Shown: positions 1 to 35,939 of the stretch, piece after piece
How positions within the stretch are numbered: the first letter of the stretch is position 1
How the letters are laid out: the number at the start of each line of letters is the position of its first letter
Assembly: GCA_902800945.1 (NCBI GenBank)
Contig: CADCFX010000016.1
Coordinates: 1-35,939 of the forward strand
Reading direction: 5' to 3'
Origin: an uncultured Erysipelotrichaceae bacterium
GTDB lineage: Bacteria; Bacillota_I; Bacilli_A; RF39; UBA660
DNA: 35,939 nt
The notes under the pieces: generated by a model
The model's database searches: none
Told to the model about the DNA's origin: nothing
What the model saw: only the letters and a program-made list of their open reading frames with translations
Made by a program: the position numbers and the translations under genes

Positions 1-87
1 GATAACAAAACAAACTTTGATACATCTAAAGAAATAGACGTTGCCATACTAGCTGTAAAAAAATTAATAAAAAATAGATCTATTTAA
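1..87 (+). CDS. C-terminal end of an unidentified protein (partial)
   Basis: An open frame enters from the left edge in frame 1 and stops at TAA 85-87, leaving 28 residues ending KKLIKNRSI. The tail looks like an amphipathic, lysine-rich helix. It is followed after 15 bp by the next gene with its own ribosome binding site (GGGGG at 92-97), so it is probably the upstream member of the same operon. Too little is visible to assign a family. Confidence 0.6.
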   Translation, partial: DNKTNFDTSKEIDVAILAVKKLIKNRSI

Positions 88-102
88 TAGTAGGGGGATA
101 AA

Positions 103-372
103 ATGAAAGAGCAATATATTAAAAAAATAGCAAATAAGATCATTAATAACGTTGATGATATAACAGTAGAAGAGGCCAGAATAATATCAAGGCGAGCTGA
201 ATTAACAAATATATTATTACAAGAAGTTACATTTAGTGCCGAGAAAGATGCTGCGGGACGAGACAGAGCTTTTTTCGTAAAAGAATTTGATAGAGATTAT
301 TTCTATCAGCAAAAATCAGAAGAAGGACCTGTAAAAACACTGACAGGTATCGATAGTAATGGTAATAACTAA
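103..372 (+). CDS. small hypothetical protein, 89 aa
   Basis: I do not recognise this family. The ATG at 103 sits behind a strong Shine-Dalgarno (TAGGGGGA). The product is short, charged and without signal peptide or membrane segment; the first half is predicted helical (IKKIANKIINN, VEEARIISRRAEL) and the second half is rich in D, E, F and Y with a glycine/asparagine tail. Its stop overlaps the start of the following NUDIX gene by 14 bp, which suggests translational coupling and a shared transcript with the genes on either side. It is probably a soluble cytoplasmic protein. Coding status is supported by the ribosome binding site and the operon fit, not by homology. Confidence 0.6.
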   Translation: MKEQYIKKIANKIINNVDDITVEEARIISRRAELTNILLQEVTFSAEKDAAGRDRAFFVKEFDRDYFYQQKSEEGPVKTLTGIDSNGNN

Positions 373-834
373 AAAAGAAAGCGTCCCCAAAGAAATAACT
401 GCTAGAGCTGTTATAATTCATAATGAAGAAGTAATATTATTATATCGATAATTCATAATGAAGAAGTAATATTATTATATCGTCATAAAGAAAAAGAAGA
501 ATACTATGCGTTGCCGGGAGGGCACATAGAATTAAATGAAACAAAAGAAGAGTGCCTAATAAGAGAAATAAAAGAAGAACTAAATATTAATATAAGAATA
601 ATTAGTTTTCTAGGCATAGTTGAAAAAAAAGGACATATAGATTATATTTATAATTGTGAATATCTTAGTGGAAAACTATTGCTAGGAGGAGAAGAAAAAG
701 AGCAGAATAATCCAAGTAATTACTATGAAATTCACAGAATAAGATTACAAGATATTGATAAATTACCTTTATATCCTGATAATCTAAAAATGATAGAAAA
801 GGCTCTTTTAGAAAGGAATAAAAATGAAAAATAA
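359..834 (+). pseudogene. NUDIX hydrolase gene broken by a 35-bp tandem duplication
   Basis: Read from ATG 359 the protein begins MVITKKESVPKEITARAVII and runs to LLYR, then hits TAA because the segment 413-447 is repeated exactly at 448-482. Removing one copy gives one continuous 146-residue frame ending at 834. That frame carries a near-complete Nudix box, GHIELNE then REIKEELNI, matching GX5EX7REUXEEXGU except that the penultimate glycine is asparagine. NUDIX enzymes hydrolyse nucleoside diphosphates linked to another moiety; the substrate here cannot be told. As it stands the product would be about 30 residues. The downstream frame could start only at a TTG (511) with no useful ribosome site, inside the Nudix fold. 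The start overlaps the 89-aa gene and the end overlaps the next gene by 11 bp, so translation of the neighbours may be affected. It could be true decay, a reversible off state or an assembly error. Confidence 0.88.
413..482 (+). repeat. exact 2 x 35-bp tandem duplication
   Basis: Positions 413-447 and 448-482 are identical over 35 bases. Periodicity stops at exactly 70 bases: the bases flanking each side do not match, so there is no extra microhomology at the junction. 35 is not a multiple of three, so the second copy shifts the frame of the NUDIX gene. Confidence 0.97.
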
Positions 835-1459
835 AGTAATATCAGATACCTTTAAATGGCTATTTGTCGGTTTATTAGTATGCTTTGGAATATCCTATTA
901 TGTTAGTACTAGTAATGAAATGCTTAATCTAATATATGGAAACAATAAGATAATGATATATATAGTACTAGAACTAGGCTTATGCATAGCACTTAGCTTA
1001 TTTATAGCTAAACTAAACCCAATAGTTGCCACTATTTTATACTTATTATACACTTCTTTAACAGGATTATCTTTAACAGGAATATTCATAGTTTACACGC
1101 ACTCTTCAATAGCCGTAGTATTCTTAGTAACTGCTATAATATTTGGTCTTTTTGCTTTTTTAGGTAAAACTACCAATATTGATTTGAGTAAATGGAGTGT
1201 ATACCTCTTTATAGCTTTAATTGCTATAATAGTATTAGAAGTGATTAACTTATTTGTTATGAACAACACATTAAATATGATTTTGAGTATAGCCGTTATT
1301 CTGTTATTTTCTGCTTATACTGCTTATGACATCAACCGTCTGATTCGTACAGACTATGATTTCCCTAATAAAGGTATCTTCTTTGCGTTTCAACTATTCT
1401 TAGATTTTATTAATATCTTTATTAGATTACTAAGTTTATTCGGACGTAGAAACGATTAA
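824..1459 (+). CDS. Bax inhibitor-1 (BI-1/YccA/YbhL) family membrane protein
   Basis: A 211-residue polytopic membrane protein with seven hydrophobic segments. It ends with the family hallmark: a hydrophobic stretch then SAYTAYDINRLIR, then a last hydrophobic segment (FQLFLDFINIFIRLLSLFG). Bacterial BI-1 homologues such as YetJ are pH-sensitive calcium-leak channels; YccA interacts with FtsH. The length is slightly short for the family (about 215-235). ATG 824 has AAAGGAAT upstream inside the end of the NUDIX gene and overlaps it by 11 bp, so it is the last gene of the first operon. A strong intrinsic terminator starts at its stop codon. Family assignment is confident; calcium transport is inferred from relatives. 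Confidence 0.85.
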   Translation: MKNKVISDTFKWLFVGLLVCFGISYYVSTSNEMLNLIYGNNKIMIYIVLELGLCIALSLFIAKLNPIVATILYLLYTSLTGLSLTGIFIVYTHSSIAVVFLVTAIIFGLFAFLGKTTNIDLSKWSVYLFIALIAIIVLEVINLFVMNNTLNMILSIAVILLFSAYTAYDINRLIRTDYDFPNKGIFFAFQLFLDFINIFIRLLSLFGRRND

Positions 1460-1484
1460 GATTCTTTCGAGAATCTTTTTTTTT
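1459..1484 (+). terminator. intrinsic terminator after the BI-1 gene
   Basis: A seven-pair stem AGATTCT/AGAATCT closed by the stable tetraloop TTCG is followed by eight T residues. It begins on the last base of the stop codon. Confidence 0.9.
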
Positions 1485-1526
1485 ATCATCACTTATGCTA
1501 AAATAATTACGAAAGTGGGTAATATA

Positions 1527-2915
1527 ATGAACGAAGAAAAAGATACAAGTGGTAAATACTTATTAATCGGTATAATACTAGTTGCTATAGTAATAATTGT
1601 TGCTATCATATTAATAATTGCTACATCAGATGATGATATCTTCCCAGAAAATAACGAAGAAATAGTAGAGCAAAAAGAAAAAGAGAAAGATAAACAAAAG
1701 AGCATAGATTCTTTCATAAAAGCAATTAGTACAATAAAATATATAGAAGAAAAAGATCTTTATAAAAATGACATCTTAGTTATCGAGAACAAAAATATTA
1801 CAGATTATTATAATGTCAATACTGGTAAAAAGATATATAGTAGCAATACTAATAATTATGAGTGGTATGGAACATTTGGAATATTCGATAATAGTGACGA
1901 TTTCTCTGTTATTGATGAAGAAGGCAATGTATTATTTACTGCTTCTGATACTATTTCTTATTATCCCGAGACAAAACTATGGGAATATAGCGATAGTGTT
2001 TATGACTCTAATGGACTAGTAGAAGAAAATGCTAGTATTATAGATAATAAGGGATATTACTTAATAGCAGAAAAAAAAGATCAAGTAGTTTTAGAAAATA
2101 ATAAACTAAAAGCTATTTATTCTTTAAAACTAGATGGTGATGAATATTTTGAAGATGGAGAGCTAAACAGTATTTATTCCGATAAATATGCGTTAATATC
2201 TACTTCTAAACACGATATTATAATTGACGCCAATAATGGTAAAGAAGTACATAAAGGTAAAAGAGGAACGATTAAGAGTATAGATGATAATTTGTTTGAA
2301 ATTGAAAAGAATACATACTATGTAAAAAATGATAAGCTAGCTATAAAAGCAGATGGTACTGATTACAAAACAGAAATATCTAGTAAATACATTGCAATAG
2401 GAAATAAAGTCTACGATACTAATACATTAAGCGAAGTAGATTCCAATACTTTTATCCCCGAGAAAGAAGACGCTTTAATTGAATCATTAACAGGTTTAGA
2501 ATTAACAGAATGTCGCAATGGATACGGCCTAAAATATAAAGGAGAAGAAATCCTAGAGTGTAAATATGAAACGGTCGACTATTTTGACTATAATGTTACT
2601 AGATCTCTTATATCTTCTAACAAACTATATGTAATTATATCAATTGATAATTATAGTTATGAAGTATATGACGTTTATAATAAAAAAATAGCACTATATA
2701 ACGTTGACGATTATGATTATAACAGTCCATTTATTACTTTATATCAAGATGATAATATATTTATATATAACATAATTGATGGTAGCAAAACACCTAACAA
2801 TAATGGTGATGACGTTTCCTTGTATGATAATTATTATGCGCTAATATCTGGAAAAAACAGAACCTATTATAATAAAGATTTCAAAGAAATATATCAAAGT
2901 ACAATAGAAGATTAA
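1527..2915 (+). CDS. membrane-anchored extracytoplasmic protein of unknown function, 462 aa
   Basis: I do not recognise a named family with certainty. The protein has a short cytoplasmic N-terminus, one long hydrophobic anchor (about residues 11-34, LLIGIILVAIVIIVAIILII), an acidic/lysine linker (about 35-60), and then a roughly 400-residue exported domain rich in D, N, Y and K. The domain is made of repeating short strands such as NVNTGKKIYSS, DANNGKEVHKG and YKGEEILECKYETVDYF, resembling WG or propeller-type beta repeats. No lipobox is present. ATG 1527 was chosen over the GTG at 1515 because GAAAGTGGG lies at the right distance. A possible extended -10 (TGCTAAAAT, about 1495-1503) lies just upstream, and the gene appears monocistronic. 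Likely a surface or wall-facing protein. Confidence 0.7.
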   Translation: MNEEKDTSGKYLLIGIILVAIVIIVAIILIIATSDDDIFPENNEEIVEQKEKEKDKQKSIDSFIKAISTIKYIEEKDLYKNDILVIENKNITDYYNVNTGKKIYSSNTNNYEWYGTFGIFDNSDDFSVIDEEGNVLFTASDTISYYPETKLWEYSDSVYDSNGLVEENASIIDNKGYYLIAEKKDQVVLENNKLKAIYSLKLDGDEYFEDGELNSIYSDKYALISTSKHDIIIDANNGKEVHKGKRGTIKSIDDNLFEIEKNTYYVKNDKLAIKADGTDYKTEISSKYIAIGNKVYDTNTLSEVDSNTFIPEKEDALIESLTGLELTECRNGYGLKYKGEEILECKYETVDYFDYNVTRSLISSNKLYVIISIDNYSYEVYDVYNKKIALYNVDDYDYNSPFITLYQDDNIFIYNIIDGSKTPNNNGDDVSLYDNYYALISGKNRTYYNKDFKEIYQSTIED

Positions 2916-2917
2916 GG

Positions 2918-2946
2918 TTGACAACTTACTAATAAAAAAATATAAT
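2918..2946 (+). promoter_or_regulatory. consensus sigma-A promoter for the SAM riboswitch-metK transcript
   Basis: TTGACA (2918-2923), a 17-bp spacer and TATAAT (2941-2946): a perfect match to the vegetative consensus. Transcription should start near 2953, just before the aptamer, so repression must come from the riboswitch rather than a weak promoter. Confidence 0.93.
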
Positions 2947-2956
2947 CTTCTTATAT

Positions 2957-3054
2957 GTTATCAAGAGCGGACGAGAGAATCGGCTTTATGACTCCGCAGC
3001 AACCTATTAAGTTAGGTGCTAAGACCGACAAAGTGGAATGCTTTGGCTGATGAT
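2957..3054 (+). promoter_or_regulatory. SAM-I (S-box) riboswitch aptamer
   Basis: The region carries S-box landmarks in order: TTATCAAGAG at the 5' side, CTTTATGA, CAGCAACC, GGTGCTAA and a final AAAG..CTTTGG hairpin. Helices are visible: P1 TTATCA/TGATGA (2958-2963 with 3048-3053, one G-U), P2 GCGGA/TCCGC (2967-2971 with 2993-2997), P3 ACCTA/TAGGT (3002-3006 with 3013-3017) and P4 AAAG/CTTT. It precedes metK and a terminator, as expected for SAM-mediated transcription attenuation: high SAM should stabilise the aptamer and let the terminator form. Confidence 0.95.
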
Positions 3055-3074
3055 TGCTATTTATTAGAACAATA

Positions 3075-3108
3075 AAAATCTTTCAGAGCATGAAAGATTT
3101 TTTCTTTT
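3075..3108 (+). terminator. riboswitch-controlled terminator upstream of metK
   Basis: A ten-pair stem AAATCTTTCA/TGAAAGATTT (3076-3085 with 3091-3100), loop GAGCA, followed by a T-rich run. It lies between the S-box aptamer and the metK start, which identifies it as the expression platform. Confidence 0.9.
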
Positions 3109-3139
3109 CTTGAAAACATATAAGAAAGAAGGAAAATAT

Positions 3140-4252
3140 ATGAAAAAACTATTTACATCAGAAAGTGTAACAGAAGGACATCCTGATAAGTTGTGTGACC
3201 TAATATCCGATAGTATCTTAACAGCATATTTAAGAAAAGATAAAGATACAAGAGCAGGAATAGAAACAGTTGCCGGCAAAAACAATATATTTATCACCGG
3301 GGAAATAACATCTTCGGCAAAGATAGATATAGAAAAGGTGGTAAAAGCAACTATTAAAAGCATTGGATACTTAGGTAAGCAAGATCTTGATTATAAAACC
3401 TGCAAAATAATAGTCGATATTTCAAAACAATCAGAAGACATTGCTCTAGGTACTAACGATAATATAGGCGGGGCGGGAGACCAAGGAATGATGTTTGGCT
3501 ATGCTTGTAATGAAACTCCAGAATTAATGCCACTATCAATTTCCTTAGCACATGCTCTTACTAAACGTCTTACAGATGTGAGAAAAAAAAGCATTATTTC
3601 CGGCCTAGGTCCAGATGGTAAAACTCAAGTAACAGTAGAATATAACGATGATAGAATATCAAGGATTGATACAATTATTATTTCTACAGAACATGAAGAA
3701 TCAAAAGATATAGAAACTTTAAAAACTGAAATAATAAAAGAAGTAATAAATAAAGAAATACCATCTGACCTAATAGATGGCAATACTAAAATTCTTATTA
3801 ACCCTACTGGCCGTTTTGTAATAGGTGGCCCTTTAGGAGATAGTGGCTTAACAGGAAGAAAGATTATTGTAGATACCTATGGCGGTCACGCAAGACATGG
3901 AGGAGGAGCGTTTTCGGGAAAAGATCCAACTAAGGTCGACCGTTCCGCCTCTTATATGGCTAGACATATAGCCAAAAACATAGTGGCCCACCATTACGCT
4001 GATAAATGTGAAATTCAAATATCTTATGCTATTGGTATCAAAGAACCAATTGCAGTTAATATAAATACTTTCAATACTAATAAAATCAGTGAAGATGAAA
4101 TCTTAGAAAAAATACTAAAAACATTCGATTTAACTCCTCGAGGGATTATTAAACATTTAAAATTACGAAACATTGATTATACTAAAACAACAAATTATGG
4201 TCATTTTGGCAAAAAAGATTTGCCATGGGAAAACGTTTTAAGCGATTTTTGA
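3140..4252 (+). CDS. metK: S-adenosylmethionine synthetase (methionine adenosyltransferase)
   Basis: Makes S-adenosylmethionine from ATP and methionine in the cytoplasm. The 370-residue product has the family signatures: TSESVTEGHPDKLCD at the N-terminus (methionine/ATP/Mg site), GGAGDQGMMFGYA (the GAGDQG signature), FVIGGPLGDSGLTGRKIIVD and GGGAFSGKDPTKVDRSASY (the GGGAFSGKDP signature). It is near normal length (usually 380-400), with a slightly short C-terminus. ATG 3140 is chosen over the upstream frame start at 3110 because GAAGGAAA precedes it and homology begins there. The S-box riboswitch and terminator upstream show feedback control by its own product. It ends in TGA, evidence for the standard bacterial code. 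The promoter of the next gene overlaps its stop. Confidence 0.97.
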   Translation: MKKLFTSESVTEGHPDKLCDLISDSILTAYLRKDKDTRAGIETVAGKNNIFITGEITSSAKIDIEKVVKATIKSIGYLGKQDLDYKTCKIIVDISKQSEDIALGTNDNIGGAGDQGMMFGYACNETPELMPLSISLAHALTKRLTDVRKKSIISGLGPDGKTQVTVEYNDDRISRIDTIIISTEHEESKDIETLKTEIIKEVINKEIPSDLIDGNTKILINPTGRFVIGGPLGDSGLTGRKIIVDTYGGHARHGGGAFSGKDPTKVDRSASYMARHIAKNIVAHHYADKCEIQISYAIGIKEPIAVNINTFNTNKISEDEILEKILKTFDLTPRGIIKHLKLRNIDYTKTTNYGHFGKKDLPWENVLSDF

Positions 4253-4277
4253 CAAATACAGATCTTTCGTATATGAT
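4249..4277 (+). promoter_or_regulatory. sigma-A promoter overlapping the metK stop codon
   Basis: TTGACA (4249-4254), 17-bp spacer, TATGAT (4272-4277). The -35 box contains the metK TGA stop. It lets the next gene escape riboswitch control. Confidence 0.85.
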
Positions 4278-4303
4278 ATTGGACAGCAAAGGGGAACAAT
4301 AAA

Positions 4304-5026
4304 ATGACAGCTATTACACAAAACTGGTTAGAAAACTATCTACGTACTCGCGTTATGACCGGAGGAAATTATACTAAAGGGGTCAGTCCAGTTTCAATAT
4401 TTCCGCCCAAAGACCTTACAAGTTATTTTGAAAGAATAGACTTTGTTGATAAAAGCGTATTAATATCCTTAGCAGTTCCGGAATGTGTTTTTTTGGCTCG
4501 ACATTTGGGGGCCAAAAGAGTTGATGCTTTTTATACTTCTGAATTAGAAGTATATGGCTACTATTTTCTATTATGGACTAGAAAATATAAAAACTCATTA
4601 TATCCAGATTTAACTAATCGTAATTATCTTTCAAGACTATTAAAAAGAGTACAAGAAAGAGAAAAGTTAAATACTCAAGAAGAAAAAGATGCGCTAGACT
4701 TCTTTATTAAGCACCTCCAAAATGAAACAGATTTTTCGCTTCTCTTTAACTACTGTTCTGGCTCACAAACTCTAAGTCTACCATATACGTATTCAAAAGA
4801 TAAGGCCTCTTTAGAGAGTCCTTCTAGTGTTTTTCAATTTGACCTATCACAAGAACGCCTTCTTCTACCACAGATTTATGACTTAGTAGTACTTAATTCG
4901 CCGTCAACAGACAACACTACAGGTGATTATTTAGAGGAGAATAAGGTCAAACTAATGAATCCCTTTAGCGATAGTGCAGTTTTAACATTCCATAATAATG
5001 GAGCAAGTATCACCAAGCGCTTCTAA
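4304..5026 (+). CDS. conserved-type hypothetical, possibly methyltransferase-fold (DUF3419-like)
   Basis: A 240-residue soluble protein with no signal or membrane segment. Weak Rossmann methyltransferase features are visible: a first strand and helix at about residues 50-75 (SVLISLAVPECVFLARHLGAK) followed by an acidic-ended strand (VDAFYTSELEVYGYY), and a later strand YDLVVLNSP resembling motif IV. The classic GxGxG loop is absent, so SAM binding is doubtful. The layout recalls DUF3419/BtaA-like aminocarboxypropyl transferases, but this is a loose impression. It directly follows metK but has its own strong promoter and a ribosome site (AAAGGGGAA). Cysteines are few. It could equally be a non-enzymatic member of a methyltransferase-like fold. 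Confidence 0.6.
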   Translation: MTAITQNWLENYLRTRVMTGGNYTKGVSPVSIFPPKDLTSYFERIDFVDKSVLISLAVPECVFLARHLGAKRVDAFYTSELEVYGYYFLLWTRKYKNSLYPDLTNRNYLSRLLKRVQEREKLNTQEEKDALDFFIKHLQNETDFSLLFNYCSGSQTLSLPYTYSKDKASLESPSSVFQFDLSQERLLLPQIYDLVVLNSPSTDNTTGDYLEENKVKLMNPFSDSAVLTFHNNGASITKRF

Positions 5027-5041
5027 TAATTAGTCGGTTTC

Positions 5042-5069
5042 TTGACTTTATCCTATAATATGTTATTAT
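5042..5069 (+). promoter_or_regulatory. probable promoter of the initiating sugar transferase gene
   Basis: TTGACT (5042-5047), 16-bp spacer, TATTAT (5064-5069). Overlapping AT-rich alternatives (TATAAT at 5070-5075) leave the exact -10 open. The start codon at 5109 is preceded by AGAGGATGGAG. Confidence 0.65.
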
Positions 5070-5108
5070 TATAATCGATAATAATAGACTCTTAGAGGAT
5101 GGAGAAAT

Positions 5109-5795
5109 ATGGATAAGGAAACAAATGTAATAGCTTTATCTCTACATAATAACCCGCTTTTAGATTTGAACATAAAACATAAGTTATATTGTATAATTAA
5201 AGACGTTTTTGATATTTTATTTTCTTTCATAGGAATGATTGTAATGCTAATATTTGCTATCATATTGAAAGTATCATATGTAATAACTGGAGATTTTCAT
5301 CCTATCTTTTTTACTCAAAAAAGAATAGGTAAGAATGGTAAAGAATTTAAAATGTATAAATTTAGAACAATGGTTCCAGATGCTGAAATAAAATTAAAAG
5401 AACTATTAAAAGAAGAGCCTTATAAGAGTCAATGGAAACAGAATCAAAAATTAGATAATGATCCGCGAATTACAAAAATAGGTAAATTACTAAGAAAAAC
5501 GAGCCTTGACGAACTACCACAATTTATTAATATATATATTGGTGATATGTCAATAATTGGCCCTCGCCCCTTGGTAAAAGGGGAGTTAGATGATCACAAT
5601 GGTAATCATGCTATATACGAAAGTGTAAGACCGGGAATAACAGGTTGGTGGGCTTGCAATGGCAGAAGTGCCACAACATATGACGAAAGACTTGAACTTG
5701 AGTATTATTATATTAATAATAGGAATCTTATACTAGATTTAAAATGTATTTATTATACAATTAAAGCAATCTTATTTGGAAAGGGCGCAAAATAA
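5109..5795 (+). CDS. bacterial sugar transferase (polyprenyl-phosphate phosphoglycosyl transferase)
   Basis: Starts a repeating-unit glycan by moving a sugar-1-phosphate from a UDP-sugar to undecaprenyl phosphate at the inner membrane face. The 228-residue protein has a membrane helix (about residues 38-58, ILFSFIGMIVMLIFAIILKV) and the monotopic catalytic domain: FFTQKRIGKNGKEFKMYKFR, then DPRITKIGKLLRKTSLDELP (with the catalytic DE pair), then DMSIIGPRPLV and RPGITGWWACNGRS. Its length matches the minimal PglC/EpsL type rather than the large WbaP type. It is separated from the other glycan genes (10841-16169) by the DUF4153 gene and two surface-protein genes, but most likely provides the priming step for them. 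A terminator follows at once. Confidence 0.93.
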   Translation: MDKETNVIALSLHNNPLLDLNIKHKLYCIIKDVFDILFSFIGMIVMLIFAIILKVSYVITGDFHPIFFTQKRIGKNGKEFKMYKFRTMVPDAEIKLKELLKEEPYKSQWKQNQKLDNDPRITKIGKLLRKTSLDELPQFINIYIGDMSIIGPRPLVKGELDDHNGNHAIYESVRPGITGWWACNGRSATTYDERLELEYYYINNRNLILDLKCIYYTIKAILFGKGAK

Positions 5796-5800
5796 TAACA

Positions 5801-5824
5801 AAAAGACACAATAGTGTCTTTTTC
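5801..5824. terminator. bidirectional terminator between convergent genes
   Basis: AAAGACAC/GTGTCTTT stem with a four-base loop, flanked by A-run on the left and T-run on the right, so it can end transcription from both the sugar transferase (+) and the DUF4153 gene (-). Confidence 0.85.
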
Positions 5825-5842
5825 TATATGTATAATTAATTA

Positions 5843-7378
5843 TTATTTATATAATATATATCCATCTACATCTAAATATTTGTTATCACATTTCAAACTT
5901 AATTCTGTTATATATAAATAAGTATTATTATCTAATTGTATAGGTTGTTTATTACTTATAAAATCATCAATATTTTCTTCTTTATTATTATATATTTCTT
6001 CACAGAAACTACTTAAGTCATATTTTTTATTATTAACACTTATTTTTAATTCTTTATAAGTACTAAACGAATACTTTTCTATCTCTTTATAATTTTCAAT
6101 GTTTATTCTTGTCTCTTCATTCGTATAATATATATAATTATTTTCCTTATCGATATAATCTCCATGATTAAAGAGTAATTCCTCTAGGTCTTTTTGGGAT
6201 AAGTATTCAGGATAATACTTACTATCTGATACCATATAATAAATCGATCTTATATTATTAATCTCATCACTTGTTAACTCTTTAAAATCTTTTCCTTCAG
6301 GTAATAATTGTTTCAATCTATTTATTTGCATATAATTAGGCAATTCGATTATATTAATATATGGAATAATAAACGTCGGTATAGATAGTATAATACATGG
6401 TATTAACACAAACTTGAAGATTTCCCCTTTGTTTATATTTATAAGTATTAATGACGCAATTCCTACTATTATTAATAGTATTCCAAAATATCTAGCAGTT
6501 GTTAAACTATAGTCCGCAATTCTTAAATACAGAGAAAAAATTTGTAAAGGGATTAAAGGTATAAATAGTTTTCTTAATACATTAGCAATCTTATATGGTA
6601 ACTTATTATTATCATATGATAAATCCATTAATACAATCGGTATTCCTAAAGATAATAATAAAGCATTAATAGAAAAAGTAGCAGTGTGAGGTAATTCATG
6701 TGTTATTATAAGTTTTATTATAAAAATATATATAACTGAAGTAGCGATTAATACTAAAGGCAAAGATACATAGTTTATCAAAACATACATAAAGTTATTT
6801 TCTTCTTCTTTGTTTTCTAACGATATTATCAATGCTGGTATAAAATACAAAACAAACAATAAAATTTCCATTTTTGCAAAGACTATCTCATCAACTTCAA
6901 TCAATAATGCCGATATTAAACCTAATATTAGTAATATTCCTATATTTAAAACAAAACCTATTATGCCATATTTAAACAAATTAGTAATAGCACTTGTTAA
7001 ATACTTAGGCGTTCCCTCCTTGGATTTATTAGCCATCAAAAATAAAATAGTACCTCCTAGTAAAAAAATAATGCCGATTAAATATCTTACTAATTCTGTA
7101 TTCAAAATACATTTACTAATAACTATGCTTATCAAAAGTCCAATAATATAAATAATATATCTCTTTTTATTATCCTTAGTATATGTTTCTCCTAATACAG
7201 TACACATAGCAGTCAAAAATAGTGTAACTATTAGCCTTTGAATAAACTTTGAAGGATCATCTAAATCTATAATTATCATAGTTATAGATATTATTATTAG
7301 CAAAATATTAGTAGCCAAGTGATTAAGAATATATACTTTAAAAGTATCCTTTAAACTTTGTAAGAACTTTTTAATCAT
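5843..7378 (-). CDS. DUF4153-type multi-pass membrane protein
   Basis: A 511-residue protein: about ten to twelve hydrophobic segments over residues 15-355, then a hydrophilic C-terminal domain of about 150 residues rich in E, N, K and Y. The segment around KIANVLRKLFIPLIPLQIFS followed by LYLRIADYSLTTARYFGILL matches the conserved core of DUF4153 proteins (…YIRI-x-Y-x-x-T-x-x-RYF…). The function of the family is unknown; related forms occur beside envelope and sporulation genes. The gene is transcribed against its neighbours from an extended -10 promoter close to its ATG (start at 7376-7378, GGTGATAGT upstream) and is monocistronic. The C-terminal domain is expected outside the membrane and resembles no enzyme I know. 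Confidence 0.8.
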   Translation of the reverse strand: MIKKFLQSLKDTFKVYILNHLATNILLIIISITMIIIDLDDPSKFIQRLIVTLFLTAMCTVLGETYTKDNKKRYIIYIIGLLISIVISKCILNTELVRYLIGIIFLLGGTILFLMANKSKEGTPKYLTSAITNLFKYGIIGFVLNIGILLILGLISALLIEVDEIVFAKMEILLFVLYFIPALIISLENKEEENNFMYVLINYVSLPLVLIATSVIYIFIIKLIITHELPHTATFSINALLLSLGIPIVLMDLSYDNNKLPYKIANVLRKLFIPLIPLQIFSLYLRIADYSLTTARYFGILLIIVGIASLILININKGEIFKFVLIPCIILSIPTFIIPYINIIELPNYMQINRLKQLLPEGKDFKELTSDEINNIRSIYYMVSDSKYYPEYLSQKDLEELLFNHGDYIDKENNYIYYTNEETRINIENYKEIEKYSFSTYKELKISVNNKKYDLSSFCEEIYNNKEENIDDFISNKQPIQLDNNTYLYITELSLKCDNKYLDVDGYILYK

Positions 7379-7393
7379 ACTATCACCAATCCA

Positions 7394-7402
7394 ATTATAT
7401 CA
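7394..7402 (-). promoter_or_regulatory. extended -10 promoter of the DUF4153 gene
   Basis: On the reverse strand TGATATAAT gives the TGnTATAAT extended -10 form. No good -35 is visible. The transcript leader would be about ten bases. Confidence 0.6.
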
Positions 7403-7464
7403 TATCATTAACTATTTAGTATTAAGCAAACATATAATAAAAGTTATAAAAATATTACAGTACA

Positions 7465-7473
7465 TGTTATAAT
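7465..7473 (+). promoter_or_regulatory. extended -10 promoter of the split surface-protein gene
   Basis: TGTTATAAT (TGnTATAAT) lies 22 bp before the ATG at 7496. The -35 region is poor, as is usual for extended -10 promoters. AGGTGA follows as ribosome binding site. Confidence 0.65.
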
Positions 7474-7850
7474 AATTTTAGAATAGGTGAGTAATATGAA
7501 ATACTTAAAATACTTTTTGGTATTCTTGTTCATACCATTTATAGTACAGGCCGAGGAATGTAACATAAATAACATAATCATAAGTAGTATAGAATCAGTC
7601 AAAACTAATGGGTACATAGAAGAAAAAACGGAAGCATCAGTAGAAGGACAAAAAATAAACCTAGATCTAAAAGTATATGAAGAAGGAGATTCCATTGAAT
7701 ATAAAGTAATATTAAATAATATTTCTAATGAAGACTATTACTTCGATGAAAATAGTTTAAAACAGAATAATGAATATATGAGTTATGAATTTATATACGA
7801 TGATAATTCAAATATAATTAAACCAAAAGAAGAAAAAGAATTAATAATAA

Positions 7851-7894
7851 GAGTAACTTATAAAAACAAAGTGAGTAACTTATAAAAACAAAGT
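7851..7894 (+). repeat. exact 2 x 22-bp tandem duplication
   Basis: 7851-7872 and 7873-7894 are identical (GAGTAACTTATAAAAACAAA then GT). The match ends exactly at both borders. The 22-bp step shifts the reading frame and creates a TAA at 7883-7885. Confidence 0.97.
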
Positions 7895-8042
7895 TCAGGA
7901 AGAATCTAATAATGGTTCTATTAATAAAACTAATAATATAAAAGTTAATTTATCAAATAAAGAACTGCCGAACTATACTAACTCAAAGAATAGAACCTCA
8001 AATGATATAGGCAACCATCCTCAACTAAAGACCATAACTAGA

Positions 8043-9593
8043 ATGATAGAAAATCCCAACACCGAGGATAAAATAGTTATAATAGCGATTATACCAATTA
8101 TAATCTTAATAAGTATGGCAATTATAAAATATGTCAAAAAAAGGAAATTTCTAAAATCATTATTAATAATTCCTTTAATAATGATAATACCAATAACAGT
8201 ATATGCTATATGTAAATGTGATATCGAACTAGAGTCTAACATAGAGATAGATGTTAAAGAAGCGACTTTTTTACCGGGGCCAGAACTAAATATAAAAATG
8301 AAAGAACTAGCGGGTAATAACAACCCAAATATTTATTCTACGAATGAATCAATAGAATCAATTATTCAATCTGAAGAAGAACCAACTAGTAGTAACAAAG
8401 AAGAAAAGAATATAGTTTCTATTCCAGAATCTAAATATCCAATCTATATGTGGTTTGATAATGGAAGGATATATTGGTGGAGTGAAGATAAGACTCCTAA
8501 TTTAAATAAAGATTCATCAAGTATATTTAGTTTCCTTTTTTCATTAAACAGTATTAACGGAATAAAAAACTGGGACTCATCCCAAACTCAAACATTAAAT
8601 GAATTATTCTCGCATAGTAAATCTCTTAGAGATGTAGATGCCTTAAATAATTGGAACACATCTAACGTAACAGATTTAGATCTTTTGTTCAATTATTCTT
8701 CAGCATTAACAAATATAGATGGGATAAAAAACTGGGATGTTTCAAAAGTTATTACCATGCGACAAATGATATGTGGAGATTATAACATTGAGACAATTGA
8801 TTTGAGCAATTGGGAAACATCTTCATTAAAAGATATAATTAATATATTTGGTATGTGGGGAGATCAAGGTCAACCTACTTTAGAATCAAAGTTAAAAAGG
8901 ATAGTACTATCAGAGAAGTTTAATACCTCCAAAGTAGAACAAATGGTAGGTAGTTTTGCCAATTTGCCTTTATTGGAAGATTATAGTTTTTTAAAATATT
9001 TTGACACTAGCAACACTAAAGCTATGAATCAAATGTTTTTAAATAATAATAAATTAACAGATACTAGTTATATGGAGAAATGGGATGTTTCTAAAGTAGA
9101 AAACATGTCTCATATGTTCTATAATACCGGTCTTACTAACGTAAACGGATTAGATAATTGGAAAACATCTAATTTGAGTAATATGAATTATATGTTTTTT
9201 CAGACTCCACTTAACAATGTAGACGGACTTATCAATTGGGATATATCAAAAGTGACAACTATGTATGGTTTGTTCTCTAATAATTCTCTTACTAATGTAA
9301 ATGGACTAAGTAAATGGGATACTTCTAACGTTACAAATATGACCTATATGTTTATGCACAATAAAGAATTGTTAAGCATTGAAGGTTTAAGAAATTGGGA
9401 TGTTTCTAGTGTGGAAAAAATGGATGCAATGTTTGCTGATCTTCCTAAATTGGCTGATGCTAGCCCAATTAATGACTGGAACATAGATCCATCAGGATCG
9501 TTTACAAATATGTTTTATGCCACACCTAAACGTCCAACGTTTACAAAAGTACCAGGAAGGTGGAATGGCGGCGGAACCTTTATTCCTTCTTAA
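8043..9593 (+). CDS. C-terminal fragment of the split gene: membrane hairpin plus twelve DUF285 repeats
   Basis: This is the open part of the split gene after the duplication, 516 residues from the first ATG. Residues 1-60 contain the ENPNTED motif and two hydrophobic helices (IVIIAIIPIIILISMAIIKY and LLIIPLIMIIPITVYAICKC). From about residue 168 there are twelve repeats of 24-28 residues of the form GLxNWDTSNVTNMxYMF, with a longer insertion after the fourth. Key repeated residues are NW, S-K/N-V, M and F. No ribosome binding site precedes ATG 8043 and no homologue would start there, so it is probably not translated alone unless ribosomes restart or the duplication is lost. Listed so the repeat domain is not missed. 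Confidence 0.6.
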   Translation: MIENPNTEDKIVIIAIIPIIILISMAIIKYVKKRKFLKSLLIIPLIMIIPITVYAICKCDIELESNIEIDVKEATFLPGPELNIKMKELAGNNNPNIYSTNESIESIIQSEEEPTSSNKEEKNIVSIPESKYPIYMWFDNGRIYWWSEDKTPNLNKDSSSIFSFLFSLNSINGIKNWDSSQTQTLNELFSHSKSLRDVDALNNWNTSNVTDLDLLFNYSSALTNIDGIKNWDVSKVITMRQMICGDYNIETIDLSNWETSSLKDIINIFGMWGDQGQPTLESKLKRIVLSEKFNTSKVEQMVGSFANLPLLEDYSFLKYFDTSNTKAMNQMFLNNNKLTDTSYMEKWDVSKVENMSHMFYNTGLTNVNGLDNWKTSNLSNMNYMFFQTPLNNVDGLINWDISKVTTMYGLFSNNSLTNVNGLSKWDTSNVTNMTYMFMHNKELLSIEGLRNWDVSSVEKMDAMFADLPKLADASPINDWNIDPSGSFTNMFYATPKRPTFTKVPGRWNGGGTFIPS

Positions 9594-9617
9594 AAAATAA
9601 TAGAATAGGTGAGTAAT

Positions 9618-10706
9618 ATGAAATATATAAAATACTTTTTATTATTCTTATTTATACCATTTATAGCTTTAGCTAAAAATGATGTAGAAATAAAAAGCGT
9701 TTCATTGGTAGACAAATCAGAAGAAGTGACGGAATTAGAAAAAGCTAAATATAACGGATTAAAACTAGATTTCAGTCTTAAATATATAAATAAAAACGAT
9801 TATGCCAAGTACAGAGTAATAATAAAGAATAATAGTGATAAAGACTATGAAGTAGATAGTCAAACTACTTTTAATGACGGTGAATTCATCAAATACGAAT
9901 ACACAATAGATAATAATAAAAAAGTATTAAAAGGAAATGAAGAACTAACCATGTTTATTATTATTACATATTTCAAAGATGTAGACGATAGTAAGTTTAT
10001 AGATGGCAAATACAATGAAAAAAACAATGTATACATTGAATTATCAAATGATAATATTATTGAAGAGGGAGAAAAGAACATAATAAGTTTTGTCACTAAC
10101 CCCGAGACTAATGCTAACGAAGAAATAGTATTCATTGTTATTAGCGCAATACTATGTATATTAATAATAATATCCCTTAAAGATATCAAAACTAAAACCT
10201 TTATGTTGATAATAGTTCTTTTATCAACACCTATCTTCGTTAACGCTTTGGAAAAAATAAAAATAGATGTTGAAACATACATAGAAATAGATAAGAATAG
10301 TACTATGTATATTAAAACAAATGATTGTGATAAAAACACTTATCAAGAAATAGAATACTTTTTTGATTACACGTATATAACAGACATGACATTTAGGGAA
10401 TTCTTTAACTCTTCTAAGTATAACGAATTGACACCATCTGAAAAAAATATTTTTATCGAATTTTTTGAAAATCCTAATTACGTAGGAGGAAGAGAAATAA
10501 CCTTTGAATATTACGAATTAAAGACATGCGATGATTTCCTTGAGATGCCTGAAAATGCTTCCGAAGAAGAAATGGATGCCTTATACGAAAACTATAATAC
10601 TTGTCGAAAAAAATATCTTATCGAAGATATAAATCTGGACAGTAAAATTATTAGCAAAAAGAAGGGCTTTTACTTTTTTAAAAATGATGGAGTATGTTTG
10701 CAATAG
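9618..10706 (+). CDS. two-domain membrane-hairpin surface protein, paralogue of the split gene
   Basis: A 362-residue protein. It has a signal peptide (MKYIKYFLLFLFIPFIALAK), a beta-rich exported N-domain (about 20-155) containing YRVIIKNNSDKDYEV, a TNPETNANEE motif, two hydrophobic segments (about 165-185 and 195-212), and a C-terminal domain of 150 residues. The first 212 residues align with the split gene upstream, including VIIKNNS against VILNNIS and the closing IEID; the C-terminal domain is unrelated and carries three cysteines (C308, C332 and a near-terminal C, approximate). The second hydrophobic segment ends in FVNALEKIKID and looks like an internal signal peptide. It lies 24 bp after the split gene with the same ribosome-site context (GAATAGGTGAGTAATATG), so they form a duplicated pair. 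Function unknown; exported and possibly wall-attached. Confidence 0.75.
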   Translation: MKYIKYFLLFLFIPFIALAKNDVEIKSVSLVDKSEEVTELEKAKYNGLKLDFSLKYINKNDYAKYRVIIKNNSDKDYEVDSQTTFNDGEFIKYEYTIDNNKKVLKGNEELTMFIIITYFKDVDDSKFIDGKYNEKNNVYIELSNDNIIEEGEKNIISFVTNPETNANEEIVFIVISAILCILIIISLKDIKTKTFMLIIVLLSTPIFVNALEKIKIDVETYIEIDKNSTMYIKTNDCDKNTYQEIEYFFDYTYITDMTFREFFNSSKYNELTPSEKNIFIEFFENPNYVGGREITFEYYELKTCDDFLEMPENASEEEMDALYENYNTCRKKYLIEDINLDSKIISKKKGFYFFKNDGVCLQ

Positions 10707-10729
10707 TATAGACAGTACGCTGTTTGATT

Positions 10730-10754
10730 AAAGGCTTTATTAAAGCCTTTTTTA
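10730..10754 (+). terminator. intrinsic terminator after the paralogous surface genes
   Basis: Stem AAAGGCTTTA/TTAAAGCCTTT followed by a T-run; it separates the surface-protein pair from the glycan cluster. Confidence 0.85.
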
Positions 10755-10840
10755 ATATTATTAATTAACACAAGAAATATCTCTTAGCATATGATATACT
10801 AATAGAAGAAGAGTAGTGATATCAGTGGGCGGTTGATACA

Positions 10841-11668
10841 ATGACCAAAAATAATTATCCTAAGTATAGCGTCATAATGGCAGTTTATTACAAAGTTAAT
10901 CCTAATCACTTGAAAGAAAGCATAAATAGTATTTTAAAGCAAACCTACAAACCATCTCAATTTATAATAGTAAAAGATGGTATGTTAACAAAAGAACAGA
11001 ATGAAGTAATAGAAGACTATAAAAAAGACAGCATTATAGAAACGATATCTATTGAAAAAAACCAAGGATCTGGAAATGCTTATAACCAAGCAATTGATAA
11101 ATGCAAATACCCATATGCGGCGATAATGGATTCTGATGATATAGCAGACGAAAAAAAATTTGAAAAACAGATAAAATATATATCAACTCATCCAGATATA
11201 GATGCAATTGGAACAAATGCAATAGAATTTTTAGACAAAAAAGAAAATGTAGTATCAACAAGAATTATGCCAGAAAAAAATGAAGATATAATAAAGTTTG
11301 GTCATGCGAGATGTCCTATGATTCAACCTACAGTATTATTTAAAGTTGATTCGGTAAAAGCAGCTGGCTCATATCAGCATAGTCCTTTAACTGAAGACTT
11401 TGATTTATACATTAGAATGATTATGAATGGATGTAAGTTTTATACGTACCAAGAAGTATTATACTATATAAGAACTAATGAAGAATTCTTTAGAAGAAGA
11501 GGAGGACTAAAATATTTAAAAACCATTCTTGATTTTAAATATAAATGGTATAAAAAAGGATATTTTACCTTTTTTCAGTTTCTAAAGACATCTATATCTT
11601 CAATAGCGGTTTCGCTAATGCCTAATAAAATGCGCGTACTAGTTTATAAAAAATTCTTAAGAAATTAG
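10841..11668 (+). CDS. GT2-family glycosyltransferase
   Basis: A cytoplasmic, membrane-associated transferase that adds a sugar from a nucleotide-sugar to the growing lipid-linked glycan. The 275-residue protein has the GT-A signature order: YSVIMAVYYKVNPNHLKESI at the start, SILKQTYKPSQFIIVKDG, NQGSGNAYNQAI, and the metal-binding DxD as MDSDDIADEKKFEKQ. LTEDFDLYIRMIMNG supplies the catalytic-base ED region. It is the first gene of a six-gene run (10841-16169) on one strand. Its stop touches the next gene's ribosome site. The donor and acceptor sugars cannot be read from the sequence. Confidence 0.92.
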   Translation: MTKNNYPKYSVIMAVYYKVNPNHLKESINSILKQTYKPSQFIIVKDGMLTKEQNEVIEDYKKDSIIETISIEKNQGSGNAYNQAIDKCKYPYAAIMDSDDIADEKKFEKQIKYISTHPDIDAIGTNAIEFLDKKENVVSTRIMPEKNEDIIKFGHARCPMIQPTVLFKVDSVKAAGSYQHSPLTEDFDLYIRMIMNGCKFYTYQEVLYYIRTNEEFFRRRGGLKYLKTILDFKYKWYKKGYFTFFQFLKTSISSIAVSLMPNKMRVLVYKKFLRN

Positions 11669-11677
11669 GTGATTATC

Positions 11678-12748
11678 TTGACTATATTACATATTATAGA
11701 CATTGTGGACACCAAAAGTAACGGAGTGGCGATAGCGGTAAAAAACTACGTTGAATATGAAAGCCGATTTGAAAACGTTGCTATGTTTTGTTTAAACTCT
11801 AAACCCGAAACTAGTTCTAAATTATATAGTTATAAAGATTATAAAACAATAGAAGAACTTCCCGAGCCATTCAATAAACCTGACCTAGTAGTATTCAACG
11901 AAGTATACAAACCAAAGTATATTCGATTGTATAAAGAATGCTTAAAAAGAAACATTAAGTACATAATAATTCCCCATGGTTGTTTAGTTAAGGGGGCCCA
12001 AAAAAAACATCGTTTCAAGAAAAAAGCTGGCAATATCTTGCTTTTTAATAGATTCATTAGAAATGCAAATGGTGTTCAATTTTTAAATGAAAGTGAGAAA
12101 AAAAACACCCATTTTCATATAAAAAAAGACATAATAGCGGGAAACGGTATTACACCATCTGCTTATAGAAATAATAATGATGGTGACAATAAGGATTTGG
12201 TATACATAGGAAGATATGAAGTAAAACATAAAGGACTTGATCTATTAGTAAAAGTATGTGCTGAAAACAAAAAATGGTTTCAAACAAATGATATTAAAAT
12301 ACAATTATATGGGCGCGACAATAAAGAAGAAATAATAAGAATAAATGAACTTGTAGCTTGCCATAATGTTAAAGATATTATTATAATTAATAAACCAGTA
12401 TATGGAATAGAAAAAGAGCGAATATTGAAAAAAGCCTATGCTTTTATTCAATGCTCTAGATATGAAGGACAACCGATGGGAATAATCGAGGCTTTATCAG
12501 CCGGAGTTCCTTGCATAGTAACTTACGGAACTTACCTGGGAGAATATATTCGTGATAATAAGTGTGGTATTGCCTGTCATTTTGACGCGAAGGAAGTTTT
12601 TGAGGCTATATCTAAAATGACGGATGATAATCAAACAAGGAATTTGTTTGCTAAAAACAGCTATGTCAAATCCAATAAAGACTTTGAATGGAATGCTGTT
12701 GTTCTAAAAACAATTGAAAAGTATAAAAAAATAATAAAAGGTGATTAA
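11678..12748 (+). CDS. GT4-family glycosyltransferase (GT-B fold)
   Basis: A 356-residue retaining glycosyltransferase. The C-terminal domain shows the group-1 signature: YIGRYEVKHKGLDLLV, then YAFIQCSRYEGQPMGIIEAL (EX7E) and SAGVPCIVT. The N-terminal half starts ILHIIDIVDTKSNGVAIAVK, typical of the acceptor domain glycine/asparagine loop. TTG 11678 is preferred over GTG 11669 because TTAGGTGA ends eight bases upstream and the family sequence begins at that point. It probably extends the polysaccharide repeat made by this cluster; the next gene begins one base after its stop. Confidence 0.9.
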   Translation: MTILHIIDIVDTKSNGVAIAVKNYVEYESRFENVAMFCLNSKPETSSKLYSYKDYKTIEELPEPFNKPDLVVFNEVYKPKYIRLYKECLKRNIKYIIIPHGCLVKGAQKKHRFKKKAGNILLFNRFIRNANGVQFLNESEKKNTHFHIKKDIIAGNGITPSAYRNNNDGDNKDLVYIGRYEVKHKGLDLLVKVCAENKKWFQTNDIKIQLYGRDNKEEIIRINELVACHNVKDIIIINKPVYGIEKERILKKAYAFIQCSRYEGQPMGIIEALSAGVPCIVTYGTYLGEYIRDNKCGIACHFDAKEVFEAISKMTDDNQTRNLFAKNSYVKSNKDFEWNAVVLKTIEKYKKIIKGD

Positions 12749-12749
12749 T

Positions 12750-13841
12750 ATGATTTTTAATATAATTTTAGTTCTATTTATGATTGTTTTATACTTTTTT
12801 GTATGTGCTTCAAGACGCGTATCAAAGCAGAAAAAGGAAAAAATATTCTTAAAAATATCATTCTTTATTATCTTTATTCTAATGGCAACAAGAACATTTA
12901 GCACGGGTACCGATACAATAATGTATGTAAATAAGTTTGCCAGCCTTTCTTACAGCAAATGGAATTCTACGATATTCGGCGGTTATTATGAACCGCTATA
13001 TGTTATCTTTAATATCTTGTTGAGTTACATCAGCAACAATCCGCGTTTATTAATAGTTGTAATCAGTGCTTTTATTAGTTACTCTTTTTATAAATTCATT
13101 AAGGAGAATTCCGAGAACTATCTAATTAGTGTTATTATGTTTATATGCTTGTTATTCTTTTACGGAGCTATGAATACACTAAGACAATACATGGCGATGT
13201 CAATAGTACTTCTTGGTTTCTCTTTTGTAAAAAACAAAAAATTAATACCATATGTATTCACAGTAATTATAGCGAGCTTATTTCATTCTACTGCTTTAGT
13301 TGGTTTCCTATTATATCCTTTATATAATATTAAATATACAAACTTTAGAATTATAATAATCTTCATTGCTGCTTTTTTAACTAATAGATATGTTTTACTT
13401 ATCACTAATACTATATATAAAATGATGGGGAAAACGAACTATTACGTAAATAGGGTAGGAATGGAAAACATAGCTAACTTGATATTAATGGCAGTATATT
13501 TAACAATCTTTTTGTTTAGCTTATATGAAGTAAAAAAGTATAAAACCAATAAGAAAGAAAACGATTTTTATTTATATATATTTATCATGGCTTCGGCCGC
13601 CAGTTTAGTAGCTGCTAATATGAATGTATTATCAAGAATTACTGATTATTTTGCTTGTTTCTCAATTATATGTCTACCCAATATAATTGAAGATAATATA
13701 AAAAGAAAAGATACGAAATTTTTTGTTAATGGTATTTTGGTATTTGCACTATTAACGTATTCAAGTGTAATAATACATTTTCGTCCAGAATGGAATACGG
13801 CTTATAACTATAAGAGTATAATAACCGATAGAGAAAAATAA
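12750..13841 (+). CDS. EpsG/Wzy-like polysaccharide polymerase
   Basis: A 363-residue polytopic membrane protein with about ten to eleven helices. It has features of the EpsG family: an N-terminal membrane helix followed by a basic loop, MATRTFSTGTDTIMYVNKF (the conserved R-x-x-x-x-GTD-x-x-Y pattern), and a central GAMNTLRQYMAMSIVLLGF with the LRQ motif, then SLFHSTALVG. Such proteins polymerise exported repeat units on the outer membrane face. ATG 12750 follows the previous stop by one base with AAAGGTGAT as ribosome site, so the two are translated together. Assignment rests on motif order and genomic context. Confidence 0.85.
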   Translation: MIFNIILVLFMIVLYFFVCASRRVSKQKKEKIFLKISFFIIFILMATRTFSTGTDTIMYVNKFASLSYSKWNSTIFGGYYEPLYVIFNILLSYISNNPRLLIVVISAFISYSFYKFIKENSENYLISVIMFICLLFFYGAMNTLRQYMAMSIVLLGFSFVKNKKLIPYVFTVIIASLFHSTALVGFLLYPLYNIKYTNFRIIIIFIAAFLTNRYVLLITNTIYKMMGKTNYYVNRVGMENIANLILMAVYLTIFLFSLYEVKKYKTNKKENDFYLYIFIMASAASLVAANMNVLSRITDYFACFSIICLPNIIEDNIKRKDTKFFVNGILVFALLTYSSVIIHFRPEWNTAYNYKSIITDREK

Positions 13842-13861
13842 AATATGAGGAGTATTAGGGT

Positions 13862-15352
13862 ATGAAAAAGAAAAATATAGCACTTTTAAATACAATTACC
13901 AGTTTGATACTGCAAGTATTAACGCTTATAAACGGTTTTATCATTCCCAGAATAATACTTGTATATTTTGGCTCAGAAGTAAATGGCCTAGTATCTTCGT
14001 TAACAAAATTTTTAAGTTACATCGCTTTGCTAGAAGGAGGAGTAACCGGAGTCGTAATGGCAAATTTATATAAGCCGTTAACTGATAAAGATGATAATAA
14101 GTTGAGTTCAGTAATAAACACTACTAGAAGATTCTACAAAAAAATTGCTTATATATTCCTTATATATTCCCTTCTTTTAGCACTTCTGTATCCCGTGATA
14201 TTTAAAACACATTTCTCTTATTCATATGTTTTATGGTTAACACTCATTTTATCTATAACATCTTTTATTCAATATTGCTTCTCTTTAACTGCTAAAACCC
14301 TATTAAATGCTGATAAAAAAGTATATATCGTTTCAATTACTCAATCGATAATACTAATCGCGAATATTATATTATCTATTGTAGCTATTTCTATATATCC
14401 TAGTGTTCATATTTTAAAATTATTATCAGCCATTATCTTTTTGGCTCAACCAATAATTTTTAATTATTTTGTTAACAAAAATTACACATTAGACCAAAAT
14501 GCCAAAGACGACCCAAACTTATTAAAGTCAAGATGGGATGGTTTCTCTGTTCTAATAGCGGGATTTATACATACTAATACAGATGTTTTATTATTAACCA
14601 TTTTTACCAATTTAAATACTGTTTCGGTTTATAGCATCTATGCTTTAGTGGGAAGTGGATTAAGAACTATTTTAAGCTTTTTATCAAATGGGATTAAACC
14701 ATCTATCGGTCAACTATATGCAAAAGACAAATATGAAGAACTCAATAAGAGATTTGATATATACGAATACTTAAACTTCTTTTTGGTCTTTTTATTCTTT
14801 TCGGTTGCTTGTCTACTAATCGTACCATTTGTAATGATTTATACCAAGAATATTACTGATGCAGACTACTACCAGCCAATTTTTGGAATAATAATCATGC
14901 TTGCGGAAGGTTTTTATTTAATAAAGAATCCTCATGTAGATTTAGCATACGCTGCTAATAAATTTAAAGAGATAAAGATCCCGTGTTACATTGAAGCGGG
15001 AATTAATATAATCGTATCACTAATACTAATCAAACCGCTTGGTTTGATTGGAATTGCAATCGGTACATTGGCAGCAATGATATATAGAATGATATTCCAT
15101 ATCTGGTATACCAATAAAGCCCTAATAAAAAGACGACCAATTACGTTTATTAAGAAAATGTTATCATTTGGATCTTTTACAACTATAGGAATTATTATTT
15201 GTAAATCTTTAATTCCTAACGTTAATTATAATCTACTGAACTGGCTATGGCATGGAATAGTATATATAATCATTTTTGGTATATTGTATCTAATCAATAG
15301 TTTATTATTTTATAAAGACGAATTAAAGAGTATAAAAGAATACTTAGAATAA
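13862..15352 (+). CDS. Wzx-like lipid-linked oligosaccharide flippase (MATE/MOP superfamily)
   Basis: Moves lipid-linked repeat units across the membrane. The 496-residue protein has about fourteen hydrophobic helices. It begins LNTITSLILQVLTLINGFII with PRIILVYFGSEVNGLVSS, the characteristic first-helix pair of polysaccharide-transport proteins, and has the later SNGIKPSIGQLYA and NPHVDLAYAANKFKEIK regions. It sits between polymerase and LicD genes with short gaps (20 and 13 bp). A perfect 11-bp tandem repeat lies within its coding region at 14148-14169; the frame is open in the present state, but gain or loss of one unit would shift it. Confidence 0.9.
   Translation: MKKKNIALLNTITSLILQVLTLINGFIIPRIILVYFGSEVNGLVSSLTKFLSYIALLEGGVTGVVMANLYKPLTDKDDNKLSSVINTTRRFYKKIAYIFLIYSLLLALLYPVIFKTHFSYSYVLWLTLILSITSFIQYCFSLTAKTLLNADKKVYIVSITQSIILIANIILSIVAISIYPSVHILKLLSAIIFLAQPIIFNYFVNKNYTLDQNAKDDPNLLKSRWDGFSVLIAGFIHTNTDVLLLTIFTNLNTVSVYSIYALVGSGLRTILSFLSNGIKPSIGQLYAKDKYEELNKRFDIYEYLNFFLVFLFFSVACLLIVPFVMIYTKNITDADYYQPIFGIIIMLAEGFYLIKNPHVDLAYAANKFKEIKIPCYIEAGINIIVSLILIKPLGLIGIAIGTLAAMIYRMIFHIWYTNKALIKRRPITFIKKMLSFGSFTTIGIIICKSLIPNVNYNLLNWLWHGIVYIIIFGILYLINSLLFYKDELKSIKEYLE
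14148..14169 (+). repeat. 2 x 11-bp tandem repeat inside the flippase gene
   Basis: CTTATATATTC occurs twice in direct succession (14148-14158, 14159-14169). 11 is not a multiple of three, so slippage here would frameshift the flippase gene. It may be chance in AT-rich DNA. Confidence 0.8.
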
Positions 15353-15365
15353 TAGAGGATGAAAA

Positions 15366-16169
15366 ATGAAAAAAATAAGTATAGAAGAGTTGAAAAAAAT
15401 CCAAATTAATATCCTGGATTATGTTGATCAATTCTGCAGAGAAAACAAAATTAATTATTGGTTAAGCTATGGCTCATTGCTTGGAGCGGTAAGACATAAG
15501 GGATACATACCTTGGGATGATGACATAGATATCGGCATGTTAAGAGACGATTATGAAAGATTTATAGCCATATTTAATAAGAAGAACAATAAATACAGAG
15601 TATGCGATTATTCAATCGATCACGATTGGCCACTTCCTTACGGTAAAATACTTGATACAACAACTTTAATGTATGAGCCAGACAAAAAAAGTGGTATTAC
15701 TACAGCAGTATTTGTAGATTTGTTTATTTATGACGATGCCCCTAATAATAAGCAAAAACTAAAAAGGGCCTTTAAAAAAAGAACAATATATAGAAAATTA
15801 CATCTTTGGCAAACATACAAAGAAGCATATAATCAAGAAAGAAAAAAGTATAATTTTATTAGATATCCAATTCATTTATTCCTTCAACTCTTTCCTAAAA
15901 AATATTTTTTGAAGAGAATATTGAAAATAGAAGTTATGTTTAGAAATAATGCTTCAAACAAGGTTGCATCGATATCTGATCAAGGGAACTACGTATTTGA
16001 TAAGAATGTACTAGAAGAATTGACGGAATTAGAATTTGAAGGCAAAAAGTTTTACGCTCCTCAAAACTATGACTTGGTATTGAGAACTTTTTACGGTGAC
16101 TACATGAAATTGCCGCCCAAAGAAAAGAGAGTATCGCATCATAGATTTGAAGCCTATTATAAAGAATAA
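15366..16169 (+). CDS. LicD-family phosphotransferase
   Basis: LicD/fukutin-type nucleotidyl-transferase-fold enzymes attach phosphocholine or related phospho-polyols to glycans. The 267-residue product carries the defining segment YWLSYGSLLGAVRHKGYIPW then DDDIDIGM, with the GS motif and catalytic aspartates, near residue 34-60. Length is typical (260-280). No choline uptake or activation genes (licA/B/C) are visible here, so the transferred group is undetermined. It is the last gene of the glycan operon; its stop codon lies inside a terminator stem shared with the convergent gene. Confidence 0.92.
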   Translation: MKKISIEELKKIQINILDYVDQFCRENKINYWLSYGSLLGAVRHKGYIPWDDDIDIGMLRDDYERFIAIFNKKNNKYRVCDYSIDHDWPLPYGKILDTTTLMYEPDKKSGITTAVFVDLFIYDDAPNNKQKLKRAFKKRTIYRKLHLWQTYKEAYNQERKKYNFIRYPIHLFLQLFPKKYFLKRILKIEVMFRNNASNKVASISDQGNYVFDKNVLEELTELEFEGKKFYAPQNYDLVLRTFYGDYMKLPPKEKRVSHHRFEAYYKE

Positions 16170-16197
16170 ACACTATCGTGAAGATAGTGTTTATTCT
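16164..16197. terminator. bidirectional terminator overlapping both stop codons
   Basis: A long inverted repeat GAATAAACACTATC/GATAGTGTTTATTC with loop GTGAA. The stop codons of licD-like (+) and the unknown gene (-) are both inside the stem, with A-rich and T-rich flanks on each side. Confidence 0.88.
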
Positions 16198-17255
16198 TTA
16201 AACAATTTTAATACTAAATCCAATCTTGAGGACTGTTTAACATAACCCATATCCAGTTCTGTCTCTATCGGAGGAACAGATTGGTATAGTTGTTCCAAAT
16301 TACTGGTAAGAATAGCGTCTAAACCAGGTTCATAAAAATCCTTAATCGACATCTTAGCGTTTCTTTTTAAACCTATATTAAACCTCTTGATAACCTTTCT
16401 TATCTCGTCATAATAAAGCTTTCTGCTATTTTTATCGATTTCGGACGCTTGATTAACAGCTAAAACGGCCCTTTTAACTTCAACATAGAAATCCCTTTTT
16501 ATCGTATTTATATGACTGCTCTTCTGTAAAAGGGCAATATATCTTTTTTGTATAGCAAAGAACTCATTATTGTAAGCAATCCAATCTGAAGGAACAAAAT
16601 AATCATCATTTTCATTGTCAATAATGGGATTGTTATCTAACATCTTTGCAACAGGTTTTCCTACAGGATAGTAAAATCCAGCCGTTCTTAGTAATAGCAA
16701 ACCTACATGTATTAACTCTGCTTCAAATGCCGGAAGAGATTCTGTGGGTACAACATCACCAATTAAATATGAAGCAATAATTGCTGATAAAGATAATAAA
16801 AGAACAGTTAATTCTTTAGCGATAATTCGATCAGTAGAACATATACAATAATCTATATATTGTTTCAACAGTCTTAACTCGCCCAAATGGCTTGGCAAGA
16901 CATTTCCAAATCTATATCCAATATCTAATCGCTGTAATAGCTTTAATTGACTACTATCTATAGTTCTAGCCATAAGTTTTTCAAGATATATATTATTAAT
17001 GTTTGGCTGCTGTATCTCCTCATACTGATCCTTACTTAAAAGTATATAAAAAGCCTTTTTCCCGTTTGCGAATGCTGTAATATGAGGGTAGTCGCCATTG
17101 TCTCCCTGATAAACTAATAGGTAACTTTTTGTCATCTCACTATTAATGGCGTATAAAAAAACATTTAAAGGAATTCTCTTGGTGGATGAAACCAAAAAGC
17201 CATCATTAGCTAGTCTGTATTTGGTTAAAACTCTTTTATTCACAGTTTCTCCCAT
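16191..17255 (-). CDS. hypothetical protein, 354 aa
   Basis: I do not recognise this family. ATG at 17253-17255 is chosen over the upstream frame start at 17303 because AAGGGGGAAAA precedes it. The N-terminal third (VNKRVLTKYRLANDGFLVSS, YLLVYQGDNGDYPHITAF) looks like a small beta domain; the middle is helical with one hydrophobic stretch (LTVLLLSLSAIIASYLIGDV) that might be a buried helix or a membrane segment; the C-terminal third is helical and lysine-rich. No catalytic motif is obvious. It has its own strong promoter and terminator, so it is monocistronic. Its neighbour across the gap is a candidate large RNA, with no evidence that they are linked. Confidence 0.65.
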   Translation of the reverse strand: MGETVNKRVLTKYRLANDGFLVSSTKRIPLNVFLYAINSEMTKSYLLVYQGDNGDYPHITAFANGKKAFYILLSKDQYEEIQQPNINNIYLEKLMARTIDSSQLKLLQRLDIGYRFGNVLPSHLGELRLLKQYIDYCICSTDRIIAKELTVLLLSLSAIIASYLIGDVVPTESLPAFEAELIHVGLLLLRTAGFYYPVGKPVAKMLDNNPIIDNENDDYFVPSDWIAYNNEFFAIQKRYIALLQKSSHINTIKRDFYVEVKRAVLAVNQASEIDKNSRKLYYDEIRKVIKRFNIGLKRNAKMSIKDFYEPGLDAILTSNLEQLYQSVPPIETELDMGYVKQSSRLDLVLKLFKE

Positions 17256-17285
17256 CCTATTTTCCCCCTTTTTTGAACTAATAAG

Positions 17286-17314
17286 ATTATAGATTATACA
17301 CAACTCAAAGTCAA
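17286..17314 (-). promoter_or_regulatory. promoter of the reverse hypothetical gene
   Basis: Reverse strand TTGACT (17314-17309), 17-bp spacer, TATAAT (17291-17286). A second TATAAT (17298-17293) lies within the spacer. The leader is about 25 bases. Confidence 0.8.
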
Positions 17315-17435
17315 ACTAATATGTATTGCTTCAGTTGATACAATTGTAAATTAATTCTCAAGGCCCGAAAATAGGGGAAAAATCATTATTAAATATGAAA
17401 CATTTACAAAAATGTAAAAAAAATCAAAAAAAGTA

Positions 17436-17464
17436 TTTACAAATAAAAAGAAATATATTATCAT
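17436..17464 (+). promoter_or_regulatory. promoter of the candidate structured RNA
   Basis: TTTACA (17436-17441), 17-bp spacer, TATCAT (17459-17464). Transcription would begin near 17471, directly before the first hairpin. Confidence 0.7.
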
Positions 17465-17470
17465 AAATGT

Positions 17471-17898
17471 AGTGATAAGATATTATATATCATATCATTA
17501 GATGATATAACTTAGTCGTTATATTATCCGTATTAATAAGACTTGTTCTTATTAATATGTATTCTAATAGAAGTATAATAAAAATACTTTCTATTAGAGC
17601 CCTGTAGGTTAGTTTACTAACTTACAAATTTAAATGGTACACACTTAGTTGTGATATGCTTAAAAGCTTATCTGCTAAATAAATTACTATTTAAACGATT
17701 CGTTGTTTAAAGTGCTATAGCGTTGTAATATTATTATTTAGTAGCGAGCATACACTTAACTAATAATCCAGCCTTTATTTCTTGATTCTAAAAGTGGATT
17801 TGTAGAGATGTCAACTCGAGTGTGTGTAGTAAACCTGGCCGGCCTTTAATGGTTTACTACTTTCAAGACAAAGTTAGCCTTGACAAGCTAACTTTTTT
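17471..17898 (+). ncRNA. candidate large structured non-coding RNA, about 430 nt
   Basis: The 710-bp stretch 17256-17965 has no convincing gene but contains a promoter, a chain of strong inverted repeats and an intrinsic terminator. Stems seen by eye: ATATCAT/ATGATAT (17492-17508); ATTAATAAG/CTTATTAAT (17532-17556); a 13-14-bp stem with one bulge, 17563-17576 with 17584-17598; GTAGGTTAGT/ACTAACTTAC (17604-17625); a long multi-part arm 17645-17763 built from TTAGTT/AACTAA, GTG/CAC, TATGCT/AGCATA, CTGCTAAATAA/TTATTTAGTAG, ATTAC/GTAAT and TTTAAAC/GTTTAAA; GTAGTAAACC/GGTTTACTAC (17826-17860); and the terminator. I find no tmRNA, RNase P or SRP RNA signatures. It could be a known ornate class I cannot recall by sequence, a new one, or a long attenuator leader for the gene at 17966. 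Confidence 0.6.
17870..17898 (+). terminator. intrinsic terminator of the candidate RNA
   Basis: AAAGTTAGC (17870-17878) pairs perfectly with GCTAACTTT (17887-17895), with six T in a row at 17893-17898. A preceding perfect stem GTAGTAAACC/GGTTTACTAC (17826-17860) may assist or act as a first terminator. Confidence 0.8.
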
Positions 17899-17909
17899 CG
17901 TGGATAAAT

Positions 17910-17938
17910 TTGCCTATTTCGTTAGGAAAAGTTATAAT
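17910..17938 (+). promoter_or_regulatory. probable promoter of the transglutaminase-like gene
   Basis: TTGCCT (17910-17915), 17-bp spacer, TATAAT (17933-17938), placed after the terminator. It would give a short leader holding AAGGGGGT before ATG 17966 and would make the upstream RNA a separate transcript. Confidence 0.6.
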
Positions 17939-17965
17939 TGTGAAAGTGATAAGGGGGTAAAAACA

Positions 17966-18883
17966 ATGGATTACAGGGGATATATATCGAAACTTCGAAC
18001 AATTGAAATGAGACAAACATTGCTTGGACCTGACGAAGATGAATTAAAAAAAGCATATAGAATAGTTAAAGAACTTCAAACGAATTGCGGAGTTGACGTT
18101 AATAGTGAAATGAGATTGGAACCACTTAGAATCTTGAGCGATATGGAAAAAAGTTTTGAAAATAAAATGATAGTGTTGAATGATTTCAGGGAATTGAAAG
18201 CAATAACGGAAAAGAATAATGCTGAGATGACTTTGGATAATATAGTGAAACTAGCTCGTCAACGGCTAATGCTTCAACAATTTGGACACGTAATAGAGGA
18301 CTATAGTAAATTAAGAACATTAAATATGTGTGAAGTGATGTCGCGATGTGTCTTAGACATTTGTAATGAGGTAGGGGTTAAGGCGGAACTTAAATGCATT
18401 AATGCTGGATATACTAACCAAACAGATGTTTTTGGCGGCTATGGATATCACTTTGTAGTAATAGTTTATTTACAAGGAGAAAGATTTTTGGTAGACGTTT
18501 CTTACTCGCAGTTTTTTGGGATGGACCATAACATGATAGAAAGGCTCGGAATATGCGATATATTGAACTGTGCACCTGGCCTTTATATGACAATGACCGA
18601 AGAAAGACTTAAGGTAGCAAAAAGAATACTAAGAGATGGGTGGATTGAACTAACTGACTATAATTTGAAAAACTATTTAGATGGATTTACCTTGTGGTAT
18701 AGAAATGGCCTATATTATGAAAATACACAAGATTTTAGCTATATAGTTCCATATACTGCTTATGATTACAAGAGATTCTTAAGTGGGGAAGATAGCTTGC
18801 TAAATCACGAAAATCCAGAATATATTGGTTATCAGCGTAAACCACTGAAAGATCCGCATTTAGATTTTAGTAGAAGATTATAA
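17966..18883 (+). CDS. transglutaminase-like (papain-fold) protein, 305 aa
   Basis: ATG 17966 follows AAGGGGGT; the longer frame from 17822 would cross two hairpins including a terminator and is rejected. No signal peptide or membrane segment. Residues 118-180 look like a transglutaminase-core triad: a helix with cysteines (NMCEVMSRCVLDICNEVGVK; C122, C128 or C133), a strand with H162 (GYGYHFVVIVYLQGERF) and D177 (LVDVSYSQFF). The last two resemble the H-x-x-x-x-V...g-x-x-y-x-V-D-V pattern of bacterial transglutaminase-like cysteine hydrolases and of arylamine acetyltransferases. The N-terminal 115 residues are helical. Substrate unknown. The gene stands alone between the candidate RNA and the VanZ-like gene. 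Confidence 0.6.
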   Translation: MDYRGYISKLRTIEMRQTLLGPDEDELKKAYRIVKELQTNCGVDVNSEMRLEPLRILSDMEKSFENKMIVLNDFRELKAITEKNNAEMTLDNIVKLARQRLMLQQFGHVIEDYSKLRTLNMCEVMSRCVLDICNEVGVKAELKCINAGYTNQTDVFGGYGYHFVVIVYLQGERFLVDVSYSQFFGMDHNMIERLGICDILNCAPGLYMTMTEERLKVAKRILRDGWIELTDYNLKNYLDGFTLWYRNGLYYENTQDFSYIVPYTAYDYKRFLSGEDSLLNHENPEYIGYQRKPLKDPHLDFSRRL

Positions 18884-18887
18884 AACG

Positions 18888-18896
18888 TGATATAAT
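18888..18896 (+). promoter_or_regulatory. possible extended -10 promoter of the VanZ-like gene
   Basis: TGATATAAT (TGnTATAAT) just after the preceding stop codon. The leader would be only about 12 bases, carrying GAGGATGAT before ATG 18915. Confidence 0.45.
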
Positions 18897-18914
18897 TGCC
18901 ATGAGGATGATATC

Positions 18915-19385
18915 ATGAATAAAAAAGCAATAATATTATGGGTAATAACATTTATGTGGATGGGAATAATATTTTCTTTTTCCGCTACAACTGGAGATGA
19001 CTCCTCGTCCAAAAGTAAAAAGTTTACCTATGAAATTATAAATATTATCAAAAAGAATGAGAAAGAATCACAAATACATAAACAAGTAGAAAAAGCCAAT
19101 CCTAAGATAAGAAAAATTGCACATGCTTTTGAATATGCAGTTCTCTATATATTAGTTCTGCTATCATTAAAAGAAACGATAAAAAATACCAATAAAACAT
19201 ATTTAATTGCTTTGATATTATGCGTCTTATATGCGGCAACGGATGAAGCTCATCAATTATTTGTGAATGGCCGCTCTGGAGAACTAAGAGATGTAGTTAT
19301 AGATACTGCCGGTGCAGTCATAGGGCTATTAATATACGAAATAATAAAAAAAGTAAGTAAAAAACTAAAGAAAATAAAGGGCTGA
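18915..19385 (+). CDS. VanZ-like family membrane protein
   Basis: A 156-residue protein with four predicted membrane helices. It shows the VanZ-like signature spread over the helices: WMGIIFSFSATTGDDSS near the start, KIRKIAHAFEYAVLY in the middle, and ATDEAHQLFVNGRSGELRDV then VIDTAGAVIGLLIYE at the end. VanZ itself gives low-level teicoplanin resistance, but most family members are of unknown function; no other glycopeptide resistance genes are nearby, so resistance should not be assumed. It ends in TGA. The gene lies just upstream of the heat-shock regulated clpB, with its own ribosome site. Confidence 0.88.
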   Translation: MNKKAIILWVITFMWMGIIFSFSATTGDDSSSKSKKFTYEIINIIKKNEKESQIHKQVEKANPKIRKIAHAFEYAVLYILVLLSLKETIKNTNKTYLIALILCVLYAATDEAHQLFVNGRSGELRDVVIDTAGAVIGLLIYEIIKKVSKKLKKIKG

Positions 19386-19405
19386 AATAAATCGGCCTTT
19401 TTAAA
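19376..19405 (+). terminator. weak terminator-like hairpin after the VanZ-like gene
   Basis: AAAGG...CCTTTTT can pair around the stop codon, with one mismatch further in, followed by five T. It is imperfect and of low confidence. Confidence 0.35.
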
Positions 19406-19415
19406 AAAACAGCAA

Positions 19416-19442
19416 TTAGCACTCTCTATTGACAAGTGCTAA
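19416..19442 (+). promoter_or_regulatory. CIRCE operator (HrcA-binding site)
   Basis: TTAGCACTC, nine bases, AAGTGCTAA: the CIRCE inverted repeat with a single departure (G to A at the first base of the right arm). It overlaps the -35 box of the clpB promoter, as expected for HrcA repression. hrcA itself is not in the window. Confidence 0.95.
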
Positions 19443-19456
19443 TTTTGTGCTATAAT
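19429..19456 (+). promoter_or_regulatory. clpB promoter
   Basis: TTGACA (19429-19434), 16-bp spacer, TATAAT (19451-19456). Both hexamers are perfect. The -35 lies within the CIRCE element. Confidence 0.93.
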
Positions 19457-19482
19457 GTACCTAGAAAAAAGGAGGGATATAT

Positions 19483-21600
19483 ATGAATTATGGATATCCA
19501 CAACAAGAAGAAGAGGACGTATTAGTAAAATACGGTCGCGATATTACAGAACTAGCTAAAAACAATAAAATAGATCCAGTTATAGGTCGCGACGAAGAAA
19601 TTAGAAGTATAACAAGAATATTGTCTCGTAAAACCAAGAATAACCCAGTTCTAATTGGAGAACCAGGAGTAGGAAAAACAGCAATTGTAGAAGGTTTGGC
19701 ACTCCGCATAGTAAGTGGGGATGTCCCAGAAAGTTTAAAAAAGAAAACTATTTGGGAATTAGATTTAGCAGCATTAGTTGCTGGAGCTAAATATCGTGGT
19801 GAATTTGAAGAGAGATTAAAAGCGGTTCTAAATAAGATTAAAGAATCTGACGGCTCTATTATCATGTTTATTGACGAAATACATATGATAGTAGGTGATG
19901 GCGCCGAGGGTACAATGAACGTTGGTAATATGCTAAAGCCGATGTTAGCCCGCGGAGAGATAAAATGTATCGGAGCAACAACGTTAAATGAATATCGTAA
20001 ATACATTGAGAAAGACGGCGCTTTAGAAAGACGTTTCCAAAAGATTATTGTTCAAGCTCCAACAGTTGAAGATACAATAGCCATTTTAAGAGGGTTAAAA
20101 AACTCCTTTGAAGTTCATCACGGGGTGACAATTAAAGATAGAGCATTAATTGCTGCTGCCACTTTATCTGACCGCTATATAACAGATAGATTTCTACCGG
20201 ATAAAGCTATTGATTTGGTTGATGAGGCCTGCGCAACGATTAAAGTCGAAATGGATTCGGTACCGGTTCCTTTGGATAAACTTACAAGGCGAATAATGTT
20301 GCTGGAAATTGAAAGACAATCTTTGAAAAAAGAAAAAGATGATAATTCTAAAAAAAGATTGGAAGAATTAGACAAAGAACTATATGAATTGAAATTGAAA
20401 GAAACCAAGTTGAAGGAGGACTTTGCTAAAGAAAAAGAAGCTAATGAAAAAATACTAGATAAGAAAAAATCTTTAGAAATAGCCCGCCGCCGTTTAAAAG
20501 AAGCGGAAAATAGTTATGATCTAGAAACAGCGGCACGTCTAAGCCATGGCGAAATACCAAAACTGGAACAAGAACTAGAAGAATTGCAAAAGAATACTAA
20601 AAATACTTTGCTAAGTGACACTGTTAAAGAAGAAGATATCGCTTCGGTAATATCTAAGTGGACAAACGTCCCTATATCAAAGCTAGTTGAAGGGGAAAAA
20701 GACAAATTATTAAAACTTGAAGAAAATATGAAAAAAAGAGTAATAGGGCAAGATAAAGTATTAAACAAAGTAACTAATGCTATTATAAGAAGCAGAGCTG
20801 GTATCAAGGACCCTAATCGTCCAATCGGATCGTTCTTATTCCTTGGCCCAACAGGAGTTGGTAAAACAGAAGTTGCTAAAACTTTGGCGTATGAACTCTT
20901 TGATGACGAAAGACATATGATAAGAATTGATATGTCGGAATACATGGAGAGTTTTAATGTTTCTCGTTTAATTGGCGCAGCTCCAGGATATGTCGGCTAT
21001 GAAGAAGGTGGCCAACTTACCGAAGCAGTACGTCGTAATCCTTATTCGATAGTGTTATTTGATGAAATTGAAAAAGCACATCGGGATGTGTTTAATATCT
21101 TATTACAAATACTAGATGATGGTCGTATCACTGATTCACAAGGTCGTACTGTTGATTTTAAAAATACAATAATAATAATGACCAGCAATATAGGCAGTGA
21201 ATATATACTAGAAAACCTACCTAATAAAGAAGAGCTAATTAATAAAGAATTACACTCCACGTTTAAACCGGAATTCCTAAATAGAATAGATGAAATCATT
21301 TACTTTAATTCTCTTAATAAAGACGTAGTTTATCAAATACTGGATAAGATCATCAAAGATATAGAATATCGTCTAAAAGATCGGAATATTACTATTGAAT
21401 TAACTAATGAAGCTAAAGAATATATTATTAATAATTCTTATGACGAGTCTTTTGGAGCTCGTCCAATCAAGAGATTTGTCTCTGACAACTTAGAAACGTT
21501 ACTAGCAATGGAATTGATAAATGACAAGATTAAAGATGGATCTCATCTAGTGGTTGATATTGCTAATGGAAAGTTAGTTATTAAAGAAGGAAAGGAATAA
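19483..21600 (+). CDS. clpB: ClpB-type disaggregase lacking the N-terminal domain
   Basis: A Hsp100 ATPase that threads aggregated proteins through a hexamer, usually with DnaK. The 705-residue product starts at the first AAA+ module: GEPGVGKT (59-66), IMFIDEIH, then [21 protein letters not shown] coiled-coil middle domain follows at about 260-385, rich in E, K and L and ending before the WTNVPISKL segment. The second module has GPTGVGKT (455-462), [11 protein letters not shown] and the [10 protein letters not shown]-terminal region. The middle domain and lack of an IGF-type ClpP loop favour ClpB over ClpA/ClpC. ClpB is normally about 860 residues; here the N-domain is absent, as in several Mollicutes ClpB proteins. 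ATG 19483 has GGAGGGATATAT upstream. Controlled by CIRCE. Confidence 0.93.
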
Positions 21601-21629
21601 AAAGGTACATTGTCAATGTACCTTTTTTT
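21601..21629 (+). terminator. clpB terminator
   Basis: Stem AAAGGTACATT/AATGTACCTTT (21601-21611, 21615-21625) with a three-base loop and a T-run, immediately after the stop codon. Confidence 0.9.
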
Positions 21630-21639
21630 ATGCTATTAT
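21610..21639 (+). promoter_or_regulatory. possible promoter of the lipase-like gene
   Basis: TTGTCA (21610-21615), 18-bp spacer, TATTAT (21634-21639), overlapping the clpB terminator. The position before GAGGAGTGA and ATG 21662 fits. Confidence 0.5.
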
Positions 21640-21661
21640 GATTCTACGAGGAGTGATTTGT

Positions 21662-22993
21662 ATGGCTTATTTAACTATTGTTATTAATACAATTCTTGTG
21701 TTTTTTATATCTAATGCTTATTTATTTAATAAAAGTTATGCTATTAAAACACCAACCATACTAATGATATTTTTGATATCTTTGTTTATTGTAATAAATA
21801 TATTTCCATCGTTATTTGCCAAAAGGTTAAATGATAAAAATCTTTATAAAATTAGGAATGGTTATAGATTGTTAATAGTATTCTTTGCTAATCTATTGCT
21901 ATGTTCTGGTATATATTTATTTAGTATTATTAAATATAATGTTGATATAAAAGTATTATTAATAAACCTATTAATAATAATACTAGTTCTAAACATTGTA
22001 TTTTGGAATGGCATTATAAGAGTATATTTATTTTCTGAACAACTAGGTATTAGATACCGCTTTGTTGGTTTGTTAGTGGGGCTAGTGCCAATTGTTCATT
22101 TAGTTATGCTGGTTAAAATAATAAAAATATGTCGAAATGAAGTGGAATTTGAAAATAATAAAATAATAATAAATATTGATAGAAAAAATAAACAAGTGTG
22201 CAAAACTAAATATCCATTATTATTAGTTCACGGTATTTTCTTTAGAGATTTTGAACACTTAAACTACTGGGGAAGAATTCCTGATGAATTAATTAAAAAT
22301 GGAGCTACGGTTTATTATGGGAATCATTCTTCGTCATTATCTGTTAAGGATTCGGCAGAAGAATTAGCCAGTAGAATAAAAGATATTATAAAAGAAACAA
22401 ATTGTAAAAAAGTAAATATCATCGCCCATTCTAAAGGCGGATTAGATACCAGATATGCGATATCTAACCTTGGAATGGACAAATATATTGCGTCTTTGAC
22501 TATGATTAATACTCCTAACCATGGTTGCGTGTTTGCGGATTACTTGCTTAATAAAGCTCCTGACGGATTAAAAGAAGCGGTGGCTAAAAGCTATAATTTT
22601 GCCTTAAAAAAGTTAGGAGATAAAGCCCCTGATTTTATTGCTGGCGTTACAGACCTAACGTCATCGGAAGTGGAAAAAATGAATGAAAAAATGCCAGCAT
22701 CCCCTAAAGTAAAATATAAATCTTATGGATCAGTGTTAAAAAAAGCAACTGGTGGCAGATTTCCGCTTAATCTTACTAATAATTTTGTAAAACTATTTGA
22801 CGGAAAAAATGATGGTTTAGTAGGAATAGAATCGTTTCCGGTATATGATGATTTCACTCTAATAGAATCACCTTTTAAAAGAGGAATATCTCATGGTGAT
22901 GTAATTGATTTGAATAGAGAAAATATACCTGGTTATGATGTAAGAGAATTTTACGTTGATCTAGTTAGTGACTTAAAAGATAAAGGCTTTTGA
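21662..22993 (+). CDS. membrane-anchored lipase-like alpha/beta hydrolase
   Basis: The 443-residue protein has five hydrophobic helices in the first 165 residues and then a hydrolase domain. That domain opens with YPLLLVHGIFFRD (oxyanion-loop strand HG) and WGRIPDELIKNGATVYY, has the nucleophile elbow IIAHSKGGLDTRYA with Ser257 in an A-x-S-x-G form, and provides Asp384 (DGKNDGLVG) and His411 (ISHGDVIDL) as likely triad members. This resembles triacylglycerol lipase/PGAP1-like families acting on lipids. ATG 21662 is preferred over 21638 because GAGGAGTGATTTGT precedes it. The membrane N-terminus is unusual for such lipases and suggests a membrane-lipid substrate. Ends in TGA. Confidence 0.85.
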   Translation: MAYLTIVINTILVFFISNAYLFNKSYAIKTPTILMIFLISLFIVINIFPSLFAKRLNDKNLYKIRNGYRLLIVFFANLLLCSGIYLFSIIKYNVDIKVLLINLLIIILVLNIVFWNGIIRVYLFSEQLGIRYRFVGLLVGLVPIVHLVMLVKIIKICRNEVEFENNKIIINIDRKNKQVCKTKYPLLLVHGIFFRDFEHLNYWGRIPDELIKNGATVYYGNHSSSLSVKDSAEELASRIKDIIKETNCKKVNIIAHSKGGLDTRYAISNLGMDKYIASLTMINTPNHGCVFADYLLNKAPDGLKEAVAKSYNFALKKLGDKAPDFIAGVTDLTSSEVEKMNEKMPASPKVKYKSYGSVLKKATGGRFPLNLTNNFVKLFDGKNDGLVGIESFPVYDDFTLIESPFKRGISHGDVIDLNRENIPGYDVREFYVDLVSDLKDKGF

Positions 22994-23025
22994 AATATGG
23001 AAGAAAGAAACCAACTGCTGAAAAC

Positions 23026-23053
23026 TAGACAAAATGAAAAAAATCATTATAAT
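23026..23053 (+). promoter_or_regulatory. promoter of the 205-aa hypothetical gene
   Basis: TAGACA (23026-23031), 16-bp spacer, TATAAT (23048-23053), 25 bases before ATG 23079. Confidence 0.7.
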
Positions 23054-23078
23054 AAACACTGAAAAAGGAAGGATATTT

Positions 23079-23696
23079 ATGCAAAAACCAAAAAAATGTA
23101 TCTCCAAAGGGAATCCTAATTATGCGCAATTACTTCGATATGTAAATGAGGCGGCAAGAAGCCTTATTGAAAAAATAGCTGGTAAAGAATTGTCGTCTGA
23201 AGAAACCGCAAAAAGGAGCTTGCTTAATTCCCTTGGATTCATTAGCGATTTTTATACGAATCCTAATAGCGAAGGGACTCTGGTAATAGTGGTAAATGCT
23301 AAAGGAGTTCCATTTCACTTTCTATGTCATCTTGACACTGAGATATTGGATATGGCTAATAAACTAGCGTCTTATCATAGACAAAAACCGGTATATGCCC
23401 CATCTTTAGAAGACTTGGGTAAAGATGGCTACGTAGTTGTAACGGCTCAAAAAAAGAAAATATCACCAGCGATTTATTACAGCGATCCAACACCGGAACA
23501 ATTCGCCTTCATAGGAGCGTTAAATCAGGTATTACCTTGGGATGAATATAAGCTACCTGAAGGAAATAAGATAGAACCTCCTGTAATTATACCTGCTTTA
23601 ACTACTCCTATTATTGAAGAGGAAGGTAAGGAATCAGCCGGGGAATATGACTCGCCATCACCTTTAACTTTAGGAAGAAAAGGACCACAAAAATAA
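23079..23696 (+). CDS. hypothetical protein, 205 aa
   Basis: I do not recognise this family. ATG 23079 follows AAGGAAGGATATTT, which decides the start over ATG 23034. There is no signal peptide or membrane segment. Residues 15-70 are helical; the middle (EGTLVIVVNAKGVPFHFLCH, DGYVVVTAQKKKISPAIYY) looks like an alternating alpha/beta core; the last 45 residues are a proline- and glutamate-rich, probably disordered tail (PPVIIPALTTPIIEEE). It is monocistronic: its own promoter precedes it and a terminator starts within its last codons. Its location just before the SipW/TasA operon may be incidental. Confidence 0.65.
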   Translation: MQKPKKCISKGNPNYAQLLRYVNEAARSLIEKIAGKELSSEETAKRSLLNSLGFISDFYTNPNSEGTLVIVVNAKGVPFHFLCHLDTEILDMANKLASYHRQKPVYAPSLEDLGKDGYVVVTAQKKKISPAIYYSDPTPEQFAFIGALNQVLPWDEYKLPEGNKIEPPVIIPALTTPIIEEEGKESAGEYDSPSPLTLGRKGPQK

Positions 23697-23708
23697 TGTG
23701 GTTTTTTA
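23684..23708 (+). terminator. terminator overlapping the 205-aa gene stop
   Basis: ACCACA/TGTGGT stem (23684-23689 with 23697-23702) followed by six T. Confidence 0.75.
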
Positions 23709-23754
23709 TATTGAAAAAACAAAAATAGTTAGGCAAATAATTCGATTATTTAAA

Positions 23755-23783
23755 TTGAAATATAGCATTTCTTATTGTATAAT
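23755..23783 (+). promoter_or_regulatory. promoter of the ten-gene SipW/TasA/McrB-like operon
   Basis: TTGAAA (23755-23760), 17-bp spacer, TATAAT (23778-23783). The -10 context TGTATAATTATA is the same as at the second fibre operon promoter (32674-32702), which hints at joint control. Confidence 0.85.
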
Positions 23784-23808
23784 TATACGTATAGAATAAG
23801 GAATTTTT

Positions 23809-23837
23809 TTATCGTGGGAAAAACTAGCTTACGATAA
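23809..23837 (+). promoter_or_regulatory. leader hairpin of the large operon
   Basis: TTATCGT/ACGATAA (23809-23815, 23831-23837) can form a stem with a 15-base loop in the roughly 70-base leader. It has no T-run, so it is not a terminator; a regulator site or mRNA stabiliser is possible. Confidence 0.4.
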
Positions 23838-23861
23838 TGAACAATAGAAAGAGTGGTTTAT

Positions 23862-24401
23862 ATGTCAAATGTAATTAAAGGAATAGGAAAAATCTTACTA
23901 ATAATAGTAGTTGTATTGTACCTGGTATTAGAAATATTCTTAGCAATTTGCCTGCTAAATTATAACGATTATCGTATAACGGTATTCGGGAACAAATCAT
24001 TATTATTATTAACTGAAGATTTGGATGAAAAATATAAAAAGAATGATTTAGTAATAGTCACTAAGGGTGATGGTAGCGAAGTAAAAGAAGGGGATTCAAT
24101 TTTCTTTTATAATCCGGGTCAGAACTATACAGTTAACTATGCTGAAGTTACAAGTATTACCCCTCATGCTAACAAGACATATACTTATAAAATTGGAACT
24201 ACGCATAATGTATATACCGAATATTATATTGGTAAAAATACCAAGGTATATAAAGGCCTTGGCGGAACTATGCGTTTATTAGAATCTAAGTGGGGATTCC
24301 TATTGTTAATCGTACTACCAACAATGATTGCTGTTATTTACGAATTCTATGCAATTATTGTTGAAATAATAGAATTTAAGAAAGAGGTTGACAATGAATA
24401 G
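23862..24401 (+). CDS. catalytically dead SipW-type signal peptidase homologue
   Basis: The 179-residue protein has the SipW plan: an N-terminal hydrophobic anchor (about 8-33), a small beta domain and a C-terminal membrane helix (about 145-170). It aligns with the active paralogue at 24983, with KKNDLVIVTKGDGSEVKEGD against the binding-fold strand and GTTHNVYTEYYIG against GDNNNVEDDPITR. The catalytic SGSM motif is replaced by GNKS, the THR histidine by a tyrosine (VNYAEV), and the GDNNN aspartate by threonine. All three lost positions speak for loss of peptidase activity with the fold kept. It may be a substrate-binding or assembly partner. First gene of the operon; ATG 23862 rather than GTG 23853. 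It overlaps the next gene by 8 bp. Confidence 0.75.
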   Translation: MSNVIKGIGKILLIIVVVLYLVLEIFLAICLLNYNDYRITVFGNKSLLLLTEDLDEKYKKNDLVIVTKGDGSEVKEGDSIFFYNPGQNYTVNYAEVTSITPHANKTYTYKIGTTHNVYTEYYIGKNTKVYKGLGGTMRLLESKWGFLLLIVLPTMIAVIYEFYAIIVEIIEFKKEVDNE

Positions 24402-24978
24402 AAAAAGAATAGGAGTTCTAATCGCCTTATCTTTACTATTACTTGTTGTTTTTACTGCGTCGTACTCTTATTCCTTATTTGAAAGCTCTATTAGCGGAGA
24501 TGCAGAAGCTACAACTGCAGACTGGTTGATAAAAGTTAATAACACATTGATTTCAACCGGTCAAACTGAGACATTTAGTGTTAATGATATACATTATACA
24601 AAGACTAACACTAACATAAGACAAGGCAAGTTTGCTCCGGGCATTTCTGGGTATTATGATTTGGAAATAGATGTTAAAGACACTCAAGTTGCCGTAGAAT
24701 ATGACATTTATGTAGATGATTTCGATTCGGAAAACTTTAAAGTTAAAGATATTGATTTGATGCAAGGAAGCTCGAATTTTACCAAGATTAACGAAAAAGA
24801 GTTTACAGGAATAATACCTGTAGGGAGTCGAGTAAATCAAATATTAAGAATTTATCTTGAATGGAAAGATCTCAACACCCCAGAAGCCAATGCTGCTGAT
24901 AGTGAAATGGGAACAAAAGAAAATCCCGATGTTGAGATACCGATTACATTACATTTCATACAATATATAGGAGAGTAA
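24394..24978 (+). CDS. TasA/camelysin-type exported protein A
   Basis: A 194-residue protein with a SipW-type signal peptide: basic start MNRKRIG, a hydrophobic core (VLIALSLLLLVVFTASYSYS) and the post-cleavage segment LFESSISGDAEA. The mature part begins TADWLIKVNNT and continues with beta-strand pairs GYYDLEIDV, EYDIYVDDF, ILRIYLEWKDL and EIPITLHFI, the pattern of TasA/CalY fibre-forming domains. The closest paralogue in the window is the reverse gene 32012-32605. ATG 24394 overlaps the stop of the dead peptidase homologue by 8 bp, and an active SipW-type peptidase gene follows 4 bp downstream, so this is a likely substrate of it. Predicted on the cell surface. Confidence 0.8.
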   Translation: MNRKRIGVLIALSLLLLVVFTASYSYSLFESSISGDAEATTADWLIKVNNTLISTGQTETFSVNDIHYTKTNTNIRQGKFAPGISGYYDLEIDVKDTQVAVEYDIYVDDFDSENFKVKDIDLMQGSSNFTKINEKEFTGIIPVGSRVNQILRIYLEWKDLNTPEANAADSEMGTKENPDVEIPITLHFIQYIGE

Positions 24979-24982
24979 TAAT

Positions 24983-25519
24983 ATGAATAGTAGACTAGTA
25001 ATAGTGAGCAGAAAAATATTCCAAGTATTAATAAATATCTTGCTAATCATTATTGGTTTACTATTATTAGTGGCTCTCTATAACTTCTATGTGATAAAAA
25101 TACAAAAAAAAGACTATGCTAGTTATTTCGGATATACTGCTTTTAATACCACAAGTGGAAGTATGGAAAAAGCTATCTATGTCGATGATTATGTATTTGT
25201 TAAGATTAATGAAAAAAAATTAAAACAAGGAGACATAATTACTTTTAAAACAAACGATACTATTATTACTCACCGGATAGTAAGAATAGATAAAGATAAA
25301 ATTACTACCAAAGGGGATAATAACAACGTTGAAGATGATCCCATTACAAGAAAAGCTGTAATAGGTAAAGTAGTACATATTGGTCGTGAATATGGTATTT
25401 ATTTAAAAATAATTAAAACTCCTCAAGTATTTATAACCTTCTTTATATCTATAATAATGATGGATATTGCCTTAGGTGAAGATAAGGAAGTGAGTAAAAG
25501 TGAGAAGAAAAAAGAATAG
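24983..25519 (+). CDS. SipW-type signal peptidase I (active form)
   Basis: A membrane serine protease of the archaeal/eukaryotic (S26B) type that cleaves TasA-like signal peptides. The 178-residue protein has an N-terminal helix (about 11-33), the nucleophile motif TTSGSMEKAI with Ser60, the strand ITHRIV with His97 in place of the bacterial catalytic lysine, and KGDNNNVEDDPI with the conserved aspartates (D112, D118-119). A C-terminal membrane helix (VFITFFISIIMMDIAL) follows. The SGSM, H and D set matches SipW. It sits between two presumed substrates, starting 4 bp after one and overlapping the other by 20 bp. Confidence 0.92.
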   Translation: MNSRLVIVSRKIFQVLINILLIIIGLLLLVALYNFYVIKIQKKDYASYFGYTAFNTTSGSMEKAIYVDDYVFVKINEKKLKQGDIITFKTNDTIITHRIVRIDKDKITTKGDNNNVEDDPITRKAVIGKVVHIGREYGIYLKIIKTPQVFITFFISIIMMDIALGEDKEVSKSEKKKE

Positions 25520-26072
25520 AATATATATGTTTATCATAGTATTTCTTCTTATAGATTTACTAGCCGTATTAGTAATGATAAATACTTCTAACGCCAGGTA
25601 TGAATCTACTGCCGTTTCTAATACAGAACTGGAAGTCGCTTTATATGCGTTAGAAGAAAATGATTCTTACACTATCTCCCTCGAAGAAATGGTTCCTAGA
25701 GAAGAACCATATGTGTACAGATTCACAGTAACTAATACAGATAAAAATGGGAGATTAACAGATGTTCGTTTGTATTACGATTTAAAAATAATTGCCACAA
25801 CTAACATGCAATTAACCTATGAATTATATAAAAATCAAAACTACTTAAGCAGTAATGCAACAAGTGCGATTAACCTTAATATAGTAGCGCCAGATGAGGA
25901 TGGAACCTTTTTTAGAACTCTAACTACTAGTCGAGTATATTTCGGATATCAGCAAGAAGAAACAAATGAATATACCTTGCTAGTGTATTTTCCGGAATCA
26001 TTTAAAGATAGTAAATATCAAGATTTGATAGAGAGCATTCAAATAAAAATCGACTCTCAACAAGCTGTATAA
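25500..26072 (+). CDS. TasA-like exported protein B
   Basis: A 190-residue protein beginning at GTG 25500 (basic RRKKNR, then IYMFIIVFLLIDLLAVLVMI) with the segment NTSNARYESTAVS in the position of a SipW cleavage site. The mature domain is beta-rich with alternating strands (YVYRFTVTNTDKNGRLTDVR, MQLTYELYKN, YTLLVYFPESF). It is shorter and more divergent than protein A, so assignment depends on the signal layout and the neighbouring SipW. GAAGGAAGTGAG lies upstream of the start within the preceding gene, which it overlaps by 20 bp. Probably a minor fibre or anchor subunit. Confidence 0.65.
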   Translation: MRRKKNRIYMFIIVFLLIDLLAVLVMINTSNARYESTAVSNTELEVALYALEENDSYTISLEEMVPREEPYVYRFTVTNTDKNGRLTDVRLYYDLKIIATTNMQLTYELYKNQNYLSSNATSAINLNIVAPDEDGTFFRTLTTSRVYFGYQQEETNEYTLLVYFPESFKDSKYQDLIESIQIKIDSQQAV

Positions 26073-26093
26073 GATAGAAATGAGGTGACACTT

Positions 26094-27044
26094 ATGAAAA
26101 AGAAAATAAGAAGAACTTTTGAATATTTAAAAACCCATAAAAAAGCAAGAATATTTAGCATAGCAATCATAAGTGTTGTCTCTATATTCTTTCTTGTGAA
26201 TTTTTCTCGATATGTTAAACAAATAATAGAGAACTACATTACCAGAACAGAAAGATTCTACTTCAATAGTGATAAACTAACTACTGACAATAAAACTTTC
26301 GAAATTAATTACTGGCCAGGAGCTGCTCCTTATGAAATCAGCATTACTGTTAACAGTTTAGATAACAACCTACGAGGAACAGACATAGAAATCGATTATG
26401 CTCTTACTTGCGAAGCGGGAGCCGGTATTCGTTGCGAATTATCCCAAAATGGTGGAACTATTGAAACAGATACTAACAAAGATACCTTTACAGCAACAGC
26501 AATTCCGACTAGGCCTTTTCAAGATGGAGAGTCTTCATATATTAAAGTAACTGCCAGAACTACCGAACCATTTGAAAAGGAACTAAGTGCCACCTTTGTT
26601 TTCGTTGTAGGGCATTATGGATTGTCATACAAAATCGAAGATGAACAAGGTCAGCCATACCTAGAATCAGTTATTTCGAATACGGATGACTATTATATAG
26701 TTAGAACCGCCTTTGGCACTCATAGTGTAGGAGATAGAATTTCTACTGCTGAGTATTCACTTTTAAGTGAAGGCGAAAAAAATAATTGCTCGGGCGTTAT
26801 CATAGAGCTTAGTTTTGACCCGAATGACTTAAGACTTGATATGACCAACTATTATTATCAAAATAAAATATCTGAAACTATTGAACCATTAAGTGATGGA
26901 TATAATTATGTTAAAAGCTTTAAATTCTCGATACCTCCTCAGACAGCTATTGCTATTAAGTTTTACAAATTAGATGTTACTGAGAATTATACCTATCCAT
27001 TAGGGGAAGATGATGATCCTATCGTGGAAATAGATGCTAGCTAG
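26094..27044 (+). CDS. membrane-anchored beta-rich surface protein, 316 aa
   Basis: One N-terminal hydrophobic helix (about residues 21-40, ARIFSIAIISVVSIFFLVNF) after a strongly basic start (MKKKIRRTFEYLKTHKKAR), then SRYVKQIIENYITRTERFYF and an exported region. The exported part seems to hold two beta-sandwich-like domains, about 50-160 (FEINYWPGAAPYEISITVNS) and 170-300 (LSYKIEDEQGQPYLESVISN). Two cysteines (ALTCEAGAGIRCEL) may form a disulphide. I cannot name the family; the start resembles the SipW-dependent proteins nearby, but no clear cleavage motif is seen, so it may stay anchored. ATG 26094 with GAGGTGAC upstream is preferred to the frame start at 26085. Gaps of 21 and 11 bp place it firmly in the operon. 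Confidence 0.65.
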   Translation: MKKKIRRTFEYLKTHKKARIFSIAIISVVSIFFLVNFSRYVKQIIENYITRTERFYFNSDKLTTDNKTFEINYWPGAAPYEISITVNSLDNNLRGTDIEIDYALTCEAGAGIRCELSQNGGTIETDTNKDTFTATAIPTRPFQDGESSYIKVTARTTEPFEKELSATFVFVVGHYGLSYKIEDEQGQPYLESVISNTDDYYIVRTAFGTHSVGDRISTAEYSLLSEGEKNNCSGVIIELSFDPNDLRLDMTNYYYQNKISETIEPLSDGYNYVKSFKFSIPPQTAIAIKFYKLDVTENYTYPLGEDDDPIVEIDAS

Positions 27045-27055
27045 AAGGTGATAAA

Positions 27056-28072
27056 ATGATTAATATAATGAATGAATACACTGCTTTTACCAAAAGATGT
27101 CTAAATAGCTATATGAAATTCATCTTGGATAAACAATACGATAAAGGAATTGTTAATAGATATATAGATAAATACATTGAAATAAGATATTCTAATTATT
27201 TAGATGAAAATACTATTAAAGACACATTAGCTAAAAAGATAACAAAAGGTATTAAAGATACAACCATAGCATTAGAAGAAAATCTGCCGGCTAATAAAGA
27301 AAATATAATTAAAAATACTGAAAAAATATTCAAATATGTAAACTCTTTAGATTCCTCTTATTTTTTAGAATCACATAATAAAGTAATTGAAAATATAGGG
27401 ATAATTAGAAGAGATATATTAGAACTTGATAATAATAATTTTTCTAATGCTTTAGATAAAATGTTAAGAGAAGATATAAAAAAAAGAAAAGAATTCTTAG
27501 ATAGTTTTTCAAGTGATACATTTTCATTGACAAAAACAAGATTGAATAAAAGTTCTAATTTACTAAGAGTAAATGTTAAAGACAATATTAAGTTTCCAGA
27601 ACTATATAGTGATATAGCTATAGACAAGGCGCGTCATAAAGATAGTATTAGTGAAGATATTATAACTATCGGTTACATACTAACAACAGTAGAGATAATA
27701 AATAATTTGATTAGTAATAATTTTAATAATACTTATTACTTACCATTACCAACGTCAATATTTAATAAAACTACCAAAAAGAATCGGCTACTAAGTATAA
27801 TAGATAACGAATATATACTAGAACATATTAGTTTGGTAATAACATTTAACGCTTTTCAACAGAACAAAAGTAATGTTGTCGAATTAATGCATAAAGGTTA
27901 TATGTTTACTATTGCTCTAGACAAAACATTTGATTATTGTTCTGAAAACCTAGAATATTTAGAAATGTTTAGCAATATTTTTATGCTAAAAGATAAATAC
28001 TACTACAAAGATATGCTAAAAAATGGTAAACTAGGTAAAAGAATAATAATAGTAGATGAGGTGGAATTGTGA
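27056..28072 (+). CDS. unknown helical cytoplasmic protein of the SipW/McrB-like operon, 338 aa
   Basis: I do not recognise this family. It has no signal peptide or confident membrane segment and is almost wholly helical: amphipathic stretches at about 5-60 and 90-160 (NTEKIFKYVNSL, KMLREDIKKRKEFLDSF), then a more hydrophobic part (IITIGYILTTVEIINNLI) and a C-terminal region ending KRIIIVDEVEL. It overlaps the McrB-like gene by 4 bp (GTGA overlap), which is typical of subunits of one complex. ATG 27056 is chosen because AAGGTG lies five to ten bases upstream; ATG 27068 is possible. A cytoplasmic partner or regulator of the ATPase is the natural guess, but nothing in the sequence proves it. 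Confidence 0.65.
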   Translation: MINIMNEYTAFTKRCLNSYMKFILDKQYDKGIVNRYIDKYIEIRYSNYLDENTIKDTLAKKITKGIKDTTIALEENLPANKENIIKNTEKIFKYVNSLDSSYFLESHNKVIENIGIIRRDILELDNNNFSNALDKMLREDIKKRKEFLDSFSSDTFSLTKTRLNKSSNLLRVNVKDNIKFPELYSDIAIDKARHKDSISEDIITIGYILTTVEIINNLISNNFNNTYYLPLPTSIFNKTTKKNRLLSIIDNEYILEHISLVITFNAFQQNKSNVVELMHKGYMFTIALDKTFDYCSENLEYLEMFSNIFMLKDKYYYKDMLKNGKLGKRIIIVDEVEL

Positions 28073-29607
28073 ATACATATGTAAGATTTTTATATGAATT
28101 CTTGGACCAATTACTAGGGGGGATAGTAACCGCTTTAAAAGGTTTGATACTTGGCATTATCCAAATGTTTGATATTCGTGCTTATGCTAATCTTATTAAA
28201 ACCTATAGTAAAGATTTTAACGGCGGTGAATGGGTATTAGTAGTACTGGCTATAGTAGTTACTATTGTCGTTCTAGCGTTAGTAATACTATCAGTGTGGT
28301 TTGTAGTGAGAAAAGCTTTAAAATTCAGAAAAACATTAGTAGAACAAGAAAGCCTATTAGAAGAAGTGGCAGATTTGCAAAGAAAAGTAGTTCAGCTTAT
28401 GAAAGAAAAAGATGAGTTATACGCTATGAAAGTTTCTCAATTAGGATTAAAACCAACAGAATCTGCACTCAGTGAAGGAGCAGGAGCAGAGCAAGAAGAA
28501 GGCGAAGAGATTCCCGAAGATGCTCAAAGTTCAAGATTCCCAAAACTTACTACTATCGATATCGAATATGCTAACTATAAAATTGTTAACTATGGCAATA
28601 GTTTTACATTACCAGACCTAGTTAACAACTTTAGAAATTTTGCCGCATCAGAATTAAAACTATATTATCAAGAAGATTTAATAAGGTTATACATAGCTGC
28701 TTTAGCATCTACTAAACTAGTAATACTACAAGGTATTTCTGGTACTGGTAAAACATCACTAGCATATGCTTGGGGAAAATTTTTAAAACACGACTCATGC
28801 GTTGCTTCAGTTCAACCATCATGGCGTGATAGAACAGAACTATTTGGATACTTCAACGAATTTACCAAGAAGTTTAATGAAACCGAAGTATTAAAAGAAA
28901 TATATCTAGCCGGATATACCGATGATATTTATACAGTAATACTAGACGAGATGAATATCTCTCGTGTTGAGTACTATTTTGCTGAAATGTTATCAATTCT
29001 AGAAATGCCTAGTCAAGATGAATGGATAGTAGAACTAGTACCAAGTGCTTGGCCAGATGATCCAAAACACTTAGATCAAGGAAAACTAAAGATAGCTCCA
29101 AATGTTTGGTATATAGGAACCATCAATAACGATGACTCAACTTTCATGGTTACAGACAAAGTGTACGACCGTGCTATGCCAATCGATATCAATGATAAAG
29201 GTCAAGTATTTGAACCGATTCCAACTGAAGCACAAGACATTAACTATTCTTATGTTAGAACCTTATTTGATGAAGCTATGAACAACAATCAAATAACACA
29301 AGAAACATTAGATAAAATAGATAAAATGGACGACTATGTTATTAAACATTTCCGTATCGCTTTCGGTAACCGTATTGTTGCCCATATGAAAAAGTTCGTT
29401 CCAGTATACGTTGGAGCGGGCGGGACAGAATTAGATGGAGTAGATTACTTCATAGCTCGTAAGATATTACGTAAATTTGAACAATTAAATATTTCCTATA
29501 TCCGAGACGAAATTGATGGATTTGTTAAATTCCTAGAAGATACTTTTGGAAAAGGAAAAATGCATGAATGTGTAGATTACTTATTAAGACTTAAGAAGTT
29601 AACTTAA
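28069..29607 (+). CDS. membrane-anchored McrB-like AAA+ NTPase with coiled coil
   Basis: A 512-residue protein. Residues 55-80 form a membrane helix (WVLVVLAIVVTIVVLALVIL), preceded by a hydrophobic amphipathic segment (10-35). A coiled coil follows at about 83-125 (LVEQESLLEEVADLQRKVVQ), then an acidic linker to about 160. The AAA+ module has Walker A GISGTGKT (222-229), Walker B VILDEMN (290-296) and the McrB-type loop GTINNDDSTFMVTDKVYDRA (from 350), close to the GTxNxDxTxxxxSxKVxDRA seen in McrB homologues whose partner is a DUF2357 protein. The canonical MNxxDR arginine is replaced by serine. It starts at GTG 28069, overlapping the previous stop. McrB proteins power DNA-directed restriction; a membrane anchor and surrounding secretion genes make a different job plausible here. 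Confidence 0.82.
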   Translation: MNTYVRFLYEFLDQLLGGIVTALKGLILGIIQMFDIRAYANLIKTYSKDFNGGEWVLVVLAIVVTIVVLALVILSVWFVVRKALKFRKTLVEQESLLEEVADLQRKVVQLMKEKDELYAMKVSQLGLKPTESALSEGAGAEQEEGEEIPEDAQSSRFPKLTTIDIEYANYKIVNYGNSFTLPDLVNNFRNFAASELKLYYQEDLIRLYIAALASTKLVILQGISGTGKTSLAYAWGKFLKHDSCVASVQPSWRDRTELFGYFNEFTKKFNETEVLKEIYLAGYTDDIYTVILDEMNISRVEYYFAEMLSILEMPSQDEWIVELVPSAWPDDPKHLDQGKLKIAPNVWYIGTINNDDSTFMVTDKVYDRAMPIDINDKGQVFEPIPTEAQDINYSYVRTLFDEAMNNNQITQETLDKIDKMDDYVIKHFRIAFGNRIVAHMKKFVPVYVGAGGTELDGVDYFIARKILRKFEQLNISYIRDEIDGFVKFLEDTFGKGKMHECVDYLLRLKKLT

Positions 29608-29625
29608 TAGAAAGGAGTGGAGAAT

Positions 29626-30741
29626 ATGGATGAAGGCTTAAATATATTAGGTCTCTATCAGAATTCTAGCGATACAAGAATTAATGGCTTTGCCAAAAGA
29701 GTAAAATCATCAATGTTAGTAGATCTTCATTATGATAAAGTAGAAGCTAATTTTGAATGGCTAGACCTGATGGAAGAAACGGTTAGATATCTAGACAATA
29801 TTCTCCGTAATCCTAATAGGTTCATAATTAATGAAGATGAAGTAGTAAAAGTTGAATTAGCTAAACACGTTACAGTAGAAAGTATCAAACATCTAGCTCG
29901 TAATACAAATCTAATCCAAGATATTGATGAAAAAACAGGAGACGTAAAACCTTCTAAAATATTAAATATAAACAAAGAAGAAAGCTTTGATACCTATGAA
30001 AACAGATTCATTTATACTTTAATAGTTAATATGGAAACCTTCTTAAATTTCAAAAAGAAATTACTACTAGAATCATCACATTTAAAAGATGATAAATCGT
30101 TAGAATATAAAGCCGCTTCAATAGTTGGAAACGAAAATATAACCATTGAACTAGCTATGAAATCATCCGTTCATACCAGAAAAAATGATGGTAAAAAGAA
30201 TGGCGATGACTTAGAAACAAGAATCAAAAAAATGGGTGAAAGAATAATTGATTTGAAGAGTACGCCTGTATTTAAGGATTTATCTCGCCGTCACGTAGCA
30301 TTGGTAAGACCGCCAATAAAGAAAACGAACGTAATATTAAAAAACACTAATTTCCAATATGCAATGGTATTATGGAACTATTTGCAAGAACATTTTGGTG
30401 ATGAAGATAAAAGAGATAAATTGGATAAGAATTACGAGGATGAGGGAGAACTAAGAGGATTATTTGATGATACATTCCTACTTGCTTACTTGGCTATGTG
30501 TACATTAAATAAAGAAGATTATGATATAAACAAAGCCAAAGAAAAAGTAATCTCTCAAGTGATTAGAAGAGTAATAGATTTAAACTCTACACTTTCCGAA
30601 AATGAGATTAAGGATTTGGTAGGAGAGCAATTTGCTATAGTAAAGAACAAGAATACTGCTACTCAAGAAGGAATTGAAAAAGTTTTCAAGAAGCATGTTG
30701 AAAAATACTTTACCAAAGTAAATGCAATCAAATTGAATTGA
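29626..30741 (+). CDS. DUF2357-type partner of the McrB-like NTPase, no nuclease motif seen
   Basis: A 371-residue soluble protein. The stretch EESFDTYENRFIYTLIVNME (about 121-140) matches the conserved TYENRF-type core of DUF2357 proteins, which pair with McrB-like NTPases and often carry a PD-(D/E)xK nuclease domain (DUF524/PDDEXK_7) at the C-terminus. Here the protein ends about 230 residues later, and I see no convincing D...ExK set in the remaining helical part (RGLFDDTFLLAYLAMCTLNK onwards). The N-terminal 115 residues are mixed, and NPNRFIINEDEVVKVELAKH recalls the DUF2357 beta part. ATG 29626 follows AAAGGAG by eight bases. It lies between the ATPase (18 bp) and a SipW-type peptidase (7 bp). 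A nuclease-free adaptor is my reading. Confidence 0.68.
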   Translation: MDEGLNILGLYQNSSDTRINGFAKRVKSSMLVDLHYDKVEANFEWLDLMEETVRYLDNILRNPNRFIINEDEVVKVELAKHVTVESIKHLARNTNLIQDIDEKTGDVKPSKILNINKEESFDTYENRFIYTLIVNMETFLNFKKKLLLESSHLKDDKSLEYKAASIVGNENITIELAMKSSVHTRKNDGKKNGDDLETRIKKMGERIIDLKSTPVFKDLSRRHVALVRPPIKKTNVILKNTNFQYAMVLWNYLQEHFGDEDKRDKLDKNYEDEGELRGLFDDTFLLAYLAMCTLNKEDYDINKAKEKVISQVIRRVIDLNSTLSENEIKDLVGEQFAIVKNKNTATQEGIEKVFKKHVEKYFTKVNAIKLN

Positions 30742-30748
30742 GGCTACT

Positions 30749-31309
30749 ATGAAAAAAATACTAGATAATAAATTATTAAATACAATAATAAGTGGAATCG
30801 AAGGAATAATATGTTTTTTTCTCTTCTGCCTAGTCGTTATAACAATATTTCAAAGAGTTAATGGAAGCTTTTTTGGATATCGTATATACACTGTAGCATC
30901 CGCATCCATGATCCCAAATTACGATGTGGGAGATGTTCTGCTGGTTTCTAAAGTAAAACTAAAAGACATTAAAATAGGTGATGCAGTAACCTATTTAGGA
31001 GAAGCACCATCGGTAAAAGATAGGGTAATAACCCATAGAGTAGAAAAAATAGATATTGAAAAAGATGGTAAATACTATTTTCACACTAAAGGTATTGCTA
31101 ATAATATAGAGGACCCAATAGTGGATGGAAAACAAATAATAGGGAAAGTAACTTATAAATTCTTCCTGTTAAGTTTTATAGGAGGAATAACCACTAATGC
31201 CTATAAAATATTCTTCTTTGTAACTGTTCCAATAGCAATCTTAATAGCTATAGAAATAATAAAAACAGTCAGAGATAAAGACGAAGAAGAAACTGTAGCA
31301 AGCGAATAA
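30749..31309 (+). CDS. second active SipW-type signal peptidase I
   Basis: 186 residues with an N-terminal hydrophobic helix (about 15-36), the nucleophile motif VASASMIPNYDVGD (Ser53, Met54), DRVITHRVEK (His96) and TKGIANNIEDPI (Asp122), then a C-terminal membrane helix (FFFVTVPIAILIAIEIIKTV). The usual GD of KGDxNN is changed to GI, but the ED pair is kept. SAS replaces SGS, which is tolerated in the family. It is 7 bp after the DUF2357 gene and 19 bp before a TasA-like gene, so it probably processes the latter. Compared with the first SipW copy the insert EAPSVKDRV is longer, suggesting a different substrate preference. Confidence 0.9.
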   Translation: MKKILDNKLLNTIISGIEGIICFFLFCLVVITIFQRVNGSFFGYRIYTVASASMIPNYDVGDVLLVSKVKLKDIKIGDAVTYLGEAPSVKDRVITHRVEKIDIEKDGKYYFHTKGIANNIEDPIVDGKQIIGKVTYKFFLLSFIGGITTNAYKIFFFVTVPIAILIAIEIIKTVRDKDEEETVASE

Positions 31310-31328
31310 GAAAGAAAGGAGTGTTAGT

Positions 31329-31967
31329 ATGAACGAGGAAGTAAAAGAAAATAATCAACCGGAAAAAAAGAAAAAGAATTACCTATTGCTATTCTTTAAA
31401 AAAAATAAAATTAAAACCTTGTTATTTTTGTTTCTTGCTCTAGCGGCTAACACTTATGCTTGGTTTATTTATAATAGAATAGTTAGTGCAAATCTAGAAG
31501 CACACGTTAAATCATGGCAAGTAACTATAGACGGTGCCATTGATGAGAATATAACTTTTGAAATTGATGATCTATACCCAGGAATGCCTGAATATAGTGA
31601 TGAAGTAACACTAACCAATGATGGAGAAATGGATGCTAATGTATCTTTTCAAATTCATTCAATTAGAATAATGGATGAATCATATACGGTCGGTGAAAAC
31701 GGAGAAACAGTAGCAAGCCTTGAAGCCAAACTCGCTTCTTATCCATTTTCAATCACCATGGAATCATCAAATTCGTTAGTAGAATCCGGAGGAGGACAAG
31801 CCAACCTTCACATATACGTTAACTGGCCATTTGGCAACGGCGACGAAGCCAAAGATCTGCTAGACACATATTGGGGAGAAAAATCATATGATTTTTCTCA
31901 AGATAATCCTACATTACCATCAATATCAATCGTCGTAAATGTTAATGTTCAACAAGTAAACAGCTAA
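31329..31967 (+). CDS. TasA/camelysin-type exported protein C
   Basis: 212 residues: a long, strongly charged cytoplasmic start (MNEEVKENNQPEKKKKNYLL), a hydrophobic core (KTLLFLFLALAANTYAW) and the SipW-type motif NTYAWFIYNRIVSANLEA. The mature domain begins SWQVTIDGAIDENITFEI and has strands SDEVTLTNDGEMDANVSFQI, ANLHIYVNW and SISIVVNVNVQQV, the TasA/CalY beta-sandwich pattern. The preceding gene is an active SipW-type peptidase. ATG 31329 has GAAAGGAGTGTTAGT upstream. Last gene of the ten-gene operon; a terminator begins within its final codons. Likely an extracellular fibre subunit. Confidence 0.82.
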   Translation: MNEEVKENNQPEKKKKNYLLLFFKKNKIKTLLFLFLALAANTYAWFIYNRIVSANLEAHVKSWQVTIDGAIDENITFEIDDLYPGMPEYSDEVTLTNDGEMDANVSFQIHSIRIMDESYTVGENGETVASLEAKLASYPFSITMESSNSLVESGGGQANLHIYVNWPFGNGDEAKDLLDTYWGEKSYDFSQDNPTLPSISIVVNVNVQQVNS

Positions 31968-31982
31968 TAAGCTGTTTTTTTT
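31959..31982 (+). terminator. terminator of the ten-gene operon
   Basis: AACAGCT/AGCTGTT stem (31959-31965, 31970-31976), loop AATA, eight T. It overlaps the stop codon of TasA-like C. Confidence 0.9.
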
Positions 31983-31990
31983 AGACAATA

Positions 31991-32013
31991 AAAAAAGGTA
32001 CTAAATACCTTTT
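31991..32013 (-). terminator. terminator of the reverse TasA-like gene
   Basis: On the reverse strand AAAGGTA/TACCTTT with a five-base loop is followed by a run of T (plus-strand A 31990-31996). It faces the preceding terminator. Confidence 0.85.
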
Positions 32014-32605
32014 ATGATGCCTTTTGAACAAATGACATACTAACGTCCAAAGTAACTTCATCAAGAGAGTTTGTAACAGCTGTATCACCAGCATTGTTCA
32101 ACTCTTGTGTATCAGTATCATCATTCCAACCTATATAAACTCTTATTGTATGGACTCTCGTAGTATCTGTTAATAAAATATCATCACTAATAGTTGGCGT
32201 TTCAACAGAAACATCAACATTATTTAAAGTTCCGTTATCAACCTTGTATCCTGTAACTATAAAATCTCGCAAATCATCATTTCTAGTAACGGCAATATTA
32301 TAGGTAAAAGACACATCAACTGCCGAAGCGTCCAATTCTAAATCAAAATATCCAGTAACCGTCGGAGCAACCACATTAGCAGCTACATGCTGACTTCCAG
32401 CGAACACAGGGGTGATTGCTTGCGTTAAAGTATCATTGTTTTTAACATTCGTATTATTTACGATTATATTCCACCTTGCAACTTGACCATTTACATCAGC
32501 TGAAGCTCGTGTTAAATATTTAGCATAGGTATCACTAACGAAGTATAAACAAACAAACAAGGATAAAAAAGATAACAACAAGAATATTTTTCTTTTATTT
32601 TTCAT
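32012..32605 (-). CDS. TasA/camelysin-type exported protein D (divergent gene)
   Basis: 197 residues with start MKNKRK, hydrophobic core IFLLLSFLSLFVCLYFV and the SipW-type motif DTYAKYLTRASADVNG. The mature region ARWNIIVNNTNVKN aligns with TADWLIKVNNTLIST of protein A, GYFDLELDA with GYYDLEIDV, and RVHTIRVYIGWNDD with RVNQILRIYLEWKD, so A and D are close paralogues. It is the only reverse-strand gene in the fibre region and stands alone between two facing operons, with its own promoter and terminator and a perfect GGAGG before the ATG (32603-32605). It likely uses one of the SipW enzymes encoded 1.3-7 kb away. Separate transcription suggests a differently timed or major subunit. Confidence 0.85.
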   Translation of the reverse strand: MKNKRKIFLLLSFLSLFVCLYFVSDTYAKYLTRASADVNGQVARWNIIVNNTNVKNNDTLTQAITPVFAGSQHVAANVVAPTVTGYFDLELDASAVDVSFTYNIAVTRNDDLRDFIVTGYKVDNGTLNNVDVSVETPTISDDILLTDTTRVHTIRVYIGWNDDTDTQELNNAGDTAVTNSLDEVTLDVSMSFVQKAS

Positions 32606-32630
32606 TTATACCTCCTTTATTATATAAATA

Positions 32631-32658
32631 ATTATAACATCAAAAACAAAATTGTAAA
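32631..32658 (-). promoter_or_regulatory. promoter of the reverse TasA-like gene
   Basis: Reverse strand TTTACA (32658-32653), 16-bp spacer, TATAAT (32636-32631), with TGT before it giving an extended -10. Confidence 0.8.
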
Positions 32659-32673
32659 ATAAAATAATTGGTA

Positions 32674-32702
32674 TTGCATTTCACACTTGTTCCATGTATA
32701 AT
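32674..32702 (+). promoter_or_regulatory. promoter of the second fibre operon
   Basis: TTGCAT (32674-32679), 17-bp spacer, TATAAT (32697-32702). The -10 context TGTATAATTATA is identical to that of the large operon's promoter at 23755-23783. Confidence 0.83.
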
Positions 32703-32706
32703 TATA

Positions 32707-32739
32707 ATAACGATATGATAGGGAATTCATATACGTTAT
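32707..32739 (+). promoter_or_regulatory. leader hairpin of the second fibre operon
   Basis: ATAACGATATGA pairs with TCATAT(A)CGTTAT (32707-32718 with 32727-32739) as a 12-pair stem with one bulged A and an eight-base loop TAGGGAAT. No T-run follows. It lies about 50 bases before ATG 32787. Confidence 0.5.
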
Positions 32740-32786
32740 CTCCATTTACAAGCTCAAGGTGACTATAAGTTAAAGGAGAGTATGAT

Positions 32787-33500
32787 ATGGCTAAAGAAGT
32801 GGTGCTAAAAGCACAAGACATCAAGCGAAGAAAGAAAATTGAAAAAGTAGCATTACTACTTTTATTATTGTTATTAGTAATATTAACATTTGCTTACTTC
32901 GTATTGAATGTTGTCTACAACGAAGGACATTTTACAATAAGTATGGATAAGAATACTTATTTAAGAAGCAACCTAGTCATGTACGAATCGATGAATGATA
33001 GAAGTTCAGTAATAAAACTCTCTGCAGAAAAGATTGCTTTTATGGATAACATATCCATAAAATGGTTGCCGGATAACATTAATAAAGCTGAAGGTGGGAA
33101 CCACAATGGTGAAAACTATATCGCATATACTTTCTACTTAGAAAATAAAGGCGAGGAAAATATCAATTATTGGTATTCAGTAATAATTGATGACGTAATA
33201 AAAAACGTCGACGATGCAGTAAGAATAATGATATTTCTTGATGACGAAAAAACAGTATATGCCAAAAAAAATAGTGTTACAAACCAACCTGAAAAAGACA
33301 CCAAACCCTTTGCTAATGAGAAAGATGGAACAATTATTCTGGAAAAAAGAGAAAAAATGATCCCTGGCAAGATTGATAAAGTAACAATTGTCATTTGGCT
33401 AGAAGGTGATGATCCAGAATGTGTAAATGCAATCTTAGGTGGAGAGATGAAGATGCATATGAATATAATTGAAGAACATGTCGAAGAAAAAAGTGTATAA
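32787..33500 (+). CDS. membrane-anchored TasA-like accessory protein, 237 aa
   Basis: A basic, charged cytoplasmic start (MAKEVVLKAQDIKRRKKIEK), a leucine-rich hydrophobic helix (VALLLLLLLLVILTFAYFVL) and an exported domain of about 190 residues. Strands such as YIAYTFYLENKGEENINYWY and KVTIVIWLEGDDPECVNAIL follow the CalY/TasA order (a strand with N-x-G near a bound-chain motif, then a W-containing strand). The typical SipW signal motif TYAxF is only hinted at (TFAYFVLN), so it may be either cleaved or anchored. AAAGGAGAG precedes ATG 32787. It is followed after 12 bp by the large TasA-like gene, suggesting a minor subunit or fibre-base role like TapA. I am not certain of the family. Confidence 0.65.
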   Translation: MAKEVVLKAQDIKRRKKIEKVALLLLLLLLVILTFAYFVLNVVYNEGHFTISMDKNTYLRSNLVMYESMNDRSSVIKLSAEKIAFMDNISIKWLPDNINKAEGGNHNGENYIAYTFYLENKGEENINYWYSVIIDDVIKNVDDAVRIMIFLDDEKTVYAKKNSVTNQPEKDTKPFANEKDGTIILEKREKMIPGKIDKVTIVIWLEGDDPECVNAILGGEMKMHMNIIEEHVEEKSV

Positions 33501-33512
33501 GGAGAATGAAAA

Positions 33513-34553
33513 ATGGCGAAAAGAAACAGAAAAGATGAAAGAAAAAGAAGATTACTATTTTTAATATTCTTGTTTGTGTTAACTATAGCAATTGGCGGTA
33601 CAGCTACCTATGCATGGTTTACATCAAATAGAACAATATCTGTAGACCCATTAGATGTTAACGTAACAACAGTTAATGGTTTACAAATTAGTGCAGATGC
33701 AATCAACTGGGGAGCTAAAGTAACTAGAAGCGACTTAGAAGGAGCGAAGGACGGCGAATATGGTGGAGCTACTAACCAATTGCCTGGAACGTTAGGTGCA
33801 ATGTCAACATCAGGAAATGTTAATGGTGGAATGCTTGATATGTTCTACGGAGTAGTAAATACTGCTGAAGATGGATCAGGTAACTATTTGTTAACAGCTA
33901 CAAAGCAAACAGAAGAAATAAATTGTACTGGTGATACACAATGTGCAGGAAAATACTTCATCGCTTTTGACCTATTTATCAAAGCAGATGCTGATATGGA
34001 AATTGTTATGACTAGTAACTCTAACGTAGTTACTACAAATATTCCTGGTGTAGCAACAGGTGATAGAGGAATACAGAACGCAGCTCGTGTAGCCTTCCTA
34101 GAAGAGGGGCATTATTCAGCTGATACTCCAATTGCAACAATCCAAGGAGCTAAGAATGCTACTACTGCTGAAATTTGGGAACCAAACTATAACATGCATA
34201 CAATCCAAGGAGCACAAAACGCTTACTCTGTATATGGAAGAACAGTTGCAACTGATGGAACAGCAGGACGTTTAAACTATGTTGGCGTTAAGTCAAATGT
34301 AACAGGAGTAAATATTAAGCAAACTGAAACAGATACAACTCATTTTGAATCTGTAGCAATTAAATATCAAACAATAGCTGGAAATACTGACGACATTAAT
34401 TTCCGTGTTAACGAATCCGGAAGTACTAAGTTATTAAAAGGTGTTACAAAATTCAGAGTTTACTGGTGGGTTGAAGGACAAGACGTAGATGCAGAAAACA
34501 ACGCAACTGGTACTGCAATGAGATTGAATCTAGAATTCGCCATAAAAGAATAA
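33513..34553 (+). CDS. large TasA-like exported protein, candidate major fibre subunit
   Basis: 346 residues with a very basic start (MAKRNRKDERKRR), hydrophobic core LLFLIFLFVLTIAIGG and a textbook SipW-type site, TATYAWFTSNRTISVDPLDV. The mature part is rich in G, A, T and N, unlike the lysine-rich proteins around it. It has a cysteine pair (NCTGDTQCAG) that could form a disulphide, two copies of a TIQGAxNA motif (about 208 and 230), and a final strand set FRVYWWVEGQDVDAENNAT and MRLNLEFAIKE. Codon choice looks more restricted than in neighbours (many GGA, GCA, ACA), as expected for an abundant protein. GGAGAATGAAAA precedes ATG 33513, and a strong terminator follows. The size and composition make it the best candidate for the main polymer subunit. 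Confidence 0.8.
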   Translation: MAKRNRKDERKRRLLFLIFLFVLTIAIGGTATYAWFTSNRTISVDPLDVNVTTVNGLQISADAINWGAKVTRSDLEGAKDGEYGGATNQLPGTLGAMSTSGNVNGGMLDMFYGVVNTAEDGSGNYLLTATKQTEEINCTGDTQCAGKYFIAFDLFIKADADMEIVMTSNSNVVTTNIPGVATGDRGIQNAARVAFLEEGHYSADTPIATIQGAKNATTAEIWEPNYNMHTIQGAQNAYSVYGRTVATDGTAGRLNYVGVKSNVTGVNIKQTETDTTHFESVAIKYQTIAGNTDDINFRVNESGSTKLLKGVTKFRVYWWVEGQDVDAENNATGTAMRLNLEFAIKE

Positions 34554-34562
34554 TATAGATTA

Positions 34563-34597
34563 AAAGAATCAAACAACTCGTTTGATTCTTTTTTTTA
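34563..34597. terminator. strong terminator after the large TasA-like gene
   Basis: A perfect 12-pair stem AAAGAATCAAAC/GTTTGATTCTTT (34563-34574, 34580-34591) with a five-base loop and a run of T to about 34597. It overlaps the stop codon of the convergent YfhO gene and may act in both directions, more weakly on the reverse strand. Confidence 0.9.
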
Positions 34598-35939
34598 TTA
34601 TGCCTCCTAGCAATACTACAAAAGTAGAAATAGATATTAAAGCTGGTATTAGATAATGAGTTTTATACTTCATTTCTATTAAATGCTTACCAGGCTTAAC
34701 TTCTATTCCAATTAAACTATCTAAAATCTCAATCGGCTTAACAATTTTACCATCTATCTTAATTTCCCAATCTTTATCATAAGGTATTGAAGTAAATATA
34801 ATTTGATTTTTGTCTATATTTATATTTCCTTTTATATGATTATCATTATAATAAGTATACTTAATCTGATTTCTTTTTAAGCAATTATAAATATCTTTTA
34901 GTTTTTGGTTGTTTATTGTATATATTGTTGCTGTCATCTTACCATATTTCATATCTTGGTAAAAACTAGAATAATTTTGGGAAATAATATTTATTCCACC
35001 ATTTTCATTTGCGACTTCAATCAAATAGTACCTCTTATTAGTTTTAAAATAGTATTTATCATCCCTAATTATTCCCTTTAATTCTTCTTTATCATATATC
35101 TTATCGATACCAGTCATCTTATATATTATATTTTCCATGTTGTATTTTATATTGCCTTCGTCAAGACTGTTATTAACTACATCTTTATTAACAGCATATA
35201 TTTTTTCTAGATAATAATCTCCTTTTACGTTAAACAAAAGATTTGTTAAATAGTTGTCTTCATAACAACTTGCAAAAGTATTCTCATAAGTATCGCACCC
35301 CATATTCCTAAGTAAATTAATTGTTCTATTATAAGTTACTGAAGTCATTAAGTATGTGACTTTACCATTATAATACATGTTTGAGTTAGTATATTCGATA
35401 TCCATTCCTAAATTCGCCAACCGATATTTAACATTATTTTTATTAAAGTTTGGAATAGCCTCTTTATCTTTTAAACCAGAACCGATATTTAAGTATGTAG
35501 AACTAATTATCTCTAATAAGAATAATATAACTACAAAAAGCTTTTTATAACAAATCTTATCGTAAAAGATAAATAGTACCATATAACATAGAAAGAATGT
35601 TATATTAAATATTCTAATGTAATTAGATATATTAGAAAAAGAAATAATATATAAAATAATTACTATAATTATGGAACTAATAATGCATTTTTTATCCTTA
35701 AATCCAACTTTATTAGAGGTATAAATAAATAATTTTATAAATAAAAATTCAATAATAAAACCATATCTATATGTTAATCCTCTAATATTATGAAAAGCAT
35801 TCATCATAAAGTCTAATTGTGGAATAAACATAACTAATATAGATAGAGTAGTGACTAACAGAATAAACAATTTATCTCTTCTTTTTATTTCCTTATTACA
35901 AAGGGAATAAAAGAAAGAAAAAAGTATAAGTAAACTACA
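34569..35939 (-). CDS. YfhO-family membrane protein (N-terminus beyond the window)
   Basis: The reverse frame stays open to the right edge (reading CSLLILFSFFYSLCNKE at the edge), so the gene enters from outside and only its C-terminal 456 residues are seen. There are about five membrane helices, then an exported domain of about 270 residues, then a short domain FTSIPYDKDWEIKIDGKIVK with VKPGKHLIEMKYK and a last membrane helix. The PYDKDWEIKIDGK...PGKHLIEMKY pattern is the hallmark of YfhO proteins. In Gram-positive bacteria YfhO is linked to glycosylation of lipoteichoic acid. An apparent start at 35870 is only an internal TTG. It is convergent with the fibre operon. Confidence 0.88.
   Translation of the reverse strand, partial: CSLLILFSFFYSLCNKEIKRRDKLFILLVTTLSILVMFIPQLDFMMNAFHNIRGLTYRYGFIIEFLFIKLFIYTSNKVGFKDKKCIISSIIIVIILYIISFSNISNYIRIFNITFFLCYMVLFIFYDKICYKKLFVVILFLLEIISSTYLNIGSGLKDKEAIPNFNKNNVKYRLANLGMDIEYTNSNMYYNGKVTYLMTSVTYNRTINLLRNMGCDTYENTFASCYEDNYLTNLLFNVKGDYYLEKIYAVNKDVVNNSLDEGNIKYNMENIIYKMTGIDKIYDKEELKGIIRDDKYYFKTNKRYYLIEVANENGGINIISQNYSSFYQDMKYGKMTATIYTINNQKLKDIYNCLKRNQIKYTYYNDNHIKGNINIDKNQIIFTSIPYDKDWEIKIDGKIVKPIEILDSLIGIEVKPGKHLIEMKYKTHYLIPALISISTFVVLLGGIIKKRIKRVV

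Follow-up and report, generated by a model that had tools for sequence, protein, structure and literature searches.

The window, the whole stretch of 35,939 nucleotides of DNA that was analysed, encodes a conserved structured RNA of about 428 nt, carried by each of the four species that make up one sub-clade of an uncultured Bacilli/'Tenericutes' genus. The best explanation, to which we give a probability of roughly 0.6, is a stand-alone, trans-acting scaffold RNA whose copies associate via one or two palindromic contacts and which belongs to a class outside Rfam. According to this model the RNA would be transcribed from its own promoter and ended at its own terminator, and would serve as a trans-acting RNA or RNP scaffold, a role we infer, with copies of the RNA associating via the P11 loop and/or the P7 junction (Table 1) in a self-contact analogous to those of OLE and GOLLD.

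To our knowledge very few bacterial RNAs of such size and intricacy have been described. OLE, ROOL and GOLLD build RNA-only assemblies and, if the RNA described here self-associates, a further, unrelated case would bear on how widespread RNA quaternary structure is among large non-coding RNAs. The RNA is conserved in reduced genomes, of which one or more have retained OLE as well, a pattern suggesting that it is not idle.

The locus and its transcription unit

The RNA lies in the longest stretch of the window without genes, running from a minus-strand ORF (16191-17303) to an ATG at 17966 on the plus strand, in agreement with the preliminary description, which had picked out this gap. Within it a plus-strand block from 17436 to about 17898 is conserved, corresponding exactly to promoter through intrinsic terminator with no ORF inside. 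The promoter noted in the preliminary description was confirmed at 17436-17464, with the −35 hexamer and the 17-nt spacing identical in all four species, the −10 box reading TATCAT, TATCAT, TATTAT and TATACT across them and the upstream A-tracts conserved. Conservation among the four species extends from these A-tracts to just after the terminator, with the flanks of the RNA unconserved and the upstream genes varying between species. The minus-strand ORF (up to 370 aa, with its start at or before 17303), for which no Pfam or PADLOC match was found, adjoins the RNA only in its own species.

The terminator claimed earlier also proved to be conserved in all four species, as a hairpin at 17870-17895 followed by a T-run. 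A terminator scan program returned no sites at the locus despite this conserved hairpin, probably because the T-run is consumed by A-U pairs that extend the stem. Transcription from the RNA's own promoter to its own terminator would yield the transcript of about 428 nt. No ORF in the block is shared, the longest ATG-start ORF measuring 16-26 aa across the four species; a decayed gene, which the preliminary description had named among the findings that would count against an RNA, was rejected on these grounds, the 26-aa maximum being shared by none.

Table 1. Features of the RNA locus, numbered by position in the window
Feature	Position	Strand	Observation
A-tracts, UP-element-like	17395-17435	+	A-runs invariant in four species; conservation ends upstream
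Promoter, TTTACA-17-TATCAT	17436-17464	+	Promoter scan and conservation in four species
RNA gene, ~428 nt	17471-17898	+	Start inferred from promoter, end from terminator
P1	17472-17498	+	Compensatory changes in 6/11 pairs
P2	17501-17528	+	Compensatory changes in 5/11 pairs; 100% of cells paired
P3	17529-17559	+	Compensatory changes in 2/12 pairs
P4	17564-17597	+	Compensatory changes in 8/13 pairs
P5	17603-17626	+	Compensatory changes in 3/10 pairs
Linker TTTAAATGGTA	17629-17639	+	Invariant in four species
Conserved 3′ domain closed by P6	17639-17825	+	Identity between species 70-89%
P6	17639-17650/17813-17825	+	Nearly invariant; encloses P7-P10
P7	17666-17682/17734-17749	+	2 compensatory pairs
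P8	17690-17698/17703-17711	+	Nearly invariant
P9, tiny	Within P6 domain	+	1 compensatory pair
Palindrome GCUAUAGC, P7 junction	17714-17721	+	GUUGCAAC in G010
P10	17760-17770/17795-17805	+	Nearly invariant
Hairpin P11, 15-nt loop	17826-17860	+	Stem nearly invariant
Palindrome GGCCGGCC, P11 loop	17837-17844	+	GACCGGUC in G010; candidate symmetric kissing loop
Intrinsic terminator, P12 and T-run	17870-17898	+	Hairpin kept in 4/4 species
Promoter of downstream gene, TTGCCT-17-TATAAT	17910-17938	+	Promoter scan
ORF, 305 aa, Cys-His-Asp transglutaminase/NAT-like	17966-18883	+	Weak fold match; 3/4 species
VanZ-like membrane protein	18915-19385	+	Nearest gene kept beside RNA in 4/4 species
ClpC	19483-21600	+	After VanZ-like gene

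Homologues, fold and covariation

DNA searches of the organism's own genus and its relatives recovered full-length homologues with 88% (G014), 82% (G007) and 72% (G010) identity to the window, and querying all 15 genomes of the genus with the most divergent copy brought up no carriers besides these three and the organism itself. The four carriers form a sub-clade since their VanZ proteins are 54-58% identical to that of the window, against 34-42% for other members of the genus. The remaining 11 genus members yielded no copy, and none was present at those of their VanZ loci that were inspected. When 386 genomes of the family were screened with R1, a covariance model built on the 3′ domain, the sole addition was G288, a member of another genus, whose 4.7-kb contig (L049, G288:C51) is 99.66% identical to G007:C55 and most likely represents a misbinned contig in a public MAG. 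No further carrier emerged when R1 was applied to 395 genomes from the class or when 84,980 GTDB species were scanned with a 17-mer and the matches checked by R1, and phages, plasmids and viral contigs likewise yielded no copy. The large genome searches use strict filters and could have overlooked distant relatives. The RNA is single copy at a conserved locus, ruling out a mobile element or repeat.

The region 17459-17900 folds at −121.6 kcal/mol, compared with −81.3 ± 5.3 kcal/mol for 100 dinucleotide shuffles (z −7.68). The minus strand folds well too (z −7.4). An RNA from that strand was rejected as its consensus over the four homologues is weaker (−90 against −104 kcal/mol) with twice the A-C mismatches (10 against 5). 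RNAalifold gave 127 pairs for the four sequences. In a model of 12 helices, 27 base pairs among these four independent sequences show compensatory changes, that is changes on both sides of the pair, compared with a mean of 10 in shuffled alignments and 1-5 in slid controls in which the partners were shifted. Likewise 94.6% of cells are paired, with a shuffle mean of 89.1% and 31-51% in the slid controls. The excess of compensatory pairs makes a real structured RNA gene of about 428 nt almost certain, such that the structured RNA proposed at the outset, promoter and terminator included, is borne out by both conservation and the covariation called for as its check.

The two halves of the RNA differ in how they have changed. 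Twenty-four of the 27 compensatory pairs fall in the 5′ hairpins P1-P5, with two in P7 and one in the tiny P9, and the helices of the 5′ half are kept even though it is only 56-80% identical between species. P6, P8, P10, P11 and P12 hardly vary between species; their support is conservation, with almost no covariation of their own. The predicted layout is a fast-changing 5′ chain of five hairpins followed by a slowly changing, multi-branched 3′ domain. The stems of the preliminary description that match P1-P5 and P11-P12 are as it described them and its long arm is recovered as P6 enclosing P7-P10; the six nested helices it placed at 17645-17763 survive only in part, the conserved ones being P7, P8, P9 and P10, with P10 reaching 17805.

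Selection acts on the RNA sequence as well, since unpaired linkers such as ATTTAAATGGTA, AAAAGCTTA and ACTAATAATCCAGCC, like the P11 region, show little or no variation among the four species, whereas in the adjacent clpC and vanZ genes the third codon positions are only 49-76% identical. The linker before P6 (17629-17639) could form 11 bp with the invariant segment 17685-17695, a pairing without covariation that is alternative to, and incompatible with, P8; it may represent a pseudoknot or a conformational switch.

Probable independent transcript and proposed palindromic contacts

The RNA is likely to be an independent trans-acting RNA rather than a leader. A cis-regulatory leader, either a riboswitch or an attenuator, controlling the ORF-VanZ-ClpC genes by read-through of the P12 terminator would account for an RNA that ends in a terminator and that, in each of the four species, precedes VanZ on the same strand. 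We consider this unlikely. The RNA is not simply a leader because the downstream gene in the window has a separate promoter between the terminator and its start (Table 1), and a TATAAT box also precedes the gene in the two most clearly read homologues. The first downstream gene differs, being the ORF in three species and VanZ in G014, and 428 nt is long for such an element. Nor is there a shared alternative helix to sequester the terminator arm: among helices of at least 7 bp, or at least 5 bp with covariation, common to the four species, none except P12 uses that arm. A candidate antiterminator pairing the 3′ arm of P5 with the terminator arm was rejected, occurring in the window sequence only and being absent from the homologues.

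The sole gene order common to the four species is the RNA followed by the VanZ-like gene and then clpC, with an extra ORF between the latter two in G010. The ORF between the RNA and VanZ (305-317 aa) is present in three species and missing in G014. It has no Pfam or PADLOC match in the window, its AlphaFold model is poor (pLDDT 52) and its likeness to the transglutaminase/arylamine N-acetyltransferase fold is weak (best E 0.016). A link between the RNA and envelope functions, based on the VanZ neighbour, would be a guess. Elsewhere in the window a SAM riboswitch (RF00162, 69 bits) is located at 2955-3056 (+), upstream of an ORF at 3110-4252.

Three 8-nt palindromes, AUUUAAAU, GCUAUAGC and GGCCGGCC, are found at equal alignment columns in the four species, of which AUUUAAAU is invariant. 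In G010, GCUAUAGC has become GUUGCAAC through four substitutions, including an adjacent central AU to GC change, and GGCCGGCC has become GACCGGUC through two, both remaining palindromic; five further palindromes present in the window sequence are not kept there. The chance of staying palindromic under random substitution is 0.009 for GCUAUAGC and 0.05 for GGCCGGCC, rising to an estimated ~0.09 and ~0.14 respectively if only transitions are allowed, and all of the observed changes are transitions. As such the retention of two GC-containing palindromes, which is read from one divergent sequence (G010), is suggestive rather than conclusive evidence of self-association. The same palindrome-to-palindrome argument was used by Kretsch et al. 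for the dimer contacts at OLE L9.3 and GOLLD L21a, including a GGCC palindrome in OLE (PMC12286853). As free duplexes, the loop contacts formed by GGCCGGCC and GACCGGUC have energies of −20.7 and −16.5 kcal/mol. GGCCGGCC occurs once in the window (GC 30%), with a single further copy elsewhere in 680 kb of the AT-rich genome.

All of the evidence for a stand-alone RNA would equally fit a monomeric trans-acting structured RNA, whether RNP scaffold, protein sponge or ribozyme, in which the palindromes either arose by chance or fold into small cis hairpins. Such a reading gains from the palindrome evidence coming from a single sequence, and the changes at positions 2/7 may reflect a 2-bp cis hairpin. 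We regard it as rather unlikely, given that GGCCGGCC, very rare in this genome, is located in a hairpin loop and is replaced by a different palindrome in G010, and that the central AU to GC change in the second palindrome cannot be explained by pairing in cis, the two bases being adjacent in one chain. For an RNA that is independent, self-association via the palindromic contacts would be somewhat the likelier case. A more specific proposal, made tentatively and at less than even odds, is that the RNA represents a new class of homo-oligomeric RNA, forming a protein-independent dimer or larger symmetric assembly via two different palindromic contacts, in a small clade of gut bacteria besides OLE.

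Comparison with known RNAs

No Rfam family matched the block in the window at gathering scores. With permissive filters and a limit of E 5 the block gave chance hits only, all on the opposite strand and far below the family cut-offs, while the three homologues searched to E 1 gave no match apart from chance miRNA hits. The Rfam comparison advised in the preliminary description has therefore been made on the window and the three homologues, and its suggestion that the RNA might belong to ROOL, GOLLD or OLE was not upheld, a genuine OLE being found elsewhere in the genome with the same library. This OLE RNA (RF01071, 224 bits) was detected in a scan of ~560 kb of the organism's own genome, on contig C2 (G000) at ~56075-56556 (L196:17275-17756). 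It measures only ~482 nt against a model of 616 positions. OLE variants are reported to be common among RF39-clade gut bacteria with reduced genomes (PMC11332333). Directly after it lies a 171-aa OapA-like membrane ORF with a DxxxD motif (DVIGD).

A divergent OLE, ROOL, GOLLD or other Rfam family missed by the covariance models would share with the candidate a similar size range and many hairpins, as well as the GOLLD-like combination of a variable 5′ and a conserved 3′ part, and such organisms do carry shortened OLE variants (PMC11332333). Set against this are the searches described above and the separate OLE with its OapA-like neighbour in the same genome, to which the candidate has no sequence similarity. 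Since the library recognises the organism's own OLE, the candidate is something other than OLE; OLE itself, whose RF01071 model is unmatched in the block, was rejected, a divergent OLE is largely refuted and a missed member of any of these families is very improbable. In keeping with the preliminary description, which found no motifs of tmRNA, RNase P or SRP RNA, there is no match in the block to the RNase P or SRP RNA models, both RNAs being encoded elsewhere in the genome, and neither a tmRNA match nor a tRNA-like domain. G007 and G014 carry a normal tmRNA besides the RNA, although no tmRNA was found in the organism's own incomplete assembly. What remains looks like a new class absent from Rfam.

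Like ROOL, the candidate is a chain of many helices in gut-associated bacteria with no obvious protein partner, but it has no Rfam match and is 428 nt long compared with 659 nt for the solved ROOL env-120. As in GOLLD, the 3′ part is conserved and the 5′ part variable, and the symmetric kissing loops of GOLLD (PMC12286853) would have a counterpart in the putative contacts of the candidate, which is about half the size and again without Rfam match. GOLLD is found in a prophage or tRNA island, and ROOL and GOLLD generally occupy phage or prophage sites, often by tRNAs, whereas the candidate is chromosomal by VanZ-ClpC and gave no match in phages, plasmids and viral contigs; a tRNA search of the window found none. 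As a conserved structured RNA lying between genes in uncultured gut bacteria, it also resembles the 3161 candidates predicted automatically from gut metagenomes (PMC8040213), its novelty here being judged against Rfam. With OLE it shares the character of a large ornate Bacillota RNA with an adjacent membrane protein gene, and its palindromic P11 loop may be a counterpart of the self-complementary OLE loop that varies between palindromes and mediates homodimer formation (PMC12286853). Unlike OLE, its neighbours are a transglutaminase-like ORF, VanZ and ClpC with no oapA, and the coexistence of the two RNAs in one genome indicates that the candidate is not a replacement for OLE.

Follow-up and report, generated by a model that had tools for sequence, protein, structure and literature searches.

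The McrB-like protein described here is probably the motor of a CoCoPALM system that helps to export or assemble SipW-dependent surface fibres. It is encoded at positions 28069–29607 of the forward strand of the window, that is, the whole stretch of DNA analysed (35,939 nucleotides from an uncultured Erysipelotrichaceae bacterium). Its sequence describes an AAA+ protein of the NxD kind, held at the membrane by a predicted one-helix tether, paired with a DUF2357 protein that appears to be nuclease-less and genetically coupled to signal peptidases. Judged by these features, the McrB/McrC pair is no restriction enzyme. An earlier note on this DNA had suspected that the protein acts at the envelope and not in ordinary restriction, and genomic context, membrane anchor and a split from canonical McrB (100/100) all point that way, the mechanism itself being our own proposal. 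To our knowledge, experiments have so far shown McrBC-type motors at work only in the restriction of nucleic acids. If our reading holds, the CoCoPALM group would gain a concrete role: among uncultured Bacilli and Clostridia of the gut, it would supply the power by which SipW-dependent surface fibres are exported or assembled. Our reading would also carry a warning, as automatic defence annotation can catch such motors: the PADLOC candidate defence model PDC-M26A matches the window McrB with an E value of 1.5e-32.

The gene begins with a GTG codon at 28069, overlapping the stop of the gene before it, and its frame stays open to 29607, giving a protein of 512 amino acids. Family-averaged hydropathy peaks at residues 56–80, with a mean Kyte-Doolittle value of 3.4 in 29 order-level homologues and of 3.0 in 25 class-level ones, so that the membrane helix formerly placed at residues 55–80, and with it the anchoring of the protein in the membrane, is borne out. 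About five lysine or arginine residues follow directly C-terminal of this helix, hence the AAA+ side is predicted to be cytosolic, and the protein is expected to cross the membrane once. A second transmembrane segment, at residues 15–34, was considered and discarded, because the family-averaged hydropathy there is too low; the whole stretch 8–34 is moderately hydrophobic, at most 1.3, and makes no clear helix of this kind. The coiled coil, which had been claimed over residues 83–125, fares less well: it remains plausible within this stretch, yet shorter than first claimed, because hydrophobic columns 96, 100, 103, 107, 110 and 117 match the a/d spacing while the 3.5-residue periodicity over residues 89–124 is not significant (p = 0.11). 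The AAA+ module, by contrast, is as the note had it. The Walker A motif GISGTGKT (222–229) and the Walker B motif LDEMN (292–296) are invariant in 29/29 homologues of the order; E. coli McrB is the sole match of a PDB search with the family profile (E 1.8e-6), and hhalign aligns the AAA+ domain with it at 96.5% probability (E 9e-10). McrB is also the best conserved protein at the locus, with a median identity of 69% against 29–51% for the others.

The signature loop reads GTINNDDST, where N353-N354-D355-D356 makes an N-x-D-D motif (N-x-D-D-S-T, 353–358). The major branch of McrB proteins that carries NxD at this place usually continues with a glutamate or a second aspartate (Bell et al., 2024; PMC11090510). 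Our census covered 139 distinct relatives, and N-x-D-(D/E)-S-T was found in all 136 where the motif could be read, with aspartate in the fourth position in 128 and glutamate in 8. By its match to the published branch and its constancy in this census, the loop is best taken as a fixed signature of the clade and the standard form of the NxD branch, no chance change: the NNDDS letters had been read correctly, but calling them altered was wrong. A reading of the loop as a degenerate NxxD motif was rejected, as the eight relatives with glutamate depart at the fourth position whereas N-x-D never varies. Two maximum-likelihood trees of the AAA+ domain, built with a canonical reference set of 14–20 McrB proteins including that of E. 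coli K-12, both split NxD proteins from canonical NxxD McrB at 100/100. We looked for the window McrB within the canonical McrBC clade and found it outside, in a membrane-anchored NxD clade supported at 99/95. The canonical NxxD side of the trees also takes in two proteins from the same bacterial family (G006 and G016), and the genomes of these two hold both the NxD and the NxxD kinds.

The neighbours of the membrane-anchored clade in these trees are soluble, longer, CoCoNuT-like NxD proteins carried on plasmids. The window protein groups apart from them, and the kinship with CoCoNuT defence systems leaves some room for a role in defence. Along this line, a membrane-sited NxD McrBC would sense phage at the envelope and then damage the membrane or block the surface, the signal peptidases being its effectors or sensors. 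That the closest soluble relatives belong to CoCoNuT-like systems (a helicase-like AAA protein, a hypothetical protein, McrB and DUF2357) would suit such a role, as would the match of McrB to PDC-M26A and a presence that is patchy within genera. The partner gene and the composition of the operon tell against it, and we regard it as unlikely.

The partner, overlooked in the earlier note, lies directly downstream, at 29617–30741 on the forward strand, and encodes 374 amino acids in which DUF2357 (PF09823, E 2e-12, over cut-off) is the only domain matched. DUF2357 is the N-terminal domain of McrC-type proteins. The model is matched by 19/20 orthologues of the partner, while no nuclease family was found by HMM in 20/20; the soluble NxD relatives of Lactobacillaceae, for their part, have DUF2357 plus PDDEXK_7. 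Comparing its profile with McrC of E. coli itself revealed no similarity, so that we call it McrC on the strength of DUF2357 and of gene order. Since the absence of a nuclease is judged by HMM, a decayed nuclease fold in this protein is possible. The window McrC ends with its DUF2357-type region and has no long coiled coil, a kind of extension seen only in other clades, in relatives of 500–998 amino acids. For a defence system the missing nuclease would be awkward: CoCoNuTs without an active McrC nuclease always adjoin another nuclease (Bell et al., PMC11090510), and here, apart from the match of McrB to PDC-M26A, no nuclease, HEPN or other toxin or defence model was matched in the operon proteins scanned.

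What surrounds the pair is mostly concerned with secretion, in a fixed order, which again is hardly what one would expect of a defence locus. The operon (23853–31967) comprises ten genes, tightly packed on one strand, with short intergenic gaps that are conserved among relatives, and the block continues through 32012–34553. A promoter-like site precedes it at 23755–23783 (forward strand, 11 of 12), a consensus match in a region without excess of such sites, and a terminator-like hairpin, likewise a consensus match, marks its end at 31958–31977 (forward strand). The first gene, TM182 (23853–24401), encodes a signal-peptidase-like paralogue that scores 20.1 bits with TIGR02228, below the cut-off of 51.85 bits, and has no catalytic motifs; both the serine and the histidine motif are absent in 68/88 hits of this family in our motif census. 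The two SipW/archaeal-type signal peptidases, SPaseA (24983–25519, 74.1 bits) and SPaseB (30749–31309, 77.7 bits), keep both motifs. Between and beside them, and also on the forward strand, stand the genes of small TM-anchored secreted proteins of the Tas196 (24388–24978) and Tas190 (25500–26072, one polypeptide with a signal peptidase in 4 loci) families, then that of a TM-anchored secreted protein of a family that we name Ig319 (26085–27044). There follow UNK, an uncharacterised soluble protein of 338 amino acids (27056–28072) directly upstream of McrB and overlapping it, McrB and McrC themselves, SPaseB and, as the last gene, a secreted protein of the Tas212 family (31329–31967) with an AWF motif after its hydrophobic N-terminus; at L130 and L153 a protein of this family is joined to a signal peptidase. 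The accessory block beyond begins on the reverse strand with a divergent paralogue of the Tas196 gene (32012–32605), whose opposite orientation is conserved, and returns to the forward strand with a TM-anchored protein of the TM237 family (32787–33500) and a secreted Tas346 protein (33513–34553). Further upstream in the window, 15366–16169 encodes by its sequence a LicD-like phosphotransferase, at the end of an apparent group of surface polysaccharide genes.

The secreted proteins suggest what the signal peptidases may be for. In 103/113 Tas346 and 80/86 Tas212 members, the hydrophobic segment at the N-terminus ends in an aromatic motif of the AWF type (TYAWF in the window Tas346), as compared with 45/1204 unassigned open reading frames, where the pattern searched was slightly different. 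This motif resembles the SipW-cognate signal. The corresponding model, TIGR04088, is matched by 4/20 Tas346 members, the window protein staying below threshold at 16.3 bits (cut-off 19), and TIGR04090, the model of the BsaA family, by 1/20; neither is matched in the Tas212/Tas196 set. No relative of the operon's secreted proteins is detectable in the PDB, and the comparison with TasA and BsaA, made through the signal region and the genetic context without proven homology, is accordingly a weak one. In organisms where such proteins have been studied, SipW is required for the secretion of BsaA and for its polymers (PMC7395162), and it processes both TasA and TapA (PMC9674648). The paralogue deprived of catalytic motifs has a counterpart too, as pilus assembly in S. 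pyogenes requires a signal-peptidase-like protein in which the catalytic residues are missing (PMC4049620).

This arrangement is far from a chance occurrence, as far as comparative genomics can tell. A McrB match was present in 41/146 genomes of the order, about 40 being real copies, nearly all full length and 49–74% identical. A genome-wide scan returned more than 500 relatives, the best 80 coming from uncultured gut Bacilli, Tenericutes, Clostridia and Ruminococcus. One gene order recurs, with local losses and across many genera, in 132 distinct loci: TM182, Tas196, SPaseA, Tas190, Ig319, UNK, McrB, McrC, SPaseB, Tas212, (reverse) Tas196, TM237 and Tas346. Where more than 4 kb was available on each side of McrB (93 distinct loci), a signal-peptidase-like gene stood within 11 kb in 81, and 5 of the remaining 12 lie outside the core clade; the chance expectation is about 4%, given that 1.2 Mb genomes devoid of the locus have some two TIGR02228 genes each. 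Genomes with the locus have 4.6 signal peptidases against 2.1 without it (p 6e-10), an excess that we do not retain as independent proof, as it is largely contributed by the operon itself. No relative of the window McrB was found in viral contigs, and those in plasmids and phage records match the AAA+ domain, none of them spanning the membrane part; an origin in mobile elements was therefore dismissed, and the void in viral contigs also argues against defence.

Gene fusions bring the coupling closer still. SPaseA is joined to UNK in 18 loci and a signal peptidase to a secreted subunit in 6, while at one locus of Ruminococcus (L188) a protein of 998 amino acids joins McrC, via a coiled coil and a transmembrane segment, to a signal peptidase, both models being over cut-off (DUF2357 33.8 bits, Peptidase_S26 23.4 bits). 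It is on these fusions, seen at other loci, that we base the proposed coupling of McrC to SPaseB and of UNK to SPaseA. The mechanism might then run as follows. Six McrB subunits would assemble into a ring at the cytosolic side of the membrane; the DUF2357 protein would enter or cap this ring and turn on NTP hydrolysis, as in McrBC of E. coli; the ring would be connected to the signal peptidases in the way just described; the hydrolysis cycle would drive, or at least order, the steps by which the secreted subunits are extracted from the membrane, cleaved and set free; and these would finally build a fibre on the cell surface, comparable to those of TasA or BsaA. Some observations count against export: no family can be assigned with confidence to the secreted proteins, McrC is absent beside the McrB of L101, L106 and L107, signal peptidases are wanting at a few other loci (listed below with the variants), and the locus is patchy (about 40/146 genomes of the order). 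Moreover, the SipW systems known to us, tapA-sipW-tasA and sipW-bsaA, function without an AAA+ motor.

The same parts could be turned the other way, towards quality control. FtsH and Bcs1-type AAA+ proteins extract proteins from the membrane, and the AAA+ pair might similarly remove unprocessed or misassembled TM-anchored subunits instead of powering export, as befits a cytosolic, membrane-tethered AAA+ protein standing beside signal peptidases and TM-anchored substrates. There is even an unfoldase gene at hand: 19483–21600, upstream of the operon, encodes a ClpC-like double AAA+ protein, which is however present at only 3 related loci and thus not conserved. The operon has no cytosolic protease domain or partner, and the fusions tie the system to peptidases acting outside, in favour of a forward role. 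Quality control of this kind seems to us improbable, and an export motor better agrees with the fusions.

UNK leads to another conjecture. It shows a weak EAL-like register, with one Pfam EAL match at E 0.045, and EAL genes in or beside CoCoPALM loci never occur with UNK (0/67 loci with UNK, against 10/17 without). The ring might in this light be a regulator or a scaffold, an NTP-switched, FtsB-like membrane oligomer that localises the signal peptidases and moves no substrate, to which this complementarity and the short FtsB-like transmembrane segment plus coiled coil (PMC11090510) would lend themselves. We find this very unlikely: invariant catalytic motifs and a conservation above that of every other protein of the locus fit an active motor, and the GGDEF proteins of the order are almost all GdpP-sized, which makes a cyclic-di-GMP switch unlikely in this genome. 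As for UNK being itself an EAL (cyclic-di-GMP) domain, hhalign gives it 2% probability, and with nearly all GGDEF hits of the order being of GdpP size we keep it as a lead only. In other families, EAL genes were noted in or beside the CoCoPALM loci L096, L100, L103, L104, L106, L107, L109, L110, L174, L175, L179, L180, L183, L188 and L191; at L247 (G151:C24), an apparently truncated McrB gene, of which the C-terminal half (202 amino acids) is left, has a GGDEF/EAL-type gene directly beside it.

Returning to the export motor, the window system belongs, by nearly all that its genes display, to a group already named and as yet unstudied. The name CoCoPALM was given in one paragraph and the subject left to a later paper, the features mentioned being an FtsB-like transmembrane and coiled-coil N-terminus and signal peptidases; about mechanism there is a suggestion of pilus assembly only, and SipW does not appear in the main text (Bell et al., 2024; PMC11090510). 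In the literature searched, the name in this sense was found only there and in the corresponding preprint. The window McrB has NxD followed by aspartate, the transmembrane segment at 56–80 and a suggestive coiled coil, an adjacent DUF2357 partner, and as neighbours two members of TIGR02228 with a sub-threshold paralogue. It differs from the group (PMC11090510) in its short McrC of 374 amino acids, where the usual, not strictly defining, long coiled coil is absent. The earlier note, which had rightly seen kinship with McrB and had set CoCoNuT systems aside as defence loci, had overlooked this group and missed the SipW-type neighbours. With CnuB and CnuC of CoCoNuTs the window pair shares the NxD AAA+ domain, the DUF2357 partner and a neighbouring place in the tree; membrane anchor, secretion genes, an operon without match to nuclease or HEPN models and a separate clade set it apart. 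The CoCoNuT-like references are soluble, with McrB of 788–813 amino acids beside a helicase-like gene and one for a hypothetical protein, HEPN not being demonstrated in them. McrBC of E. coli K-12 has in common with it the McrB AAA+ domain and the two-gene order, and differs by its DNA-binding N-domain, its NxxD motif, its nuclease and its lack of a membrane anchor. The loci tapA-sipW-tasA of B. subtilis and sipW-bsaA of C. perfringens likewise set a dedicated SipW-type signal peptidase beside secreted proteins, whose SipW-type signal region those of the window resemble, yet without an AAA+ motor, and the likeness of the secreted proteins is weak and confined to the signal region. SipA of S. 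pyogenes (PMC4049620) is encoded at a surface-filament locus and, like TM182, is related to signal peptidases but devoid of their catalytic residues; it works with sortases, whereas no sortase was found among the operon proteins scanned. What we add to the published picture is a neighbourhood of the SipW type, the gene fusions, a pair in which no nuclease is recognisable, and a tree that sets the window McrB apart from CoCoNuT-like proteins. That CoCoPALMs at large are NTP-driven, Gram-positive machines for the export of surface fibres, in which the McrBC ring has been re-employed as a membrane motor working with SipW-type signal peptidases, is a wider view that we put forward tentatively, a little short of calling it probable.

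Several variant loci deserve mention. Signal peptidases are wanting at the McrB loci L057–L060, L062, L066, L067, L156 and L160; all of these but the last two have the variant order UNK-McrB-McrC, with a protein of 418–1027 amino acids in place of the block of signal peptidases and secreted proteins. The genomes of L101, L106 and L107, where McrB has no adjacent DUF2357, hold further McrB loci with DUF2357 (for example G190:C22 24044 and 38850), and the copies at L101, L106 and L107 perhaps share one McrC with the other loci. An unannotated faecal phage scaffold labelled 'Bacteriophage sp.' (MT835511, L270) encodes an NxD McrB of 824 amino acids (GTANQDESTF), akin to the soluble CoCoNuT-like proteins. 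Finally, in a sister clade of the core group (L093, L094 and L095), two membrane McrB proteins flank one DUF2357 protein in a tandem McrB-McrC-McrB, after which come two membrane proteins of 1000–1700 amino acids.
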